Of a DNA stretch of 64,000 nucleotides, positions 1-64,000 are shown piece after piece. The DNA is from Aphanothece saxicola GSE-SYN-MK-01-06B (lineage in GTDB: Bacteria; Cyanobacteriota; Cyanobacteriia; PCC-6307; Cyanobiaceae), in the NCBI GenBank assembly GCA_019359745.1, contig JAHHGT010000001.1, positions 496,001-560,000 on the forward strand, in the 5' to 3' direction. Each line of letters starts with the position of its first letter. Position 1 is the first letter of the stretch. Under the pieces are notes generated by a model. That model ran no database searches. It had not been told where the DNA came from and saw nothing but the letters and a program-made list of their open reading frames with translations. Made by a program: the position numbers and the translations under genes.

Positions 1-1703
1 CCGCCCTGGCCATCGGGCACCAGTACGCCCCGCCAGAGGCGCTCGCCAGGCTCGGGCGGAGGGGCCCAGCCCGACGGCGCTGCAAGCTCAGCGCCCGCCT
101 CGAGCTGCCCATGCCGATCCAGTCGCTCCGGCGCCTGCAGCGCCAGCCGCTGCCGTTCACGCCAGAGGGGGTGGTGCCAGGGGGTGTCCCATAACGGCAG
201 CACACCGGCAGGGGCGAACGGATCACGGATCAGGGCCTCCTGCAGACGCCGCACCGGCAGGGCGGCCGGCTCCAGACCGTCTTGCACGCACAGGGCCGCC
301 GCCAGCCCGGCGGCCTGGCCGATGTTGAGCACCAGGGGCTGCAGCCGGGTGGCCCCATTCGCCATGTGGCTGACCCCGAAGCCCTTGTCGGCGGCCAGCA
401 GGTTGGTCACCCCCTCACTCACCAGGGCGCCGTAGGGGATGGTGAAAGGGGTGCCGCTCCAGCGGCCGCCCCAGCGGCAGCTCTTGGGGGCCAGGGGCCA
501 GTCGCCGCCGGGGTAGTGGTGGTCGTTGGCGTAGTTGCCCACGGCAATGCTGCTCAACGCTCCTATGGGATTGCAGCTGAGCGGGGCGATGCAGGCACCC
601 TCCCCCTGGGGCAGCAGGTGCTGCTCCAGTACCAGCTCGCGGGCCACCAGCCGGCGGCCCTCGCGCCAGTAGGGCATCAGCGCCAGCGATCCGCCGCCGC
701 TGAGCCGCCCGGCGCTGGCCTCCTCTGGCATGGGAAACACGGCTGCCGGCCCCAGCCAGCCGCCGCTGGCCTGGTGCAGGGCGGCGGCGAAGGCCTCGCT
801 GTGGGCGCGCATGGCGTCGTTCAGATCCCGCTCGGCCGCCGCGGCTTCAGCGGCCCCGCCGGCGATCTGCTCGGTGAAGGCCCGCTCCAGGCCGTGGTGC
901 CAGTCGTTGCCGTGCAGGGGCCAATTCAGCATCACCAGGCCTCCCGGCAAGCGGCCGTAGGTGAGGGTGCGCTCCAGTCCGAAGGCTTCGGTGGCCGCTG
1001 CGAACGGTTGCGGCAAGCGGGGGGGCGTACGTCGCCAGGCCTCGGCCTCGGGGGCCGCCGTTCCGCCCCGTTCATCCAGCTGGCCCAGGCACACCCAGGT
1101 GGGTGACTGGACCGGCTGCCGCTGGAAGAAGGGATCGCGCCCGAGGCGCTCGGCCGTGGGGGCGCTGGGTTCCTGCCAGAGCTCCTGGGCCTCCCAGCCA
1201 AAGCGGAAGGGGGCAACGGCGAGGGGGTAGAGCTCGCCCCGGTCGCTGCCGTCGATCACGATCGTGGGCAACAGGCGCCGCTGGAGGCCCCTGTGCTCCA
1301 CCGTCACCGCGCCGATGCGGTCGGCGTCGCGCTCCACCGCCTCCAGCCGCACGCCGGACCACCACTCCAGCCGATCCTCAGCGGCCACCCAGCGGCGCAG
1401 GATCCGCTCGGCGCTGGCGGGGCGGTAGCCGAAGCAGCTGACCCAGTTCTGATCCAGACCCTCCGGCTCGATCCATTGCAGGGCCCGCAGCAGCGCCCCC
1501 CACAGACCGCTCTGCCAGGGGCTCAGCTCGTTGCCGTCGGGTGCGCAGACGCCGGCGGCGCTCACCATCCCGCCGAGCCAGGGCCCGGGGGTGAGCAGCA
1601 GGGTGTCGGCACCGGAGCGGGCGGCCTGCAGGGCGGCGGCCACACCACCGCTGCCGCCGCCCCACACGAGCACCTGGGCCCTGCGATCGAAGCCCGTGCG
1701 CAT
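1..1703 (-). CDS. FAD-dependent oxidoreductase (FAD_oxidored family), C-terminus cut by window edge
   Basis: The frame stays open from an ATG at 1703 to base 1, giving at least 567 residues; the stop lies outside the window. The N-terminus has a dinucleotide-binding motif (VLVWGGGSGGVAAAL, about residues 11-25), followed by an LGGMVSAAGV stretch. Near the cut end is a second FAD-contact region with the wording GVSHMANGATRLQP and then NIGQAAGLAAAL. These fit the FAD_oxidored group (PF12831-like) of large soluble flavoproteins, whose substrates are mostly unknown. It is divergent from metG, with about 150 bp between the two starts. I infer a flavoprotein oxidoreductase, probably cytosolic, and cannot name the substrate. 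The family is fairly secure; the precise role is not. Confidence 0.75.
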   Translation of the reverse strand, partial: MRTGFDRRAQVLVWGGGSGGVAAALQAARSGADTLLLTPGPWLGGMVSAAGVCAPDGNELSPWQSGLWGALLRALQWIEPEGLDQNWVSCFGYRPASAERILRRWVAAEDRLEWWSGVRLEAVERDADRIGAVTVEHRGLQRRLLPTIVIDGSDRGELYPLAVAPFRFGWEAQELWQEPSAPTAERLGRDPFFQRQPVQSPTWVCLGQLDERGGTAAPEAEAWRRTPPRLPQPFAAATEAFGLERTLTYGRLPGGLVMLNWPLHGNDWHHGLERAFTEQIAGGAAEAAAAERDLNDAMRAHSEAFAAALHQASGGWLGPAAVFPMPEEASAGRLSGGGSLALMPYWREGRRLVARELVLEQHLLPQGEGACIAPLSCNPIGALSSIAVGNYANDHHYPGGDWPLAPKSCRWGGRWSGTPFTIPYGALVSEGVTNLLAADKGFGVSHMANGATRLQPLVLNIGQAAGLAAALCVQDGLEPAALPVRRLQEALIRDPFAPAGVLPLWDTPWHHPLWRERQRLALQAPERLDRHGQLEAGAELAAPSGWAPPPEPGERLWRGVLVPDGQG

Positions 1704-1852
1704 CGGGGAGAAGGGGCCGGGGTCAGGGGGCCAGCATCCCATCCCGGGGCCATGGGTAGGATCCGGGCCCCGGGCCTGGGCCCACGGGCGTCACGGGGGG
1801 CGTCACGGGACACCCTCCTGCCGCCGGCGGACCGGGCCGACGTCGCCTGCCG

Positions 1853-3403
1853 ATGACCTATACCCTCTCCACTCCCCTCTATTACGTCAACGATCGCGCC
1901 CACCTGGGCAGCACCTACACCACCCTGGCCTGCGACAGCATCGCCCGCTTCCGGCGGCTGCAGGGCGAGCGGGTCACCTTCATCACCGGCTGCGACGAGC
2001 ACGGTCTCAAGATCCAGCGCTCGGCCGAGGCCGCCGGCCTCACCCCCCAGGCGCACTGCGACGCCATCAGCGGCGAGTACCGCGACCTCTGGCGCCGCTG
2101 GGGCATCAGCAACGACCGCTTCATCCGCACCACCGACCCGCGCCACCGGGCGATCGTGGAGCAGTTCTTCGCCCGGGTCGAGGCCAGCGGCGATGTGATC
2201 GAAGGGCGTCAGCAGGGCTGGTACTGCGTCGCCTGTGAGGAGTTCAAGGAGGAATCGCCGGCGGCCACCGAGCCCCACTGCCCGATCCACCTGCGCCCCC
2301 TCGAGTGGCGCGACGAACTGAACCTCTTCTTCCGCCTCTCCCGGTACCAGGAGCAGATCGAACAACTGGTGGCCAGCGATGGCTTCATCGCGCCGCGCTC
2401 CCGGCGCCGGGAGGTGGAGAACTTCGTCGCCGGCGGCTTGCGGGACTTCTCCATCTCCCGGCTCGATCTGCCCTGGGGCATTCCGGTTCCCGGCTACGAC
2501 GGCCATACCTTTTATGTGTGGTTCGACGCCCTGCTCGGCTACCTCTCGGCCCTGCTCGAGCCCGACGATCCCGCCGACCTGACCCTGCTGGCCGAGCGTG
2601 GCTGGCCCGCCCAGCTGCATGTGATCGGCAAGGACATCCTGCGCTTCCACGCCGTCTACTGGCCGGCCATGCTGCTCTCTGCTGGCCTGCCCCTGCCGGA
2701 GAAGGTCTTCGGCCATGGCTTCCTCACCCGCGAGGGCCAGAAGATGGGCAAGTCGCTCGGCAACGTGCTCGATCCCGACGTGCTGCTGGAGCGCTGTGGT
2801 GCCGATGCGGTGCGCTGGTACCTGCTGCGGGACATCCCCTTCGGCGATGACGGCGATTTTCAGCAGCAGCGCTTCAGCGACCTGGTCAACAACGACCTGG
2901 CCAACACGATCGGCAACCTGCTCAACCGCACCTCCTCGATGGCGCGCCGCTGGTTCGACGGGGCCGTTCCGCCGGCCGGTGATGCCGCCGCTGCCGACCA
3001 TCCGCTGGCCCTGCGCTCCACGGCCTGTGCTGAGGCTGTTGATGCCGGCCTGGAGGCCCTGGATTTCCGCTCGGCCGCCGTGGCCATCCTGGAGCTGGCC
3101 GAGGCCGCCAACGGCTTTCTCAACGACCGAGCCCCCTGGAAGGCGATCAAAAGCGACGAGGGCCGTCCCGGGGTGGCTGCCGATCTCTACGCCGTTCTGG
3201 AAACCAGCCGCTGGGTGGCCGTGCTGCTGGCCCCCCTGCTGCCCGATCTCTCCGGGCGGATGCTCGACCAGCTGGCCCAGCCGCCACTTGTTGGCGACAG
3301 CGGCTGGACGGCGGCCCGACACTGGGGGAAGCTGGCCTGCGGCCATCCCCTGCCCGAACCGACACCGGTGCTGCACCGTCTGGAACTGGATTCCCCCCTT
3401 TGA
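1853..3403 (+). CDS. metG: methionine--tRNA ligase
   Basis: Methionyl-tRNA synthetase charges tRNA-Met in the cytosol. The class I signature is clear: HLGS near residue 17 (the HIGH motif), TGCDEHG shortly after, and KMGKS near residue 298 (the KMSKS loop). A zinc knuckle with CVAC and CPIH around residues 126-144 is present. The protein has 516 residues and stops after the anticodon-binding helical domain, so it lacks the C-terminal tRNA-binding (EMAP-like) extension of longer bacterial enzymes, as is common in cyanobacteria. The stop TGA shares bases with the TTG start of the next gene, so the LptC-like gene is probably co-transcribed and translationally coupled. A tRNA-Met gene lies about 6 kb downstream. 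Confidence 0.97.
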   Translation: MTYTLSTPLYYVNDRAHLGSTYTTLACDSIARFRRLQGERVTFITGCDEHGLKIQRSAEAAGLTPQAHCDAISGEYRDLWRRWGISNDRFIRTTDPRHRAIVEQFFARVEASGDVIEGRQQGWYCVACEEFKEESPAATEPHCPIHLRPLEWRDELNLFFRLSRYQEQIEQLVASDGFIAPRSRRREVENFVAGGLRDFSISRLDLPWGIPVPGYDGHTFYVWFDALLGYLSALLEPDDPADLTLLAERGWPAQLHVIGKDILRFHAVYWPAMLLSAGLPLPEKVFGHGFLTREGQKMGKSLGNVLDPDVLLERCGADAVRWYLLRDIPFGDDGDFQQQRFSDLVNNDLANTIGNLLNRTSSMARRWFDGAVPPAGDAAAADHPLALRSTACAEAVDAGLEALDFRSAAVAILELAEAANGFLNDRAPWKAIKSDEGRPGVAADLYAVLETSRWVAVLLAPLLPDLSGRMLDQLAQPPLVGDSGWTAARHWGKLACGHPLPEPTPVLHRLELDSPL

Positions 3404-4530
3404 CCCCTCCCCTCCTGGCCCGACCCTGGCTCCTGGCAGCCCCGCTGCTGTTGCTCACGGGCTGCGGTGGCGGTGAGGTGGCCCGCGAGACGGCCCCCAC
3501 CCCCTTCGTTTTTCGCTCCCTGGATCTGCGTCAGCAGGACGTGTTTGGTCGCCCCAACTGGGAGCTGACCAGCCCGGAGGCCCGCTACGACCTGCGGCGA
3601 AGGGTGGCCCGTGCTCTCCAGCCCCGCGGCGTGATTTTCAGCAACGGCAAACCCGCCTACCGGGTGGAGGCCTCCACCGGAACGGTGATCAACGACGGGG
3701 CCGTGATCCTGCTGGAGGGTCGGATCCGGCTGCAGCGTCTGGGCAACGCACCGGTGATGATCCAAGGCTCCCGGGTGCGCTGGATCCCCAGCCGCAACCT
3801 GATGGAAATCGACCGACACCCGGAGGGCTTTGATCCCAACACCCGGCTATCGGCCGATCGGGCCACCTTCCGCCTCGACAAGGACACCCTGGAATTGCAG
3901 GGAAAGCCGCGCCTGCAGCGCTGGGCCCTGGCCTTTGATCCCTTCCTGGCCAATCCCGTCGGCGCCCCCCAGATCGTGGTGACCGTGGCCTCGGTGCTGT
4001 GGCAACCCGGCACTGGCGCCCTCACCGCCGGCGGTCCGGTGCTGGGGGAACGGCGGCCACCGGGCTCAGCCCCTGGCGCCCCCCTCCAGACCCTCACGGC
4101 CACCTCCTTGAACGGCAACACCCAGAGGCAGCTGTTCAACCTGGGGCCGCCGGTGCTGTTCAGCGATCCGGCGGTGGCTGGTGGCGCCAGCGCCCGCGGC
4201 AAGGCGATGCAGGTGGATGCGGCCCAGCAGCTGGTGCGCATTCCGGCGGGTTGCTTCATCCAGCAGGACGGCGCCAGCCTCGAGGCCCAGAGCTGCTCCT
4301 GGAACTGGCAGACCCAGGCTGTGGCGGCCGATGGCTCGGTGTTGCTCCAGCGCCCCGCCAGCCGCCAGCTCACCCGGGGCAGTCTGCTGCGGGGCCAGCT
4401 GGGTCAGAAGGGCTCCGTCGTCGTCACGGCTCCAGGCGGGCAGGTGTTCAGCCAGTTCCAGGTGCCGCCGTCGAAGACGCCTGCCCGGCCGGCCCGTCCC
4501 CGGCCGAAACCCGAGCCAATTCGCCTGTGA
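3400..4530 (+). CDS. lptC: LptC-like lipoprotein, LPS export periplasmic bridge
   Basis: This 376-residue protein starts at a TTG that overlaps the metG stop by 4 bp. It has a lipoprotein signal with the lipobox LTGC at residues 19-22. Residues 35-170 read as an LptC domain: a beta-rich repeat with YDLRRRVARALQPRGVIF and VEASTGTVINDGAVIL. A second beta-rich half (about 190-350) follows, making it about twice the length of E. coli LptC. LptC links the inner-membrane ABC transporter LptBFG to periplasmic LptA; the lptA, lptB and lptF/G homologues lie at 30.6-33.1 kb in this window. The lipid anchor replaces the single N-terminal helix of E. coli LptC. Its 3' end runs 83 bp into the convergent CCB gene. 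Confidence 0.8.
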   Translation: MTPPLLARPWLLAAPLLLLTGCGGGEVARETAPTPFVFRSLDLRQQDVFGRPNWELTSPEARYDLRRRVARALQPRGVIFSNGKPAYRVEASTGTVINDGAVILLEGRIRLQRLGNAPVMIQGSRVRWIPSRNLMEIDRHPEGFDPNTRLSADRATFRLDKDTLELQGKPRLQRWALAFDPFLANPVGAPQIVVTVASVLWQPGTGALTAGGPVLGERRPPGSAPGAPLQTLTATSLNGNTQRQLFNLGPPVLFSDPAVAGGASARGKAMQVDAAQQLVRIPAGCFIQQDGASLEAQSCSWNWQTQAVAADGSVLLQRPASRQLTRGSLLRGQLGQKGSVVVTAPGGQVFSQFQVPPSKTPARPARPRPKPEPIRL

Positions 4531-5131
4531 GGCGCCGGCCCCAGCCTTCCACCCAGGTCAGATCGCTGCGGCTGAAACAGCGCGGCGACCAGCCGCCCAG
4601 CACCAGCACCCCCTCCTGCCCCAGCGGCTGGACCAGCACCGCCGGCAGTCCGGTGGGCAGGGCAGCGAACTCCTCCCGACCCGGGTAGAGCTTCAGGTCC
4701 ACCAGGGAGATCGCCTTGCCGGTGGCCGTGCAACGGCTGCAGATCGCCCCCGGCTGGAACGCGCCGCTGCCCAGCAGCCCCCGTTCCAGCAGAACGCGGC
4801 CGCGCCAATGGAGCAGCACCACTGCAGCGGGCGTGGCGGTCAGGAGCATCGTGCTGCCCCAGCCCAGCTCTTCGGCCAGCGTGGCCTCCAGATCCGGAGC
4901 CAGGCGGAGTCCTTCGCGGCCCTCCAGGGGCACCCGCTCCGGAGCCACGGGTTCCGCCCGCTGCCACAGCAGGGCCACCAACAGCAGAAGTACCGACAGG
5001 ATGCTGCCCAGCACCGAGGCCCGCTCCAGGGAAGGGTCGAGGCTGGGGGCGGTCATCTGGTTGAGCACCACCAGTCCCAGTCCCGTCAGACCACAGGCCA
5101 GAACAACGCGGGCGGCGGCAGGCATCGCCAT
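4448..5131 (-). CDS. cofactor assembly of complex C subunit B (CCB2/CCB4 family)
   Basis: The protein has 227 residues with two N-terminal hydrophobic segments (about 7-25 and 40-58) followed by a soluble domain. The text GWGSTMLLTATPAA and GRVLLERGLLG resembles the CCB2/CCB4 family, which helps attach heme c(n) (heme ci) covalently to cytochrome b6 of the b6f complex in chloroplasts and cyanobacteria. The soluble part faces the stroma or cytoplasm in the plant proteins. It is divergent from the TPM-domain gene (about 77 bp from the preferred start) and convergent with lptC, overlapping it by 83 bp. Family membership is from recognition of the layout and sequence; I cannot separate CCB2 from CCB4. 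Confidence 0.7.
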   Translation of the reverse strand: MAMPAAARVVLACGLTGLGLVVLNQMTAPSLDPSLERASVLGSILSVLLLLVALLWQRAEPVAPERVPLEGREGLRLAPDLEATLAEELGWGSTMLLTATPAAVVLLHWRGRVLLERGLLGSGAFQPGAICSRCTATGKAISLVDLKLYPGREEFAALPTGLPAVLVQPLGQEGVLVLGGWSPRCFSRSDLTWVEGWGRRLTGELARVSAGDGPAGQASSTAAPGTG

Positions 5132-5208
5132 CGAGGAGTCCGGGTATCAAAGGTGCCTTCAGGATGCCGGAACGCAGTGGCAACGGCAGACTGGTGGCGT
5201 CTTGCACG

Positions 5209-5910
5209 ATGGTCTTGGCTTCAGTGACCCCTCTGCGCCGGTCCCTGCTCTCCCTGGTGCTGGCCCTTGCGCTGGTGCTGGTCGCTCCTGTCGCTGCCGC
5301 CCTGGCCGTGTCCGCTGCCGACCTGCCCCCCCGACCACCGGCCGAGCACGTGCTCGATGACGCCAAGGTGCTGAGCCGCGCCGGCAAGGCCGAGATCGAG
5401 CACCAGCTGGAGAGCTTCTCGACGGAACGGGTCGATGCACGGCTGATCACCCTCACCCGGCTCGACTACGGGCTGGGTCTTGACGGCCTGGCCGACCAGC
5501 TGCTGGAACGCTGGACGGCCGACCCCCCGGCTGGCCGCAGCCCGGATCCCCTGCTGCTGCTGCTGATCGACACCCAGACCCGGGCCACGGCGATTGCCGC
5601 CCAGGCCCCCCTTGACCGGCAGCTGCCCAGCGAGCTGCTGGAAAGCACCGCCGCCACCACCATGGCCCAGCCCCTGCGCAGCGGTGATCGCTACCGCCAG
5701 GCCGCCGTCGATGCCCTGCAACGCCTTGCCACCGTTCTCCAGGGCGGTGAAGATCCGGGGGAACCCGTCATCGAGGAGACCGCCGCCGTCGTCAGCAACA
5801 TCCCCACCCGTGAGGAAACCTCCAGCAGCAACGCCTTCACCTGGGTGATCGTCCTGCTGGTGGTGGGGACCGTGGTGCCGATGCTCACCTGGTGGGTCTT
5901 CTCCCGTTGA
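5209..5910 (+). CDS. TPM-domain (Psb32-like) membrane-anchored protein
   Basis: The preferred start (5209) gives 233 residues; an ATG at 5164 in the same frame would add 15 residues that look like leader. The order is a signal peptide or membrane helix (about residues 9-33), a TPM domain (DUF477; starts near the wording VLDDAKVLSRAGKAEIEHQL), and a C-terminal membrane helix ending WWVFSR. TPM domains occur in Psb32, tied to photosystem II repair and protection, and in plant TLP18.3. With its signal peptide the domain should sit in the thylakoid lumen or periplasm. It is followed 22 bp later by pcxA. Function beyond the domain is inferred from these relatives. Confidence 0.75.
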   Translation: MVLASVTPLRRSLLSLVLALALVLVAPVAAALAVSAADLPPRPPAEHVLDDAKVLSRAGKAEIEHQLESFSTERVDARLITLTRLDYGLGLDGLADQLLERWTADPPAGRSPDPLLLLLIDTQTRATAIAAQAPLDRQLPSELLESTAATTMAQPLRSGDRYRQAAVDALQRLATVLQGGEDPGEPVIEETAAVVSNIPTREETSSSNAFTWVIVLLVVGTVVPMLTWWVFSR

Positions 5911-5932
5911 TCCCCCCGCGCCTCTCCTCCCC

Positions 5933-7078
5933 ATGGGACTGACTGACTGGATGGGCACCTTCGGGCGGGCCCAGTCGCTTGACCTGAGCGCCGATCTCGA
6001 GCGCGGCTACGAAGCCGCGCTGCTCATCCAGAGCATCGAGATGGAGCACTACAACGACCGTCCGGTGCGTCCTGAGCTGGAGCTGAGCATTCCGCGGGCC
6101 ATGCAGGCCCAGGTGCTGCGCCGCTTCAGGGCGGCCCTACAGGTCTGCCGTCAGGCTCGGACGGTGCTGGCCCCCTACCGGCAGGAACTTTCCGGGCAGG
6201 AACTGCGCCAGTTCCAGCTGATCGACACGGTCACCGGCCGTTACGCCGTGGCCAGGGAGGAGCTGCCGGCCCTGAGTCGCTCGCCGGAGATGCTGCCCCG
6301 CAGCCTGGTGAGCGTGGTCGACACGGTGCGTCGCCAGCTGGATCCGGAAGCGGAGGCGAGTGTGGTGGCGGGCTTCCGCCGCCGCCGCGACTCCACGCTG
6401 GTGTCGCTGCGCATCCTGCTGCTGCTGATCCTGGTGCCGGTGCTGGTGCAACAGGTGAGCCGCACTTACGTCGTGTCGCCTTTGGTCGATCGCTTCGCCC
6501 CCGACAACGCCTTCCTCACCTACCCCAAGCCCCACCTGGAGGAGAGGGCCGTCGAGAAGCTGCGCGTCTACCAGGCCGAGATCGAATTTGACGCCCTGCT
6601 GGAGGGCAAGCCCCTGCCCAGCCGTGAGGAGCTGCAGCTGGAGCTGTCCAAGCGGGCCCATGTCCTCAAGGAGGAGGCCGATCAGGAAAGCACCCATGCC
6701 ATCAAGAATGTCCTGGCGGATGTCTGCGGCTTCATCGGCTTTGTGGCCGTCGCCATTGCCGGCCGGCGCGACATCCAGGTGCTGAGGGGTTTCATCGATG
6801 AGCTGGTGTATGGCTTGAGTGACAGTGCCAAGGCCTTCGCCATCATTCTGTTCACGGACATCTTCGTGGGATTTCACAGTCCGGAAGGCTGGACGGTGCT
6901 GCTCGATGGTGTCGCTCACCATCTGGGATTGCCGGCCCAGGAAAACTTCGTGATGCTGTTCATTGCCACGTTCCCGGTGGTGCTGGCCACGATCTTCAAG
7001 TACTGGATCTTCCGCTACCTCAACCGTGTGTCGCCGTCGTCGGTGGCCACCCTGCGCAACATGAACGGTGGCAGCTGA
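5933..7078 (+). CDS. pcxA: proton extrusion protein PcxA (CemA homologue)
   Basis: The protein has 381 residues. The N-terminal 150 are soluble and helical, with EHYNDRPVRPELELSIPR near residue 38 as a typical family stretch. Four hydrophobic segments follow, around residues 160-180, 258-278, 300-316 and 340-365. The last soluble stretch before the end reads KYWIFRYLNRVSPSS, a strongly conserved PcxA/CemA ending. In Synechocystis PcxA is needed for light-induced Na+-dependent proton extrusion and indirectly for CO2 and nitrate uptake; CemA is its chloroplast envelope relative. The 3' end overlaps the start of cobU by 11 bp. Confidence 0.92.
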   Translation: MGLTDWMGTFGRAQSLDLSADLERGYEAALLIQSIEMEHYNDRPVRPELELSIPRAMQAQVLRRFRAALQVCRQARTVLAPYRQELSGQELRQFQLIDTVTGRYAVAREELPALSRSPEMLPRSLVSVVDTVRRQLDPEAEASVVAGFRRRRDSTLVSLRILLLLILVPVLVQQVSRTYVVSPLVDRFAPDNAFLTYPKPHLEERAVEKLRVYQAEIEFDALLEGKPLPSREELQLELSKRAHVLKEEADQESTHAIKNVLADVCGFIGFVAVAIAGRRDIQVLRGFIDELVYGLSDSAKAFAIILFTDIFVGFHSPEGWTVLLDGVAHHLGLPAQENFVMLFIATFPVVLATIFKYWIFRYLNRVSPSSVATLRNMNGGS

Positions 7079-7646
7079 GTCCCTGTTCGGGGAGTCTCGC
7101 CAGCCACGCCTCACCCTCGTCAGCGGGCCCTCGCGGGGGGGCAAGAGCCGCTGGGCTGAACATCTGGCCGCTGGGAGCGGCCTGGCGGTGGTCTACCTGG
7201 CCACCGGACCATCCCTGCCCGACGATCCGGCCTGGCAGGAGCGGCTGCAGCGCCATCGCCAGCGGCGCCCGCCCCAGTGGAGCTGCCGTGAGGTAGGCGG
7301 CGAACTCACGGCTGCCCTCGCCGACCTGGAACCGGTCCAGCTGGGCCTGGTGGATTCGCTCGGCACCTGGGTGGCCGCCCACCTGGAGCTGGAGCCGCAG
7401 GACTGGGCCCTCCGCTGCGCCGACCTGATCACCGCCATCCGCCGCTGCCGGGCGCCCCTGGTGGTCGTCTGTGAGGAAACGGGCTGGGGCGTGGTGCCGG
7501 CCACCGCCGCCGGATCCCGCTTCCGTGACCGGCTGGGAAGGCTGCAGCAGGACCTCCAGGACCAAAGCGAGGCCGCCTGGCTCGTCCTGCAGGGCCGTGC
7601 CATCGACCTGCTGGCCCTCAGCCAGCCTGTCCCCCCCGACCACTGA
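7068..7646 (+). CDS. cobU: adenosylcobinamide kinase / adenosylcobinamide-phosphate guanylyltransferase
   Basis: CobU (CobP) phosphorylates adenosylcobinamide and then attaches GMP, in the late nucleotide-loop assembly of cobalamin. The P-loop is GPSRGGKS at about residues 20-27. The HRQRRPPQW stretch matches the RHxxxRPxxW region that carries the guanylylated histidine. EETGWGVVP is the other conserved block of the family. It has 192 residues, normal for the family. The GTG start lies inside the last codons of pcxA, so translation is probably coupled. No other nucleotide-loop gene and no clear cobalamin riboswitch lies next to it. A CobW-type GTPase gene at 12-13 kb is not part of this operon. 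Confidence 0.93.
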   Translation: MAAESLFGESRQPRLTLVSGPSRGGKSRWAEHLAAGSGLAVVYLATGPSLPDDPAWQERLQRHRQRRPPQWSCREVGGELTAALADLEPVQLGLVDSLGTWVAAHLELEPQDWALRCADLITAIRRCRAPLVVVCEETGWGVVPATAAGSRFRDRLGRLQQDLQDQSEAAWLVLQGRAIDLLALSQPVPPDH

Positions 7647-7658
7647 GGGCCACGCCGC

Positions 7659-8150
7659 ATGCCCCGCGTCGTTCTGTTCCAGCCCCAGATTCCCCCGAAC
7701 ACCGGCAACGTGGCGCGCACCTGCGCCGCCACCGGCTCAGAGCTGCATCTGATTGAACCCCTCGGCTTCACGATCAGCGACCGCCACCTGCGCCGCGCCG
7801 GCCTGGACTACTGGCCCTGGGTGTCGCTGCAGTGCCATGCCGACCTGGCCTGCTTCCAGGCGGAACGGCAGCGGCGGGGTGGCCGGCTGATCGCCCTCAG
7901 CAGCCAGGTGGAGGCCGCCTACACGGACTTCCGCTTCCGCAGCGACGACTGGTTGCTCTTCGGACGCGAGACGGACGGATTACCGAACGCCCTGCAGGCG
8001 TCGGCCGAGGCGCGACTCACCATCCCCATGGCCCGCCGGGCCCGTCCCGGCGAGGGGGGGGTCCGCAGCCTCAATCTCTCGGTGTCCGTTGGCGTCGTGC
8101 TGTTTGAGGCCCTCCGCCAGCTCGGGCCCAGCGGGGGAGGCCAGGGCTGA
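7659..8150 (+). CDS. trmL: tRNA (cytidine(34)-2'-O)-methyltransferase
   Basis: The protein has 163 residues of the SPOUT (SpoU-TrmD) methyltransferase fold. TrmL methylates the ribose of the wobble base in tRNA-Leu isoacceptors. Key blocks are QPQIPPNTGNVARTC at residues 8-22, FGRETDGLP in the middle (motif 2) and the knot region IPMARRARPGEGGVRSLNLS near the end (motif 3). It starts 12 bp after cobU on the same strand. The sequence carries the Asn and Ser of the SLNLS motif that bind S-adenosylmethionine, so it looks active. Confidence 0.93.
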   Translation: MPRVVLFQPQIPPNTGNVARTCAATGSELHLIEPLGFTISDRHLRRAGLDYWPWVSLQCHADLACFQAERQRRGGRLIALSSQVEAAYTDFRFRSDDWLLFGRETDGLPNALQASAEARLTIPMARRARPGEGGVRSLNLSVSVGVVLFEALRQLGPSGGGQG

Positions 8151-8289
8151 GATCGGCGCGGGACTGTCCTGGTGTCACGACCGAGTTGTGCCTGAGGAAC
8201 CTTGCCTCTGGAGGTTCATGGCGCTACTGTCTGCCGGACCCACAGATGTTGGCTTCTCTGATGGGTTTTGTCCGATGGATGTGAAATGC

Positions 8290-9312
8290 ATGAAGCCTTT
8301 CCGCTTGATTCTTCCCTTTCTGCTCTCCACACCGGCCGTCGTGCCGCTCGTGGCTGTTCTTGCTGACGACACCCCCAACACGGTGTCCACCGAAACCCTC
8401 CTGGCGTCCCTGCCCACAGCCGCTGATCGGGTCTGGGTCAAGGTGCGCCGTGCTGTCTCCATCGAGGAGCTCTCCACCGCCCTCGACCTCGATGAGAGCC
8501 GCCTGGCCCGTCTGAACGACGTGGATGAAGACCATCGCTTCGGCAACGGCGACTGGCTCGTGGTGCCCTCCCGGGGCAAGGAGCGCCTGGGACGCATTGC
8601 CTCCCTCGACACCTCGGTCCAGCGCCAGTCCCCGCCCGTCTCCACCCCTCCGCCCGTGGAAAACGACGGCGTGGTGCGCTTCGGCGACACCGTGCTGAAG
8701 CTGGCCCAGCGCTACGGGCTCAGCGTGGCCGAGCTGGTTCGTCTGAATCCGGGCCTGGAAACCGCCCGGCTCGTGGTGGGCAGCCAGGTGCGGCTGGCCC
8801 AGTCGGCCCCCGGCCGCACCCGCATGCTTCTCGGCCTCAAGCCTTCGACAAGCGGCGGCATCAGCTGGCCCGACATCCCGGACTTCGGCGACCCCCAGCC
8901 CCCGTTCAATGGCGGCAACAACGCCCCTGCCACCACCTGGATCTGGCCCACAAAGGGGGTGTTCACCTCCGGTTTCGGCTGGCGCTGGGGCCGGATGCAC
9001 AAGGGCATCGACGTCGCCAACAACGTCGGCACACCCATCATGGCCGCCAAGGAGGGTCAGGTCTCCTTCGCCGGTTGGCACGATGGCGGCTACGGCTACC
9101 TCGTGGAGATCGCCCACCCGGATGGCAGCCGCAGCCTTTACGCCCACAACAGCCGGCTGCTCGTGACCAAGGGCGAGTCTGTGTCCCAGGGTCAGGTGAT
9201 CAGCCAGATGGGCAGCACCGGCCGCAGCACCGGTCCCCACCTGCACTTCGAAATCCATCCCCCCGGCCGCGGCGCCGTCAACCCCCTGCAGATCCTCCCT
9301 CCCCGGGCCTGA
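8290..9312 (+). CDS. LysM / M23 peptidoglycan endopeptidase, exported
   Basis: The preferred start at 8290 gives 340 residues with a standard signal peptide (MKPFRLILPFLL, cleavage probably near residue 24). An in-frame ATG at 8275 is an alternative. Two LysM-like modules follow, the clearer one at about 130-175 (GDTVLKLAQRYGLSVAELVR), which should bind peptidoglycan. The C-terminal M23 domain (about 215-335) keeps its zinc ligands: HKGIDV and PHLHFEI. The family cuts peptide cross-links in the wall and acts in growth or cell separation, sometimes only as an activator of amidases. All ligands are present, so it should be a real peptidase. It ends 46 bp before the tRNA gene. Confidence 0.9.
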   Translation: MKPFRLILPFLLSTPAVVPLVAVLADDTPNTVSTETLLASLPTAADRVWVKVRRAVSIEELSTALDLDESRLARLNDVDEDHRFGNGDWLVVPSRGKERLGRIASLDTSVQRQSPPVSTPPPVENDGVVRFGDTVLKLAQRYGLSVAELVRLNPGLETARLVVGSQVRLAQSAPGRTRMLLGLKPSTSGGISWPDIPDFGDPQPPFNGGNNAPATTWIWPTKGVFTSGFGWRWGRMHKGIDVANNVGTPIMAAKEGQVSFAGWHDGGYGYLVEIAHPDGSRSLYAHNSRLLVTKGESVSQGQVISQMGSTGRSTGPHLHFEIHPPGRGAVNPLQILPPRA

Positions 9313-9358
9313 TCCTGCTCGGGGGTCGTGAAGGTGATCGTCTAGGATCCCTTCAATT

Positions 9359-9432
9359 GGCTCGGTAGCTCAGCTGGTTAGAGCGTGGGATTCATAACCC
9401 CAAGGTCGGGAGTTCAAGTCTCCCCCGAGCCA
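9359..9432 (+). tRNA. tRNA-Met (anticodon CAT), elongator type
   Basis: A 74-nt cloverleaf can be drawn. The acceptor pairs GGCTCGG with CCGAGCC, the D stem is GCTC/GAGC, the T stem is GGGAG/CTCCC around TTCAAGT, and the anticodon loop is TTCATAA with CAT at positions 34-36. The discriminator is A; CCA is not encoded. A G1-C72 pair rules out the initiator, which has an unpaired first base. The anticodon stem closes with an A31-C39 mismatch. A tRNA-Ile with modified CAT cannot be fully excluded, but the body resembles bacterial elongator tRNA-Met. Confidence 0.93.
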
Positions 9433-9439
9433 TTGTGCA

Positions 9440-9458
9440 AATCCCATTTCATGGGATT
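9440..9458 (+). other. perfect hairpin just after tRNA-Met
   Basis: An 8-bp perfect stem (AATCCCAT / ATGGGATT) with a 3-nt loop begins 8 nt after the tRNA end. No T-run follows, so it is not a standard intrinsic terminator; it may mark 3' processing or weak termination of the tRNA transcript. Confidence 0.4.
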
Positions 9459-9556
9459 GATGCATCTGCATGACGGCTTGTTGTGCTGTCTGGGTGATGT
9501 CTTCGCCTGATCCATTCATCCGACCAGGCGAGTCCGTCTGAGGCGCGGTGAGGACT

Positions 9557-9904
9557 TCAGCGCATCTCGATGGCGTTGAGCCGTTCCCGGAAACTGCGGG
9601 CGTTGGCCGCTTCCTGACTTTCTGCACTTTCAACAGGAACCTGCACCGGAGCGATCACGGGCAGCGGGGCCTGGGCAGGGGCCTGGGGGCTCTGAATCGG
9701 GCGGCGGCTGCGGCCATACCCCCCCGCCTGGGAACGGTTCTGCAGGGCCCGGGTGAGGCTCTTGCTGCGGTTGGCGGCACCGACCGTCTCGCCGTCCTTG
9801 GGACGGATCAGGGGGTTGCCTTTGAGTTCGGAGCGCAGCTGATTGATCAGCCGGAAATGGCCGGTGGTGTTGTATTTGCGCAGAACGGCTGGATCCCAAC
9901 CCAT
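9557..9904 (-). CDS. conserved small picocyanobacterial protein, unknown function
   Basis: The chosen ATG gives 115 residues. The first 45 are ordered-looking and charged (WDPAVLRKYNTTGHFRLINQ), and I recognise this opening as one conserved in Synechococcus and Prochlorococcus. The middle is basic. The last third is a low-complexity Pro/Ala/Gln segment (APAQAPLPVIAPVQVPVES) ending in ARSFRERLNAIEMR. There is no signal peptide or membrane helix. An upstream in-frame start at 10006 would add 34 residues but run into the peroxiredoxin gene. It is divergent from the peroxiredoxin gene, sharing a 91-bp intergenic region. No function is assigned. Confidence 0.7.
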   Translation of the reverse strand: MGWDPAVLRKYNTTGHFRLINQLRSELKGNPLIRPKDGETVGAANRSKSLTRALQNRSQAGGYGRSRRPIQSPQAPAQAPLPVIAPVQVPVESAESQEAANARSFRERLNAIEMR

Positions 9905-9995
9905 TGCGGATTCATGGCTTACTTGACAATCATCGTAGGGCCCGGCTTGGTGGGGGCAGCATGGGGTTGATCCGATTTCCGAGGATGGAGCCACG

Positions 9996-10595
9996 ATGAC
10001 CAGCACCGGCAGGCTCGTCGGCCTTCAGGCCCCCGACTTTCGCGCCACCGCTGTGGTGGATCAGGAGTTCCGCGATCTGTCCCTGCGGGACTACCGCGGC
10101 AAGCATGTGGTGCTGCTCTTCTACCCGCTCAATTTCACCTTCGTCTGTCCCACGGAGATCACCGCCTTCAGCGACCGCCACGCGGAATTTGCCCGCCTCA
10201 CCACCGAGATCCTGGCCATCTCCGTCGATAGTCCCTACAGCCATCTGGCCTGGGTGCAGACCGAGCGCAAAAGCGGTGGCCTCGGCGATGTGGCCTACCC
10301 CCTGGTCTCCGACCTCAACAAGGAGATCGCCAGGGCCTACCAGGTGCTGGATGAAGAGGCCGGCACGGCCCTGAGGGGGCTGTTCCTGATCGATCCTGAT
10401 GGCGTGATCCGCCACAGCACCATCAATGACCCGGCCGTCGGCCGCAGTGTGGAGGAAACCCTCAGGGTCCTGCAGGCCTTCCAGCTGGTGCGGAACCATC
10501 CGGGTCAGGTCTGTCCCGCCGACTGGATGCCGGGCGGCCGGACCCTGGCGGCCGATCCCCGGGGCAGCCGCGACTTCTTCGCCGCACTGGACTGA
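9996..10595 (+). CDS. 2-Cys peroxiredoxin (AhpC/TSA family)
   Basis: The protein has 199 residues and reduces hydrogen peroxide and alkyl hydroperoxides, with thioredoxin or NADPH-thioredoxin reductase C as electron donor. The peroxidatic cysteine is in [14 protein letters not shown] at about residue 51 and the resolving cysteine in GQVCPADW at about 172, which makes it a typical 2-Cys enzyme. The GGLGD loop is present; the YF tail of over-oxidation-sensitive eukaryotic enzymes is absent. A GAGG-like ribosome site lies about 12 bp before the ATG. It is convergent with purQ, with only 4 bp between the stops. Confidence 0.95.
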
Positions 10596-10599
10596 GCGC

Positions 10600-11253
10600 T
10601 CAGCCCAGGAGCGAGGCCAGCAAACGGCGGCCATCGAGGCCGCCGGTGATCGGGTCGCAGGCCCGTTCCGGATGGGGCATCAGGCCGAGCACTCGGCCCG
10701 TGGCATCGCTCAGGCCGGCCACATCCCCTCGCGAGCCGTTCGGGTTGGCCACATAGCGCAGCACGACAGACCCCTGATCTTCGAGGCGCTGCAATTCCTC
10801 CGGCTCCACCTGATAGCGCCCTTCGCCATGGGCGATCGGCAGGCTGATCCGCTCACCGGCGCCGTAGCCACCCAGCCAACGGCAGCGGCCGGGCTGCACC
10901 TCCAGCTCGCTGCTCTGGCAGAGGAAGTGCAGGTCCCGGTTGCGGGTCAGGGCTCCGGGCAGCAAGCCCATCTCCGTGAGCACCTGGAAGCCGTTGCAGA
11001 TGCCCAGCACCGGGCCACCGCGCTCAGCGAACGTGCGCACCTCTTCCAGCACCGGCGCAAAGCGGGCGATGGCGCCGCAGCGCAGGTAGTCGCCGTAGCT
11101 GAAGCCCCCCGGCAGCACGACGGCGTCAAGGCCGGACAGGTCCCGCTCCTCGTGCCAGAGGAAGCGCACCGGGATGTCGAGACAGCCCTCCAGGGCCCAG
11201 GCCACGTCCCGGTCACAGTTGGAACCGGGAAACACAACGATGCCGACGGTCAT
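10600..11253 (-). CDS. purQ: phosphoribosylformylglycinamidine synthase subunit PurQ
   Basis: PurQ is the glutaminase subunit of FGAM synthase, the fourth step of purine synthesis; it feeds ammonia to PurL. The 217-residue protein starts with [19 protein letters not shown]. The nucleophilic elbow is GICNGFQVL, with the catalytic Cys near residue 86, and the catalytic His-x-Glu is in MPHPERA near the C-terminus. The PurS gene lies 13 bp upstream on the same strand, as in other organisms with the small three-subunit enzyme. The purL gene is not in the window. Confidence 0.97.
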
Positions 11254-11266
11254 GGATCCGCTCCCC

Positions 11267-11533
11267 TCAACCCGCTTCGACCAGATCCAGTGACCAGTCC
11301 TCGATCACAGGATTGGCCAGCAGACGGTCGCTGAGGAGTTCGAGTCGCGCCTGGGCGGTGGCCCGGTCCGGCGCCTCCAGATCCAGTTCGATCGCTTTGC
11401 CGATCCGCAGCCGTTTCACCCCCTCCACCCCGAGCCGGGCAGCGGCGGCCCGGGTGGCCTCTCCGGCTGGATCCAGCACAGAGGGACGCAGGGAGACCTG
11501 AACGCGGGCGTTGAAGAGCGGCACCGGGGGCAC
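11267..11533 (-). CDS. purS: phosphoribosylformylglycinamidine synthase subunit PurS
   Basis: PurS (88 residues) bridges PurQ and PurL in the three-subunit FGAM synthase. Conserved text includes [18 protein letters not shown] at the start, [16 protein letters not shown] in the middle and [10 protein letters not shown] toward the end. It is the first gene of a purS-purQ pair, 13 bp before purQ. It is divergent from the 11.6-kb hypothetical gene, and the short region between them must hold its promoter. Confidence 0.95.
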
Positions 11534-11617
11534 GGACGTTTGTTAAATCTTGGCAGCCCGCCCCACCAGCCTTTTCCCGGCTGGCCAGCCTGGGGGTGGT
11601 CCCCTGTTCCGCTAGCC

Positions 11618-11980
11618 GTGGTGCCTTCCCTGCGGAGGTTTCTGCTGGATCCGCTGGCCCCCCGCGTGCTGGCCTGGCTGATGGGTCTGACCGTTGCCTG
11701 TGCCGCCCTTCAGGCCCATTCGATTCCAGGCCTGGTGTCGTTGCAGTGCCGCCTGGCGGATGGTCCCTGGCAGGACTGCCACATGCAGGTGGAGGAGTTG
11801 GGCCTGCACTGGTTCCTGCTGGTGGGGGGGCAACGCCTCGAGTTCCGCCACGACGGCCGGGGCAAGGTGACGATGCTCAAGCCCTCCGGCGGCTGGCAGC
11901 CGGTCAACAGCCGCTGGGTGGAGAACACGGACCTCTGCTGGGATGGGGTCTGCGCCCGGGGGGACATCCCCCTCGACTGA
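11618..11980 (+). CDS. conserved hypothetical protein with N-terminal membrane segment
   Basis: I do not recognise the family. From a GTG at 11618 it has about 120 residues; an ATG at 11540 would add 26 Pro/Trp-rich residues with little coding character. One hydrophobic stretch (VLAWLMGLTVACAALQAHS) looks like a signal anchor. The rest is a compact domain with paired cysteines (LQCRLADGPWQDC and LCWDGVCARG), compatible with an exported protein carrying disulfides. It is convergent with cobW, 7 bp apart. Confidence 0.6.
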   Translation: MVPSLRRFLLDPLAPRVLAWLMGLTVACAALQAHSIPGLVSLQCRLADGPWQDCHMQVEELGLHWFLLVGGQRLEFRHDGRGKVTMLKPSGGWQPVNSRWVENTDLCWDGVCARGDIPLD

Positions 11981-11987
11981 CCCGGGC

Positions 11988-13094
11988 TCAGAGGTGATCG
12001 AGGGCCTGGCGCAGGGGGCCAGCGGCTCCGGCGGTGGCCAGCACCACCAGCTCCAGGCCATCGGCGTCCTGTTCGCCGGGCCCTTCAGCGGGCGCTTCGG
12101 AGGCTGGGGCAGCAGCGCGCTCCTCGTACCAACACTCGAGTCGGCGGCCCACCCCCTGGATCTGCAGCGGCAGCCGCTTGCCTCCCTGGCGCAGCCGGCC
12201 CTTGAGCCGCACCACCGGATGCTCGATCAGCAGCCGTTGCAGCGCCGTTTCAAGGGCGGCTCGCTCCCAGCGTCCGGAGCGGCGCAACAGCAGGGATTCC
12301 ATCGCCACGTGGGCATGGTCGTGGTGATCGTGGTCGTGGTCGTGGTGGTCGTCGTGATCGTGGTCGTGGTCGTCGTGATCGAGGTCGACCTCCTCCCGGC
12401 CGGGTCCATCCAGCACCAGAGAGGGATCGAGGCGACCCCGGGCCATCGGCAACACCACGGTGCCGGGGCGCAGGCCCGCCGCCAGGCTGGATTTCACCCG
12501 CTCGAAGGCCTCCGGCTCCAGCCGGTCAGCACGGCTGACCAGCACCAGATCAGCCGCACCGAGCTGGTCGGCGAACAGATCCTCGATGGCGCTGATGTGG
12601 TCGAGGCTGGGATCGGCCTGGCGCTGGGCTTCGACCGCAGCGGCATCGCCCACCACATGGCCGGCGGCCAGGGCCTCCCCGTCCACCACCGTGACCACCC
12701 CGTGGACGCGGGTGCGGCTGCGGATCTCCGGCCAGCCGAAGGCGGCGACCAGGGGTTCGGGCAGGGCCAGGCCACTGGTTTCCACCACGATGCCGTCGAG
12801 GCGGTCAGCGCGCTCCAGCAGGCGGGTCATGGTGGGCAGGAACTCGTCCTGCACCGTGCAGCAGAGGCAGCCGTTGGCGAGTTCCACCAGGCGGTCGTCG
12901 AGCTCCTCCTCGGGGCAGAAACCGCAGGAAGCGATCAGATCGCCGTCGATGCCCACTTCGCCGAACTCATTGACCAGCACGGCCAGGCGCAGGCCGCTCT
13001 CCAGCAGCAGATGGCGCAGCAGGGTGGTCTTGCCAGCCCCCAGAAAGCCTGTCACCACCGTGACCGGCAGTCGTCTGGAGCGGGTGGCCGTCAT
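11988..13094 (-). CDS. cobW: CobW-family (COG0523) GTP-binding metallochaperone with His/Asp tract
   Basis: The 368-residue protein is a G3E-family P-loop GTPase. Walker A is GFLGAGKTTLL (about residues 16-26), followed by the metal-binding CLCC in NGCLCCTVQDEF near residues 75-78 and SRAD as the guanine-specificity motif. A metal-binding tract made only of Asp and His lies at about residues 237-262, then a CobW C-terminal domain. Such proteins hand Zn, Co or other ions to target enzymes; the name cobW comes from cobalamin synthesis, but many cyanobacterial members are zinc chaperones. No Zur-box-like site was recognised upstream. It is convergent with the preceding hypothetical gene. Confidence 0.9.
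   Translation of the reverse strand: MTATRSRRLPVTVVTGFLGAGKTTLLRHLLLESGLRLAVLVNEFGEVGIDGDLIASCGFCPEEELDDRLVELANGCLCCTVQDEFLPTMTRLLERADRLDGIVVETSGLALPEPLVAAFGWPEIRSRTRVHGVVTVVDGEALAAGHVVGDAAAVEAQRQADPSLDHISAIEDLFADQLGAADLVLVSRADRLEPEAFERVKSSLAAGLRPGTVVLPMARGRLDPSLVLDGPGREEVDLDHDDHDHDHDDHHDHDHDHHDHAHVAMESLLLRRSGRWERAALETALQRLLIEHPVVRLKGRLRQGGKRLPLQIQGVGRRLECWYEERAAAPASEAPAEGPGEQDADGLELVVLATAGAAGPLRQALDHL
12310..12384. repeat. short-unit GTGGTC-type repeat inside cobW
   Basis: About 75 bp of imperfect GTG/GTC/GTGATC units encode the alternating Asp/His tract of the CobW-family protein on the minus strand. The unit purity suggests slippage could change tract length between strains. Confidence 0.8.
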
Positions 13095-13148
13095 CAGAGC
13101 AGACGCGAAGGCAGCACCGAAACCTAGGGGAGGCGCCGCTGCGGGGAA

Positions 13149-13685
13149 TCAGCGGCAGCCGAGGCTTTCGCTGGTGGCCACACCGGTGACGGGATGGCGG
13201 CCGGTCGCGCGGGCACAGAGGGCTTTCTGCTCGGGGAGGTCGAGAACCGCATCACTGAAGTCGGCCCCATCGATCTGGGCATCCCGGAAGCGGCTCTGCA
13301 TGAGCATGGCGTTGCGGAACTGGGCCCCGCGCAGGTCGGCACCATCAAACCGGGTGGCGAAGGCCACGACGTCCTCGAGATCGGCGCCGCGCAGATCCGC
13401 CTGGCGCAGATTCGAGGAATTGAACACGGCCCCGCGCAGATCGGTATCCCTCAGATCGAAGCCCTCCATGGAGGCCTTGAGGAATTCCTGCTGTTGCAGG
13501 TTGCGGCCCCGCAGATCGGGATCGAGATCCTGGAAGGAGCGCTGGGCCCGCAGTTCCGGGGCGGTGATCGCCAGCGCCGGCGCCACCGGCAGCACGGACC
13601 AGCACAGCACCAGGGCGAGCAGGGGCCCCAGCAGCAGGGCAAACCGGCGGCCGTAGACGGCAAAGGACTGGAAGCTGGGGGCCAT
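13149..13685 (-). CDS. exported pentapeptide-repeat protein (thylakoid-lumen type)
   Basis: The protein has 178 residues. A signal peptide or anchor occupies about residues 12-38 (ALLLGPLLALVLCWSV). Pentapeptide repeats of the A(D/N)LxX type run from about residue 50 to 150, for example GADLEDV, DGADLRGAQF and DGADFSDAV, forming a right-handed quadrilateral beta-helix. The tail has two cysteines. Short lumenal pentapeptide proteins (TL15/TL17-like) are common in cyanobacteria and chloroplasts; their function is mostly unknown. It is divergent from the uracil phosphoribosyltransferase-like gene. Confidence 0.85.
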   Translation of the reverse strand: MAPSFQSFAVYGRRFALLLGPLLALVLCWSVLPVAPALAITAPELRAQRSFQDLDPDLRGRNLQQQEFLKASMEGFDLRDTDLRGAVFNSSNLRQADLRGADLEDVVAFATRFDGADLRGAQFRNAMLMQSRFRDAQIDGADFSDAVLDLPEQKALCARATGRHPVTGVATSESLGCR

Positions 13686-13733
13686 GCCACACCGGTACGC
13701 TGCCGGTTCAAGCTATGGCAGACGCAGCCCGTC

Positions 13734-14399
13734 ATGAGCATGTCCCTGCGGGTGGTGGTGCCCCCCCATCCCCTCATTGGCCACTGGCTCACCCTGCTGC
13801 GTGATGGGGCCACCCCGTCGCCTTTGTTCGCCACCGCCATGGCGGAACTGGGCCGCTGGCTGACCTACGAATCCCTGCGCGACTGGCTGCCCCATCGCCG
13901 CGTGACGGTGGAGACGCCCCTGGGCAGCAGCGACGGCCAGGTGGTGGATCCGGAGATCCCCCTGCTGGTGATTCCGGTGCTGCGGGGCGGTCTGGGCCTG
14001 TGGCAGGGGGCCCAGACGGTGCTGCCCTCGGCCCAGCTGGCCCACGTGGGCATCGAGCCGTGCGGGCCGGAGCACAAGCCCCACTGGTTCCTGGATGATC
14101 TGCCGGCCACCATCGATCCCCGCAGCGGCGTGCTGGTGTTCCTGCCCTGCCTCGCCAGCGGCTCGATCCTGCTGGCCCTGCTCGACCGACTCCAGGGCCT
14201 TGGGGTGGAGGGCCAACGCCTGCGGGTGATCACGGCCCTGGCGGCCAACCCCGGACTGCAGGTCGTCGGGGAGCGCCACGGGCAGCTCACCATCTATTGC
14301 GCCGGCATCGACCCCGAGGTGGACGATCGGCACCGGGTCGTCCCCGGCTTCGGGGAGGTGAGTGAACGGCTGTATGGAATCGCCTCCGCCTCTGCCTAG
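13734..14399 (+). CDS. uracil phosphoribosyltransferase-like protein with altered PRPP loop
   Basis: The ATG at 13734 gives 221 residues aligned by eye with UPRTase (Upp) over the full length: LIGHWLTLLRDGATPSPLF at the start, PVLRGGLGLWQGAQTVLP in the middle and a VVPGFGEVSERLYG ending that mirrors the uracil-binding IPGLGD motif. Upp makes UMP from uracil and PRPP. The PRPP loop, normally DPMLATGGS, reads LPCLASGSI here, so the Asp is lost and Thr is replaced by Ser. The ending has FGE where active enzymes have LGD. It may be a divergent enzyme or a regulatory relative. It follows the pentapeptide gene divergently and precedes a small membrane protein gene by 41 bp. Confidence 0.75.
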   Translation: MSMSLRVVVPPHPLIGHWLTLLRDGATPSPLFATAMAELGRWLTYESLRDWLPHRRVTVETPLGSSDGQVVDPEIPLLVIPVLRGGLGLWQGAQTVLPSAQLAHVGIEPCGPEHKPHWFLDDLPATIDPRSGVLVFLPCLASGSILLALLDRLQGLGVEGQRLRVITALAANPGLQVVGERHGQLTIYCAGIDPEVDDRHRVVPGFGEVSERLYGIASASA

Positions 14400-14440
14400 G
14401 CTGGGTTTTCCCTTCCGGGTTCACCAACGCGTGCAGGTTC

Positions 14441-14722
14441 ATGGCTGATACGAGGGAGCAAACGTCCGCCGGCGGCATCGTGTTGCTGGCGGCGGCCGCC
14501 GGCGCCGTGGCCGGAGCCGCGGGCCTGGCGGTCTGGCTGCTGCGCCGCGCCGAACGGCGGCACCTCGTGCAACGCCAGTTGCGGATGCTGCGCATCTCCC
14601 GGCTGGCGGAGGCCAGCGGCGAGCCGGTGGGCCGAGATCAGCTGCACGACCGCGTCCAGAAGCTCAACCAGGCGATCGACGAGGTGCGCCGCCAGCTGGA
14701 GCAGCTGCAGCCCCAGCCCTGA
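14441..14722 (+). CDS. small conserved membrane protein, unknown function
   Basis: The protein has 93 residues. One membrane helix lies at about residues 12-34 (IVLLAAAAGAVAGAAGLAVW), followed by a basic RRAERRH stretch that should sit on the cytoplasmic side. The C-terminal half is a predicted amphipathic coiled coil (DRVQKLNQAIDEVRRQLEQL) ending in Gln/Pro. No domain is recognised. It lies between the UPRTase-like gene and ilvD on the same strand, 48 bp before the ilvD start. Confidence 0.65.
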   Translation: MADTREQTSAGGIVLLAAAAGAVAGAAGLAVWLLRRAERRHLVQRQLRMLRISRLAEASGEPVGRDQLHDRVQKLNQAIDEVRRQLEQLQPQP

Positions 14723-14770
14723 GGGCGCAGGCCCCTCGGTAGGTTGCTGCAGACCCGATCCACCCCGGCC

Positions 14771-16447
14771 ATGCTGCGCTCCGACGCCATCACCAAGGGC
14801 CTCCAACGCTCCCCCAACCGGGCCATGCTCCGGGCCGTGGGCTTCGGGGATGGGGATTTCGGCAAGCCGATCGTGGCGATTGCCAACGGCTACAGCACGA
14901 TCACGCCCTGCAACATCGGCCTCAACGACCTGGCCCGGCGGGCGGAGCAGGCCGCCCGAGTGGCTGGGGCGATGCCCCAGATGTTCGGCACCATCACCGT
15001 CAGCGACGGCATCTCGATGGGGACCGAGGGGATGAGGTACTCGCTCGTGTCCCGCGAAGTGATCGCCGACTCGATCGAAACCGCCTGCAACGCCCAGAGC
15101 ATGGATGGCCTGCTGGCCGTCGGCGGCTGCGACAAGAACATGCCCGGCGCCATGCTCGCCATGGCCCGCATGAACATCCCGGCGATCTTCGTGTACGGCG
15201 GCACGATCAAACCGGGCAAGCTGGGGCCCTGCGATCTGACCGTGGTCAGCGCCTTCGAGGCGGTGGGCCAGCTCTCCGGCGGACGCATCGATGAGGCCGA
15301 ACTGCTGGCGATCGAGAAGAACGCCTGCCCCGGCGCCGGCAGCTGCGGCGGCATGTTCACCGCCAACACGATGAGCTCGGCCTTCGAGGCCTTCGGTCTG
15401 AGCCTGCCCTACAGCTCCACGATGGCGGCGGAGGATCCGGAGAAGGCGGACAGCGCCGCCCGCTCCGCCGAGGTGCTGGTGCAGGCGATCGAGGCCAACA
15501 TCCGTCCCCGGGACCTGCTCACCCGGAAGGCGTTCGAGAACGCCATCGCCGTGATCATGGCGGTGGGCGGCTCGACCAATTCGGTGCTGCACCTGTTGGC
15601 GATCGCCCGCACCGCCGGTGTGCCGCTGACCATTGACGACTTCGAGACGATCCGCCAGAAGGTGCCGGTGATCTGCGATCTCAAGCCCAGCGGCCGCTTC
15701 GTCACCGTGGATCTGCACCGGGCCGGCGGCATCCCCCAGGTGATGAAACTGCTGCTCGACGGTGGCCTGCTGCACGGCGACTGCCGCACCATCGAGGGGC
15801 GCACCCTCGCCGAGGTGCTGGCTGAGGTGCCCTCCGAGCCCCCGGCCGATCAGGAGGTGATCCGGCCCCTCTCCAACCCCCTCTATGCCCAGGGCCACCT
15901 CGCGATCCTGCGGGGCAACCTGGCCGAAGAGGGCAGTGTGGCCAAGATCAGCGGTGTCAAGAACCCGGTGATCACCGGGCCGGCACGGGTGTTCGAAAGT
16001 GAGGAGGACGCCCTGGCCGCCATCCTCGCCAAGCGCATCAGCGCCGGTGATGTGGTGGTGATCCGCTACGAGGGGCCCGTGGGCGGTCCCGGCATGCGCG
16101 AAATGCTGGCCCCCACCGCCGCGATCATCGGCGAGGGGCTGGGTGACTCGGTGGCCCTGATCACCGACGGACGCTTCTCGGGGGGCACCTACGGCATGGT
16201 GGTGGGTCACGTGGCCCCGGAGGCCGCCGTGGGGGGCACCATCGCCCTGGTGCAGGAGGGCGACAGCATCACGGTGGATGCCAGGCAGCGCCTGATCCAG
16301 CTCAACGTGGCCGAGGAGGAGCTGGCACAGCGCCGCAGCGCCTGGATCAAGCCTGAGCCCCGCTACCGCACCGGCGTGCTGGGCAAGTACGCCAGGCAGG
16401 TGAGCAGCAGCAGCCTGGGGGCAGTGACCGACCAGCCCCCGGATTGA
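14771..16447 (+). CDS. ilvD: dihydroxy-acid dehydratase
   Basis: IlvD removes water from 2,3-dihydroxy-isovalerate and -methylvalerate in valine and isoleucine synthesis, in the cytosol, using an iron-sulfur cluster. The ATG at 14771 gives 558 residues, typical for the family; an in-frame TTG 27 bp upstream is less likely. Cluster ligands are visible in [11 protein letters not shown] and [16 protein letters not shown]. Other hallmarks are [11 protein letters not shown] near the N-terminus and [17 protein letters not shown] near the C-terminus. Confidence 0.97.
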
Positions 16448-16529
16448 TCGGCCGCCGCGCGATCGGGTTTCAGAATGGTGCAAATCGCCCGTCTTGATGC
16501 AGACCTGCACTGCGGGTGCCTGACCCACG

Positions 16530-16545
16530 CTGCTGATCACAGCAG
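16530..16545. promoter_or_regulatory. CTGCTG-N4-CAGCAG palindrome upstream of the ribbon-helix-helix gene
   Basis: A 6-bp inverted repeat with a 4-bp centre (ATCA) lies about 120 bp before the RHH start in a 216-bp intergenic region. It could be an operator, but no factor is known and this is inference from symmetry alone. Confidence 0.2.
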
Positions 16546-16663
16546 GCTGAATCGCTGTGCTGTCCTTGGATCTCGCCTTTAGATGGTATCCGTTGCCACA
16601 GGAACGGCTGCTTCCCTGCCAGGGCTAATCAGCCTAGATCTGTGGTGTAGCAGCAATGAACCC

Positions 16664-16888
16664 ATGCGAAGCCAATCAACGCCCGGTCCCTTCCTGCGAC
16701 CTGTGCGGGTCACGATCACCATTCCCTACAACGCTTACCAGGCCCTGATCGAGCGCAGCAACCACCAGGGTCGTTCCCTCTCCAATCTGGCCGCCTACCT
16801 GATCGAAACCTCCCTGCAGGCGCTCCATCCCCACGAGCATCTGCAGAGCCGCTCGGAGACGACGGATGTGTTCCAACGACGCAACTGA
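16664..16888 (+). CDS. small ribbon-helix-helix (CopG-like) protein
   Basis: The ATG at 16664 gives 74 residues; an upstream ATG at 16583 would add 27 residues without domain character. The core reads VRVTITIPYNAYQALIERS (beta strand and first helix) then GRSLSNLAAYLIETSL (second helix), which is the ribbon-helix-helix fold of CopG/Arc/MetJ DNA-binding proteins. The tail is polar. RHH proteins act as dimers on inverted repeats. There is no toxin gene beside it, so an antitoxin role is not supported. It is convergent with the AraC regulator; the two share a hairpin between their ends. Confidence 0.75.
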   Translation: MRSQSTPGPFLRPVRVTITIPYNAYQALIERSNHQGRSLSNLAAYLIETSLQALHPHEHLQSRSETTDVFQRRN

Positions 16889-16896
16889 GGGCCATG

Positions 16897-16922
16897 GTCC
16901 CGGCCGCTACTCCGGCCGGGAC
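16897..16922. terminator. GC-rich hairpin between convergent RHH and AraC genes
   Basis: A perfect 9-bp stem (GTCCCGGCC / GGCCGGGAC) with an 8-nt loop starts 8 bp after the RHH stop and includes the last codons and the stop of the araC-type gene. There is no T-run, so it would be a weak terminator for the plus strand. Confidence 0.4.
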
Positions 16923-17953
16923 TCTCTCAGCAATTGGGACGGCTTGACGTGAAAGCGTTGCTGGAAATCCACACTGAACAGGCCGAGGGAGCGGTAACCG
17001 CACTCCTTGGCAATGCTGCCGACACTGTCGGTCGCCGTAGGATTCTCCAGCCGCCGTCTGGCCAGGTCGAGACGCTGATGTTTGATCCACTGAGTGGCGC
17101 CGCAGCCCATGCGCTCGGCGAAGGCATACTGCAGGGCCCGGCGTGAGTAATGGCTCCTGGACTCCAGGACGGACAGCGTCAGCGAACTGCCGAGATTCTG
17201 CTTGATGTAGTCGATCAGTTCATCGAAGGCATCACGACCCTGGCGTTGGCGATGCCTGAGGCGATCGAGGGACTTCTCTTCGCGCAGATCCGGCAGCAGC
17301 ATCGCCGCCATCAGCCGGTGAATCTGGTCGTCGAGGTGCAGGGAGTCGAGCAGACCCCGGCCATAGCCGGACAGCTGACCGGCCATGTCCATCGTCTGCC
17401 GCAGGGCCGACAGAAGCGAGGGCGCCGATGGGTTCTCCGGCGGACTCCAGCCATGGGCCTGGTCGAGGATGTCCTGCCACCCCGATGGCTGCTGGTGGTA
17501 GCCCCCCATGCTCATCGCCGCCTGCAGGAGTTGCTCATCGGAGAGGGCGAAGGCCACGGCGGAGGAAACGGAACTCTCCATCGTGCAAGGGGCTTTCGCC
17601 ATCAGCAGACAGCAGCCGATGCCGCAGCGCCAGGTGCGGGAAGCCTGCCGCAGGCGCTGCTCGCCGCCATAGCCGAGCACGGCGATCCGATCGCGGCGAT
17701 CGCTGAAGGCGGCGCGCATCGGCTTGGCCGTCCAGGCGGTGGCCACCATGGAGCCAAGATGAACATTGGCTCCGTAGAACCACCAGGTGGCGGCGGGCTC
17801 GAGCGGTTGCAACTCCATCAAGGGCAAGGCCTCCTGCAACAGCGCCGCACAGGCGCGCGGATCCTCGCTGAGGTGCAACTGGCGAAGCAGAGGATTCGAG
17901 AAGCGGGCCGCCTGTTGATGCCGCAGATTGGGATGATTCGCCTCGCTGCTCAT
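16907..17953 (-). CDS. AraC-family transcriptional regulator
   Basis: The protein has 348 residues. The C-terminal 100 hold two helix-turn-helix units of AraC type: SLTLSVLESRSHYSRRALQY for the first, and ATDSVGSIAKECGYRSLGLF with the FHVKPSQLLR ending for the second. The N-terminal 230 residues are a cupin-like or AraC_binding_2-type sensing region with a cluster of cysteines (CGIGCCLLM near residue 110). It probably binds a small molecule and controls nearby or distant genes. A GGGAGG ribosome site lies 7 bp before the ATG. The upstream region is AT-rich, unlike the rest of the window. The target genes are unknown; the CheB/CheR hybrid is the divergent neighbour. Confidence 0.88.
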   Translation of the reverse strand: MSSEANHPNLRHQQAARFSNPLLRQLHLSEDPRACAALLQEALPLMELQPLEPAATWWFYGANVHLGSMVATAWTAKPMRAAFSDRRDRIAVLGYGGEQRLRQASRTWRCGIGCCLLMAKAPCTMESSVSSAVAFALSDEQLLQAAMSMGGYHQQPSGWQDILDQAHGWSPPENPSAPSLLSALRQTMDMAGQLSGYGRGLLDSLHLDDQIHRLMAAMLLPDLREEKSLDRLRHRQRQGRDAFDELIDYIKQNLGSSLTLSVLESRSHYSRRALQYAFAERMGCGATQWIKHQRLDLARRRLENPTATDSVGSIAKECGYRSLGLFSVDFQQRFHVKPSQLLRESRPE

Positions 17954-18303
17954 CAGATGACGGACCTCCCTTCTCTTGTATAAGATATTCTATCATAGTT
18001 TGTACAGATTTCGATCAATGGCTCTAAAGGAGCGGGATGAATGCAATCAGAAGGCTTCAATGTTTTCGAGCGATATTGATTGGCGACAACGGACATCGGC
18101 TTGTTTGCCGGATAGGAGGCCAGGTCAAAAGTTCACAACAGCCGCATTCCGTCAGTTGTGAAAGCCCCTGAGCCCATGGAAGAGAACGTCATCCCATCCG
18201 ATGCACTCCAGCGTCAGAACGGATGCTGGAGCCGCCTTGTCTCGGGGCGCAAAAGTGTTCAGCGGTTAAGGTGGCTGGTCCCCCCTTCATCACCTCTCTG
18301 CGG
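17954..18303. other. AT-rich intergenic region between the AraC and CheB-CheR genes
   Basis: This 350-bp gap holds no convincing gene. A short plus-strand frame (17976-18161, 61 codons) has no recognisable protein features. The left end (17975-18020) is strikingly AT-rich for this genome, with TATAAGATATTC and TATCATAG stretches; the right end is ordinary. It probably carries the divergent promoters of the two regulatory genes. Confidence 0.6.
17987..18018 (-). promoter_or_regulatory. candidate promoter of the AraC-family gene
   Basis: On the minus strand TTGATC (18018-18013) is followed by TATGAT (17997-17992) with 15-bp spacing, or by TAGAAT (17992-17987) with 20-bp spacing. Spacing is not ideal for either; the call rests on local AT-richness and position 35-60 bp before the start. 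Confidence 0.3.
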
Positions 18304-21300
18304 ATGGAAGAATGCAGTGATGCAGAGTCCTTGCCTGCGCCATCCCCTGCGCCCTCTGCCGATGCCGATCCATCTTCGGGGTCGAAGGGAGAGAATGAAG
18401 CACTTGTTACAGAGTCATTGATGCATCTGATCGGCATCGGCGCCTCCGCAGGTGGCCTGGAGGCCCTGCAGTTGCTGCTGGGCAGCCTCGTCCCCGGCGG
18501 CCACGTGGCCTATGTGGTGGCCCAGCACCAGGCCCCCGACCACGGCAGCCTGATGGTCGATCTGCTCTCTCGGGTCACGCCGCTGCAGGTGCTCAGGGCG
18601 GTGGAAGGGGCCGAGTTGCTCCCCGACACCATCACCGTCTGTCCACCCAATCACGACATCCGCGTGCTGGGGAACCGGGTGGCCCTGGTCGATCCCGAAC
18701 CGCGCTTCGGCCCCAGCCCCAGCATCGACCGCCTGTTCGAGTCGATCGCCGAGCACTGGGCGGAACGCGGCGCGGCCGTGGTCCTCTCGGGCACCGGTTC
18801 CGATGGGGCCCGTGGCCTGAGAGTCATCCGGGCCGCCGGCGGTCTCACCATCGCCCAGAGCCCCGAGAGCGCCCGCTTTGATGGCATGCCCAGGGCAGCC
18901 ATCGCCATGGGTGGGGCCGACCTCATTCTCGACCCGGTCGCCATCGGTCAGCACCTCTGCGAACTGATGCATTCGAGCGACGACTGGGTGGAGCAGCACC
19001 TGCCGGAGCCGGAAGCCCTGAACGTCAGCAGTGCCCTGGAGCTGCTGAAGCACAACAGCGGCATCGACTTCAGCCAGTACAAGCAGTCCACCCTGCAGCG
19101 GCAGCTGTCGCGGCGCATGGCCCTGCGTCAGATGGACACGATGGAGGAGTATCTGCAGCTGCTGTCGGCCGACCGCAAGGAGTCGTCCGCCCTGGTCCAG
19201 AACCTGCTGGTCACGGTGACGTCCTTCTTCCGTGACCCCGAATCCTTCGCGGTCCTGGGGGACCTGCTGCGGGCCTATGTGTCCCAGCGCACGCGCCGGG
19301 ATCGCCTCAGGGTGTGGGTGCCGGGCTGTGCCACCGGCGAAGAGGTGTATTCCATCGGCATGCTGATCAGTGAGGTGCTCGACCATCCCCAGGATCTGAC
19401 CCATCACCTCAAGATCTTCGGCACCGATCTCGACGAGGAAAGCCTGGCGCTTGCGCGGCGGGCCACCTACCCGGCGGCCACCGTCATGGCAATCCCGGAG
19501 GCCCTGCGGGAACGCTTCGTCGTCCGTCACAACGGCGAGATGCAGATCAGCGAAACCCTGCGCAACTGCGTCGTGTTCGCCCGTCACAACGTGGGGATCG
19601 ATCCCCCCTTCCCACGCCTGGACCTGATCTGCAGCCGCAACACCCTCATCTACTTCACCCCACCCCTGCAGGACCGGGTGCTGGGATTGTTCCGCTTCGG
19701 TCTGCTGCCCTCCGGGCTGCTGTTCCTGGGGCGGACGGAGTCCCTCGGCAACAGGGCCGAGGGGTTCGGCGTGGCCAATGCCGAACACCGCATCTTCTAT
19801 CGCACCGCTGAAACCCAACCGAGTCGCTTTTCCACGTTTCCCCAGCCCGCCCAGCGGCCCCCGCAGCTGTTCAGCCCGGTCGGCCGCATCTCGATCCTGC
19901 GGGAAACCGTGGTCGAGGAGCACGTCGCCACCCTCGAAGCCCTGGTGCGCAACACCTGTCCCCCCTGCGTGGTCCTCGATGAAGCCCACGAACTGGTGGA
20001 GGTGATCGGCGATGTCAGTCCTTACTGCAGGCTCCCCGAGGGCCGGATCTCCAGTGCCGCCACCACCTTCCTGCTGCCGGATCTGCAGGCCGAGGCCCGC
20101 GCCCTGCTGCTGATCGTCCGGGCCGACGGCCAATCGGTGCGCAGCCGGGTGCTGCACCTGCCCGCCTTCAAGCTGTGTCTTCGGCTGGAGGCACGGCCCC
20201 TGGAAGTGAATGAGCGGCTGCTGACGCTGCTGAGCTTTCTGCCGGAGCAGGCCGAAGGTCCCGAACCCGCCACCACGGGCGAGTCGGCCACCCGGGCACC
20301 GGACTTCGACCAGCAGATCGCCCGGCTGGAAAAGGAGCTGCTCACCAGCCATGACACCCTGCGGCGCTCGATGGCCGACCTCGAGGGGGCCAACGAAGAA
20401 CTGGAAGCCTCCGCCGAGGAGCTGCAGGCCTCCTCCGAGGAACTGCAGTCGTCCAATGAGGAGCTGGAATCCTCCAACGAGGAACTGCAGGCCACCAACG
20501 AGGAACTGGCCACCCTCAACCAACAGTTGCGGGCCAAGACGGAGGACCTGCAGCAGCTCAGCACCGACCTGGAGAACATCCAGATCTCCCTGAACCAGGG
20601 GATGGTGATCGTCGACCGCGACCTGCGCATCACCCGCTACACCCCGTTGGCGGTGCGCGTCTTCGCCCTGGTGGAGGGGGACATCGGCCAGCCCCTGCTC
20701 GGCATCCCGACCACGGTGGCCCTGCCCGGCCTGCGGGCGGCCCTGGGGGAGGTGCTGGCCGGCGCCTCACGGCGCAGCATCGAAGCGGTGAACGAGGAGA
20801 TCGCCTACCTGGCCCAGGTGTTGCCCTACCAGGAACAGGAGGGCCAGCGCCGTGGGGCCATCATCACCCTCACCGACGTGTCGGAACTGCTGGCCCTGCG
20901 CACGGCCGCCGAGGCCTCCCTGGATTCCTTCTCCAGCCTCACCGATGCCCTCGACGAGGCGGTCTGGAAGCGGGACGACACCCTGCATCGCCTGCTTTAT
21001 GCCAGCAAACGCATCCTGCCACTGACGGGCTGGACCCCGGCCGAGCTGTTCGCCCATTCGGAACTGCTCGATGACGCCATCGATCCGGCCGATCGTGAGC
21101 GGGTCTGGGCCAGCCGCAACCTGAAGCAGGGGGGATGGTCGGTGGAGTACCGGATCATCCGCCGCGATGGCCAGCGCCGCTGGGTGAAGGAAAACGCCCG
21201 GGTGCTCAACGAAGCCACCGATCGCTACGTGGTCGGCACCCTGGCCGATGTGACCGACCAACGCCAGGTGGAGAAGCATGACCAGGACCTCAGCGTGCTC

Positions 21301-21636
21301 TTCGAGACCCTGATCCAGAGCCCCAGCTTCGCCCTGGCGGTGTTTGACGCCGAGCAGCGGGTGGTCATGGTCAACGGCAGCCTCTGCGAACGCGTCGGCT
21401 TCGACCAGGCCAGCCTGGTGGGCTCCCCGGCATCCCTGTTCTGCGCGTTGCCGGAGGCGGTATGGGCGGACCCGGCCAGTGACGCCTCGGCCGCTGAACC
21501 GTTGATGCGCTGCGAAGGGCTCACCCTGCGGCATCGGGATGGCCGCGCCCTGCAGGCACCGGCCGAGCTCTGGCGACTGCCGACCTCGGTGGGCATCGGG
21601 GCCTTGCTGGTGGTCCTGCCGTCGCTTCAGTCCTGA
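18304..21636 (+). CDS. CheB-CheR-PAS hybrid signalling protein without kinase domain
   Basis: From the ATG at 18304 it has 1110 residues. Order: a CheB methylesterase domain (about 40-225; GIGASAGGLEAL with the catalytic Ser, QHQAPDHGS, LSGTGSDGARG); a CheR methyltransferase (about 250-495; SFFRDPESF, PGCATGEEVYSIGML for SAM, ICSRNTLIYF); a long heptad coiled coil (about 690-760, repeats of the type SSNEELESSNEELQ); and three PAS regions (about 765-862, 874-987, 997-1110). There is no HisKA or HATPase domain and no receiver. Such hybrids probably methylate and demethylate chemoreceptor-like proteins or signal through the PAS regions. No other che or pil genes are adjacent. The 3' end overlaps the next gene, convergent, by 10 bp. 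Confidence 0.9.
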   Translation: MEECSDAESLPAPSPAPSADADPSSGSKGENEALVTESLMHLIGIGASAGGLEALQLLLGSLVPGGHVAYVVAQHQAPDHGSLMVDLLSRVTPLQVLRAVEGAELLPDTITVCPPNHDIRVLGNRVALVDPEPRFGPSPSIDRLFESIAEHWAERGAAVVLSGTGSDGARGLRVIRAAGGLTIAQSPESARFDGMPRAAIAMGGADLILDPVAIGQHLCELMHSSDDWVEQHLPEPEALNVSSALELLKHNSGIDFSQYKQSTLQRQLSRRMALRQMDTMEEYLQLLSADRKESSALVQNLLVTVTSFFRDPESFAVLGDLLRAYVSQRTRRDRLRVWVPGCATGEEVYSIGMLISEVLDHPQDLTHHLKIFGTDLDEESLALARRATYPAATVMAIPEALRERFVVRHNGEMQISETLRNCVVFARHNVGIDPPFPRLDLICSRNTLIYFTPPLQDRVLGLFRFGLLPSGLLFLGRTESLGNRAEGFGVANAEHRIFYRTAETQPSRFSTFPQPAQRPPQLFSPVGRISILRETVVEEHVATLEALVRNTCPPCVVLDEAHELVEVIGDVSPYCRLPEGRISSAATTFLLPDLQAEARALLLIVRADGQSVRSRVLHLPAFKLCLRLEARPLEVNERLLTLLSFLPEQAEGPEPATTGESATRAPDFDQQIARLEKELLTSHDTLRRSMADLEGANEELEASAEELQASSEELQSSNEELESSNEELQATNEELATLNQQLRAKTEDLQQLSTDLENIQISLNQGMVIVDRDLRITRYTPLAVRVFALVEGDIGQPLLGIPTTVALPGLRAALGEVLAGASRRSIEAVNEEIAYLAQVLPYQEQEGQRRGAIITLTDVSELLALRTAAEASLDSFSSLTDALDEAVWKRDDTLHRLLYASKRILPLTGWTPAELFAHSELLDDAIDPADRERVWASRNLKQGGWSVEYRIIRRDGQRRWVKENARVLNEATDRYVVGTLADVTDQRQVEKHDQDLSVLFETLIQSPSFALAVFDAEQRVVMVNGSLCERVGFDQASLVGSPASLFCALPEAVWADPASDASAAEPLMRCEGLTLRHRDGRALQAPAELWRLPTSVGIGALLVVLPSLQS

Positions 21637-22061
21637 TCGGGCCGCAACAGGGCCCGGAGCCGGCGGGCCAGGGCCTCCAGCGGCGCGCCCCGGGGCGGAC
21701 AGCTGCTGCGCAGCCCCGTGGCCCCGTCCATCCAGACCGGGTGGCTTCCCTGCCAGAGCAGCGGCTGGTCGTCCCCCTGGCACCAGGCGAGGGTGAGGTT
21801 GAGCGCGTCGCCGCTGCGGTAGATCTCCAGCTCCAGATCCTCCGCCGGAACCCGCTCCCCCTCTGGCGTGCGGGCCTCCAGGCGCAGGCAGAGGTCGAGG
21901 CTCGGCGGCGGCGTTTCGGCGGCCGCCTCCACGGCCGCACCACCGAGGCTTGGCGACACCACGGCATGGTGCAGGGGCTTGCGGCAGAGGTCGGCCGCTG
22001 CCGCCACCAGCCGGCTCAGGTCGGTGTTGGCGCTGCCGATCGAAGACTCAGGCGACGGCAT
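21627..22061 (-). CDS. conserved hypothetical protein
   Basis: The ATG at 22061 gives 144 residues and overlaps the end of the CIA30 gene by 14 bp, so the two are probably co-translated. Text includes NTDLSRLVAAAADLCRKPLH in an N-terminal helix and then a beta-rich middle (DLELEIYRSGDALNLTL, WCQGDDQPLLWQGSHPVWMD). No domain, signal peptide or membrane helix is recognised. It is the last gene of the gnd-pgl-CIA30 run. Confidence 0.65.
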   Translation of the reverse strand: MPSPESSIGSANTDLSRLVAAAADLCRKPLHHAVVSPSLGGAAVEAAAETPPPSLDLCLRLEARTPEGERVPAEDLELEIYRSGDALNLTLAWCQGDDQPLLWQGSHPVWMDGATGLRSSCPPRGAPLEALARRLRALLRPDQD

Positions 22062-22602
22062 CGATCGCCATGAGCTCCAGCAGGAGCGGGCCGGCCCGGA
22101 AGCCTGGATTGGCGGTGCCGTCGTCGCCGAACTTCGAATGCAGGATCTGCAGCCGGGTGATGCGAGCGGCGTCGAAGCGCAGTGGCAGCCCCAGGGGCAG
22201 GGCCTCGATCGGCTTGGCCCGGATGGAGGGACGCAGCTGATCAAAGGGAATCCGCAGCCGGCAGGGGCCATCGGCGGCGGTGGCGAAGTTGGCCACCCAG
22301 CGCACCCCGCCGGGGATCAGTTCGGTGAGGCCCGCCACGCCGTCGGCGCAGGCGACGGCCAGCTTGTAATGGCGGCCATCTCCCTGCAAGTCCAGTTCGA
22401 AGGCGGCCTGATCGGAGAGATCCAGGGGCGGGGAGAACACCGGCGAGCGGCAGCTGACGAAGCCACCGCCCTGCTCCACCACCTCAGCCTCCAGGCGCAA
22501 CCCGCGGCTGCTGACCGTGCAGCTGCCGGTGCTGCGGCCGCCCATCACGGTGTCGTTGAGGGCATGCCAGCCGCTGAAGCCATCGCCACGGATCACCTGC
22601 AT
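22048..22602 (-). CDS. CIA30-family protein
   Basis: The ATG at 22602 gives 184 residues of the CIA30 (NDUFAF1-like) family: GWHALNDTVMGGRSTGS at residues 11-27 is the hallmark, and the beta-sandwich continues to LQILHSKFGDDGTANPGFRAGPL near the end, split here as ILHSKFGDDG and PGFRAGP. In mitochondria CIA30 assists complex I assembly; bacterial and cyanobacterial homologues are of unknown role. It lies 7 bp after pgl on the same strand. An ATG at 22644 would overlap pgl. Confidence 0.8.
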   Translation of the reverse strand: MQVIRGDGFSGWHALNDTVMGGRSTGSCTVSSRGLRLEAEVVEQGGGFVSCRSPVFSPPLDLSDQAAFELDLQGDGRHYKLAVACADGVAGLTELIPGGVRWVANFATAADGPCRLRIPFDQLRPSIRAKPIEALPLGLPLRFDAARITRLQILHSKFGDDGTANPGFRAGPLLLELMAIDAVA

Positions 22603-22609
22603 GGTTGTC

Positions 22610-23350
22610 TCAGCGGGGGGGAAGGTCGGCGGCGACGGCGGCATCGGCGAGGATCACCACCTCTGAGCCCGGCCGCACCAACCGGGCGGGGGTGCGCTCG
22701 GCGGGCTCACTCGGATCGAGCAGGCGTGCCAGCGCCTGGCGTTTGCCGGCGCCACTGACCAGAAAGATCACCCGACGGGCGGCTGAGAGCACCGGCGCGG
22801 TGAGGGTGATGCGGGCCAGCCCCGTGCCCTCACTGATGGTGACAGGGCGATCCACCACCCCGGTGGCCGCCGTGCCAGGGAACAGGGAGGCGGTATGGCC
22901 ATCGTCGCCCAGGCCCAGCAGCACCACATCGAAGCAGGGGAACAGACCGGGACAGAGCACCGCCAGCTCGGCCGCATAGGCCAGGGCGCTGGCCTCGGGG
23001 CTGGGGCGGTCGGTGGGCACCGGGTGGAACCGGGCCCGGCTGGCGGGTGGCTGGGCCAAGAGCGTCTCCCGCAGCAGGCGGGCATTGCTGGAGGGGTCGT
23101 CGGCCGGCACCCAGCGCTCATCCCCCAGGAGTACATCGACCCGCTCCCAGGGCAGGTGCTCCTGGGCCAGACGGCCGTAGGCCGCCCGGGGGGTTGCGCC
23201 ACCCGCCAGGGCGATCTGGGCCCGGTCCCGCTCGGCCAGGGCCAGGTCAATGCCGGCGGCGATCTGTTCGGCCGCCTGGCGGGCCAGCTCCTCGGGACTG
23301 GCGGCAATGATCAGGTGGTAGCGGGCGCTGGGTTCGGTCAATCGAGCCAT
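22610..23350 (-). CDS. pgl: 6-phosphogluconolactonase
   Basis: The 246-residue protein of the DevB/SOL family hydrolyses 6-phosphogluconolactone, the second step of the oxidative pentose phosphate pathway. Family blocks are LAGGATPRAAYGRL (about 49-62), VLLGDERWVPADDPSSNARL and VVLLGLGDDGHTASLFPGT. The start overlaps the end of gnd by 13 bp, so 6-phosphogluconate dehydrogenase and lactonase are made together; the CIA30 gene follows. Confidence 0.95.
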   Translation of the reverse strand: MARLTEPSARYHLIIAASPEELARQAAEQIAAGIDLALAERDRAQIALAGGATPRAAYGRLAQEHLPWERVDVLLGDERWVPADDPSSNARLLRETLLAQPPASRARFHPVPTDRPSPEASALAYAAELAVLCPGLFPCFDVVLLGLGDDGHTASLFPGTAATGVVDRPVTISEGTGLARITLTAPVLSAARRVIFLVSGAGKRQALARLLDPSEPAERTPARLVRPGSEVVILADAAVAADLPPR

Positions 23351-24756
23351 TCGGTGTGGAACGCGCCGGGGCGGTCCGTACGTTCATAAGTATGGGAGCC
23401 AAAGCAGTCGCGCATGGCCTGCACCAGGTTCTGGGGCAGGCGGCCCGTGCGGTAGCTGTCGATGTAATCGAGGGTGCTGCTCAGGCAGGGCACGGGGATG
23501 CCGGCCAGGGCCGCCCCCGCCACCACCTGGCGCAGGCCTTCCAGGCGCTGGTTGACCTGGGTGGCGAACCAGGGATCCAGCATCAGGTTGGGCAGGGAGG
23601 GGTTGGCGCCGTAGGCGTCCTGGATGCGTTGCAGCAACCGGGCGCGAATGATGCAGCCCCCCTTCCAGATCTGGCCGATGGCCGAGAAATCAAGGTTGTA
23701 GTCGTGGAGTTTGGAGGCCTCCTGCAGCAGGGCCATGCCCTGGCCGTAGCTGGCGATGCAGGCCAGGATGCAGGCATCCCGAAGGGGCGCCATGCCCGTG
23801 GCCGGCTCTCCCAGGGAGAAGCTGTGGGGAGCGGGGCCGTGCAGCACCGATTCCGCCTCCATGCGCTCGCTGCGCAGGGAGCTCAGCACCCGGGCGTTGA
23901 GGGCGGCGTAGATGGTGGGGACAGGCACGCCCATCTCCAGGGCGCTGACCACGGTCCACAGGCCGGTGCCCTTCTGCCCGGCGGCATCAACGATCAGCTC
24001 CACCAGATCGCCACCGCTTTCGGGATCCTTGGTGCGCAGGCACACCTCGGTGATCTCCACCAGGAAGGAGGCGAGCTCTTCGGTCTGGTTCCAGCCCCCC
24101 AGCACGTCGGCCATGGCGTCGCCATCGAGGCCGCCGATGCGCTTCATCAGGTCGTAGGCCTCGGCCAGGATCTGCTCGATGCCGTACTCGATGCCGTTGT
24201 GGACGGTCTTGACGAAGTGGCCGGCACCACCGGGTCCGATGTAGGTGACGCAGGGGCCGTCCTCCACCTGGGCGGCCATCTTGGTCACCAGGCTTTCGAT
24301 GGCGTCGTAGGCCGCCTTGGTGCCGCCGGGCATCATGCTCGGGCCCTCCAGGGCCCCCTTGGCGCCACCGGAGACGCCCATGCCGATGTAGCCGAAGCTC
24401 TTGCTCTCCAGCTCCTTCACGCGCCGCTCGGTGTCGGTGTAGAGGGAGTTGCCGCCGTCGATCAGCAGGTCCCCCTCCTCGAGCAGCGGCGAGATGCTGG
24501 CGATGGTGGCGTCCACCGGTCCACCCGCCTTGACCATCATCAGGATGCGACGGGGCCTCTCCAGCGCGCCCACGAATTCTTCCAGGGTGGCCGCACCGAC
24601 GATGTCCTTGCCGGCACCGCGTCCGGCCAGGAAGTCCTCGGTCTTGGCGTAGGTCCGGTTGTAGACGACGCTCGAGAACCCGTTTCTCTCAGCGTTGAGG
24701 ACCAGATTCTCACCCATCACGCCAAGGCCGATGAGTCCGAAATGCGCCTTGCCCAT
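23338..24756 (-). CDS. gnd: 6-phosphogluconate dehydrogenase (decarboxylating)
   Basis: The ATG at 24756 gives 472 residues, the standard length. It oxidises 6-phosphogluconate to ribulose-5-phosphate with NADP. The N-terminal Rossmann motif is GLIGLGVMGENLVLN (about 7-21); the substrate region has GMGVSGGAKGALEGPSMMPG, and the catalytic Lys and His lie in VKTVHNGIEYGI. The gene begins 113 bp after glgC on the same strand and overlaps pgl. This is the dark or heterotrophic NADPH route in cyanobacteria. Confidence 0.97.
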   Translation of the reverse strand: MGKAHFGLIGLGVMGENLVLNAERNGFSSVVYNRTYAKTEDFLAGRGAGKDIVGAATLEEFVGALERPRRILMMVKAGGPVDATIASISPLLEEGDLLIDGGNSLYTDTERRVKELESKSFGYIGMGVSGGAKGALEGPSMMPGGTKAAYDAIESLVTKMAAQVEDGPCVTYIGPGGAGHFVKTVHNGIEYGIEQILAEAYDLMKRIGGLDGDAMADVLGGWNQTEELASFLVEITEVCLRTKDPESGGDLVELIVDAAGQKGTGLWTVVSALEMGVPVPTIYAALNARVLSSLRSERMEAESVLHGPAPHSFSLGEPATGMAPLRDACILACIASYGQGMALLQEASKLHDYNLDFSAIGQIWKGGCIIRARLLQRIQDAYGANPSLPNLMLDPWFATQVNQRLEGLRQVVAGAALAGIPVPCLSSTLDYIDSYRTGRLPQNLVQAMRDCFGSHTYERTDRPGAFHTEWLD

Positions 24757-24869
24757 AGGACCGAGGTTCCCTTGATTCGTTGGCAGTGTGGCCAGCGGTC
24801 GGCGGCTCGTCGGTCTCCTGGGGAGGGATGTCAGCAACTGCTGGCCCAGCCCTCCCCCCGAAGCGGGCG

Positions 24870-26165
24870 TCAGATGACCGTGCCGTCGGCGATCGTGCCG
24901 TTTTTGACCACCACCACGATGCCGTTGCGGATGTAGAAGTTCAGCTCCGGCCGGTCGGCCTCCTCCACCCGGTCCTTGTTGACGATGGTGACGTCGCGGC
25001 CGATGCGCACGTTCTTGTCGAGGATGGCCCCCTTGACCGTGGTGCCGCGTCCCACCCCGATGGGTGTGCCGCCCCGCTCGCGCAGCACCAGCCGCTCCTC
25101 CGACGACTCGAAGAAGTCGGCCCCCATCACCAGGGTGTCCTGGAGCACCACCTCGTCTTCCACCCGGGAACGGACCCCCAGGACGCAATGGTGGATGCTG
25201 CAGGCCTTGAGCAGGGAGCCTTCGCCGATGATCGACTGGGTGACCTGGGCGTCCTGCAGCTTGCTGGGTGGCAGGTAGCGGGGCCGGGTGTAGATGGGAA
25301 ACTTCTCGTCGTAAAAGGAGAAGGCCGGGTTGGGCTGTTCGGTGAGGGCCAGGTTGGCCTCGTAGAACGCCCCGATCGTGCCGATGTCCTCCCAGTAGTC
25401 GTCGAACAGGAAGGTCTGAAGATGGTCCCCTTCCCGCAGGGAGGTGGGGATGATCTCCTTGCCGAAATCCGTCGACTCCGGATTGCTGGCGAGCAGGTTG
25501 AACAGGGTGTTGCGGTTGAAGACGTAGATCCCCATCGACGCCAGGAAGGGCCGCTTGACGGCCTCCTCGGCGGACAGACCCAGGCTTTCGGTGTTGACCC
25601 GCATCGCCTCGAGGGCGTCCCCGGTGGGTTTCTCGCTGAACTCCAGAATGCGGCCGTCGGAGGAGGTCCGCATCAGACCGAAACCTTCGGCCTGGGCGCC
25701 GTCCACCGGCAGGGCACCCACGGTCAGGTCGGCGCCGCAATCGATGTGATGCTGGACGAACTTGCTGTAGTCCATCCGGTAGAGCTGGTCACCGGAAAGA
25801 ATCAGGTAGTGGTCGACGTCCCACTCCTGGAACAGCCACTGGTACTTGCGCACCGCATCGGCGGTGCCTTCGAACCAGCTGGGGCTGTCGGGGGTCTGCT
25901 GGGCGGCCAGGACTTCCACGAACCCCTGGCCGAAACCGGCCGAAAGGTTGTAGCTCATCGTCAGGTGACGGTTGAGCGAGGCGCTGTTGAACTGCGTCAG
26001 CACGTAGATCTTGTTGATCTCCGAGTTGATGCAGTTGCTGATGGGAATATCGATCAGGCGGTACTTGCCCGCGAGAGGCACGGCGGGCTTGGCCCGCATC
26101 TTGGTGAGGGGGTAGAGACGCGTTCCCGCTCCGCCTCCCAGAATGATGGCCAGAACGCGTTTCAT
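24870..26165 (-). CDS. glgC: glucose-1-phosphate adenylyltransferase
   Basis: ADP-glucose pyrophosphorylase makes the glucosyl donor for glycogen. The 431-residue length is normal. The N-terminus has [20 protein letters not shown] for nucleotide binding; [13 protein letters not shown] and [16 protein letters not shown] are the sugar-phosphate regions. The C-terminal left-handed beta-helix ends [17 protein letters not shown] as in cyanobacterial enzymes regulated by 3-phosphoglycerate and phosphate. It lies between hemA and gnd on the same strand, with gaps of 137 and 113 bp, so it may have its own promoter. Confidence 0.97.
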
Positions 26166-26302
26166 GAGCCCAGTCCTCGGTCCTTGGCTGGCCAGACCGT
26201 ACTGGAGCGTGGTGACGCGAAGCGCGGGGCTGCGGCAACTCGGTTCATGTTCCGTTGCAGTGGTGGTTGGGGCTGGGGCCGGGTGATCCCGGGGACGGGG
26301 GC

Positions 26303-27613
26303 TCAGGCCTCCGGTAGGTCGTCGTGAAGCTCGAAGAGGTCGCGCAGCACCCCCATCGACGCCAGGCGCTGCTGGCGGGGCTGGGGGGCCCGCAGCTTGG
26401 TGACCGGGGTGTGCAGGATCTTGTTGATGATCCCCTTGCTGAGGGCTTCGACCACCTTCCTCTCCCGGGCGGAGAGGTCGGGGCCCATGCGACTCAGGGC
26501 CTTCTGGAGCTCCTGTTCGCGGATGTCCTCCAGCTGGAGGCGCAGGCGGTTGACCAGGGGCACCGCCTCAAGGCCGTCCCACCATTCCAGGAACAGCCGC
26601 GATTCCTCGGCCAGGAGCCCCTCGGCCTCGGCGGCCATCTCCCGGCGGGCCTCCTGGTTGCGGGCCACCACCTCCTGGAGATCGTCGACATCAAAACTGT
26701 CGACCCCCGACAGCTCGGCCGCATCCGCGCTGATGTTGCGGGGCACACCGATATCGATGAGCATCAGGCTGGAGCGGCGGTTCAGCCCCTCCAGCCGGCG
26801 GGCCGAGATGATCGGCTCCTCGGCGCCGGTGCTGGTGAACACCAGCGAGCAGGTGCTCAGGCAGTGGTCGAGGTCGTCCAGGGGACGGCACTGCACCGGC
26901 AGGGTGGGGAAATCGGCCGCCAGGGCTTCCGCCCGGGAGACGGTGCGGTTGAGCACCACCACGCCCCGGCATCCCTTGGCCTGGAGGTGCTGCAGCAGCA
27001 GCCGGGCCATGCGGCCGGCCCCAACGACGGCCACCTGTTCCTGGTCAAGGGGCACCAGTTCGTCCCGCCCGCGGGCCTGGCCCACCTTGAGCTGGGCCAG
27101 CTCGACGGCTGCGGAGCTGATCGAGACCGCCCCGGTGCCCAGGTTGGTTTCGGTGCGGACCCGCTTGCCGGTGCTCACCGCCTGGTTGAGCAGGCGGTTG
27201 AGGATCGGCCCCACGGAACGGTGCTCCTGGCCCAGGCGCACCATCTTCTTCACCTGGGAGAGGATCTGACCCTCCCCCAGCACCAGGCTGTCGAGGCCGG
27301 CGGCCACCCGCAGCAGGTGGCCCACCGCCTCCTCGTGGTGGTAGGTGAACAGATGGGGGCGCAGCTCCTCCACCGCCAGCCCGGACTGCTGGCTGAGGAA
27401 GTCGCCGACGGCGCTGATGCCCCGTTCGGGATGGCGCAGGAGGGTGTAGATCTCCAGCCGGTTGCAGGTGCTCAGGATCGAGGCCTCGATCACCTGCTCA
27501 TCCGCCCGCAGACGCTGGAGGGAATCCTCCATGGTCTGCTCGGGGATGCTGAGGCGCTCGCGGATTTCCACCGGAGCCGTGCGATGGCTCAGACCGACGA
27601 CGGCGATGTGCAT
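26303..27613 (-). CDS. hemA: glutamyl-tRNA reductase
   Basis: HemA reduces the glutamate on tRNA-Glu to glutamate-1-semialdehyde, the first committed step of tetrapyrrole (chlorophyll, heme, bilin) synthesis. It has 436 residues. The catalytic Cys is in [11 protein letters not shown] at about residue 50; [13 protein letters not shown], the NADPH-binding [15 protein letters not shown] and IDIGVPRNI follow. The C-terminal dimerisation helix is present. It lies 34 bp downstream of glpX on the same strand. The same window holds the later bilin enzyme pcyA and chlP. Confidence 0.97.
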
Positions 27614-27647
27614 GGAGGCGGGCTCCGGGGACCGGGCTCTTGTGGAT

Positions 27648-28652
27648 TCAGCGCAGGGCGATGCTCTTGGCGCCTTCCTTGATATGCACCGTATCGGTGA
27701 AGCGGGCGCTGCGGTCGAGGGAGCTGATGATCAGGCTGCTGGTGCGGGTGCAGTCGGCCTCGAACACGACGCCCTTGAACAGCAGGCCGGGGGTGATGCC
27801 GCTGCCGGCGAAGACCACGTTCTCGCCGGAGGCCAGCTCCTCAGCCTCATAGACCTTGTCGACGTCGGTGATGCCCATCTCGTTGAGGCGGGCGATGTTG
27901 CCCTCCTTGGTGTAGTCGGCCCACTCACTGGTCTGGGCGACGGCGGGGTCGTACACCAGCTGGCCCTGGAAGTGGCCGCCGAGGCAGCGCAGGGCGGCGG
28001 CGGAAATCACACCCTCGGGGGCAGCGCCGATGCCCATCAGGCAGTGGGTGCCGGTGCCGGCGAAGCCGCAGGCGATCGCGGCCTGCACGTCGCCGTCACT
28101 GATCGGCTTGACCCGGGCGCCGGTGGCGCGGATCTCGGCGATCAGGGCCTTGTGGCGGGCGCGGTCCATCACCACGATGGTGAGGTCGCTGGCGGGAATG
28201 CCGAGGCACTCGCTCAGGATGGCGATGTTCTCGGTGGCGCTCTTGCGGATGTCCACCTTGCCCTTGGCGGCCGGAGGGGCGGCCAGCTTCTTCATGTAGA
28301 AGTCGGGGGCATAGAAGAGGCCACCGCGGTCGCTGGCGGCCAGCACGGCCATCGAGCCGTCCTGGGCGTTGGCGCAGAGGTTGGTGCCTTCGCAGGGATC
28401 CACGGCGAAATCGACGCCGGGACCGCTGCCGCTGCCGACTTCCTCGCCGATGTAGAGCATCGGGGCTTCATCCCGCTCGCCCTCACCGATGACGATGCGG
28501 CCCTGCATGGCGATGCTGCCCATGCGGGTGCGCATCGCCTCCACGGCAGCGGCATCGGCTTCGTCCTTCTTGCCGAGCCCTGTCAGGCGGGCAGAGGCGA
28601 TGGCGGCCTGCTCGACAACTTCGAGCAGTTCCTGGATGAGAGTGCGATCCAC
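27648..28652 (-). CDS. glpX: class II fructose-1,6-bisphosphatase / sedoheptulose-1,7-bisphosphatase
   Basis: The 334-residue GlpX protein is the dual-function Calvin-cycle phosphatase of cyanobacteria, acting on fructose-1,6- and sedoheptulose-1,7-bisphosphate. Motifs are [18 protein letters not shown] for metal and phosphate binding, [12 protein letters not shown], and [16 protein letters not shown]. It is redox- and AMP-regulated in related species. The gene is divergent from rpe, another Calvin-cycle and pentose phosphate gene, and is followed by hemA after 34 bp. Confidence 0.96.
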
Positions 28653-28820
28653 AACGGTCCGGCGGGGGGAGGGGCCTCAACGAGGGGCCGGCACGCCGGA
28701 GGCGGACCGCAGGCAAAGCGGGGAAAGATCCAGCCGCTGCAAGGCCTCTCGGAGTCGAAGCGGGGCCATCGTATCAGCGCGCCCGGGAGCCCCCCGTGAG
28801 CCCCACGGTGGGCGGCTCCT

Positions 28821-28826
28821 TACAAT
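28821..28826 (+). promoter_or_regulatory. candidate -10 box of rpe
   Basis: TACAAT lies 30 bp before the rpe ATG; no good -35 box is visible at the usual distance. A -10-only promoter is plausible in cyanobacteria, but this is a weak call. Confidence 0.3.
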
Positions 28827-28856
28827 CCCTTCATTCTTCCGCTGCGGTGGCTGTCC

Positions 28857-29540
28857 ATGAGCACCAAGCCTCTGGTGATCTCCCCGTCGATCCTTTCGGC
28901 CGACTTCTCCCGCCTCGGTGACGACGTGCGGGCCGTCGACGCCGCCGGTGCCGACTGGATCCACGTGGACGTGATGGATGGCCGCTTCGTGCCCAACATC
29001 ACCATCGGCCCCTTGATCGTCGAGGCCCTGCGGCCGGTGACGACCAAGCCCCTGGACGTGCACCTGATGATCGTCGAGCCCGAACGCTATGTGGCCGATT
29101 TCGCCAAGGCCGGCGCCGACATCATCAGCGTCCAGGTGGAGGCCTGCCCGCACCTGCACCGCAACCTCAGCCAGATCAAGGACCTGGGCAAGATGGCGGG
29201 CGCCGTGCTCAACCCCAGCACCCCCCTCGACACCCTCGAGTACTGCCTGGAGCTGTGTGATCTGGTGCTGATCATGAGCGTCAACCCCGGCTTCGGCGGC
29301 CAGAGCTTCATCCCCTCCCAGGTGGAGAAAATCCGCCAGCTGCGTCGCCTCTGTGATGAGCGCGGCCTTGATCCCTGGATCGAGGTGGATGGTGGCGTCA
29401 AGGGCAGCAACGCCTGGCAGGTGATCGAGGCCGGCGCCAACGCGATCGTCAGTGGCTCCGGGGTGTTCGGCCACGCCGACTACGCCGAGGCCATCACCGG
29501 CATCCGCAACAGCCGCCGCCCCGAACCGGCCCTGGTCTGA
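28857..29540 (+). CDS. rpe: ribulose-phosphate 3-epimerase
   Basis: Rpe interconverts ribulose-5- and xylulose-5-phosphate in the Calvin cycle and pentose phosphate pathway. The 227-residue TIM barrel shows [16 protein letters not shown] at residues 8-23, [18 protein letters not shown] with the catalytic Asp and metal-binding His, [14 protein letters not shown] and the second catalytic Asp in [11 protein letters not shown]. It stands alone on the plus strand, divergent from glpX, and ends with a strong intrinsic terminator 22 bp after the stop. Confidence 0.97.
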
Positions 29541-29562
29541 GGGTCCGGTTCGAGGCTTTCCA

Positions 29563-29587
29563 GGCCGCCCACCCGGGCGGCCTTTTT
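29563..29587 (+). terminator. intrinsic terminator after rpe
   Basis: A perfect 8-bp GC stem (GGCCGCCC / GGGCGGCC), a 4-nt loop and five T residues follow the rpe stop. It separates rpe from the convergent ccsA. Confidence 0.9.
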
Positions 29588-29642
29588 ACTGAAACGGGCG
29601 GGGAGTGGGGCCGGATTGGACCCCAACCAGATGGGCGACCGC

Positions 29643-30557
29643 TCAGCTGCCCAGAAACCAGCCGTAGCTGTGCAGACCGATGCCCAGCAGGTTGACGCCG
29701 ATGTAGCAGACGGCGATCACCACCAGGCCAGCGGAGGCCACGAGTGCCGGACGCCGGCCCTGCCAGCCGCGGATCAATCGGGTGTGCAGGTAGGCCGCAT
29801 ACACCAGCCAGCAGATCAGGGCCCAGGTTTCCTTGGGGTCCCAGCTCCACCAGCTGCCCCACGCCTCATTCGCCCAGACCGCCCCACTCACCAGACCGAC
29901 GGACAGCAGCAGGAAGCCCACCGTGATCGTGCGGTAGCTGAGGCTGTCGAGTTGTTCGCTGATGCGGAAGCTGCTGCTGCTGAGGGCCATGGCGCCGGGG
30001 CCGTCGCTGGCCAGCTGGGCCTGGCGATAGCCACCCGTGCCGATCGAGCTGCCGCGCAGCTCCAGGTCCTGATTGCGGTCGACGAACAGCACGGCCACCG
30101 ACAGCAGGGAGCCCACCAGCAGGGCCGCATAGCTCACCATGATCACGCTGACGTGCATCACCAGCCAGCTGGAGCGCAACGCCGGCACCAGGGGGGAGGC
30201 TTCCTGCAGGCGATCGGGCAGGGCAAAGCTGGCGAAGGCCACGCAGCCGAGGCCCATCGGCGTGGCCGCCGCCGCCACCAGCGGGTTGGGCCAGCTGCGT
30301 TCCACCAGCAGCTGGGTGAGGGTGCAGGCCCAGGCCAGGAAACAGAGGGATTCGTAGAGGTTGCTGATCGGGAAATGGCCCGATTCCCACCAGCGCAACA
30401 CCAGCTGGGCCGTGAGGCAGAGGTTGGCCGATGCCACCAGGATCCTCACAACCGGGTTGCTTTGGCCGCCGCTGACGGACCAGAAGGCGATGGGCAGGAC
30501 CAGCAGCAGCAGGACGAAGGCCGCCAGACCAAGACCGATGACCGGATCGTTCACCAA
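29643..30557 (-). CDS. ccsA: cytochrome c biogenesis protein CcsA (system II)
   Basis: The 304-residue membrane protein has about eight hydrophobic segments and the WWD-type heme-binding signature [15 protein letters not shown] near residue 228. CcsA with Ccs1 (CcsB) exports heme and ligates it to apocytochromes c in the thylakoid lumen. Family ending: RLIRGW and then a final helix. It lies 51 bp after the LptF/G-like gene on the same strand, so it may share that operon; ccs1 is not in the window. Confidence 0.93.
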
Positions 30558-30608
30558 GGAGCGCAGCGAAACCGATCCACTCTGCCGTGTCGACGGGCGG
30601 CTGGGGCC

Positions 30609-31829
30609 TCAGCGGCTGGCCTGTCGCAGCAACCAGAGACCGCCGGCCAGGCCGATGAACACCGGCAACCAGGCCGCCATGAACGGCATCAGGGTGCCCG
30701 TGATGCCCAGGGAGCTGAAGATGAAGGACATCAGGTAGTACCCGAAGATCAGCAGCACGCTGATGCCGAAACCCTGGCTACGACTCGTGCGCGAGTTGGG
30801 GCGGACCCCCAGGCTGCTGCCGATCAGACCGAACACCAGGCAGATGGCCGGGAAGGCGAACTTCTCCTGGATGCGTACGCGCAGGCGGCGGGCTTCCTTG
30901 GCATTGTTGGCCTCCAGCAGGAGCCGCTCGGCCGTGAGCGCCTGGCCCACGGTCATGGTGCTGGCATCGGTGGGCAGCTGGGCCACCTCGATCGGATCCC
31001 TGGTGAAGGGGTAGAGGTAGCGATCGAAGCTGGCGGAAGTGGTGGTGCCACTGGCCACATCGATGTTGGTGATGCGGCCCTTGTTGAACTCCCACATGCC
31101 CTGCTCCTCATTCCATTTGCCCGTGAGGGCCGTCAGCATCTGGCGGTAGCCATGGCGGGAGAAATCGAGCAGGGTGACATCAAGCATCACCCCCTTGCGG
31201 AACTGGCGGGCATGGAAGATGTGGGTCAGCCACTTCACCGATTCTCCGTTCGCCAACTTGACGTCGGTGAAGCGGGAATAGAGGGCGTTATCGCTCTGCT
31301 CGGTGGCGATGGCCTTGCCCAGGGCCCGCTCCAGGCTGTTGGTGGCCTCCAGGTTGGCCCGCGGCACGATCGCGTCGTTGAACACAAACGTGAGCAGGGT
31401 CATCACCAGGGCCAGGGCCATGGCCGGCAGCACCATCCGCCGGGTGCTGACACCCACGCTGCGCAGGGCGGTCAGTTCGCTGCTCCCCGACAGGCGGCTG
31501 TAGGCCAGCAGGGTGGCCATCAGGGTGGCCATCGGGAACGAGAGCACCAGGAAGGAGGGCAACCGCAGCAGCAGCACCTTCACCGCCGCCAGCACTGGCA
31601 GGCCGGATTCGGCGACCCGTCGCACCAGCTCGAACACGGCCCCCACCGACAGGGAGACGGCGGTGAAGGCGGCGATACCGAACAGCAGGGGGCCCAGCAG
31701 CTCCTGCAGCAGCCAGCGATCCAGCAGGGGCAGATCCCGCCAGCGCGGGGTTCGCTGCCAGTCCCGCAGACGCTCGCGGCTGGGCAACTGCAGCCAGGTG
31801 GGACGCTTTTCCAGCAGAGCTCCCTTCAA
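30609..31829 (-). CDS. LPS export ABC transporter permease (LptF/LptG, YjgP/YjgQ family)
   Basis: The 406-residue protein has a family layout of three N-terminal membrane helices (about 45-65, 82-105, 133-155), a periplasmic beta-jellyroll domain (about 160-300) and three C-terminal helices. The N-terminal text LLDRWLLQELLGPLLFG and the coupling-helix stretch SGSSELTALRSVGVS fit YjgP/YjgQ permeases. E. coli has two, LptF and LptG; a single gene here suggests a homodimer. The ATPase gene lptB precedes it with a 4-bp overlap. It extracts LPS from the inner or plasma membrane. Confidence 0.9.
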   Translation of the reverse strand: MKGALLEKRPTWLQLPSRERLRDWQRTPRWRDLPLLDRWLLQELLGPLLFGIAAFTAVSLSVGAVFELVRRVAESGLPVLAAVKVLLLRLPSFLVLSFPMATLMATLLAYSRLSGSSELTALRSVGVSTRRMVLPAMALALVMTLLTFVFNDAIVPRANLEATNSLERALGKAIATEQSDNALYSRFTDVKLANGESVKWLTHIFHARQFRKGVMLDVTLLDFSRHGYRQMLTALTGKWNEEQGMWEFNKGRITNIDVASGTTTSASFDRYLYPFTRDPIEVAQLPTDASTMTVGQALTAERLLLEANNAKEARRLRVRIQEKFAFPAICLVFGLIGSSLGVRPNSRTSRSQGFGISVLLIFGYYLMSFIFSSLGITGTLMPFMAAWLPVFIGLAGGLWLLRQASR

Positions 31830-32554
31830 AGCTGAAAACCCTCACCGAGGTAGTGACGCCGCACCAGGGGATCGTTGGCCACCGACAGGGAAGGACCGGA
31901 GGCCAGAATCCTGCCATCGGCCAGGATGTAGGCCCGGTCGGTGATCGCCAGGGTCTCCCTGACGTTGTGGTCGGTGATCAGCACCCCCATCCGACGATTG
32001 CGCAGGCTGTCGATCAGGGCCTGGAGGTCAGCCACTGCCATGGGATCCACCCCGGCGAAGGGTTCATCGAGCAGCAGGTAACGGGGACCCTGGTTTCCCA
32101 CCGCCAGGGCCCTGGCCACCTCGCACCGGCGCCGCTCGCCCCCGGAGAGCTGGTAGCCGCGGCGGTGCTGAAAACTGCCCAGATGGAAGTCGTTGATGAG
32201 CTCATCGAGTCGCTGGCGACGTCCGGCCGGGTCAGAGCCGCTCTCCTGCAGGGCCAGCATGAGGTTGTCGCGAACGCTGAGCTGGCGGAACACGCTCGCC
32301 TCCTGGGGCAGATAGCCGATGCCCAGCCTGGCGCGACGGGGCATCGGCAGACGGGCGACGGATTCCCCATCCAGCAGCACGTCGCCGCAGTCGGGTCTGA
32401 GCAGGCCGGTGATCAGGTTGAAGGTGGTGGTCTTGCCGGCCCCGTTCGGCCCCAGGAGCCCCACCACTTCGCCGGGATGGAGATCGAGGCTCACATCGCT
32501 CACCAGGGGACGGCCTGCGAGGGTGATGGCCACCCTCTCCAGTACCAGGCTCAC
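31826..32554 (-). CDS. lptB: LPS export ABC transporter ATP-binding protein
   Basis: The 242-residue ATPase powers LPS extraction. Walker A is GPNGAGKTTTFNLITG (about 34-49), the signature is LSGGERRRCEVARAL, Walker B YLLLDEPFAGVDP, and the switch His is in ITDHNVRETL. All catalytic residues are present. It overlaps its neighbours lptA and lptF/G by 4 bp on each side, so translation is coupled through the transporter genes. Confidence 0.96.
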   Translation of the reverse strand: MSLVLERVAITLAGRPLVSDVSLDLHPGEVVGLLGPNGAGKTTTFNLITGLLRPDCGDVLLDGESVARLPMPRRARLGIGYLPQEASVFRQLSVRDNLMLALQESGSDPAGRRQRLDELINDFHLGSFQHRRGYQLSGGERRRCEVARALAVGNQGPRYLLLDEPFAGVDPMAVADLQALIDSLRNRRMGVLITDHNVRETLAITDRAYILADGRILASGPSLSVANDPLVRRHYLGEGFQL

Positions 32555-33057
32555 GGCTTGGTGATGGCAGGCTTGGGGCTGCCCTGCTGCTGCAGACGGA
32601 ACTTGCTGAAGACCTGTTTGCCGGCCGGAGGCTCCGCCACCATGCGTTCGCTGTCGAGCAGATACACCAGCCGCTCGGCCCGCAGGCGCTGGCCGTCGCT
32701 GTCGATCACGTCGACATCCCCGGTGAGCACCAGGCGCCCTTCATTGCTGAAGTACTGGGCCTGGCGGGACGTGGCCGTCATGCCACGGTCGGCGTAGACG
32801 ATGCGCACGTTGCCCGTCGCGGTGACGATGCCGTTCTGGTTGTCGGCCTGCTGCTTGTCGGATTCGATCGTGACCATGCCCGTGGCGGGTGCTTTCGCCC
32901 TGGTGGCCTGGGCCGTTTCCGCTGGTGCCTGGGCCGCGACAGGACGCGGCGGAATCACCTGCAGGGCAGCGGCGGCGAGCCCTGCGGCAAGCACGAACAA
33001 CAGGGGGCGTGGGGGCAGGGTCAAGGTGGAAATCGTTGAGGCCTTGAGTGTGCTCAA
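32551..33057 (-). CDS. lptA: LptA/OstA-family periplasmic LPS-transport protein
   Basis: The 168-residue protein has a signal peptide (LPPRPLLFVLAAGLAAAAL, about residues 14-33) and then an OstA-like beta domain: MVTIESDKQQADNQNGIVTA, VYADRGMTATSRQAQYF, GRLVLTGDVDVID. LptA forms the periplasmic bridge between LptC and the outer-membrane LptDE. It overlaps the DUF309 gene upstream and lptB downstream by 4 bp each. Its partner LptC-like lipoprotein is encoded at 3.4 kb. Confidence 0.9.
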   Translation of the reverse strand: MSTLKASTISTLTLPPRPLLFVLAAGLAAAALQVIPPRPVAAQAPAETAQATRAKAPATGMVTIESDKQQADNQNGIVTATGNVRIVYADRGMTATSRQAQYFSNEGRLVLTGDVDVIDSDGQRLRAERLVYLLDSERMVAEPPAGKQVFSKFRLQQQGSPKPAITKP

Positions 33058-33470
33058 TGTACCGGCGACGTGCCCGCCGCTCGCGCCAGTTCCAGGCGCG
33101 GCAGGGGCAGGGCCTGGAGATCGGCCTGCTGCTGCAGGGCGCTGAGGCGTTCAGCGGCCCGCTGGCGCAGGGGAGCCAACGCCAGGCCGAGGGCTTCGTC
33201 GCCGCAGGGGCGCAGCCGCCCCAGGCCCTCCCCCATCAGCACCGTGGCGCCGCGTCGGTTGTCCCTCTCCAGGTGCAGTTCCGCCACGGCGATCTGCAGA
33301 AGGCCCTGCAGAACCGGGCGCATGGGGCCCTGGGTTTCATGCCACAACGCCTCGAAGCCGTCGTGGCAGGCGTACCAGTCGGCGGCGTTGAAGTCGGCGA
33401 TCGCCTGCTGCAGGCGGGGATCGTCCTGCAGCAGGGTTTCCTCATCAGCGGGGGGAGAGCCGCCGCTCAA
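33054..33470 (-). CDS. DUF309-family protein
   Basis: The 138-residue protein is helical. The hallmark is FNAADWYACHDGFEALWHET at about residues 28-47, with a conserved HD(x)FE-type motif, followed by GPMRPVLQGLLQIAVAELH. DUF309 proteins are common in cyanobacteria and chloroplasts; the fold may bind a metal or nucleotide, but no function is established. It sits between typA and lptA with 4-bp overlaps on both sides, which suggests a link to translation or envelope assembly only by position. Confidence 0.85.
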   Translation of the reverse strand: MSGGSPPADEETLLQDDPRLQQAIADFNAADWYACHDGFEALWHETQGPMRPVLQGLLQIAVAELHLERDNRRGATVLMGEGLGRLRPCGDEALGLALAPLRQRAAERLSALQQQADLQALPLPRLELARAAGTSPVH

Positions 33471-35275
33471 CGCTTGGCGGGCTTCTTCACCGGCATCTTG
33501 CGCAGCCGGATCGACTCGGGGGTGACCTCCAGCATCTCGTCGGGGCCGATGTACTCAAGGGCCCGTTCCAGGGTCATCTGGATCGGGGACTGGAGGGTGT
33601 CGAGCACTTCGGCGCCGGCCGAGCGGATGTTGGTGACCTGCTTGGCCTTGCAGACGTTGAGTTCCAGGTCGGGCGGACGGTTGTGCTCGCCGACGATCAT
33701 CCCCTTGTACACCTTGGTGCCGGGGGTGATGAAGAACTGGCCGCGGTCTTCGGCGCCCTTGAGGGCATAGAAGGTGGCCGTGCCTTCCTCGAAGGCGATC
33801 AGCACGCCGTTGCGGCGGGCATCGAAGTCCCCCTGCATGGGGCGGTAATCGAGGAAAGAGTGGCTCATGATGCCTTCCCCACGGCTGGCGCGGATGAACT
33901 CGCCACGGAAGCCGATCAGGCCCCGGGACGGCACCACGAACTCCAGCTGGGTGCGCCCATCGCTGGTGGCCTCCATGTTCTGCATCTCACCCTTGCGCAT
34001 GCCGAGCTTCTCGATGCAGCTGCCCACCGCTTCCTCGGGCACATCCATCACCAGGGTTTCGAACGGCTCGTGGGGCGTGCCGTCGATGGTCCGGAAGATC
34101 ACCTGGGGCTGGGACACCTGGAACTCGAAGCCCTCGCGGCGCATCGTCTCGATCAGGATGCCGAGGTGCAGTTCACCGCGGCCACAGACGGAGAAACGGT
34201 CGGGAGAATCGGTGTCCTCGACCCGCAGGGCCACGTTGGTGAGCAGTTCCCGCTGCAGGCGATCACGCAGCTGACGGCTGGTGACGAATTTGCCCTCCTT
34301 GCCGGCGAACGGTGAGTCGTTGACGACGAAGGTCATCTGCAGGGTGGGCTCGTCCACCTTGATCAGGGGCAGGGCTTCGGGGTGATCGGGACAGGCGATC
34401 GTCTCGCCGATGTTGACCTCATCGAAACCGGCCACGGCCACCAGATCTCCGGCCCGGGCTTCGGGGATCTCGACCCGCTGCAGCCCCTGGAAGCCCAGCA
34501 GTTTGCTGATCCGGCCGCGCTTGATGCTGCCGTCATCGCGGATCAGGGCGACACTCTGGCCACCGACGATGGTGCCGTTGTGCACCCGGCCGATCATGAT
34601 CCGACCCAGGAAATCGGAGTAATCGAGGGTGGTCACCTGCAGCTGCAGGGGCTTGGTGGGATCCCCCACCGGCGGCGGAACATGCCGCAGGATGGCATCG
34701 AACAGCGGCTTCATGTTGTCGCTTTCGGTGGCCATGTCGGGCTTGGCATACCCGGCCATGCCGCTACCGAACAGGTAGGTGAAATCGCACTGGTCGTCGT
34801 CGGCACCGAGTTCCAGGAACAGGTCGAGGACTTTGTCAACGGCCTGCTCGGGGTCCACCCGGGCCCGGTCAATCTTGTTGACGAAGACGATCGGCCGCAA
34901 CCCTTTCTCCAGGGCCTTCTTGAGCACGAAACGGGTCTGGGGCATGGGGCCTTCGTTGGCATCCACGATCAGCAGACAGCCGTCAACCATGCCGAGCACC
35001 CGCTCCACCTCACCGCCGAAATCGGAGTGACCGGGGGTATCGACGATGTTGATGCGAATGCCGTTGTAATCCACGGCCGTGTTCTTGGAGAGAATCGTGA
35101 TCCCCCTCTCCCGCTCCAGATCGTTGGAATCCATCACGCAGGTGGGCACCGCTTCGCCTTCGCGGAAGATGCCGGACTGTTCGAGCAGGGCATCCACCAA
35201 GGTGGTCTTGCCGTGGTCAACGTGGGCAATGATCGCGATATTGCGTATCGGGGCGCCTTTGATCTCGCCGCTCAT
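33467..35275 (-). CDS. typA: translational GTPase TypA/BipA
   Basis: The chosen ATG gives 602 residues, the usual length. G-domain motifs are [10 protein letters not shown] (G1, about residues 18-27), RGITI (G2), DTPGHSDF (G3) and NKID (G4). The C-terminal domain has [18 protein letters not shown], the TypA-specific ribosome-binding region. TypA binds the ribosome and is needed for ribosome assembly and stress or low-temperature growth; in E. coli it also influences the outer membrane. It is the first gene of the typA-DUF309-lptA-lptB-lptF/G run and overlaps DUF309 by 4 bp. A 308-bp leader region precedes it. Confidence 0.96.
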
Positions 35276-35583
35276 GGGGATGTCGTCCTGAAAAGTAAGG
35301 GGAAAGGATTCAACGGAATCGAATCGACGGTGGTCGTTTCCAGGGAAACGAGACGTTGATGGCGAGACGAAGAAGGCATGTCGCTGCCAACGAGCCAGAA
35401 AGAGGGGCCGCTGAAAACGGGCCGCTGATGATGGGGCCAACCGGCGCTCTGACGCTTCGACAGGGTTTTCGGTGAAACTCTGCCGCGCCGGCCCGAATGG
35501 ACAAGTGGCGAACGTTGAAGCGAATCTTGATCCTACTCCCACCCCCTCCGGAAGCCCAGGCGGCGGGTCTCCGAACCCCCGCC
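35276..35583. other. 308-bp region upstream of typA
   Basis: No gene is supported: frames on both strands lack domain text. It is less GC-rich than its surroundings near typA. It should hold the typA operon promoter, but I cannot point to a convincing -10/-35 pair. The VanY-like gene ends at its right edge on the same strand, with no clear terminator. Confidence 0.6.
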
Positions 35584-36297
35584 TCATCGGGCCAGTCGCT
35601 GGGCCGGCTCAAACATCTCCAGGGCTTCGGTGGATCCCTCGAAGCGCCAGTGCCAGGGTTCGTAGATCACCCCCTGGGAGTTGCCCTTCGGGAAGGAGCG
35701 CACGAAGTGAAAGCGGGCGGCATGGCGATCGAGCCAGCGGTAGGCGTCGGTGTTCTCAAAGCTCTCCATCAGATTGGAGGCCGGCAGGCGGCCGTCACCC
35801 AGGTCGACCGCGAAGCCCGTGCTGTGCTCCGAGAATCCCGGCGGGGCGCTCACCCGGGCCCGGTCGGCGGAGGTCTGGTTGCGCTCGGCCTTGACATCAA
35901 AGAACAGTTGTTTCTGCAGGTCGACGCCGCGATAGGCGCTCAGGACGGTGAGGGCAATGCCATCGACCTCAGCCGCCGCCCGCATGGCCTCCAGGGCTCT
36001 GGCCGCCTCCGGCCGCAACAGCAGACCCGGGGCGATCGCCACCAGCTCCTCAGGCCTGGCTTCGGGGTAGGGAAAATGGCCGAGCAAACGTCCATCCGGC
36101 CCAAGCCTGGCGGCCAGACCCGGCACGGGCGCAGGGGTGATCAGGGTGCGGAGCGGACCGATCAGCAGCAGAACGGCGCCACCGGCCAGCAGGGCGCCGC
36201 TGAGCAGCACCTGGGCCAGACGCCTGGGCAGGGAGGCCTGCCGTCGTGGGCGGGGCGTGGTGCGCCTGGCCAGCGGAATGTCATCACCGAGGGTCAT
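35584..36297 (-). CDS. M15 D-alanyl-D-alanine carboxypeptidase (VanY/LdcB-like)
   Basis: The 237-residue protein has one N-terminal membrane anchor (LLSGALLAGGAVLLLIGPL, about 30-49) and an extracytoplasmic M15B domain. Zinc and catalytic motifs are SAYRGVDLQKQLF, SEHSTGFAVDLGDG (His and Asp ligands) and EPWHWRFEG (Glu and His). It should trim the terminal D-Ala of peptidoglycan stem peptides. It is divergent from chlP. A second M15 peptidase, of the dipeptidase type, is encoded at 46.8 kb. Confidence 0.9.
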   Translation of the reverse strand: MTLGDDIPLARRTTPRPRRQASLPRRLAQVLLSGALLAGGAVLLLIGPLRTLITPAPVPGLAARLGPDGRLLGHFPYPEARPEELVAIAPGLLLRPEAARALEAMRAAAEVDGIALTVLSAYRGVDLQKQLFFDVKAERNQTSADRARVSAPPGFSEHSTGFAVDLGDGRLPASNLMESFENTDAYRWLDRHAARFHFVRSFPKGNSQGVIYEPWHWRFEGSTEALEMFEPAQRLAR

Positions 36298-36458
36298 CGC
36301 CGAGGGGCATCACCGAAGCGCTGGCCGGACATTCCCTCAGCTGCAAGCCGGAGCCAATCTTAAGTGGGGGCTCATTTCAGTGGTTTTTGTACCGGGCGGA
36401 TGCCGGCCCGGCGGTGTTAGCTTCCACGCCACATCCCAATGGCAGAGCAGGTTTCAAG

Positions 36459-37850
36459 ATGTTGCGAGTGGCAGTCGTGGGCGGCGGCCCAAGCGGTTCC
36501 TGTGCTGCGGAAGTTCTCGCCAAGGCAGGCATCCAGACCTGGCTGTTCGAGCGCAAGCTCGACAACGCCAAACCCTGTGGCGGCGCGATCCCCCTCTGCA
36601 TGGTCGAGGAGTTCGACCTGCCGGAATCCATCATCGACCGCAAAGTGCGGAACATGCGGATGATCTCCCCCTCCAACAGGGAGGTGGACATCCACCTGGA
36701 GAACAGCAACGAGTACATCGGCATGTGCCGTCGGGAAGTGCTCGATGGCTACCTGCGCAACCGGGCCGCCGACCTGGGTGCCCATCTGGTCAACGGCCTG
36801 GTGCAGAGCATCGACACCGGCAGCCAGCGCCAGGGTCCGTACACCCTCCATTACGCCGACTATTCCTCCGGCGGTCCCACCGGCGAGCTGAAGACCCTCG
36901 AGGTCGACCTGATCGTCGGGGCTGACGGTGCCAACAGCCGGGTGGCCAAGGCCATGGATGCGGGCGACTACAACGTGGCGATCGCCTTCCAGGAGCGCAT
37001 CCGCCTCCCCGCCGAGGAGATGGCCTACTACGAGGATCTGGCCGAGATGTACGTCGGCACCGATGTGTCGCCTGATTTCTACGCCTGGGTGTTTCCCAAG
37101 TACGACCACGTGGCGGTGGGCACCGGCACGATGCAGGCCAACCAGTCACTGATCAAGGGCCTGCAGAAGGGCATTCGCGCCCGGGCCAGCCGCCGGCTGC
37201 TGCGCGGCGAGGTGATCAAGGTGGAAGCGCACCCGATTCCCGAGCATCCGCGCCCCCGGCGCGTGGTGGGCCGCATGGCCCTGGTGGGCGACGCCGCCGG
37301 TTACGTCACCAAGAGCTCCGGCGAAGGCATCTACTTCGCCGCCAAGAGTGGCCGCATGTGTGCCGAGGAGATCGTGGCGGCCAGCGCTTCCGGCAGCCGC
37401 ATCCCCACCGAGAAGGATCTCAAGGTCTACATCCGCAAGTGGGACCGCAAGTACGGCGCCACCTACAAGGTGCTGGAGCTGCTGCAGAACATTTTCTACA
37501 GCAACGATGCGGCCCGCGAAGCCTTCGTCGAGATGTGCGACGACAAGGATGTCCAGCGCCTCACCTTCGACAGCTACCTCTACAAGCGGGTGGTGGCGAT
37601 GAACCCCTGGCAGCAGATCAAGCTGACCGTGCTCACCCTGGGTGCGGTGCTGCGGGGCCAGGCGCTGGCCCCGGCCGGCTACAAGCCCGTGCCCAGCGCC
37701 GTGCGCTCAGCCGAAGAGGCGGAAGCGATTTTCCTGGCCGCAGAGCCGCGCTCCTCCATGAAGCCTGCAGGCGTTCATGCCGCCACGGCGTCGGTGGATT
37801 CCCAGGCCGGCAGCGATTCCTCCAAGGAACCGGAACTGGTGGCCAAGTGA
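36459..37850 (+). CDS. chlP: geranylgeranyl diphosphate reductase
   Basis: ChlP reduces geranylgeranyl groups to phytyl for chlorophyll and tocopherol, at the thylakoid membrane. The ATG at 36459 gives 463 residues. FAD-binding GGGPSGSCAAEVLAKAG starts at residue 8; KPCGGAIPLCMVEEF is the family hallmark; the second FAD motif is GDAAGYVTKSSGEGIYFA. The C-terminus carries an extra polar tail (about 40 residues, Ala/Ser rich) beyond the conserved YKPV. It is convergent with the CNNM gene, 8 bp apart, and divergent from VanY. It is a distant relative of the FAD oxidoreductase in the type III PKS cassette. Confidence 0.96.
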   Translation: MLRVAVVGGGPSGSCAAEVLAKAGIQTWLFERKLDNAKPCGGAIPLCMVEEFDLPESIIDRKVRNMRMISPSNREVDIHLENSNEYIGMCRREVLDGYLRNRAADLGAHLVNGLVQSIDTGSQRQGPYTLHYADYSSGGPTGELKTLEVDLIVGADGANSRVAKAMDAGDYNVAIAFQERIRLPAEEMAYYEDLAEMYVGTDVSPDFYAWVFPKYDHVAVGTGTMQANQSLIKGLQKGIRARASRRLLRGEVIKVEAHPIPEHPRPRRVVGRMALVGDAAGYVTKSSGEGIYFAAKSGRMCAEEIVAASASGSRIPTEKDLKVYIRKWDRKYGATYKVLELLQNIFYSNDAAREAFVEMCDDKDVQRLTFDSYLYKRVVAMNPWQQIKLTVLTLGAVLRGQALAPAGYKPVPSAVRSAEEAEAIFLAAEPRSSMKPAGVHAATASVDSQAGSDSSKEPELVAK

Positions 37851-37858
37851 TCCTGTTC

Positions 37859-39211
37859 TCAGGCCAGCCCTTCTGGTTGGTCTGAGGCGGCCTCAAGCCG
37901 GCTGACCAGGAGCTTGTCGACCCGGTTGCCATCCATGTCCACCACCTCGATGCGCAGATCTTCCCATTCGAAGACCTCGCCGGAACTGGGAATGTGCTCG
38001 AGGTGGTGCATCACAAACCCTCCCAGGGTCTGGTAGCCGCCGCGGACTTCTTCGGGCAGATGGTCTTTCTGCACCAGGTCCTTGAAGTCAGCGATGTCGA
38101 GGGCACCGTCGAGGAGCCAGGATCCATCCTGGCGAACGACGACCATCGGGTCTTCCTTGTCTCTGGCGGCGGAAAGATCGCCGACGATCGCTGCCATCAT
38201 GTCGTTGAGGGTCACCAGCCCCTCAATGCCGCCGAATTCATCGGTCACCAGGGCGATGTGCACGCCGCTGGTTCTGAATTGCTCGATCAGCTTCAGGGCC
38301 CTGGTGCTCTCGCCCACGTACAGGGGCGGCTGCAGGAACGCCTCGATATCACGTGGGCCTTCGCACAGCTGGGCGGCCAGAAAGGTGCGCCCACGCACCA
38401 CACCCACACAGGCGTCGAGGCTGTCGCGCGCCACCGGAAACAGCGAGTGATTGACCGCCATGACCCGCTCCAGATGGGACTGGGGAGACTCGGAGAGATC
38501 CAGCCAGCAGATGTCGGTGCGTGGGGTCATGATCGCCTTGACGGACCGATCCGCCAGGCGAAACACCCGCTCCACCATGGCGTGCTCCGCCACGTCGAAC
38601 AGGCCTGATTCCGTGCCCCTGCGCAGTAGGGTCCGGATCTCGTCTTCGGTGATCTCCGGTTCTCCGGTCTCGCCGATGCCCATCAGGCGGAGCAGCCGAT
38701 CGGTGGAGGAGCCGAGCAGGTGGGCCAGGGGCGCCATCCAGCGCGACAGGGTCCGCATCGGAGGTGCCACCAGGCAGGCGATGCGCTCCGGATCACTCAG
38801 GGCGATGCGCTTGGGAACCAGCTCCCCCAGCACCAGGGACAGAAAGGTGATCAACGTCACCACGATTCCCAGGGCCAGAGGTTCGGCCCAGGCCCGCAAC
38901 GGGGGCACCGCCTCCAGCAGAAGCCGCAGCGCCTCGGCCAACCGTGAGCCGCCCAGGGCGCCACTGAGGATGCCGATCAATGTGATGCCGATCTGCACCG
39001 TCGAGAGAAAATCGTTGGGCGATCGGATTAGTTTCAGAGCCACTTCCGCCTTCGGGTCACCAGCTTCCGCCTGGTGCTCGAGGCGCAGTCGCCGAGCCGA
39101 CATCATGGCCAACTCCGAACCGGAAAAGATCCCGTTGATCAGGATCAGAAGGACAATCAGAACGCCATCGAACAGCATCGGCAAGTCCAGTGAAGGCCCC
39201 TCGGCCGGCAA
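37859..39211 (-). CDS. CNNM/CorC (hemolysin C-like) transmembrane protein
   Basis: The 450-residue protein has a DUF21/CNNM membrane domain of about four helices (residues 12-160; LILINGIFSGSELAMMSARR near the N-terminus, LVLGELVPKRIAL), two CBS domains (about 215-340; IMTPRTDICWLDL, LVTDEFGGIEGLVTLNDMMA) and a CorC_HlyC C-terminal domain (about 350-440, GGYQTLGGFVMHHL). Relatives export or sense Mg2+ (CorC, MpfA) and the CBS pair binds adenine nucleotides. The old name hemolysin is misleading. It is divergent from the methyltransferase of the PKS cassette. Confidence 0.92.
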   Translation of the reverse strand: MPAEGPSLDLPMLFDGVLIVLLILINGIFSGSELAMMSARRLRLEHQAEAGDPKAEVALKLIRSPNDFLSTVQIGITLIGILSGALGGSRLAEALRLLLEAVPPLRAWAEPLALGIVVTLITFLSLVLGELVPKRIALSDPERIACLVAPPMRTLSRWMAPLAHLLGSSTDRLLRLMGIGETGEPEITEDEIRTLLRRGTESGLFDVAEHAMVERVFRLADRSVKAIMTPRTDICWLDLSESPQSHLERVMAVNHSLFPVARDSLDACVGVVRGRTFLAAQLCEGPRDIEAFLQPPLYVGESTRALKLIEQFRTSGVHIALVTDEFGGIEGLVTLNDMMAAIVGDLSAARDKEDPMVVVRQDGSWLLDGALDIADFKDLVQKDHLPEEVRGGYQTLGGFVMHHLEHIPSSGEVFEWEDLRIEVVDMDGNRVDKLLVSRLEAASDQPEGLA

Positions 39212-39343
39212 ACGGATGGAAAGGACAAGTTAGGGGACGACGGTTACAGCTTCTGGCCAGGAGCCCCTGCTTCCAAGAGGTCCTCAGGCCCCCTTCCAAC
39301 CGATCTGGGCCACACCCGGCCATCCCCCCAGCGACCTTCCCCG

Positions 39344-40081
39344 ATGCATTGGCAGCCCCTGGGCGAGCGGAACCGACAGCCTGAGTGGATGGATCAGAGC
39401 GGCCTCGACGCCGCTGCCCATGATCAGGCCCTCCAGGGTCTGCGCCGCATCAACGCCATCAGCGGGGCTGTGGGCTCCCTGTTCACCCCGATCCAGGCTC
39501 TGGCCGTGGCCCTGAACCTGTCCCGTCCGCTGCGGGTACTTGATGTGGCCTGCGGTGGCGGTGACAACACCATCGCCCTGGCGGAACGCTGCCGAAAGCA
39601 AGGACTGGCCGTTGTGATCGACGGTTGTGACCGGAGCCCGCAGGCGGTGACCATCGCCAGCCGCCATGCCGCCGGCGGATCCTTGGCCGGAACCTTCTTC
39701 CAGGCCGACGTGCTGGTGGATCCCCTGCCTGCGGACTACGACGTCATGGTCTGCAGTCTGTTTCTGCATCACCTCGACGACGCTGACGCCGTCGAACTGC
39801 TGCGCCGCCTGGGCCGGAGCTGCCGCCATCTGGTGCTGGTGAACGACCTGATCCGCAGTCCCCTGGGTTATGGGCTGGCCTGGGTGGGTTGTCGCCTGCT
39901 GAGCCGCTCCGCGATCGTGCATTTCGATGGGCCCGTTTCGGTGCAGGGGGCCTTCCGGATGGACGAAGCGCTGGAACTGGCGGCCCGGGCCGGCCTCGGC
40001 GGCGCCAGCATCCAGCGCAGCTGGCCCGAGCGCTTCCTGCTCAGTTGGCACCGTCCTGTCGGCTGGGTTGCGGCGCCATGA
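39344..40081 (+). CDS. class I SAM-dependent methyltransferase of the type III PKS cassette
   Basis: The 245-residue protein has a Rossmann-like SAM-binding domain: motif I VLDVACGGGDNTIALA at about 64-79, an acidic GCDRSPQAV after it, and DVMVCSLFLHHLDDADAV. The N-terminus (HDQALQGLRRINAISGAVG) resembles methyltransferases placed beside bacterial type III PKS genes. It probably methylates a phenolic oxygen or ring carbon of the polyketide; which one cannot be told. ATG at 39389 is an alternative start. Its stop overlaps the FAD gene start by 4 bp, and that gene overlaps the PKS gene, so the three form one translational unit. Confidence 0.85.
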   Translation: MHWQPLGERNRQPEWMDQSGLDAAAHDQALQGLRRINAISGAVGSLFTPIQALAVALNLSRPLRVLDVACGGGDNTIALAERCRKQGLAVVIDGCDRSPQAVTIASRHAAGGSLAGTFFQADVLVDPLPADYDVMVCSLFLHHLDDADAVELLRRLGRSCRHLVLVNDLIRSPLGYGLAWVGCRLLSRSAIVHFDGPVSVQGAFRMDEALELAARAGLGGASIQRSWPERFLLSWHRPVGWVAAP

Positions 40082-41232
40082 CCGCTCCGGAGTGGGATGT
40101 GATCGTGATCGGGGCCGGGCCCGCCGGTGCCCTGGCGGCCCATCAGCTGGCCAGGCAGCAACTGCGGGTGCTGCTGGTGGATAAGCGGACCTTCCCCCGC
40201 TGGAAAGTGTGCGGCACCTGTCTCAACGGGGTGGCCCTCGGGGCGTTGGCGCAGGCCGGCCTCCCCGACCTGGTGGACCGCCTCGGCGGTGTGCCGCTTG
40301 TGCGGCTGCGCCTGGGTCTGCAACAGCATCAGATGGAACTGGAGCGGCCCCTGGGTCGCTCCCTCTCCCGGGGCTGCCTCGATCTGGCCCTGTGCGAGGC
40401 CGCGGTGGCGGCAGGCACGGTGCTGCGGATGGATACCGAGGCCACGGTGGCCGGTCCCTGCCCGGGCGGCCGGCAGGTGCGCCTGGGCAGCGGCGGCGCG
40501 CCTGCCACCACGAGCGCCCGGGTGGTGCTGGTGGCCACCGGGCTGGGCAGCCCGGGCCTGACCCCTGCCATCCCGATCCGCAGCCAGGTCCAGGCGCACT
40601 CCAGGGTTGGTGCCGGCTGCCGCGTCGAGGCCCAGGCCAGCGGCTATGCCCCGGGCACGATCCACATGGCGATCGGCCGGCATGGCTATGTCGGGCTGGT
40701 GCGCACCGAAGCCGGTGACCTGAATCTCGCGGCGGCCTTCGAAAGGGGCCATCTGATCGCGGCGGGAGGAGCGGCGCACGCCGCCGCGGGCGTGCTGGCG
40801 GAGGCGGGGTTCGAACCTGTGCCTGAGGCTGCCGCTGCCGCCTGGCTGGCCACCCCGGCCCTCACCGGCCGCCGTTGGCCGCCGGCGTCCGAGCGTGTGC
40901 TGCTGCTGGGGGATGCCGCCGGCTATGTCGAACCGTTCACGGGTGAAGGCATGGGCTGGGCCCTGCTGGGGGCTCTGGCGGTGGTGCCGCTGGTGCTGCA
41001 GGGCCAAAGCCAGTGGAGCCGGGAGCTGGAGCAGCAATGGGTGCGCCGCTACGGCCAGCTGATCGGCTCCCGGCAACGCCTCTGCCATGGCCTGGCCTTT
41101 GCACTGCGCCGTCCTGGCCTCAGCCGCTGGCTGCTGGGGGCGGTGGAGCGCTGGCCGGTCCTGGTGACCCCGCTCCTGCACCCCCTCGCTGGCAGCAGCC
41201 TGAACCCGCCTCTGGTCGCGCCATGTCCCTGA
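40078..41232 (+). CDS. FAD-dependent oxidoreductase (geranylgeranyl reductase/hydroxylase-like) of the PKS cassette
   Basis: The ATG at 40078 gives 384 residues. FAD motifs are VIGAGPAGALAAHQLA (about residues 10-25), KRTFPRWKVCGTCLNG, and GDAAGYVEPFTGEGMGWAL near residue 280. The arrangement is that of the ChlP/halogenase/UbiH superfamily. In a PKS context it could hydroxylate an aromatic ring to a quinol or reduce a prenyl-like chain; I cannot choose. It overlaps the methyltransferase by 4 bp and the PKS by 10 bp. It lacks the lysine-rich motif of flavin halogenases (no GWxWxIP seen), so halogenation is unlikely. Confidence 0.82.
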   Translation: MTAPEWDVIVIGAGPAGALAAHQLARQQLRVLLVDKRTFPRWKVCGTCLNGVALGALAQAGLPDLVDRLGGVPLVRLRLGLQQHQMELERPLGRSLSRGCLDLALCEAAVAAGTVLRMDTEATVAGPCPGGRQVRLGSGGAPATTSARVVLVATGLGSPGLTPAIPIRSQVQAHSRVGAGCRVEAQASGYAPGTIHMAIGRHGYVGLVRTEAGDLNLAAAFERGHLIAAGGAAHAAAGVLAEAGFEPVPEAAAAAWLATPALTGRRWPPASERVLLLGDAAGYVEPFTGEGMGWALLGALAVVPLVLQGQSQWSRELEQQWVRRYGQLIGSRQRLCHGLAFALRRPGLSRWLLGAVERWPVLVTPLLHPLAGSSLNPPLVAPCP

Positions 41233-42323
41233 CGATCCAGGGGCTGGGAACGGCCCTGCCCCCCGAGTGCATCGCCCAGGGCGATGCCGCCGCCATCGCG
41301 GCCGAGGTGGCCCTGCCCCAGCAGAGCCCTTCACCGGGCCAGCGCCGGCTGCTCGGGACCCTGCACCGCCGCTCGGGCGTCGCCAGCCGCCACAGCGTGT
41401 TGCTCGAGCCCTTCGGCAGCGACCCCCGGCAGACCTTCTTCGGCGCCACCAGCCCCGGCACCGGCGAGCGGATGCGGCGCTATGCCCGCGAGGCGCCGCC
41501 CCTGGCCCTGCGTGCGGTCCGGGCGGCCCTCTGCCAGGCCCAGCAGCCTGCGGAGCGGATCACCCATCTGATCACGGTGTCCTGCAGCGGTTTCCATGCC
41601 CCCGGCGTGGATCTCGCCCTGATGGCCGCCCTGCCGCTGGACGCCGGGGTGGCCCGGACCCATGTGGGATTCATGGGTTGCCATGGTGCCCTCAATGGAC
41701 TGAGGGTCGCGGCGGCATTCACCGCTGCCGAGCCGGACGCCTGTGTGCTGCTGTGCGCGGTCGAGCTCTGCAGTCTCCATCTCCAGTACGGCTGGGATGC
41801 CGAGCGGATCGTCGCCAACGCCCTGTTCGCCGATGGCGCCGCTGCCCTGGTGGCCACCGGGACGCCAACGGCGGCGGCTGGGGCGCCAGCCATCGCCCCG
41901 CTGGGGCGTCTGATCGCCAGCGGCTCCCTGCTGGTGCCGGCCAGCTCGGACGCCATGTCCTGGGGGATCGGGGACCACGGCTTCGCCATGGGCCTCTCTC
42001 CGCAGGTCCCTGATCTGATCGGCGAGCATCTGCGGCCCTGGCTGGAGGGGTGGCTGGCCGGCCATAACCTCCGCCTCGACGCCATCGGCTCCTGGGCCGT
42101 GCACCCCGGCGGCCCCCGCATCCTCTCCGCCGTCACGAAGGCCCTCGGGCTTGATCCAGAGCTGATCGAACCGTCGCGGTCGGTGCTGCGGGACTACGGC
42201 AACATGTCGTCCCCGACGCTGCTGTTCATCCTCGAGCGCTTGCGGCGCAGCGGTGCTGCCGGGCCCTGCCTGGCCATGGCCTTCGGACCCGGCCTCTGCA
42301 TCGAGGTGGCCCTGCTGGCGTGA
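41223..42323 (+). CDS. type III polyketide synthase (chalcone/stilbene synthase family)
   Basis: The ATG at 41223 gives 366 residues, normal for the family. The catalytic triad is visible: Cys121 in VSCSGFHAPGVDLALM, His294 in WAVHPGGPRIL and Asn327 in DYGNMSSPTLLF. MGCHGALNGLR follows the nucleophile, as in bacterial enzymes. It condenses an acyl-CoA starter with malonyl-CoA into a pyrone, resorcinol or related ring in the cytosol; the small residues around the pocket cannot be read without a structure. It ends directly at the stop of the convergent glyS, with no space. It is the third gene of a coupled cassette with the methyltransferase and the FAD oxidoreductase. Confidence 0.93.
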   Translation: MSLTIQGLGTALPPECIAQGDAAAIAAEVALPQQSPSPGQRRLLGTLHRRSGVASRHSVLLEPFGSDPRQTFFGATSPGTGERMRRYAREAPPLALRAVRAALCQAQQPAERITHLITVSCSGFHAPGVDLALMAALPLDAGVARTHVGFMGCHGALNGLRVAAAFTAAEPDACVLLCAVELCSLHLQYGWDAERIVANALFADGAAALVATGTPTAAAGAPAIAPLGRLIASGSLLVPASSDAMSWGIGDHGFAMGLSPQVPDLIGEHLRPWLEGWLAGHNLRLDAIGSWAVHPGGPRILSAVTKALGLDPELIEPSRSVLRDYGNMSSPTLLFILERLRRSGAAGPCLAMAFGPGLCIEVALLA

Positions 42324-44489
42324 TCAAGACCCCAGGCGGGCGAAGTCGGCAAGCACGGCGGCCTGGTTGCGCAGCACGGCCAGCAGCCGCAGCCGGTTGC
42401 GGCGCACTTCAGGCTCATCGCACATCACCATGACGCTGTCGTCGCCATCGAAGAAGGCGGACAGGGTGGCGCCGCTCTCCCCCAGCAGGCTTGCGAGGGG
42501 GTCGTAGCGGGCGGTGCCGCTGGCGGCGGCATGCACCGCCAACCGCTCCAGCACCGCCAGCACGGCGGCCTCGCTGGGTGAAGCGAACAGGGCCGGATCC
42601 ACCACCCCGGCGGGGCTGAGCAGGTCGGAGGAAAGATCGGCGTGTTCGGCCAGCCGGGAGGCCCGTTGCACCACCGCCTGCACCAGGGGCAGGCGCTCCT
42701 CTGCCCGCAGGCGCCGCAGCAGCTCCACCCGGGCCCGGGCATCGGCGGGGTCCCGCAACAGCCGCTCGAGAGACACGCCCTCACCGGCCACGGCCTGGAC
42801 CAGATCAGCGCTGGAACCCTCCTCCTCCAGCAGGCTGGCGAGACGCTGACGCAGGAACTCGAGCAGGTCGGCCGCCAGGGCGGCAGGCTGGATCGCCAGG
42901 GCGGGCAGCAGCGCCTGCCAATGGGCGGTGGCTTCGGCCATCAGCGCCACCAGATCCAACGGCCAGCCGCGATCCCAGAGGATCTGCAGCAAGCCGTTGC
43001 CGGCACGGCGCAGGGCATAGGGATCGGAGGAGCCGCTGGGCCGTTCGCCCCTGGCAAAGATGCTGAGCAGCAGCTCCAGGCGCTCGGCCAGGGCCACCAG
43101 CGCCCCCGCCTCCGACCCCGGCAGCGCATCGCCGGCGCCGCGGGGCTGGTAGTGCTCCAGCACCGCCAGGGCCACGGCGCGGGTTTCCCCTTCCGCCAGC
43201 AGGTACTTGGCCCCCATGACCCCCTGCAGCTCAGGGAATTCCCCCACCATCTGGCTGACCAGGTCGTGCTTGCAGAGGGGAGCGGCCCGGCGGGCGGCGC
43301 TGGCGCCCTCCTCGCCGATCTCCAGGCTGCGGCAGAGCAAATCAGCCAGCCAGGCCAGGCGTTGGCTGCGATCGGCCAGGCTGCCCAGTCCTTCAGCAAA
43401 GGTGACCCGGTCGAGGGACTCCACCCGCTCAACGCTGCTCTGGCGGCGATCGGCCGCCAGGAAGAAGGCCGCATCCGCCAGCCGCGCCCGCAGCACCCGC
43501 TCGTTGCCGCGGCGGATCGTGGCGGCGGCGGCCTCCAGGCCATTGGAGATGCACAGGAAGCGCGGCAGCAGCACCCCATCGGCCACCAGGGCCAGGGGAT
43601 CAGCCGTGGCCGCCGAGAGGCGCAGGGGCACGTAGCGCTGGTGGGACCGCATCACCGTGCTGAGCACCTCCGGGGGCAGGGCCAGATAGGCGGCATCGAT
43701 GCGGCCCTCGATCAGGCGCGGGGACTCCACCAGGTCGACCAGTTCATCGAACAGGGCGCCAGGCAGGTCCAGTTCGGCCCCCGCCCGGGTCGCGGCCGCC
43801 TCCAGCTCACGGCGGATCATCAGTCCCCTGGCCTGGCGGTCGACCTGCACGTCGGCGGCGGCCAGGGTCGAGGCGTAGGCCGCGGCGGAAGGGATCACCA
43901 CCGCGTCTTGGTGCAGACGGTGGCCGCGGCTGAGGCGGCCGGAGGCCAGGGGGGGGTCCACATCGGTGAGCTGCACCGGAACCACCGCCCCATCCAGCAG
44001 CGCCACCAGCCAGCGGAGGGGTCGGCTGAAGCGGCCGTCGCCATTTCCCCAGCGCATGAAGCGCCGCCCCTGCAGGGAGCGGATCCAGCCGGGGATGCAG
44101 CCGGCCAGCACCGCCTCGGCGGAGCGCCCGGCCTCGATGGTGCGGGCGAACACGAAGGGGCCCTTGTCGGTGTCGCGGATCTCCAGTTGTTCGGGATCGC
44201 AGCCACAGCGGCGGGCGAAACCCACCGCGGCCGGGGTGGGCTGGCCATCGCGGAACGCCTGCTGGGCCGGGGGCCCCTTGCGCTCTTCAATCAGATCCTG
44301 CTGGCGCTCGGGCAATCCGGCGATCGTCACCGCCAGCCGGCGGGGCGTGCCGCTGGCCTTGAGGCTGTCCCAGGACAGGCGAGCCTCCTGCAGATCCCTG
44401 GCCACGATCGCCTCCAGCTGGGGCTGGGCCAGGCGCACGAAATCGGCTGGCAGTTCCTCGGTTCCGATCTCCAGAAGAAAGGTGGCCAT
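42324..44489 (-). CDS. glyS: glycine--tRNA ligase beta subunit
   Basis: The ATG at 44489 gives 721 residues. GlyS is the tRNA-binding and assembly subunit of the alpha2beta2 bacterial enzyme. The N-terminal FLLEIGTEELPADFVRLA is the family hallmark, then ASGTPRRLAVTIAGLP and GVSLERLLRDPADARARVEL late. An HD-like and anticodon-binding region fills the C-terminal part. The alpha subunit gene glyQ is not in the window, as is usual when the two are unlinked in cyanobacteria. It is divergent from sir with 106 bp between the starts. Confidence 0.95.
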   Translation of the reverse strand: MATFLLEIGTEELPADFVRLAQPQLEAIVARDLQEARLSWDSLKASGTPRRLAVTIAGLPERQQDLIEERKGPPAQQAFRDGQPTPAAVGFARRCGCDPEQLEIRDTDKGPFVFARTIEAGRSAEAVLAGCIPGWIRSLQGRRFMRWGNGDGRFSRPLRWLVALLDGAVVPVQLTDVDPPLASGRLSRGHRLHQDAVVIPSAAAYASTLAAADVQVDRQARGLMIRRELEAAATRAGAELDLPGALFDELVDLVESPRLIEGRIDAAYLALPPEVLSTVMRSHQRYVPLRLSAATADPLALVADGVLLPRFLCISNGLEAAAATIRRGNERVLRARLADAAFFLAADRRQSSVERVESLDRVTFAEGLGSLADRSQRLAWLADLLCRSLEIGEEGASAARRAAPLCKHDLVSQMVGEFPELQGVMGAKYLLAEGETRAVALAVLEHYQPRGAGDALPGSEAGALVALAERLELLLSIFARGERPSGSSDPYALRRAGNGLLQILWDRGWPLDLVALMAEATAHWQALLPALAIQPAALAADLLEFLRQRLASLLEEEGSSADLVQAVAGEGVSLERLLRDPADARARVELLRRLRAEERLPLVQAVVQRASRLAEHADLSSDLLSPAGVVDPALFASPSEAAVLAVLERLAVHAAASGTARYDPLASLLGESGATLSAFFDGDDSVMVMCDEPEVRRNRLRLLAVLRNQAAVLADFARLGS

Positions 44490-44595
44490 GCGGGGGGACG
44501 GGCAGGACGCGACTGTATGCAAAGGAGGGAGTTGGCGATCAGCGCCAGCAAACCGACACGTCCCGTTCGCTAGTTTCGTTGCAACAACTTTCCGC

Positions 44596-46371
44596 ATGCC
44601 GATGTCCTCGACGACGGTCGCCGACAGCACGTCGCTCCCATCGGCATCCCCCGCCAAACCCCCCACCAAACAGGAGACCCTCAAGGCTGGCAGCGGCCAC
44701 CTGCATGATCCCCTGGCCGCCGAACTGGGCAACGCCCAGCCCAGTTTCAGCGATCCTGCCGTCCAGATCCTCAAGTTCCACGGCAGTTACCAGCAGGACG
44801 ACCGCGACAAGCGCCGCAAGGGGGCCGAAAAGGACTGGCAGATGATGCTGCGCCTGCGCAACCCCGGCGGCCGCATTCCCACGTCCCTGTATCTGGCCCT
44901 CGATGCCCTCGCTGATCGGCTGGGCAACGGCACTCTGCGCATCACCACGCGCCAGGCCTTCCAGATGCACGGCGTGTTGAAGACCGACCTAAAGGAGGTG
45001 ATCGGCAGCATCGTGCGGGCCCTTGGCTCGACGCTGTCGGCCTGTGGCGACATCAACCGCAACGTGATGGCCCCGGCCGCTCCCTTCGAGCGCGATGGCT
45101 ACCCGGAGGCCCGTCTGCTGGCGGATCAGATCGCCGACCTGCTGGCGCCCCAGGCGGCCGAGGGGTCTTACCTGGACCTCTGGGTGGACGGTGACCTGAG
45201 TTACCGCATCAAACCCAAAGGGCCCGTGAGGAAGGCGCGCAAGCTGCAGGAGAGCGGTGCCGTGTTCAGTGGGGATACGGCCGAACCCCTCTACGGCGCC
45301 ACCTACCTGCCGCGCAAGTTCAAAGTGGCCGTCACCGTTCCTGGTGACAACTCCGTCGACCTGCTGACCCAGGACATCGGCCTGGTGCTGTTCAGCGATC
45401 CCTCCGGCCGCCCCCTGGGCTGCAACGTCTATGTGGGTGGGGGCATGGGGCGGACCCACAACAAGGAGGAGACCTTCGCCCGCACGGCCGATCCCCTTGG
45501 CTACGTGGCCGCCGCCCATGTGCTGGAACTGGTGCAGGCGATCGTGGCCCTGCAGCGCGACCACGGCGACCGGGAACAGCGCCGCCACGCCCGGATGAAG
45601 TACCTGATCCACGACCGTGGTGTGGACTGGTTCCGGACCGAGCTGGGCCGTTACTTTCCCCATCCGATCAAGGGGCTGCGCCGCGAACCGACCGCCGTCC
45701 TCACCGACTATCTGGGCTGGCACCGCCAGTCGCCGGGGCTGTGGTTCGTGGGTCTGCCCGTGCTCTGCGGACGCCTGCAGGGAGACCTCAAGACCGGCCT
45801 CCGCCGCCTGATCGAGACCTACCAGCTGGAGGTGCGGCTCACCCCCAACCAGGACCTGCTGCTGTGCAACATCGGCAGCGCCCAGCGGACGTCGGTGCGG
45901 GAGGCGCTGGCGGCGCTGGGTCTCAGCAGCCCTGAGGCCCCGCCCGCCCTGGCCCGTCACGCCCTGGCCTGCCCGGCCCTGCCCCTCTGCGGTCTGGCCG
46001 TCACCGAAGCCGAACGGGTCCTGCCGAACGTGCTGGGTCGCCTCGATGCCCTGCTGGAGCGGCTGGAGATCAGCAAACCGCTCCTGGTGCGCATGACCGG
46101 CTGCCCCAACGGCTGCGCCCGCCCCTACATGGCCGAGATCGGGCTGGTGGGGAGCGCGGTGGACAGCTATCAACTGTGGCTCGGCGGCAGCCATGGCCTG
46201 ACGCGCCTGGCCAAGCCGTACCTCGAGAAGATGCCCCTGGAGAAGCTGGAGACCACCCTGGAGCCCCTGCTGACGGCCTGGCGCGACGAAGGCGGCGCCC
46301 GCAGCCGCTTCGGCGACTTCATCGACCGGCTCGGTGAGGAACGGGTCGGCCAGCTGCTCTCCCCCGCCTGA
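44596..46371 (+). CDS. sir: ferredoxin--sulfite reductase
   Basis: The ATG at 44596 gives 591 residues. The enzyme reduces sulfite to sulfide with ferredoxin in assimilatory sulfur metabolism, using siroheme and a 4Fe-4S cluster. Cluster ligands are in HALACPALPLCGL (about 457-463) and MTGCPNGCARPYMAEIG (about 499-507). The ferredoxin-type N-terminal half shows RITTRQAFQMHGVLKTDL. The NtcA or CysR control known in other species was not recognised upstream. The following small exported protein gene starts 70 bp later on the same strand. Confidence 0.95.
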   Translation: MPMSSTTVADSTSLPSASPAKPPTKQETLKAGSGHLHDPLAAELGNAQPSFSDPAVQILKFHGSYQQDDRDKRRKGAEKDWQMMLRLRNPGGRIPTSLYLALDALADRLGNGTLRITTRQAFQMHGVLKTDLKEVIGSIVRALGSTLSACGDINRNVMAPAAPFERDGYPEARLLADQIADLLAPQAAEGSYLDLWVDGDLSYRIKPKGPVRKARKLQESGAVFSGDTAEPLYGATYLPRKFKVAVTVPGDNSVDLLTQDIGLVLFSDPSGRPLGCNVYVGGGMGRTHNKEETFARTADPLGYVAAAHVLELVQAIVALQRDHGDREQRRHARMKYLIHDRGVDWFRTELGRYFPHPIKGLRREPTAVLTDYLGWHRQSPGLWFVGLPVLCGRLQGDLKTGLRRLIETYQLEVRLTPNQDLLLCNIGSAQRTSVREALAALGLSSPEAPPALARHALACPALPLCGLAVTEAERVLPNVLGRLDALLERLEISKPLLVRMTGCPNGCARPYMAEIGLVGSAVDSYQLWLGGSHGLTRLAKPYLEKMPLEKLETTLEPLLTAWRDEGGARSRFGDFIDRLGEERVGQLLSPA

Positions 46372-46441
46372 GTCCTGGCTGAACGACCCTGTTGATCGGC
46401 CCTTGGTCCCGCCTACCGTGGGACCTTTCTGGATCCTGCGC

Positions 46442-46843
46442 ATGCGCAACCCTGCAGCCGCTGCTCTCCAGCCTCTGCTCTGGGGGCTGCTGCTGGGGCT
46501 GTTGCCCGGCGCCGGCCGCACCAGCGAAGCGGCGGAGCGCCCCCAGCCCCCCGAGGCGCGTGTCAGGTACTTCGAATCAGACCCCCAGGCCTGCAAACCG
46601 GAGGCGATCAGCGCCTCCTACAAGAGCCACCTGCAGCCCTACGCCGACCAGAGCCCCGAGGTGCTGGCCAAGTTGCGCCGCGTGCAGGATGACCTGACCC
46701 TGGCCAGCCTCAAGCGCTGTGTCCAGAAGGGGCTGCTGACCCGTCCCCAGGCCAGCGTGCTGTTCCGGTCACTGGGCCTGACCCTCCCCGGCACGGTCAT
46801 CCCCGTGACCGCGCCTCAACCCTCCCCGGCGACGGCGCCGTAA
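46442..46843 (+). CDS. exported hypothetical protein
   Basis: The ATG at 46442 gives 133 residues with a signal peptide (LLWGLLLGLLPGAGRTSEA, about 12-30). The mature part is charged and helical (SHLQPYADQSPEVLAKLRRV, LTLASLKRCVQKGLLT) with two cysteines, ending in a Pro/Ala/Thr-rich tail. No domain is recognised. It is convergent with the VanX-like gene, and the two coding ends overlap by 28 bp. Confidence 0.65.
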   Translation: MRNPAAAALQPLLWGLLLGLLPGAGRTSEAAERPQPPEARVRYFESDPQACKPEAISASYKSHLQPYADQSPEVLAKLRRVQDDLTLASLKRCVQKGLLTRPQASVLFRSLGLTLPGTVIPVTAPQPSPATAP

Positions 46844-47523
46844 GCAGCCTGCAGCTCCTGGCATCGCCAGGCCCAGAGCTGGTCACCGTGGCTGAAGTGC
46901 CACCACTCGTTGGGGTGCTGGGCAAACCCCGCCTCCCCCATCACCGCCGCCAGCAGGCGCCGGCGGGCGTGCCAGTCGGCGGCCTCGCTGCCAGGGGAGG
47001 CCCCGGCGTAATGGTCGGGATGGGAGATCGCACCGATCGCGTCGATCTCCCCGCCCATCGCCAGGGGTCGGCCGCCGGCGTCGGCCAGGGTGAGATCCAC
47101 CGCCGCCCCGGTGCTGTGGGGTGGGGGGGTGGCCGGATCACGGCTCGGCGGTGCCCAGAAGCGATCCACCTCCGCCGCCACGGCCGTCTGGCCAGGCCCG
47201 GCCGCATCCGGGTCGAGACTCCGCTCCCGGCAGGTCTCCCGGAAGGCGTGGCGAACCATGAAGGCCTGGACGGCGATCGGTCTCCAGGCATCGAAGATCG
47301 CCAGTCGCCATTGGGGTTGCTGCTGCTGAAGCAGGCCCTGGGCCGCCTCCAGCCGGAGGATCACCCCTCGCCTCAGCCGAAACGGACTGGAACCGGCGCC
47401 GTAGGGCGCCCCCAGCACCTGGTAAGGGTGGGGCTCCAATCGCCACAGCGGCGCCGGCAGCTCGTCCAGGGGCTCACCGGTCTCGGCGATGGGAATCGGA
47501 CTCCAGGGGCGCAGGGGGGGCAT
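46816..47523 (-). CDS. M15 D-Ala-D-Ala dipeptidase-like protein (VanX family)
   Basis: The ATG at 47523 gives 235 residues; a GTG at 47547 would add 8. Zinc and catalytic features of VanX: FDAWRPIAVQAFMV, HSTGAAVDLTLAD (His and Asp), and EWWHFSHGDQLWAW (Glu and His). VanX hydrolyses free D-Ala-D-Ala; without a vancomycin-resistance cluster here, a role in peptidoglycan recycling is more likely. There is no signal peptide, so it is probably cytosolic. It lies 34 bp after recG on the same strand. Confidence 0.88.
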   Translation of the reverse strand: MPPLRPWSPIPIAETGEPLDELPAPLWRLEPHPYQVLGAPYGAGSSPFRLRRGVILRLEAAQGLLQQQQPQWRLAIFDAWRPIAVQAFMVRHAFRETCRERSLDPDAAGPGQTAVAAEVDRFWAPPSRDPATPPPHSTGAAVDLTLADAGGRPLAMGGEIDAIGAISHPDHYAGASPGSEAADWHARRRLLAAVMGEAGFAQHPNEWWHFSHGDQLWAWRCQELQAAYGAVAGEG

Positions 47524-47557
47524 GGGGCAGTCAGTCCGGGCCGGCACGAGGGCGGGA

Positions 47558-50119
47558 TCAATTCAACTGGGCCGCCTCGACCGAGCGGCGGCGCTGGGCT
47601 TCGAGGGCCTCGCGCAGGTGGGGGTGGCGTTCCAGGCCAGAATCTGTCGCCAGGATCCGCCGCGCCGCCGACCGGGCCTCCTCCAGCACGGCGCCGTCGT
47701 CGCTGAGGCTGGCCAGGGCCAGGTCCGGCAACCCCGACTGGCGGGTGCCGAGCACCTGGCCCGGGCCCCGCAGCCGCAGGTCCATCTCAGCGATCTCGAA
47801 GCCGTCGCTGCTGCGGGCCAGCAGCTCCAGTCGCTGGCGGGCCATGGCGTTGTCGCCCTCGTGCAGCAGCAGGCAGTGGGAGGCGGCGGCCCCCCGGCCC
47901 ACCCGGCCGCGCAGCTGGTGCAGCTGAGCCAGGCCGAAACGCTCGGCATGTTCGATCACCATCACGCTCGCCTCCGGCACGTCGACCCCCACCTCCACCA
48001 CCGTGGTGGACACCAGCACCTGGGAGCGCCCCTCCTGAAAGGCGCTGATGGCCCGCTGCTTCTCCTCGCCGGTCATGCGTCCGTGCAACAGGCCCACCGT
48101 GAGCGTGGGAAACACCTCCTCATCGAGGTGGCGGTGCACCTCCACCGCCGAGCGCAGGTCGAGCTTCTCCGATTCCTCCACCAGGGGCAGCACCACGTAG
48201 GCCCGCTGGCCCTTGGCCACCTCCTGGCGCACGAGCTCCCAGGCACCGGGGCGTTCTGATCCCCGCAGCAGGCGGGTGCGGATCGGGGTGCGACCCGGCG
48301 GCAGTTCGTCGATCTGGCTGATGTCCAGGTCGCCATGGATCGATAGGGCCAGGGTGCGGGGGATCGGCGTGGCGGTCATGGTCAGCAGGTGGGGCTGGAG
48401 CCCCTTGGCCAGCAGCCGGTTGCGCTGGCGCACACCGAAGCGGTGCTGCTCATCCACCACCACCAGACCGAGGCGGTCGAACTGGACCGGATCCTCGAGC
48501 AGGGCGTGGGTGCCCACCAGCAGGTTCACCTGCCCGTTGGCCAGGTCCTGCAGCAGCTGGCGGCGGCGGCGGGCAGGGGTGGAGCCGGTGAGCAGCTCGA
48601 TGCTGACGTTGAGCTGGGGCAGCCAGCCGGCCAGCTTGTGGAAATGCTGGGCCGCCAGCACCTCGGTGGGGGCCATCAGCGCCCCCTGATGGCCCGCCTG
48701 GATGGCCCCCAGCAGGGCCGCCAGGGCCACCACCGTCTTGCCACTGCCCACGTCCCCCTGGACCAGCCGGGCCATGGGCTGGGGCCGCTCCATGTCGGCG
48801 CGGATCTCGGCCAGCACCCGGTTCTGGGCGCCGGTGAGCGGAAAGGGCAGCAGGGCCAGGAAGCGGCTCACCAGGTCTTGGCCACCCACGGGCAGCAGCA
48901 GCGGCGGGGCCGGTGAACGGCGCAGGCGCTCGCGCCGCTGGCCCAGGGCCAGCTGCAGCAGCAGGAACTCGTCGAACACCAGGCGCCGGCGGCAGCGCTG
49001 CAGCTCCTCCCGGTCGGCGGGGCGGTGCAGGCCCTGCAGGGCCTCGCCACGGCCCACCAGACCCAGCTCCAGCCGCAGGGGTTCCGGCAGCGGATCGGGC
49101 CAGCGGACCGCCGAGGGCAGCACCGCGGCGATGGCCCGGGCGAGGGTCTCGCCGTTGAGGCCCTCGGTGAGGGCATAAACGGGCACGAAGCGGCCGATCT
49201 GCTCCGAGCGCACCGGCGCCCCGGGGGCCTCCAGCACCTCCAGCAGGGGATCGGCGAAGCCCGGGCCATAGGGGCTTTCCTTGACCAGGCCGCTCACGGC
49301 CACCGTGGCCCCCACCGGATAGAGCCGCTGCTGGGACTTCAACCAGCCGGGGCTGCTGAAGCGGCGGCCCGCGAAGAAGCGCGTCACCTTGAGGCGACCG
49401 GTGACGTCCTGGAGGTGCAACTCCAGGATCGCCAGATTGGGGTTGCGGGGGCTGCCGAAGGCGTGGCAGCGGCGCACCGTGGCCACGATGGTGGCGGTCC
49501 GCCCCGGCTCCAGGGCCGCGATCCGCACCAGATGGGCGTAATCGAGGTAATCGCGGGGGTAGTGGTGCACCAGATCGCGCACCACCAGCAGCCCCAGGGC
49601 GGCCAGCCGGGTGGCGGTCTTCGGACCGATGCCGGCCACCTCGGAAAGGGGGGTCTGGGCCGTGAGCCGGACCGCAGCGCCGCTGGCGGCGGTGCCCGCT
49701 CGCTCCGCCGCGGGTGGCGCCCCCAGCCGCAGCCGTGGGGGCGCCACCGGCAAGACCTCCCGGCGGCGGCAGCGCAACTCATGCAGGGCCTGGCGCAGCT
49801 TGCGCACCAGGCCCTGGCGGTTCCCTAGGGGCTGCTCTCCATAGCCACCGAAGTCCCGGGCCAGGGCGGCCAGCTGCTGGCGTTCCCCGGCCTCAAGTCC
49901 CGCCACCGGGGCAGCGAGGCTGGCGCTGACGAAGCCACTGAAGCGGTCCCGCCGACCCTGGAGATCGCCGAAGCCGGCTTCGGCCTCCAGACGGCAGGCC
50001 AGCTGCAGGGGCGTGCACCAGGCATCGACAGCCGCCAGGGCGGACGCTCCTCCCCCCTGGCCGTCGGTGGACCGGGTCAGTCGCTCGGAATCGATGGGGG
50101 GCGGATGTCCTGCAGCCAA
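47558..50119 (-). CDS. recG: ATP-dependent DNA helicase RecG
   Basis: RecG remodels stalled replication forks and branched DNA. Domain order: an N-terminal cyanobacterial extension, a helix-hairpin region (SEVAGIGPKTATRLAALGL), the wedge OB fold (about 250-380), and helicase motors with QGDVGSGKTVVALAAL (Walker A, near residue 455), DEQHRFGVRQRN and MTATPIPRTLALSI. The C-terminus has GRVGRGAAASHCLLL. The start is uncertain: the TTG at 50119 gives 853 residues but overlaps the upstream gene by 43 bp, and I see no better ATG or GTG before the conserved N-terminal text. Confidence 0.93.
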   Translation of the reverse strand: MAAGHPPPIDSERLTRSTDGQGGGASALAAVDAWCTPLQLACRLEAEAGFGDLQGRRDRFSGFVSASLAAPVAGLEAGERQQLAALARDFGGYGEQPLGNRQGLVRKLRQALHELRCRRREVLPVAPPRLRLGAPPAAERAGTAASGAAVRLTAQTPLSEVAGIGPKTATRLAALGLLVVRDLVHHYPRDYLDYAHLVRIAALEPGRTATIVATVRRCHAFGSPRNPNLAILELHLQDVTGRLKVTRFFAGRRFSSPGWLKSQQRLYPVGATVAVSGLVKESPYGPGFADPLLEVLEAPGAPVRSEQIGRFVPVYALTEGLNGETLARAIAAVLPSAVRWPDPLPEPLRLELGLVGRGEALQGLHRPADREELQRCRRRLVFDEFLLLQLALGQRRERLRRSPAPPLLLPVGGQDLVSRFLALLPFPLTGAQNRVLAEIRADMERPQPMARLVQGDVGSGKTVVALAALLGAIQAGHQGALMAPTEVLAAQHFHKLAGWLPQLNVSIELLTGSTPARRRRQLLQDLANGQVNLLVGTHALLEDPVQFDRLGLVVVDEQHRFGVRQRNRLLAKGLQPHLLTMTATPIPRTLALSIHGDLDISQIDELPPGRTPIRTRLLRGSERPGAWELVRQEVAKGQRAYVVLPLVEESEKLDLRSAVEVHRHLDEEVFPTLTVGLLHGRMTGEEKQRAISAFQEGRSQVLVSTTVVEVGVDVPEASVMVIEHAERFGLAQLHQLRGRVGRGAAASHCLLLHEGDNAMARQRLELLARSSDGFEIAEMDLRLRGPGQVLGTRQSGLPDLALASLSDDGAVLEEARSAARRILATDSGLERHPHLREALEAQRRRSVEAAQLN

Positions 50120-51165
50120 AGCTGTTCGGCCTGGTGGATCCGTGAGCGCCGTTGCAGGCGACGGAACTGCTGGGCCATTCTGCGAACCTCCTGGCGATGC
50201 TGCTGCAGTCGGCGCCGGCAGGTGCGCAGCCGGGGTTCCTCCAGTTCCAGTTCCACGGGCCGCAGCAGCACCGCCATCGCGTGCGCCTGGGGGGAACGGC
50301 CGGCGCCGAAGGGCAGGGGCAGTCGCATCAGGTTGGCCGGGGCGGCCATGGTCTCCAGCTGACCGTCGATGACCGCATCCAGCAGACTCACCGGCAGCAG
50401 ACTGCGGCTGACCCCGCCCCGCAGCAGCTCCACATTGATGGCATGGGACAGGTTGCGGAGCCGCCGGCCCAGGGCCAGCTCCATGCCGTCCATCCAGCGC
50501 AGCACCTGCTCGGGGTCCTCCGGTAGCCGGCCCGCCTGCCACAGGGAGCCATCCCCTGGGGACTCAGGCTCGTCCCCGTCATCCTGCTCCTCGTCCTCCG
50601 TCTGGTCCTCGCCGTCGCCATCGGTGTCCTCGTCGGCCTCCTCGTCACCGGCAGAGGCGTCGTCACCAGGAGTGCCAGCCCCACGGGCCAGTGCCGCCAT
50701 CAGGAAGGAGGCGCCGGTCAGGGGCGGAGCCATGGCGATCTGAACCGACCCCGGCGGCAGGGGGTCCGGCTCGGGAGAACGGTCTGGGGAGTCCCCATCC
50801 CAGGAGAGTTCCTCCAGGAGCTGCTGGCGCTCGTGGCGCTCCCGCCGCTGACGTTCGCGGGACATCTGGGAGGCGAGGATCACCAGCTGCTCCACCGTCA
50901 GCAGGCTGGAGCAACGGCTGACCAGCTCGTTGATCTGGCCGAGCAAGAGGCGACGGCGCTCTTCGGGGAGATCGACGTAGCGCTGGGGGTGAATCTGGGT
51001 GGCCAGATAGAAGCAGGCCTGCTGCACCCGCTGGGGCAGCACCTGGCGCAGCACCTGCAGATACAGGGCCACATGGCGGTAGAGCTCCGGGTTCGACGCG
51101 GTCAACTGCCGGGTCAGGGTCTGCAACTGACCCGGCAGATCGATCGCGTCGGAGGGTTCGCTCAA
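50077..51165 (-). CDS. conserved cyanobacterial protein with a long acidic tract, unknown function
   Basis: From a TTG at 51165 it has 362 residues. The N-terminal 125 are helical (NPELYRHVALYLQVLRQVLP, LLLGQINELVSRCSSLLTVE). Residues around 170-215 form an acidic low-complexity segment made mainly of Asp, Glu, Gly and Gln. The C-terminal 150 are again helical and basic (RRLQQHRQEVRRMAQQFRRL). No catalytic motif is seen. It lies between tsf and recG; the gap to tsf is 10 bp and the overlap with recG about 43 bp, so it belongs to the rpsB-tsf operon region. No family function is known to me. Confidence 0.7.
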   Translation of the reverse strand: MSEPSDAIDLPGQLQTLTRQLTASNPELYRHVALYLQVLRQVLPQRVQQACFYLATQIHPQRYVDLPEERRRLLLGQINELVSRCSSLLTVEQLVILASQMSRERQRRERHERQQLLEELSWDGDSPDRSPEPDPLPPGSVQIAMAPPLTGASFLMAALARGAGTPGDDASAGDEEADEDTDGDGEDQTEDEEQDDGDEPESPGDGSLWQAGRLPEDPEQVLRWMDGMELALGRRLRNLSHAINVELLRGGVSRSLLPVSLLDAVIDGQLETMAAPANLMRLPLPFGAGRSPQAHAMAVLLRPVELELEEPRLRTCRRRLQQHRQEVRRMAQQFRRLQRRSRIHQAEQLWLQDIRPPSIPSD

Positions 51166-51175
51166 CGGCTCCGGC

Positions 51176-51835
51176 TCAGGCCGCCTTGGCCATCGCCGCC
51201 ACTTCCGCTGCGAAGTCGGATTGCTCCACCTCAATTCCCTCGCCGAGGGTGTAACGGGTGAAGCGGCGCACGCGGATGTTCTCGCCGGTCTTGCCGGCGG
51301 CCGACTTGACCATCTCACCCACCGTCTGGGTGTTGTCGCGGATGAAGGGCTGGTCCATCAGGGCTAGTTCCTTGAGGCGTTTGCCGATGCGCCCGGCCAC
51401 GATCTTGACCTTCATCTCCTCCTTCTTGCCGGCGAGATCGTCGCGACCCATCTCGATGGACTTCTCGCGCTCCGCCACGTCGGGGGGGATGTCGTCGGTG
51501 GTGACGTACTCCACGTTGGGGCAGGCGGCGATCTGCATCGCCACGTTGCGCACCAGCTCCTGGAAGAGCTCGCCGCGGGCCACGAAGTCGGTTTCGCAGT
51601 TCACCTCCACCAGCACACCGACGCGGGCACCGGTGTGGATGTAGCTGCCGACGGCCCCTTCAGCCGCCGTGCGCCCGGCCTTCTTCTCGGCGGTGGCGAT
51701 GCCCTTCTGGCGCAGCCATTCGGCTGCTTTGCTGGCATCCCCACCGGACTCGGTGAGGGCCTTCTTGCAGTCCATCATGCCCGCGCCGGTCTTGTCGCGC
51801 AGTTCCTTGACGAGCTTCGCTGTGATCTCAGCCAT
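51176..51835 (-). CDS. tsf: translation elongation factor Ts
   Basis: EF-Ts is the nucleotide exchange factor of EF-Tu. The 219-residue protein has the N-terminal UBA-like module ([19 protein letters not shown]) and the core with [20 protein letters not shown], where the TDF motif contacts EF-Tu. The C-terminal part is short, as in cyanobacteria. It lies 38 bp after rpsB, the usual order. Confidence 0.97.
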
Positions 51836-51873
51836 GGGTGGGTTGGGAGGGAGGTCGGGAGGGAGAGAAGGGC

Positions 51874-52590
51874 TCAGGCGTCGTCGTCGCCGCTGCGCTG
51901 ATCCTGGGCTCCATGGCGGCCTTCGTTGATGGCATCCGCAAGGCGGCCCAGCACCAGTTGCACGGAGCGGACGGCGTCGTCATTGCAGGGAATGGGGACG
52001 TCGCAGAGATCCGGATCGCAGTTGGTGTCGAGCATCGACACGAGCGGAATGTCGAGCTTGCGGCACTCGAGCACGGCGTTGGTTTCGCGGCGCTGATCCA
52101 CCAGCACCACAACATCGGGCAGGCGGCGCATGTTCTTCAGGCCACCGAGGTACTTCTGCAGACGGTCGAGCTCACGACGCAGGACGGCGGCTTCCTTCTT
52201 GGGCCGCATGGCGATGGCGCCGGAGGACTCCATGCGCTCCAGGTCCTTGAGGCGGTCGATGCGGGCGCGCATCGTGCTCCAGTTGGTGAGCATGCCGCCC
52301 AGCCAGCGCTGGTTCACATAGGAGGCGCCGCAGCGGGCGGCTTCCTGGGCGATCACCTCGGAGGCCTGCTTCTTGGTGCCGACGAACAGGAAACGCTTGC
52401 CGCTGCGGGCGGCACTGCGGGTCCATTTGTAGGCGTTGTTCATGCAGACGGCGGTCTGCACGAGGTCGATGATGTGGACTCCGTTGCGCGCGCAATAGAT
52501 GTAGCGCGACATCTTGGGATTCCAGCGACGGGTCTGGTGTCCGAAGTGGGCACCAGCTTCCATCATCTCGGAGAGAGTGACGACAGCCAT
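51874..52590 (-). CDS. rpsB: 30S ribosomal protein S2
   Basis: The ATG at 52590 gives 238 residues. Family text: [19 protein letters not shown] near the start, [32 protein letters not shown], and [20 protein letters not shown] late. S2 binds S1 and joins the 30S subunit last. It is the first gene of an rpsB-tsf run and is followed by tsf after 38 bp. A longer in-frame start at 52671 is not conserved. Confidence 0.98.
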
Positions 52591-52699
52591 TTGGGTTGTA
52601 GGGGGTTTCGGGTTGGCCTCCACCTGCCAGGGATGCCGCGCCTGGGGAAGGCAACGGATCACCCGAAACATGCAGGTGTGCGGTGTTGGGATAACCCGA

Positions 52700-53638
52700 T
52701 CAACCTACCAAATGGCCCTGCTGGCGGGCTTCGGCATGGAGGGCCCGCACCCCGAAGCGGTTGAGGGGCAGCCGCAGCAGCTCCATCGCCAGACCCGCCT
52801 GGCCACGGCGGATCAGCCAGCGCAGCAGGGGCCGCAGGCTGCGTTCGTTGATCAGGCCGCCCAGGGTGAGCAGCTCCCACAACGCCAGATGCAGCCAGGT
52901 GTACTGGATGATGAACCGCACCCGCCAGGTGGGGTGTTTTCGGTAAAAAACCAAACCCATTTTGGCCCGTTCCCGCTCCACGCGCACCAGGTTCGGGATC
53001 TGCTCCAGGCTCAGGGGCGGATGCCAGTGGTAGCCCACGGCTTCGGGGCAGCGCACCAGCCGCACCCCCATACGGCGCAGCCGTTCCCCCAGCTCCAGGT
53101 CCTCCCAGCCGTACAGGCGGAAGCCGGTGTCGAACAGACCCGACTGCTCCAGCACCCGGCGATCGATCGCCACGTTGCCGGTGGCGAAGTAAGCCCAGGA
53201 GAGATCGCGCAGCTTGTGGGGCTCCGCCGTCGGTGCCTCGAAATTGTGGGTGTTGATCACGGCGCCGTAGGTGAAGCAGAGCCGATCGCCGCTCTCCGCC
53301 CAGGCGCGCTCCAGGGCCGTGGCGTGGTGCAGCAGGAACCGCTCCGTCACCACCAGGTCGCTGTCGATGAAGACGATCACGTCGCCCCGGGCCTCGTCCA
53401 CCCCCCGGTTGCGTCCTTCGGCGGGACCGCCGTGGTCCTGGCGGATCAGGCGCAGGTGGGGGAAGGCGGTGGCATGGGCATCCAGCCAGCGCACCGTGTC
53501 ATCGGTGGAGCCGTCATCCACCAGCACCACCTCATAAGCCTGCAGCGGGCCGCCGGTCTCCTGGAGCTCCAGGGCCTGCAGGCACTGGCGCAGGATCGGC
53601 AGCCGGTTGTAGGTGGGGATGACGACGCTGATGAACAT
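52700..53638 (-). CDS. family 2 glycosyltransferase
   Basis: The ATG at 53638 gives 312 residues. The GT-A fold starts with [20 protein letters not shown]; the donor-binding acidic motif is VFIDSDLVV, and the catalytic-base region is [15 protein letters not shown]. There is no membrane helix except a weakly hydrophobic C-terminal stretch, so it is likely a cytosolic enzyme adding sugars to surface polysaccharide or lipid. It is on the same strand between the 51-residue protein gene and rpsB, and is separated from the former by a terminator. Confidence 0.88.
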
Positions 53639-53699
53639 CGGGGTCCGGGGCGTGGCAGGGCCGCAGGCAGCGGCAAGGGGATGGGGGATGGCGGCCATG

Positions 53700-53727
53700 A
53701 AAAAGGGGGATCCCGATCGAATCCCCC
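53700..53727 (-). terminator. intrinsic terminator after the 51-residue basic protein gene
   Basis: On the minus strand GGGGGAT / ATCCCCC forms a 7-bp stem with a 9-nt loop, then five T residues. It begins about 29 bp after the stop of the small gene. Confidence 0.8.
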
Positions 53728-53755
53728 CGGTGCCGCCATGACCGGACAGGCGTGA

Positions 53756-53911
53756 TCAGTCGGCGGCGCCGCCGTTGTTGGCCGTGCCGGTCACGCCGTT
53801 GCCGGCCCCTTCACCGCGGCCGTCGTTACGCAGCTTGCGCTTCTTGAACTTGCGGGCGTAGGCCCGGTTGCGTTCCTGCTTTTCCTTCTTCAGGTTCCTG
53901 CGTTTCGACAT
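53756..53911 (-). CDS. 51-residue basic protein, conserved small cyanobacterial ORF
   Basis: This small gene encodes 51 residues. The N-terminal half is very basic and helical: MSKRRNLKKEKQERNRAYAR then KFKKRKLR. The tail is Gly/Asn/Ala-rich (GEGAGNGVTGTANNGGAAD). It has its own strong terminator after the stop, which supports a real, separately transcribed gene. The basic helix suggests RNA or ribosome binding, but that is inference. I recognise similar small proteins in marine Synechococcus by their start; no function is known to me. Confidence 0.7.
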   Translation of the reverse strand: MSKRRNLKKEKQERNRAYARKFKKRKLRNDGRGEGAGNGVTGTANNGGAAD

Positions 53912-53981
53912 AGGGCTTCGGCGCTTCGAAAAGACTGTGAGGTTCCACCCTACTCAACGGACCCGGATCAACCGGGCCGTA

Positions 53982-54725
53982 TCACCCGAGGGTGGCTTCA
54001 CTGGCCCAGAGCCGGCCATCCTCCATCCGCACCAGGCGATCCGCCACATCGAGGATGCGCGGGTCGTGGGTCACCATCAGCACCCCGCAGCCCTCATCAC
54101 GGGCCAACCGCTTGAGCAGATCCACCACCTCGCGGCCGGTGCGGCTGTCGAGGGCGGCGGTGGGTTCGTCGGCCAGCAGCAGGCGGGGATGGGCCGCCAG
54201 GGCCCGGGCGATCGCCACCCGCTGCTTCTGGCCGCCGGAGAGGTCGTGGGGGAGCTTGCCGAGGTGGTCGGACAGCCCCACGGCGCGCAGCCATTCCCGG
54301 GAAAGGTCGCGGCGGGCGCGGTAGCTCAGATCCGGCAGCAGGTCGGCCCCCATCTGGACGTTCTGCTCCGCAGTGAGGCAGCGCAGCAGGTTGTGGCCCT
54401 GGAAGATCATGCCGACGCTGCGGCGCAGCAACTGGCGCTCGTGGCGGCTGGAGCCCTTCAGCTCACAGCCCAGCACCGTCACCGACCCCTCCATCACCTG
54501 ACGCAAGGCCCCCACCAGGGTGAGCAGGGTGGTCTTGCCGCACCCCGAAGGCCCCGTGAGCAGCACCACCTCCCCGGGATGGATGTCCAGGTCGATGCCC
54601 TGCAGCACCTGGCGCTCCATCGAGCCGGTGCCATACCAATGGCTGAGGCCCCGCACCGACACCGTGGCGGGGCCGGCGCCCGTGCTGGCGGTGGGGGGGG
54701 CGGAACCGGGGTGGAGGGTGGTCAT
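53982..54725 (-). CDS. devA: DevA-type ABC exporter ATP-binding protein
   Basis: The 247-residue ATPase has Walker A GPSGCGKTTLLTLVGALR (about 59-76), signature LSGGQKQRVAIARALA, Walker B LLLADEPTAALD and the switch region VTHDPRILDVADRLV. It belongs to the MacB/LolD/DevA group. Order on the minus strand is devB, devC, devA, with a 4-bp gap before this gene. In Anabaena the DevBCA exporter with TolC moves glycolipids for the heterocyst envelope; unicellular species keep it for other lipids or signals. Confidence 0.9.
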   Translation of the reverse strand: MTTLHPGSAPPTASTGAGPATVSVRGLSHWYGTGSMERQVLQGIDLDIHPGEVVLLTGPSGCGKTTLLTLVGALRQVMEGSVTVLGCELKGSSRHERQLLRRSVGMIFQGHNLLRCLTAEQNVQMGADLLPDLSYRARRDLSREWLRAVGLSDHLGKLPHDLSGGQKQRVAIARALAAHPRLLLADEPTAALDSRTGREVVDLLKRLARDEGCGVLMVTHDPRILDVADRLVRMEDGRLWASEATLG

Positions 54726-54729
54726 CGGC

Positions 54730-55896
54730 TCAGAAGATGTCCGCCGGGTCGGCGTCGCCCAGCTTGCGCATCGCCATCGCCGCCGAACCCATGCACATCA
54801 CCAGGATCATCAGGAACACGGTGATGGCCCGATCGGCGGCCATGGCCACCGGCAGCTTGGTGGCGGCATGGATGACGGCGTACAGCACCTGGCCGGCGGC
54901 GTAGGCGGGCAGGTAGCCGAAGATCGCCAGCAGCAGGCCCTCCCGCGCCACCACGCCCAGGAGGGTCAGCAGGCTGTAGCCCATGGCCATGAGGGTGGCG
55001 TACTCCGGCAGGTGATCGCTGACATCGGAATAGAGGATCTGATAGACGATCACGCACCCGACAATGAAGCCCATGGCGGCCCCGAGGGTGAAGATGAAGC
55101 CGATGGCGGTGCTGCTGCGCCAGTAGTCCATCTCCAGATCGAGGAACCCCTGCTTGGTGAGAACGCTGACGTCCTCCGGCAGCAGGGCACGCAGGCGTTC
55201 GGCCACCCGGGCGGGGTCGGCCCCGGGCCGCAGACGGATCAGCCCCAGTTCGATGCTGCCGGGGGGGGTGTTGGGCAGCAGGCTGAGGAAGGTTTCCCGG
55301 CTGGTGAGGATGTTGCCGTCGGCACCGAAGGAGGCGCCGGCGGTGAACAGGCCGGCCACCCGCAGCCGTTTGCCGGCCACTTCGCTCTCCACGGTGCGCC
55401 CCTCACGGAACCACGTCGCCACCGGTCCGAACTCGTCGCGGGACTGGTCGTCGAAGAGCACCCGGCCTTTCTGGGTGAGCCGCGGCGCCAGGGCGGTGAC
55501 GGCCGGATCGATGAACAGGGGATCGCGGGGCTCGAAGCCCAGGGCCAGGATCGAGCGGGTGCCCTTGGTTTTGGGGTTGCGCCAGAGCAGCAGGTTCCAG
55601 TGCACCGGCGTGGTGCCGGTCACGTCCGGATCGGCCATGGCCTGCACCAGCCGGCGCTGGGGAAAGCCGGTCATGCTGATCGAGCTCTTGGTGCGCGGGC
55701 TGAGCAACACCAGATCGGTGTCGAACAGCTTGTGCACCGTGATGCTGGAGTCGAACAGGGCATCGCGGAAGCCCAGCTGCATGAACATCAGGATCCCCGC
55801 GAAGGTGATCCCGGCCAGGGCCACGGCCAGCCGCATCGGCTGGCGGGTGAGCAGCAGCCAGGCCAGGGGAATCCGGCGTCCCTGCCAGAACGTCAT
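54730..55896 (-). CDS. devC: DevC-type ABC exporter permease
   Basis: The 388-residue membrane protein has one N-terminal helix (LAVALAGITFAGILMFMQLG, about 28-47), a periplasmic domain (about 50-260) and three C-terminal helices of FtsX type (about 270-375; FIFTLGAAMGFIVGCVIVYQ). The conserved MFMQLGFRDALFDSS is a DevC hallmark. It follows devB with a 4-bp overlap and precedes devA. Confidence 0.92.
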   Translation of the reverse strand: MTFWQGRRIPLAWLLLTRQPMRLAVALAGITFAGILMFMQLGFRDALFDSSITVHKLFDTDLVLLSPRTKSSISMTGFPQRRLVQAMADPDVTGTTPVHWNLLLWRNPKTKGTRSILALGFEPRDPLFIDPAVTALAPRLTQKGRVLFDDQSRDEFGPVATWFREGRTVESEVAGKRLRVAGLFTAGASFGADGNILTSRETFLSLLPNTPPGSIELGLIRLRPGADPARVAERLRALLPEDVSVLTKQGFLDLEMDYWRSSTAIGFIFTLGAAMGFIVGCVIVYQILYSDVSDHLPEYATLMAMGYSLLTLLGVVAREGLLLAIFGYLPAYAAGQVLYAVIHAATKLPVAMAADRAITVFLMILVMCMGSAAMAMRKLGDADPADIF

Positions 55897-56837
55897 GGCT
55901 GCAGGCGGGCGATCACCTTCAGGCCGGTGAGGGAGGCGACCTTGGCCCCATCACTGGGATCGAGACGCACCCGTACCTCCACGACGCGGGCATCGGCATC
56001 ACCGGTGGGGTCGGTGGAGAGCACCTCCCGCTGGCGCACCTGGGGGCTGATGCGCCGCACCGTTCCCCTGAGGGTGCCGTCGAAGCCGCCGTTCTCACTG
56101 GTGAGGGTCACGGCCTGGCCGAGCCGCACCCGGTCGATATCGCTCTCATAGACCTCGACGGAGGCTTCCATGCGGTCACTGGCCCCCAGTTCGAGGATGC
56201 CCTTGTCGCCGGGGCGTTCGCCGACGCGTGACTGGATGCGCAGCACCGTGCCGTCGATCGGGGCCCGCAATTCGGTGTTGACCAGATCCGTGCTGGCCTT
56301 GACCAGGGAGGCCCTGGCCTCCTGCAACGCGCCCTGGAGCTCCAGGGTGCGCTGCTCGAGCACATCGAGATCGGCGGCCGAATAGGCCCCGTCGCTGGCC
56401 AGCTTGCGGTAGCGCGCCAGGTCCCGGCTCTGGATCGTGAGCCGGCGGCCAAGGTTGGCGATGCGGGTGCGGATCAGGGACAGCTCCGCCCGCTGCAGCG
56501 GCTGGTTGTCGAAGCGTGCCAGCAGCTGGCCGGCCTGGACCCGGTCGCCCTCGGCCACCAGCAGTTCGGTGATGCGGGGGCTGCCGCCGATGCCGGTGAT
56601 CGGAGCCGCCAAAACGCGCACATCGCCGTCAGGTTCCAGCTGGCCCAGGGCCGCCACGGCCTCCACCGGGGCAGGCTTCCTGGCCACGGCGGCCACAGGG
56701 GCCTTGGCGGGCTGCAGGCGTTGAACCAGCACGACCCCACCGACCACCAGGCCGGCCACGCCGGCGAGGATCAGGCCGTTGCGCCAGGGGCCGGTGGGTC
56801 GTCGAAGAGCAGGTCTTCGATGTAGCGATCCGCCCAC
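55893..56837 (-). CDS. devB: DevB-type periplasmic adaptor (HlyD family)
   Basis: From a GTG at 56837 it has 314 residues; the true start is not fixed and could be up to 28 codons earlier. A single membrane anchor (LILAGVAGLVVGGVVLVQRL, about 21-40) is followed by the lipoyl half-motif (GQLEPDGDVRVLAAPITG), a coiled coil (about 110-190; LGRRLTIQSRDLARYRKLAS) and the second half-motif (LRAPIDGTVLRIQSRVGE). Such adaptors join the ABC permease to a TolC-type outer-membrane channel. The start region overlaps the pcyA coding end by about 67 bp, so it is likely co-transcribed with pcyA. Confidence 0.87.
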   Translation of the reverse strand: MGGSLHRRPALRRPTGPWRNGLILAGVAGLVVGGVVLVQRLQPAKAPVAAVARKPAPVEAVAALGQLEPDGDVRVLAAPITGIGGSPRITELLVAEGDRVQAGQLLARFDNQPLQRAELSLIRTRIANLGRRLTIQSRDLARYRKLASDGAYSAADLDVLEQRTLELQGALQEARASLVKASTDLVNTELRAPIDGTVLRIQSRVGERPGDKGILELGASDRMEASVEVYESDIDRVRLGQAVTLTSENGGFDGTLRGTVRRISPQVRQREVLSTDPTGDADARVVEVRVRLDPSDGAKVASLTGLKVIARLQP

Positions 56838-57529
56838 TGGGGGTTGAACGCCTTCTCCAGAACCCTCCGGGTCTTGTCGTTTTGTTTCTGTTGCTTGCAA
56901 TACCTCAGCTGCCCTTGCCATCGGGCAACCGTAGCCGGATGGTCATGGGCTTGGGAAGGGCTCACGCTGGCGGCTTCGGCGAGCACGCCGAGGAAGCTGG
57001 CGACCTCTTCGACGAACCCCTGCTCCTCCGCTGGCGACACCGGCCGCACGAACAGCACATGGGGGGAGAAGATCGAGCCCCAGGGCGGTAACTCCCGCAC
57101 CTGCTCGAAGCTCGGACGGGCGCGGGCGGCCAGGCCCGCGGCGATCCCCTCCGGCAGCGCCTCCCCGACCGGCGAGAGGTCGACGATGGCGGCACTCACC
57201 CCGGCCTTGCCCGCCACGATGTCGGCACCGAACACCGGCAGATCGTGGCGGGGATCGGGAAAGAACACACAGTGAAGGATCTGCAGTCCGGCCCCGAGGC
57301 GGGCCGTCTCCAGGTGCAGCTTGCGCAGGCCCCGGCAGCGGTGCACCTCATTGCGGATGAACAGGGCATCCCCGTCCAGACTGCCGCTGATGGCCTCCAG
57401 GTCGGGATCGATCCCCAGGGGGGCGAGATCCGGCAGCGCGTTGCGACAGAGGCGGATCCGCTCCGCCAGACCATCCACCAGGGGGTGGATGCCACCGTCT
57501 CCGGCCGGAGCGACCTCACCCATCGACAC
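56771..57529 (-). CDS. pcyA: phycocyanobilin:ferredoxin oxidoreductase
   Basis: PcyA reduces biliverdin IXalpha by four electrons to phycocyanobilin, the chromophore of phycobiliproteins. It has 252 residues. The family core is visible: FIRNEVHRCRGLRKLHLETA with the conserved Glu, LQILHCVFFPDPRHDLPVFG (His and proline region) and GADIV with the catalytic Asp. The end reads NPQWADRYIEDLLFD as in other PcyA. ATG at 57529 or 57523 may start it. It is divergent from the first M16 peptidase gene, whose annotated start is only 2 bp away, and its 3' end overlaps devB. Confidence 0.96.
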   Translation of the reverse strand: MSMGEVAPAGDGGIHPLVDGLAERIRLCRNALPDLAPLGIDPDLEAISGSLDGDALFIRNEVHRCRGLRKLHLETARLGAGLQILHCVFFPDPRHDLPVFGADIVAGKAGVSAAIVDLSPVGEALPEGIAAGLAARARPSFEQVRELPPWGSIFSPHVLFVRPVSPAEEQGFVEEVASFLGVLAEAASVSPSQAHDHPATVARWQGQLRYCKQQKQNDKTRRVLEKAFNPQWADRYIEDLLFDDPPAPGATA

Positions 57530-57531
57530 TC

Positions 57532-58839
57532 ATGACAGCAGAATGCGGATCCTGCCATGCGTCCGTGAGTGTGTCCCTGGGTTGTTGCGGGTCCTTGCTG
57601 CCCGGGCTGGCCGACCCCGTCGGCCACACCCTCGCCAATGGCGTCGAACTGGTGCAGCTCGAACTGGAGGACGCCCCCCTGGTCTGTCTCGACTTCTGGT
57701 GCCGGGCCGGCAGCGCCTTCGAGAACCCGGCCGAGAGCGGCATGGCCCATTTCCTCGAGCACATGGTGTTCAAGGGCAGTGACGGGCTGGCGGCCGGGGA
57801 GTTCGATCGCCGCATCGAGGCCCTGGGGGGCAGCAGCAATGCCGCCACCGGCTTCGACGATGTCCACTTCCACGCCCTGATGCCGCCGGAGGGGGCCGCC
57901 GAAGCCCTCGATCTGCTGATGGATCTGGTGCTGCAGCCCCGCCTCGACCCCGACAGCTTCGCCATGGAGAGGCAGGTGGTTCTGGAGGAACTGGCCCAGA
58001 GCGAGGATCAACCCGAGGAGGTGGCCATTCAGCGCCTGCTCTCCCTGGCCTGCCCCGATCACCCCTATGGCCTGCCGATCCTGGGCCGTCGCGAGGCCCT
58101 GGTGGCCCACGACCCGGCCGCCATGGCGGCCTTCCATCAGCGCCAGTACGCCGCCGGCCGTTGCGTCCTGGCCCTCAGCGGCGCCGTGGCGGATGGGGAT
58201 CTGCTGGCGCGGGCCGCTGCGGGCCCCCTCGCGGCCCTGGCGACCACCAGCGCGGCGATGGCCCCGGCGACCCTTCGCGTCACCCCGGGGGTGCACCGAC
58301 TGGCCGTGCCGCGGCTGGAGGCCTCCCGACTGCTGATGCTCTGGTGGCTGCCGGCCGCCAGCGATGTGGAGGGGCTGGTGGGCGCGGATCTGGCCACCAC
58401 CGTGCTGGCGGAGGGACGCCGCAGCCGTCTGGTCGACCGCCTGCGGGAGCAGCTTCAGATCGTCGAGAGCATTGACCTGGACCTGCACGCGATGGAGGGC
58501 GGCAGCTTCGCCCTGCTGGAGGCGGTCTGCGACGAGGAGGACCTGGGCGCGGTGCGGGGGGCCATCACCCAGGTGTGGCAGGAGCTGCGCCAGGAGCGTC
58601 TCGGCGAGCAGGACTGGTGGCGGGCGCGCCGCCTGGTCGCCAACGGCTATCGCTTTTCCCTGGAATCCCCCGGCGGCGTGGCCTCCCTGATCGGCAGCAG
58701 CCGCCTCTGGGGACGGCGTCAGCCCCTCGACCAGCCCCTGGCGTTGCTGGACCGGTGGTCGCCAGACCGGCTCCAGGAGCAGATGCTGGACCTGCTGGAT
58801 CCGGCCCGGGCCTGCCTGCTCGAGGCGGTGCCGGCATGA
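57532..58839 (+). CDS. M16 zinc peptidase, catalytic subunit
   Basis: The protein has up to 435 residues from the ATG at 57532; in-frame GTGs at 57565 and 57571 are alternatives and would leave more room for divergent promoters. The inverted zinc motif is HFLEH (in GMAHFLEHMVFKGSDG, near residue 73), with the third ligand Glu in VLEELAQSED. M16 members process or degrade peptides; in cyanobacteria some are paired like the mitochondrial processing peptidase. There is no signal peptide, so it is cytosolic. It overlaps the second M16 gene by 4 bp. Confidence 0.93.
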   Translation: MTAECGSCHASVSVSLGCCGSLLPGLADPVGHTLANGVELVQLELEDAPLVCLDFWCRAGSAFENPAESGMAHFLEHMVFKGSDGLAAGEFDRRIEALGGSSNAATGFDDVHFHALMPPEGAAEALDLLMDLVLQPRLDPDSFAMERQVVLEELAQSEDQPEEVAIQRLLSLACPDHPYGLPILGRREALVAHDPAAMAAFHQRQYAAGRCVLALSGAVADGDLLARAAAGPLAALATTSAAMAPATLRVTPGVHRLAVPRLEASRLLMLWWLPAASDVEGLVGADLATTVLAEGRRSRLVDRLREQLQIVESIDLDLHAMEGGSFALLEAVCDEEDLGAVRGAITQVWQELRQERLGEQDWWRARRLVANGYRFSLESPGGVASLIGSSRLWGRRQPLDQPLALLDRWSPDRLQEQMLDLLDPARACLLEAVPA

Positions 58840-60161
58840 GCCTCGCCACGCCTGCCAGCTCCGAGAACAACCGCACCCTGGACGGAGGTCTGCCCCTGCG
58901 GATCCTGCACCGGCCCGGCCCGGCGATCCTGGCGGCCCGTCTGGCGATTCCGGGCGGCAGCGGCCGGGATCCGGCCGGAGGCCGGGGTGCCCACCAGCTG
59001 CTGGCCGGCAGCATGACCCGGGGCTGCGGCGAGCTGGATGCCGAGGCCCTGGCCGATTGCGTCGAAGGGGCCGGCGCCGCCCTGCGGGTGGAGGCCCATG
59101 AGGACGGTCTGGTGCTGGCCCTGAAATGTGCCGCCGACGACGCCCCCACCCTGGTGCCGCTGCTGCTGGCGATGGTGCGGCGGCCGCGGCTGGAGCCCGA
59201 GCAGGTGGCGATCGAACGCCAGCTCAACCTGCAACTGCTGCAGCGCCAGAAGGAGGACCCCTTCCAGCTGGCCCACGACCAGCTGCGTCGCCTGCTCTAC
59301 GGCGACGGCCCCTACGGCCATGACCCCCTTGGAATCGAGGCCGAGCTGGCCGGTCTCGGACCGGAGGACCTGCGCCCGCTGGTGGAGAGCCTCGGGGCTG
59401 ACGGGGCCGTGCTCGTGCTCTGTGGCGACGCCCCTTCCTCCCTGGAGGCGGCCCTGGAGCGGGAACTGGTGGTGTCCCCCTGGAGCACCCATGCCCCCCG
59501 GCCGCAGGCCTTCGCCGGTCCACCACGGGCCACGGGGCACTTTGGCCAGCAGGTGCAGGACACGGAACAGGTGGTGCTGATGCTGGGGGCCGCGACCGTT
59601 CCCCTGGCCCATCCCGACGCCCTGGCCCTGCGGCTGCTGCAGGCGCACCTGGGCCTCGGCATGTCCAGCCGCCTGTTCATCACCATGCGGGAGGAGCGCG
59701 GTCTGGCCTACGACGTCGGCGTGCACCTGCCGGCCTATTCCGGCGGTCCGCCCTTTGTCATGCACCTGTCCACGTCGGCGGAGCGGGTGGCCGAGGCCAC
59801 CACCTGCCTGCTGGAGGAGTGGCAGCGGCTCCTGGAGGAGACCCTGGACGAGGGCTCACGGCTGCTGGCCCTGGCCAAGTTCCAGGGGCAGGACGCCATG
59901 GGCCGCCAGACCTGCTCCCAGATCGCTGAACGCCAGGCCCTGGTGCTCAGCCAGGGCCTGCCCTCCGACCATGTGCGCCAGGTGATGGAGCGGGCTCCCG
60001 GACTCAGCCCAGAGGATCTGAGGGCGGCGGCCCGCCGCTGGCTGCCCGCCCCCAGCCTGAGCCTGGTGGGACCGGCCCCGGCCCTGGAGCGGGCGCACCA
60101 GGCCTGGCGGAGCCATGGACTCAGCGGTCCGCAGGAGCCGGTTCCAGATCGGAGAGGTTGA
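58836..60161 (+). CDS. M16 peptidase-family partner lacking the zinc site
   Basis: The ATG at 58836 gives 441 residues. It aligns with M16 proteins (GRGAHQLLAGSMTRGCGELD at the position of the zinc helix) but has HQLLAGS in place of HxxEH, so it cannot hold catalytic zinc. The glycine-rich and C-terminal parts (RLFITMREERGLAYDVGVHL) are well kept, and that region helps bind substrate in active heterodimers. It is most likely the non-catalytic half of a complex with the preceding gene product, translated with it (4-bp overlap). The last 41 bp overlap the convergent CRR42-like gene. Confidence 0.9.
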   Translation: MSLATPASSENNRTLDGGLPLRILHRPGPAILAARLAIPGGSGRDPAGGRGAHQLLAGSMTRGCGELDAEALADCVEGAGAALRVEAHEDGLVLALKCAADDAPTLVPLLLAMVRRPRLEPEQVAIERQLNLQLLQRQKEDPFQLAHDQLRRLLYGDGPYGHDPLGIEAELAGLGPEDLRPLVESLGADGAVLVLCGDAPSSLEAALERELVVSPWSTHAPRPQAFAGPPRATGHFGQQVQDTEQVVLMLGAATVPLAHPDALALRLLQAHLGLGMSSRLFITMREERGLAYDVGVHLPAYSGGPPFVMHLSTSAERVAEATTCLLEEWQRLLEETLDEGSRLLALAKFQGQDAMGRQTCSQIAERQALVLSQGLPSDHVRQVMERAPGLSPEDLRAAARRWLPAPSLSLVGPAPALERAHQAWRSHGLSGPQEPVPDRRG

Positions 60162-60402
60162 TCAGGAAGGTGCCGCGGCGGAAACGGATGGCCCTCAGCT
60201 CCAGGGCCCGGATTTCCACGACCCGGCCCACTTCCCCCGGATCCACCAGATCCGGGGGACGCAGCATCGGCATCGGGTCGGCGGTCTTGAGGTAACGCAG
60301 GGGCTGGCGCAGCCGCACGGCATCGCCCAGATGGATCGCCGCCGGCGCCTCCAACGGCACACCCTCCCCTGGCGCGGGATCGGTGGGGGTGAGGTCCGGC
60401 AT
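60121..60402 (-). CDS. CRR42-like / DUF3148 small protein
   Basis: The 93-residue protein has an SH3-like beta domain: HLGDAVRLRQPLRYLKTADP, MPMLRPPDLVDPGEVGRVVE and RFRRGTFLINLSDLEP. The KTADPMPMLRPPDL stretch is the hallmark of the DUF3148 family, which includes the plant CRR42 protein needed to assemble chloroplast NDH. A role in NDH-1 assembly here is inferred from that. Its coding end overlaps the M16 partner gene by 41 bp; it is divergent from bioY. Confidence 0.8.
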   Translation of the reverse strand: MPDLTPTDPAPGEGVPLEAPAAIHLGDAVRLRQPLRYLKTADPMPMLRPPDLVDPGEVGRVVEIRALELRAIRFRRGTFLINLSDLEPAPADR

Positions 60403-60484
60403 CGGTACGGCGCTCCAGCGGCCTGGGGGCCCTTCTCAGCCGAACCTAGCTGGAGCAGGATGGGCGCCAGCCACGGACGGTTCA

Positions 60485-61054
60485 TTGCGGGCCCTTGCCA
60501 CCTGGAGCGGAGCGATCGCCGGCCTCCTGCTCATCCTTGTCGGCGGTCTGGTGCCGGCGGCCTTTCCGGTTCACGAGGCCGGTGGCTGGGGCGTGCGGCC
60601 CCTGGGCATCACCCTGCAGGTGCCGGCGCTGCTGCTGAGCGCCCTGGTCTGCGGACCCCGCAGTGCGACCCTGGCGGCCGTGGCCTATCTCAGCGTCGGT
60701 CTGTTCCAGCTGCCGGTGTTCCACGAGGGTGGAGGGGTCGGCTACCTGCTGGATCCGGGCTTCGGCTACCTGGCGGGCTTCCTGCCGGCCGCCTGGATCA
60801 CCGGCAAGTTGGCGCGCCAGCCGGGCATGGACGATCCCCTCACCCTCGCCGGGGCCGCCGCCATCGGCCTGGTGGTGCTGCATCTCTGCGGCCTCACCAA
60901 CCTGCTGCTGGGCAGCCTGGCCGGCCGCTGGGGGGGTGACACGCTCACCCTGGTGGTGGGCTACAGCCTGGCCCTGCTGCCCCAGCTCCTGCTCTGCTGC
61001 GCCGCCGGCCTGCTGGGCTGGTTGCTGCGCCGGGTGCTGCTGGTGCCCTCGTGA
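60485..61054 (+). CDS. bioY: biotin transporter BioY (ECF S component)
   Basis: A TTG at 60485 gives 189 residues, standard for BioY. Five to six membrane helices are visible: AGLLLILVGGLVPAAFPV, LLLSALVCGPRSATLAAVAY, YLAGFLPAAWITG, and others. The hallmark region is LGITLQVPALLLSALV with GPRSA just after. It binds biotin and works with ECF modules EcfA/EcfT or alone. No ecf genes are adjacent, and no BirA site was identified upstream. The stop is fused to the ATG of lspA (TGATG). Confidence 0.92.
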   Translation: MRALATWSGAIAGLLLILVGGLVPAAFPVHEAGGWGVRPLGITLQVPALLLSALVCGPRSATLAAVAYLSVGLFQLPVFHEGGGVGYLLDPGFGYLAGFLPAAWITGKLARQPGMDDPLTLAGAAAIGLVVLHLCGLTNLLLGSLAGRWGGDTLTLVVGYSLALLPQLLLCCAAGLLGWLLRRVLLVPS

Positions 61055-61530
61055 TGGCCCGTCCGCTGCGGCGGCGGCTGGGGATCGTGCTGCTGGCGGT
61101 CCTTGCCCTGCTGCTCGATCAGGTGAGCAAGGCCTGGGCCCTTGACTACCTCGCCAGTGGCAGCATCCGCCCGCTGCTGCCTGGCCTGCTCCAACTGCAG
61201 CGGGTCAGCAACACAGGGGCCGCCTTCAGCCTGTTCACCGGGGCGACGATCCAGCTGGGCCTGGTGAGCGCCCTTGTGAGCGCTGGTCTGCTGGTCTGGA
61301 TCGTCTGGCGCCCTCCCGCCGGCCTGTGGAGCGGCCTGGCCCTGGGACTGCTGCTCGGAGGGGCCCTAGGCAACGGCATCGACCGCTGGCGCTATGGGGC
61401 GGTGGTGGATTTCCTGGAATTCGTCCCGATCCATTTCCCGATCTTCAACCTCGCCGACGTGGCCATCAACCTGGCCGTCGCGTGTTTCCTCATCGACCTG
61501 TTGCGACCCCATGCCGACCGCCATCCTTGA
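61054..61530 (+). CDS. lspA: lipoprotein signal peptidase (signal peptidase II)
   Basis: LspA cleaves prolipoprotein signal peptides in the plasma membrane, for example that of the LptC-like lipoprotein in this window. It has 158 residues and four membrane helices. The catalytic aspartates are in GNGIDRWRYGAVVDFLE and FNLADVAINLAV. VSNTGAAFSLF is the conserved N-terminal loop. The ATG overlaps the bioY stop by 1 bp, and its 3' end overlaps the PBP start by 20 bp. Confidence 0.96.
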   Translation: MARPLRRRLGIVLLAVLALLLDQVSKAWALDYLASGSIRPLLPGLLQLQRVSNTGAAFSLFTGATIQLGLVSALVSAGLLVWIVWRPPAGLWSGLALGLLLGGALGNGIDRWRYGAVVDFLEFVPIHFPIFNLADVAINLAVACFLIDLLRPHADRHP

Positions 61531-63685
61531 GGGGCTGGAGCGGCGGCTGCGGCCCCGCTCCCCCGCCGCAGGTCCCCAGCTGAGGGTGCTGCGACCCGGC
61601 CTGCCGGAGCAGAGCCACCCCCTGCACGGCAGTCTCTACCGGATCGGCCGCGCCAGCGACAACAGCATCGTCATCGACCACACGGCCGTGAGCCGCCACC
61701 ATGCCCTGCTGGAAAACCACGGCGGCCATTGGTTGCTGAGCGACGCCGGCTCCACCAACGGGCTCTGGTGGCAGGGCCGCCGGGTGCGGGAGCTGGTGCT
61801 GCGCCAAGGGGATCAGGTGCGTTTCGGGCCCGCCGATCAGGCGGACCTGCCCACGCTGCTGTTCGCGCCTGAACGGGGCCTGCGCCGGTCCTGGATCGGG
61901 CGCTGGGGAGCGCGGGTCGCGGTGGCCGTGGCCGGTGCCGGCGGCCTGCTCCTGGCCCTGTCCCTGCTGCAGGTGCCCACCCGGGGCAGCCTGGCGACGG
62001 TGCGGGGTCCGCTGCTCCTCTACGACCGCAGCAACCGGCCCGTGGCGTCCGTGGCCGATCGCAAGCGCCGCGAACTCCCCGACCTGGACGCCTATCCCCC
62101 CGTGCTGATCGATGCGCTGCTCGCCAGTGAGGACAACCGCTTCTGGTGGCATCCGGGCGTGGATCCGATCGGCACCGCCCGCGCCCTGCTCACCAACCTG
62201 CTCGGCGGCCGGGTGCTGGAAGGCGGCAGCACCCTGACCCAGCAGATGGCCCGCAGCCTTTACCCGGAGCAGGTGGGACAGGGGGAAACCCTGGGGCGCA
62301 AGTGGCGCGAGCTGCTGGTGGCCCTGCAGCTGGAGGCGCGCTTCAGCAAGCAGGACCTGCTGCTGAGCTACCTCAACCGGGTCTATCTCGGCGCCGTCTG
62401 GGGCTTCGAGGATGCCTCCCGGCGCTTCTTCGGCCGGCCGGCAGCGGCCCTGAAACTCGAGGAGGCCGCCCTGCTGGTGGGCCTGCTGCCCTCCCCGAAC
62501 GGCTATGACCCCTGCATCGATCCCACGGCCGCCCTGGCCTCCCGCAACCAGGTGCTCGACAAGATGGCCGCGTCCAACCGGATCAGCGCCGATCAGGCCC
62601 GGCGGGCCCGGCGCCAACCGATCCGGCTGGCGCCGGATGCCTGCCGCTCCGCCCAGCAGCGCGGGGCCCCCTTCTACACCGACCAGGTGCGCCGCGACCT
62701 GGAGAACCTGGTGGGCAAGGAGGTGGCCGCCGAAGGCAACTTCCTGATCGATACCCACCTCGATCCCCTGCTGCAGGAGCGGGTGGAGCTGGTGCTGCGG
62801 CAGCGCATCGATGCCAGCCGATCCCTGGGGGTGAGCCAGGGGGCGGTGGTGGTGATCGACAGCCGCACGGGGGGTATCCGCGCCATCGCCGGCGGTCGGG
62901 ACTACCTGCAGAGCCAGTTCAACCGAGCCTCGATGGCCCTGCGCCAGCCCGGCAGCACCTTCAAGCTCGTCCCCTACGTGGTGGCCCTGGAGCGGGGCGC
63001 CCGGCCCGGCGACCGGATCGGCTGCGGGCCCCTGGACTGGGGCGGCCAGCACTTCACCAGCGGCTGTGGCGGCAGCCTCAGCCTGCGCCAGGCCCTGGCG
63101 ATCAGCAGCAACACCGCCGCCCTGCGCCTGGCCCGTAAAGATGGCCTCGACGCCGTCGTCAGCAAGGGCCGGGATCTGGGCTTCACCAGTCCCCTGGCCC
63201 CGGTGCCAGGGCTGGCCCTGGGCCAGAGCGAAGTGACCCTGCTGGAGCTCACGGCTGCCTATGCCACCGTTGCCGCCGATGGGCTCTGGCGAGCGCCCAC
63301 CACAATCCGGCGACTCACCGACGCCGAAGCCTGCGCCGCCTCGGGCGGAGCCGATTGCCGGGCCTCCGCCGGCAGCTCCCGGGCCGTCACCAGCCCCGGC
63401 CGCCGGGTGATGAGCTCCGCCACCGCCAAGGCGATGCGAACCCTGCTCGAAGCGGTGGTCAGCGGCGGCACCGGCAGCGCCGCCTACGTGGGCGCCGGCA
63501 GCTGGGGCAAGACCGGCACCACCAACGAGGGCCGGGACCTGCTGTTCGTGGGCTATGCGCCCAGGCGCCAGTGGGTGATCGGCATCTGGCTGGGCAACGA
63601 TGACAACAGCCCCACCGCCGCCAGCAGCGCCCTGGCAGGCTCCCTGTTCGGCGAGATCGTGCGCTCCGCCCCACCGGGGTCATGA
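61511..63685 (+). CDS. FHA-domain class A penicillin-binding protein
   Basis: The ATG at 61511 gives 724 residues. Order: an N-terminal cytosolic FHA domain (about 36-100; YRIGRASDNSIVIDH, AVSRHHALL, SDAGSTNGLW), a membrane helix (about 135-157), a GT51 transglycosylase (about 190-370; catalytic Glu in ASEDNRFWWHPGVD, EGGSTLTQQMARSLYPEQ) and a transpeptidase with Ser482 in STFK, SSN in ISSNTAAL and KTGTT at 667-671. FHA domains bind phosphothreonine, so wall synthesis may be tied to Ser/Thr kinases. It overlaps lspA by 20 bp and the next gene by 4 bp. Confidence 0.95.
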   Translation: MPTAILEGLERRLRPRSPAAGPQLRVLRPGLPEQSHPLHGSLYRIGRASDNSIVIDHTAVSRHHALLENHGGHWLLSDAGSTNGLWWQGRRVRELVLRQGDQVRFGPADQADLPTLLFAPERGLRRSWIGRWGARVAVAVAGAGGLLLALSLLQVPTRGSLATVRGPLLLYDRSNRPVASVADRKRRELPDLDAYPPVLIDALLASEDNRFWWHPGVDPIGTARALLTNLLGGRVLEGGSTLTQQMARSLYPEQVGQGETLGRKWRELLVALQLEARFSKQDLLLSYLNRVYLGAVWGFEDASRRFFGRPAAALKLEEAALLVGLLPSPNGYDPCIDPTAALASRNQVLDKMAASNRISADQARRARRQPIRLAPDACRSAQQRGAPFYTDQVRRDLENLVGKEVAAEGNFLIDTHLDPLLQERVELVLRQRIDASRSLGVSQGAVVVIDSRTGGIRAIAGGRDYLQSQFNRASMALRQPGSTFKLVPYVVALERGARPGDRIGCGPLDWGGQHFTSGCGGSLSLRQALAISSNTAALRLARKDGLDAVVSKGRDLGFTSPLAPVPGLALGQSEVTLLELTAAYATVAADGLWRAPTTIRRLTDAEACAASGGADCRASAGSSRAVTSPGRRVMSSATAKAMRTLLEAVVSGGTGSAAYVGAGSWGKTGTTNEGRDLLFVGYAPRRQWVIGIWLGNDDNSPTAASSALAGSLFGEIVRSAPPGS

Positions 63686-64000
63686 AGCTGCCCCAACGCC
63701 TCTGGATCTGGATCCTGCTGGGTCTGCTGGCGTTGGTGGTGCTTGGCATGGTGCTGCAGGCGGTCCAGCAGCTGCAGTGGACCCTGAGCACCTGGCTGCC
63801 CTACTGGATGGTGGGGCCGCTGATGCTCGTGGTCCTGGTGGCGTTGCTGCTGGCCCTGGCCCAGGTCGGCTGGCCCTGGTTGCAGCGGCTGCGTCGCCCT
63901 GGCCGGTCGGCGGCAGGCAAGGCCGTCACCGCGGCGGTGCCCTCCAGCCGCCGGGAGGCGGCCCAGCAAAACCTGGGCGCCATTGACCGCACCCTGGAGA
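63682..64000 (+). CDS. membrane protein, possibly DUF697/YcjF-type GTP-binding family, C-terminus cut
   Basis: The gene runs off the right edge after 106 complete codons. The ATG overlaps the PBP stop by 4 bp. Two membrane helices are visible (IWILLGLLALVVLGMVLQAV and MVGPLMLVVLVALLLALAQV), then a basic linker and the helix EAAQQNLGAIDRTLE. I recall this N-terminal layout from cyanobacterial DUF697/Era-like GTPases, but the GTPase motifs would lie outside the window, so the family is a guess. Confidence 0.55.
   Translation, partial: MKLPQRLWIWILLGLLALVVLGMVLQAVQQLQWTLSTWLPYWMVGPLMLVVLVALLLALAQVGWPWLQRLRRPGRSAAGKAVTAAVPSSRREAAQQNLGAIDRTLE

Follow-up and report, generated by a model that had tools for sequence, protein, structure and literature searches.

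A hidABC-type gene cassette in Aphanothece saxicola as a predicted source of hierridin-type lipids

The stretch of DNA analysed here (the window, 64,000 nucleotides of Aphanothece saxicola GSE-SYN-MK-01-06B) carries genes for a methyltransferase, an FAD oxidoreductase and a type III polyketide synthase (PKS) in a row, which raises the question of what the three enzymes make together. An earlier note on the sequence had proposed a methylated alkylresorcinol, pyrone or quinone, perhaps a membrane redox lipid, and likened the genes to the srs operon, in which a type III PKS, a methyltransferase and a flavoprotein yield phenolic lipids; it knew of no product for such a cassette in picocyanobacteria. 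Judged by gene order, residues, clade and published descriptions, the cassette is of the hidABC type and adds one more instance of a pathway already described.

The open reading frame calls (Table 1) returned the coordinates of the earlier note for three intact genes, co-directional on the + strand, with overlaps of 4 bp between the methyltransferase and FAD genes (40078-40081) and of 10 bp between the FAD and PKS genes (41223-41232). The protein families it had named were recovered as matches to PF13649 (5.4e-14), PF01494 (6.6e-10), Chal_sti_synt_N (9.6e-23) and Chal_sti_synt_C (7.3e-22), and the PKS is the sole PF00195 match (E <= 0.001) of its 3.25-Mb genome. A scan of 38900-42700 for sigma-70-type promoters gave 0 matches (0.2 expected), and the one terminator-like site lies within the methyltransferase gene (0.9 expected by chance). 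Recent foreign origin was rejected on composition, the GC content of the cassette genes (68.0-73.5%) being no outlier against five neighbours (63.1-71.3%) and the window (68.8%). The wider region is flanked on either side by a VanY-type D-alanyl-D-alanine carboxypeptidase gene (35584-36297, - strand) and a Peptidase_M15 D-Ala-D-Ala dipeptidase gene (46816-47547, - strand).

Table 1. Genes of the cassette and its immediate neighbours, in window coordinates
Feature	Position	Strand	Remarks
hidA-like SAM-dependent methyltransferase	39344-40081	+	245 aa; ORF call, PF13649
hidB-like FAD-dependent oxidoreductase	40078-41232	+	384 aa; PF01494; GxGxxG and GDAAGYVEPFTGEG motifs
hidC-like type III polyketide synthase	41223-42323	+	366 aa; Chal_sti_synt_N and _C
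CNNM/CorC_HlyC family gene, flanking, outside pathway	37859-39211	-	also borders cassette in near relatives
glyS, glycyl-tRNA synthetase beta chain, flanking, outside pathway	42324-44774	-	true start uncertain; borders cassette in near relatives

The published record does hold a product for a picocyanobacterial cassette of this kind, contrary to the earlier note: the hierridins, which are methylated phenolic lipids, have been attributed to hidABC of Cyanobium sp. LEGE 06113, with hierridin B (PMC8086630 and PMC10896814, citing Costa 2019) as a compound isolated from that strain (PMC3726634). A hierridin B region is also annotated in Synechococcus sp. LA31 (PMC8928756), and Larsen et al. (2021) described 47 hierridin-like clusters in cyanobacteria, the more conserved order being hidA (methyltransferase), hidB (oxidoreductase), hidC (type III PKS) (PMC8086630). 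By published description, the window cassette resembles that of Cyanobium sp. LEGE 06113 in gene content, order, picocyanobacterial host, Met gatekeeper and the absence of a halogenation gene from the cassette; the Cyanobium strain is not among the best 80 of 556 loci of our collection. Milke et al. (2024) placed 58 of 96 planctomycetal type III PKS genes within such an operon, and PKSs of these operons gave penta- and heptadecylresorcinols in C. glutamicum (PMC10896814). The operon of Gimesia maris and Rhodopirellula baltica shares the order methyltransferase-oxidoreductase-type III PKS with the window but belongs to another phylum, and its G. maris methyltransferase probably acts on carbon (PMC10896814). 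The comparison with srsABC of Streptomyces griseus holds as an analogy of function only: the published PKS tree assigns SrsA to clade 2.22 but HidC to clade 3.2222 (PMC8086630).

We consider it highly probable that the operon directs the synthesis of a hierridin-type lipid. The HidC-like PKS would add three malonyl-CoA units to a long-chain fatty acyl thioester, and a C2-C7 aldol condensation would close the resulting tetraketide to a 5-alkylresorcinol. The ring would then be hydroxylated by the HidB-like FAD protein and methylated, most likely on oxygen, by the HidA-like enzyme. The proposal builds on the gene order, the intact catalytic residues, the fold class of the tailoring enzymes, the clade and the conserved synteny. 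The rest of the scheme, from the acyl starter and the mode of ring closure through hydroxylation and O-methylation to the length of the chain and the precise product, is predicted from published homologues. The alkylresorcinol-type product class of the earlier note fits this assignment. The cassette contains no acyl-activating gene, as would be expected if the starter is an acyl-ACP, the proposal made for HidC (PMC8086630).

The evidence on the position of the methyl groups is mixed. The methyltransferase scored 234.2 bits against NCBIfam NF004851 (a 'hypothetical protein' model), slightly below the cut-off of 243. Its predicted model (pLDDT 89.1) matched many small-molecule methyltransferases, NovO first and CouO, titled a C-methyltransferase, eighth, along with CysG, ChlM, AtmM and Coq5. 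We take CysG, ChlM and AtmM to act on other acceptors, and since the list is mixed in this way the folds leave O- against C-methylation undecided. HidA of a Cyanobium is described as methylating both phenolic hydroxyls (PMC10896814, after Costa 2019), and by this analogy methylation on oxygen is most likely; some doubt attaches to it because the G. maris enzyme is probably a C-methyltransferase and because CouO and NovO are among the nearest folds. Were the same alkylresorcinol core methylated on a ring carbon instead, the product would be no hierridin but a hydroxylated and C-methylated alkylresorcinol or quinone. The G. maris methyltransferase and oxidoreductase, which when co-expressed produced a single methyl thought to be on carbon (PMC10896814), and the presence of NovO, CouO and Coq5 among the model matches point that way, but the account of Cyanobium HidA speaks against it and the fold list, with its enzymes for other acceptors, is not decisive. 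We regard ring-carbon methylation as unlikely.

The residues of the PKS are consistent with the alkylresorcinol route. The earlier note had read an intact triad of Cys121, His294 and Asn327; the histidine and asparagine stand, and the nucleophile is Cys153, in VGFMGC, the cysteine that the window PKS shares with the solved PKS18 in the alignment, position 121 being S in PKS18 and T in plant chalcone synthase. The corrected triad (Cys153-His294-Asn327) is invariant in 104 of 104 aligned sequences, namely the window, 100 loci picked by PKS similarity and three solved chains. Phe202 and Met256 stand at the two gatekeeper positions known from chalcone synthase. The Met256 column holds Phe in plant chalcone synthase and Cys in PKS18, and the Met is unspecific, occurring in 101 of the 104 sequences, including solved chain 3vs9, presumably ArsC. 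This column is a likeness to ArsB/ArsC of Azotobacter vinelandii, which differ in that 3vs9 falls outside the window group in our tree, where its partner is a second PKS encoded by genome G090. ArsB and ArsC are type III PKSs for long-chain alkylresorcinols and alkylpyrones, and the HidC clade (3.2222) has a conserved Met at the position of CHS Phe265 (PMC8086630). DpgA (3,5-dihydroxyphenylacetyl-CoA synthase) was rejected as an identity, with 167.5 bits against the NCBIfam NF042429 cut-off of 425.

Of the 104 sequences, 90 went into a quick maximum-likelihood tree, all but 14 of the further 20 loci described below. It placed the window PKS in a cyanobacterial group of 37 + 2 rows and the window itself, with a support (SH-aLRT 89) that falls short of the 95 set by the tool. 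The nearest sequences are those of Cyanobium sp. N5-Cardenillas and Synechococcus sp. CCY 0621; the group also includes Synechococcus sp. WH 5701 and Prochlorococcus sp. MIT 0701, whose loci keep the hidA-hidB-hidC (A-B-C) order, and it sits beside planctomycetal and other carriers. The tree covers neither HidC, SrsA and ArsB nor the planctomycetal PKSs that Milke et al. assayed, and long-branch warnings were given for plant CHS, 3vs9, PKS18, L048-L051 and others.

The tree bears on the possibility that the PKS resembles PKS18 and makes alkyl-alpha-pyrones, which the tailoring enzymes would then decorate. PKS18 is the best solved-structure match of the window PKS by sequence (4e-49), and pyrones are left possible for cyanobacterial enzymes in PMC8086630; against this, PKS18 pairs in the tree with another cyanobacterial PKS (L050), apart from the window group, and has Cys where the window PKS has Met as gatekeeper. 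Neither the grouping nor the gatekeeper fits a PKS18-type pyrone synthase, and we hold this reading to be highly improbable. Two observations concern other type III PKSs of cyanobacteria. The second PKS of G090 (L049 5239-6288) is 33% identical, with 3vs9 as its best solved match, and Cyanobium gracile PCC 6307 has two type III PKS clusters (PMC8086630). Genome G083 holds a distant cassette (L048 3456-6466) in the order PKS, methyltransferase, oxidoreductase (identity 40%, 33% and 27%), which is the second arrangement in PMC8086630.

We analyzed the FAD protein for a role in hydroxylation or halogenation. Flavin halogenases are the nearest solved folds of its predicted model (pLDDT 86.8), with Z scores of 39.0 (PltA), 38.3 (ChlB4), 38.2 (Mpy16), 37.7 (FasV), 37.4 (Bmp2), 36.0 (CndH) and 35.5 (RadH), and flavoprotein 3nix (36.4) ranks amid them. 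Squalene epoxidase (34.5-34.7) and the GG-reductase-like 3oz2 (34.4) come next, and p-hydroxybenzoate-type hydroxylases score 33-34, some 3-6 Z under the halogenases, in a VIA-align table from which the lack of a family does not exclude it. NCBIfam GG-red-SF gave 98.3 bits, below its cut-off of 158.8. Flavin halogenases typically carry a WxWxIP motif and a catalytic lysine. The motif occurs in 0 of 22 aligned HidB proteins, and the window protein has just two lysines, 36 and 43, neither at the expected catalytic place; by sequence, the solved halogenases match mainly its FAD-binding N-terminus. Alignment A2 was built from 22 of 32 first-listed sequences and alignment A3 from 20 of 31, those left out including L079 and L076, with an internal stop codon each, L080 (titled Gemmatimonadota) and L086 (Acidobacteria). 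A Trp_halogenase search of the window's own genome gave two weak partial matches to a family that likewise scores in 5 of 14 control genomes. Lacking the halogenase motif and lysine, the HidB-like protein is likelier to be a hydroxylase, and hierridin B is hydroxylated at position 4 (PMC10896814); in the excerpts of PMC8086630 and PMC10896814 used here, HidB is not named as a hydroxylase. That the protein is a halogenase, a thought prompted by its top folds and by the chlorinated hierridin C, is barely credible given the absence of motif and lysine and a sequence match mostly confined to the N-terminus.

The cassette is conserved well beyond the window. PKS matches at E <= 1e-10 occur in 103 of 300 family genomes, some of them other type III PKSs or fragments. 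Besides the window's own, 24 genomes of the genus were listed, and 15 have a near full-length PKS match (61-95% identity); the rest comprise a truncated PKS (G175), a fragment (G198), distant homologues only (G257, 39%; G286, 32%) and five without any match. From the genome collection we took the best 80 of 556 candidate stretches encoding a PKS relative, a set chosen by PKS similarity and no census. The three genes stand in A-B-C order on one strand in 75 of these 80 loci, so the arrangement is more than chance, and the synteny that the earlier note had suggested looking for is borne out. The order is plain in 73, and two (L084, L100) have the B match split in two pieces; of the five exceptions, two (L097, L102) begin where their contig does and three (L107, L118, L122) have C only. 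Among 20 further loci, a set overlapping with the 80 (G113 is L053), the order is present in 16 (PKS 52-93% identical) and absent in four (30-40%).

Copies were also found outside the cyanobacteria. The natural 112-kb plasmid PALBO1 of Paludisphaera borealis PX4, the one record examined among 150 plasmid records with a PKS match, encodes a methyltransferase, an FAD oxidoreductase and a type III PKS (L170 6098-9065) in genes that overlap by 4 bp, the PKS being 58.1% identical to that of the window. Planctomycetal PKSs (by record title, mostly MAGs) among the best 80 of 556 loci are 48-59% identical to it, and further records in this set with all three genes in hidABC order are titled Hydrogenedentota (5), Gemmatimonadota (4) and Acidobacteria (1 MAG) (L080, L086, L093, L111, L113, L116, L117, L124, L129 and L130). 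Wrong binning of such MAGs is possible; L130, titled Gemmatimonadota, is a single 4.1-Mb record. The main text of PMC10896814 names neither Paludisphaera nor these three phyla, and none of the literature matches listed plainly links the three to alkylresorcinol or type III PKS. No phage record held the PKS, and 20 pattern matches in viral contigs included no relative. Like the records titled with further phyla, the plasmid copy bears on the idea of horizontal transfer raised in PMC10896814. A broader reading, which we think very unlikely, is that the cassette, seen in records under five phylum names, yields an alkylresorcinol methylated on a ring carbon and hydroxylated in the para position, an electron-cycling alkyl hydroquinone/quinone, and that it moves between lineages as a small unit, at times on a plasmid. 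If true, hierridins would represent a single O-methylated branch within a larger family of quinone lipids.

Near relatives allow the hidABC-type cassette to be followed at one chromosomal site. The order of chlP, corC-like gene, hidABC and glyS seen in the window recurs in six of the best 80 of 556 loci (L052-L056, L059), and likewise in G113 (L053) and G280. We inspected the chlP/corC-glyS site in 18 genomes, which were selected and not random. It holds the cassette in two, G090 and, without the corC-like gene, G084, and decayed remains in two others: G198 keeps two short hidC pieces (L152 8036-8196), and in G175 the hidA start is fused in frame to hidC from residue 101, with hidB gone (L154 6853-7716). 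The break points of these remains differ, suggesting decay by at least two different deletions. The other sites hold no cassette: the corC-like gene adjoins glyS in five (G226, G286, G268, G292, G235), chlP and glyS are 0.1-0.9 kb apart in seven (G010, G003, G008, G062, G163, G187, G004), and a gap of 1.3-3.1 kb without a cassette match separates them in two (G262, G009). G062, G163, G187 and G262 have a PKS elsewhere in the genome. The empty and decayed sites, together with the PKS genes elsewhere, suggest that the cassette is dispensable here and is present at other places too. The main text of PMC8086630 contains none of the words 'chlP', 'glycyl' and 'plasmid'.

What appeared to be an orphan cassette thus becomes a prediction that the strain produces lipids of the hierridin type. 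Near relatives in which one chromosomal site holds the cassette, its decayed remains or neither provide natural pairs of genomes with and without it, in which the function of these lipids may be probed.
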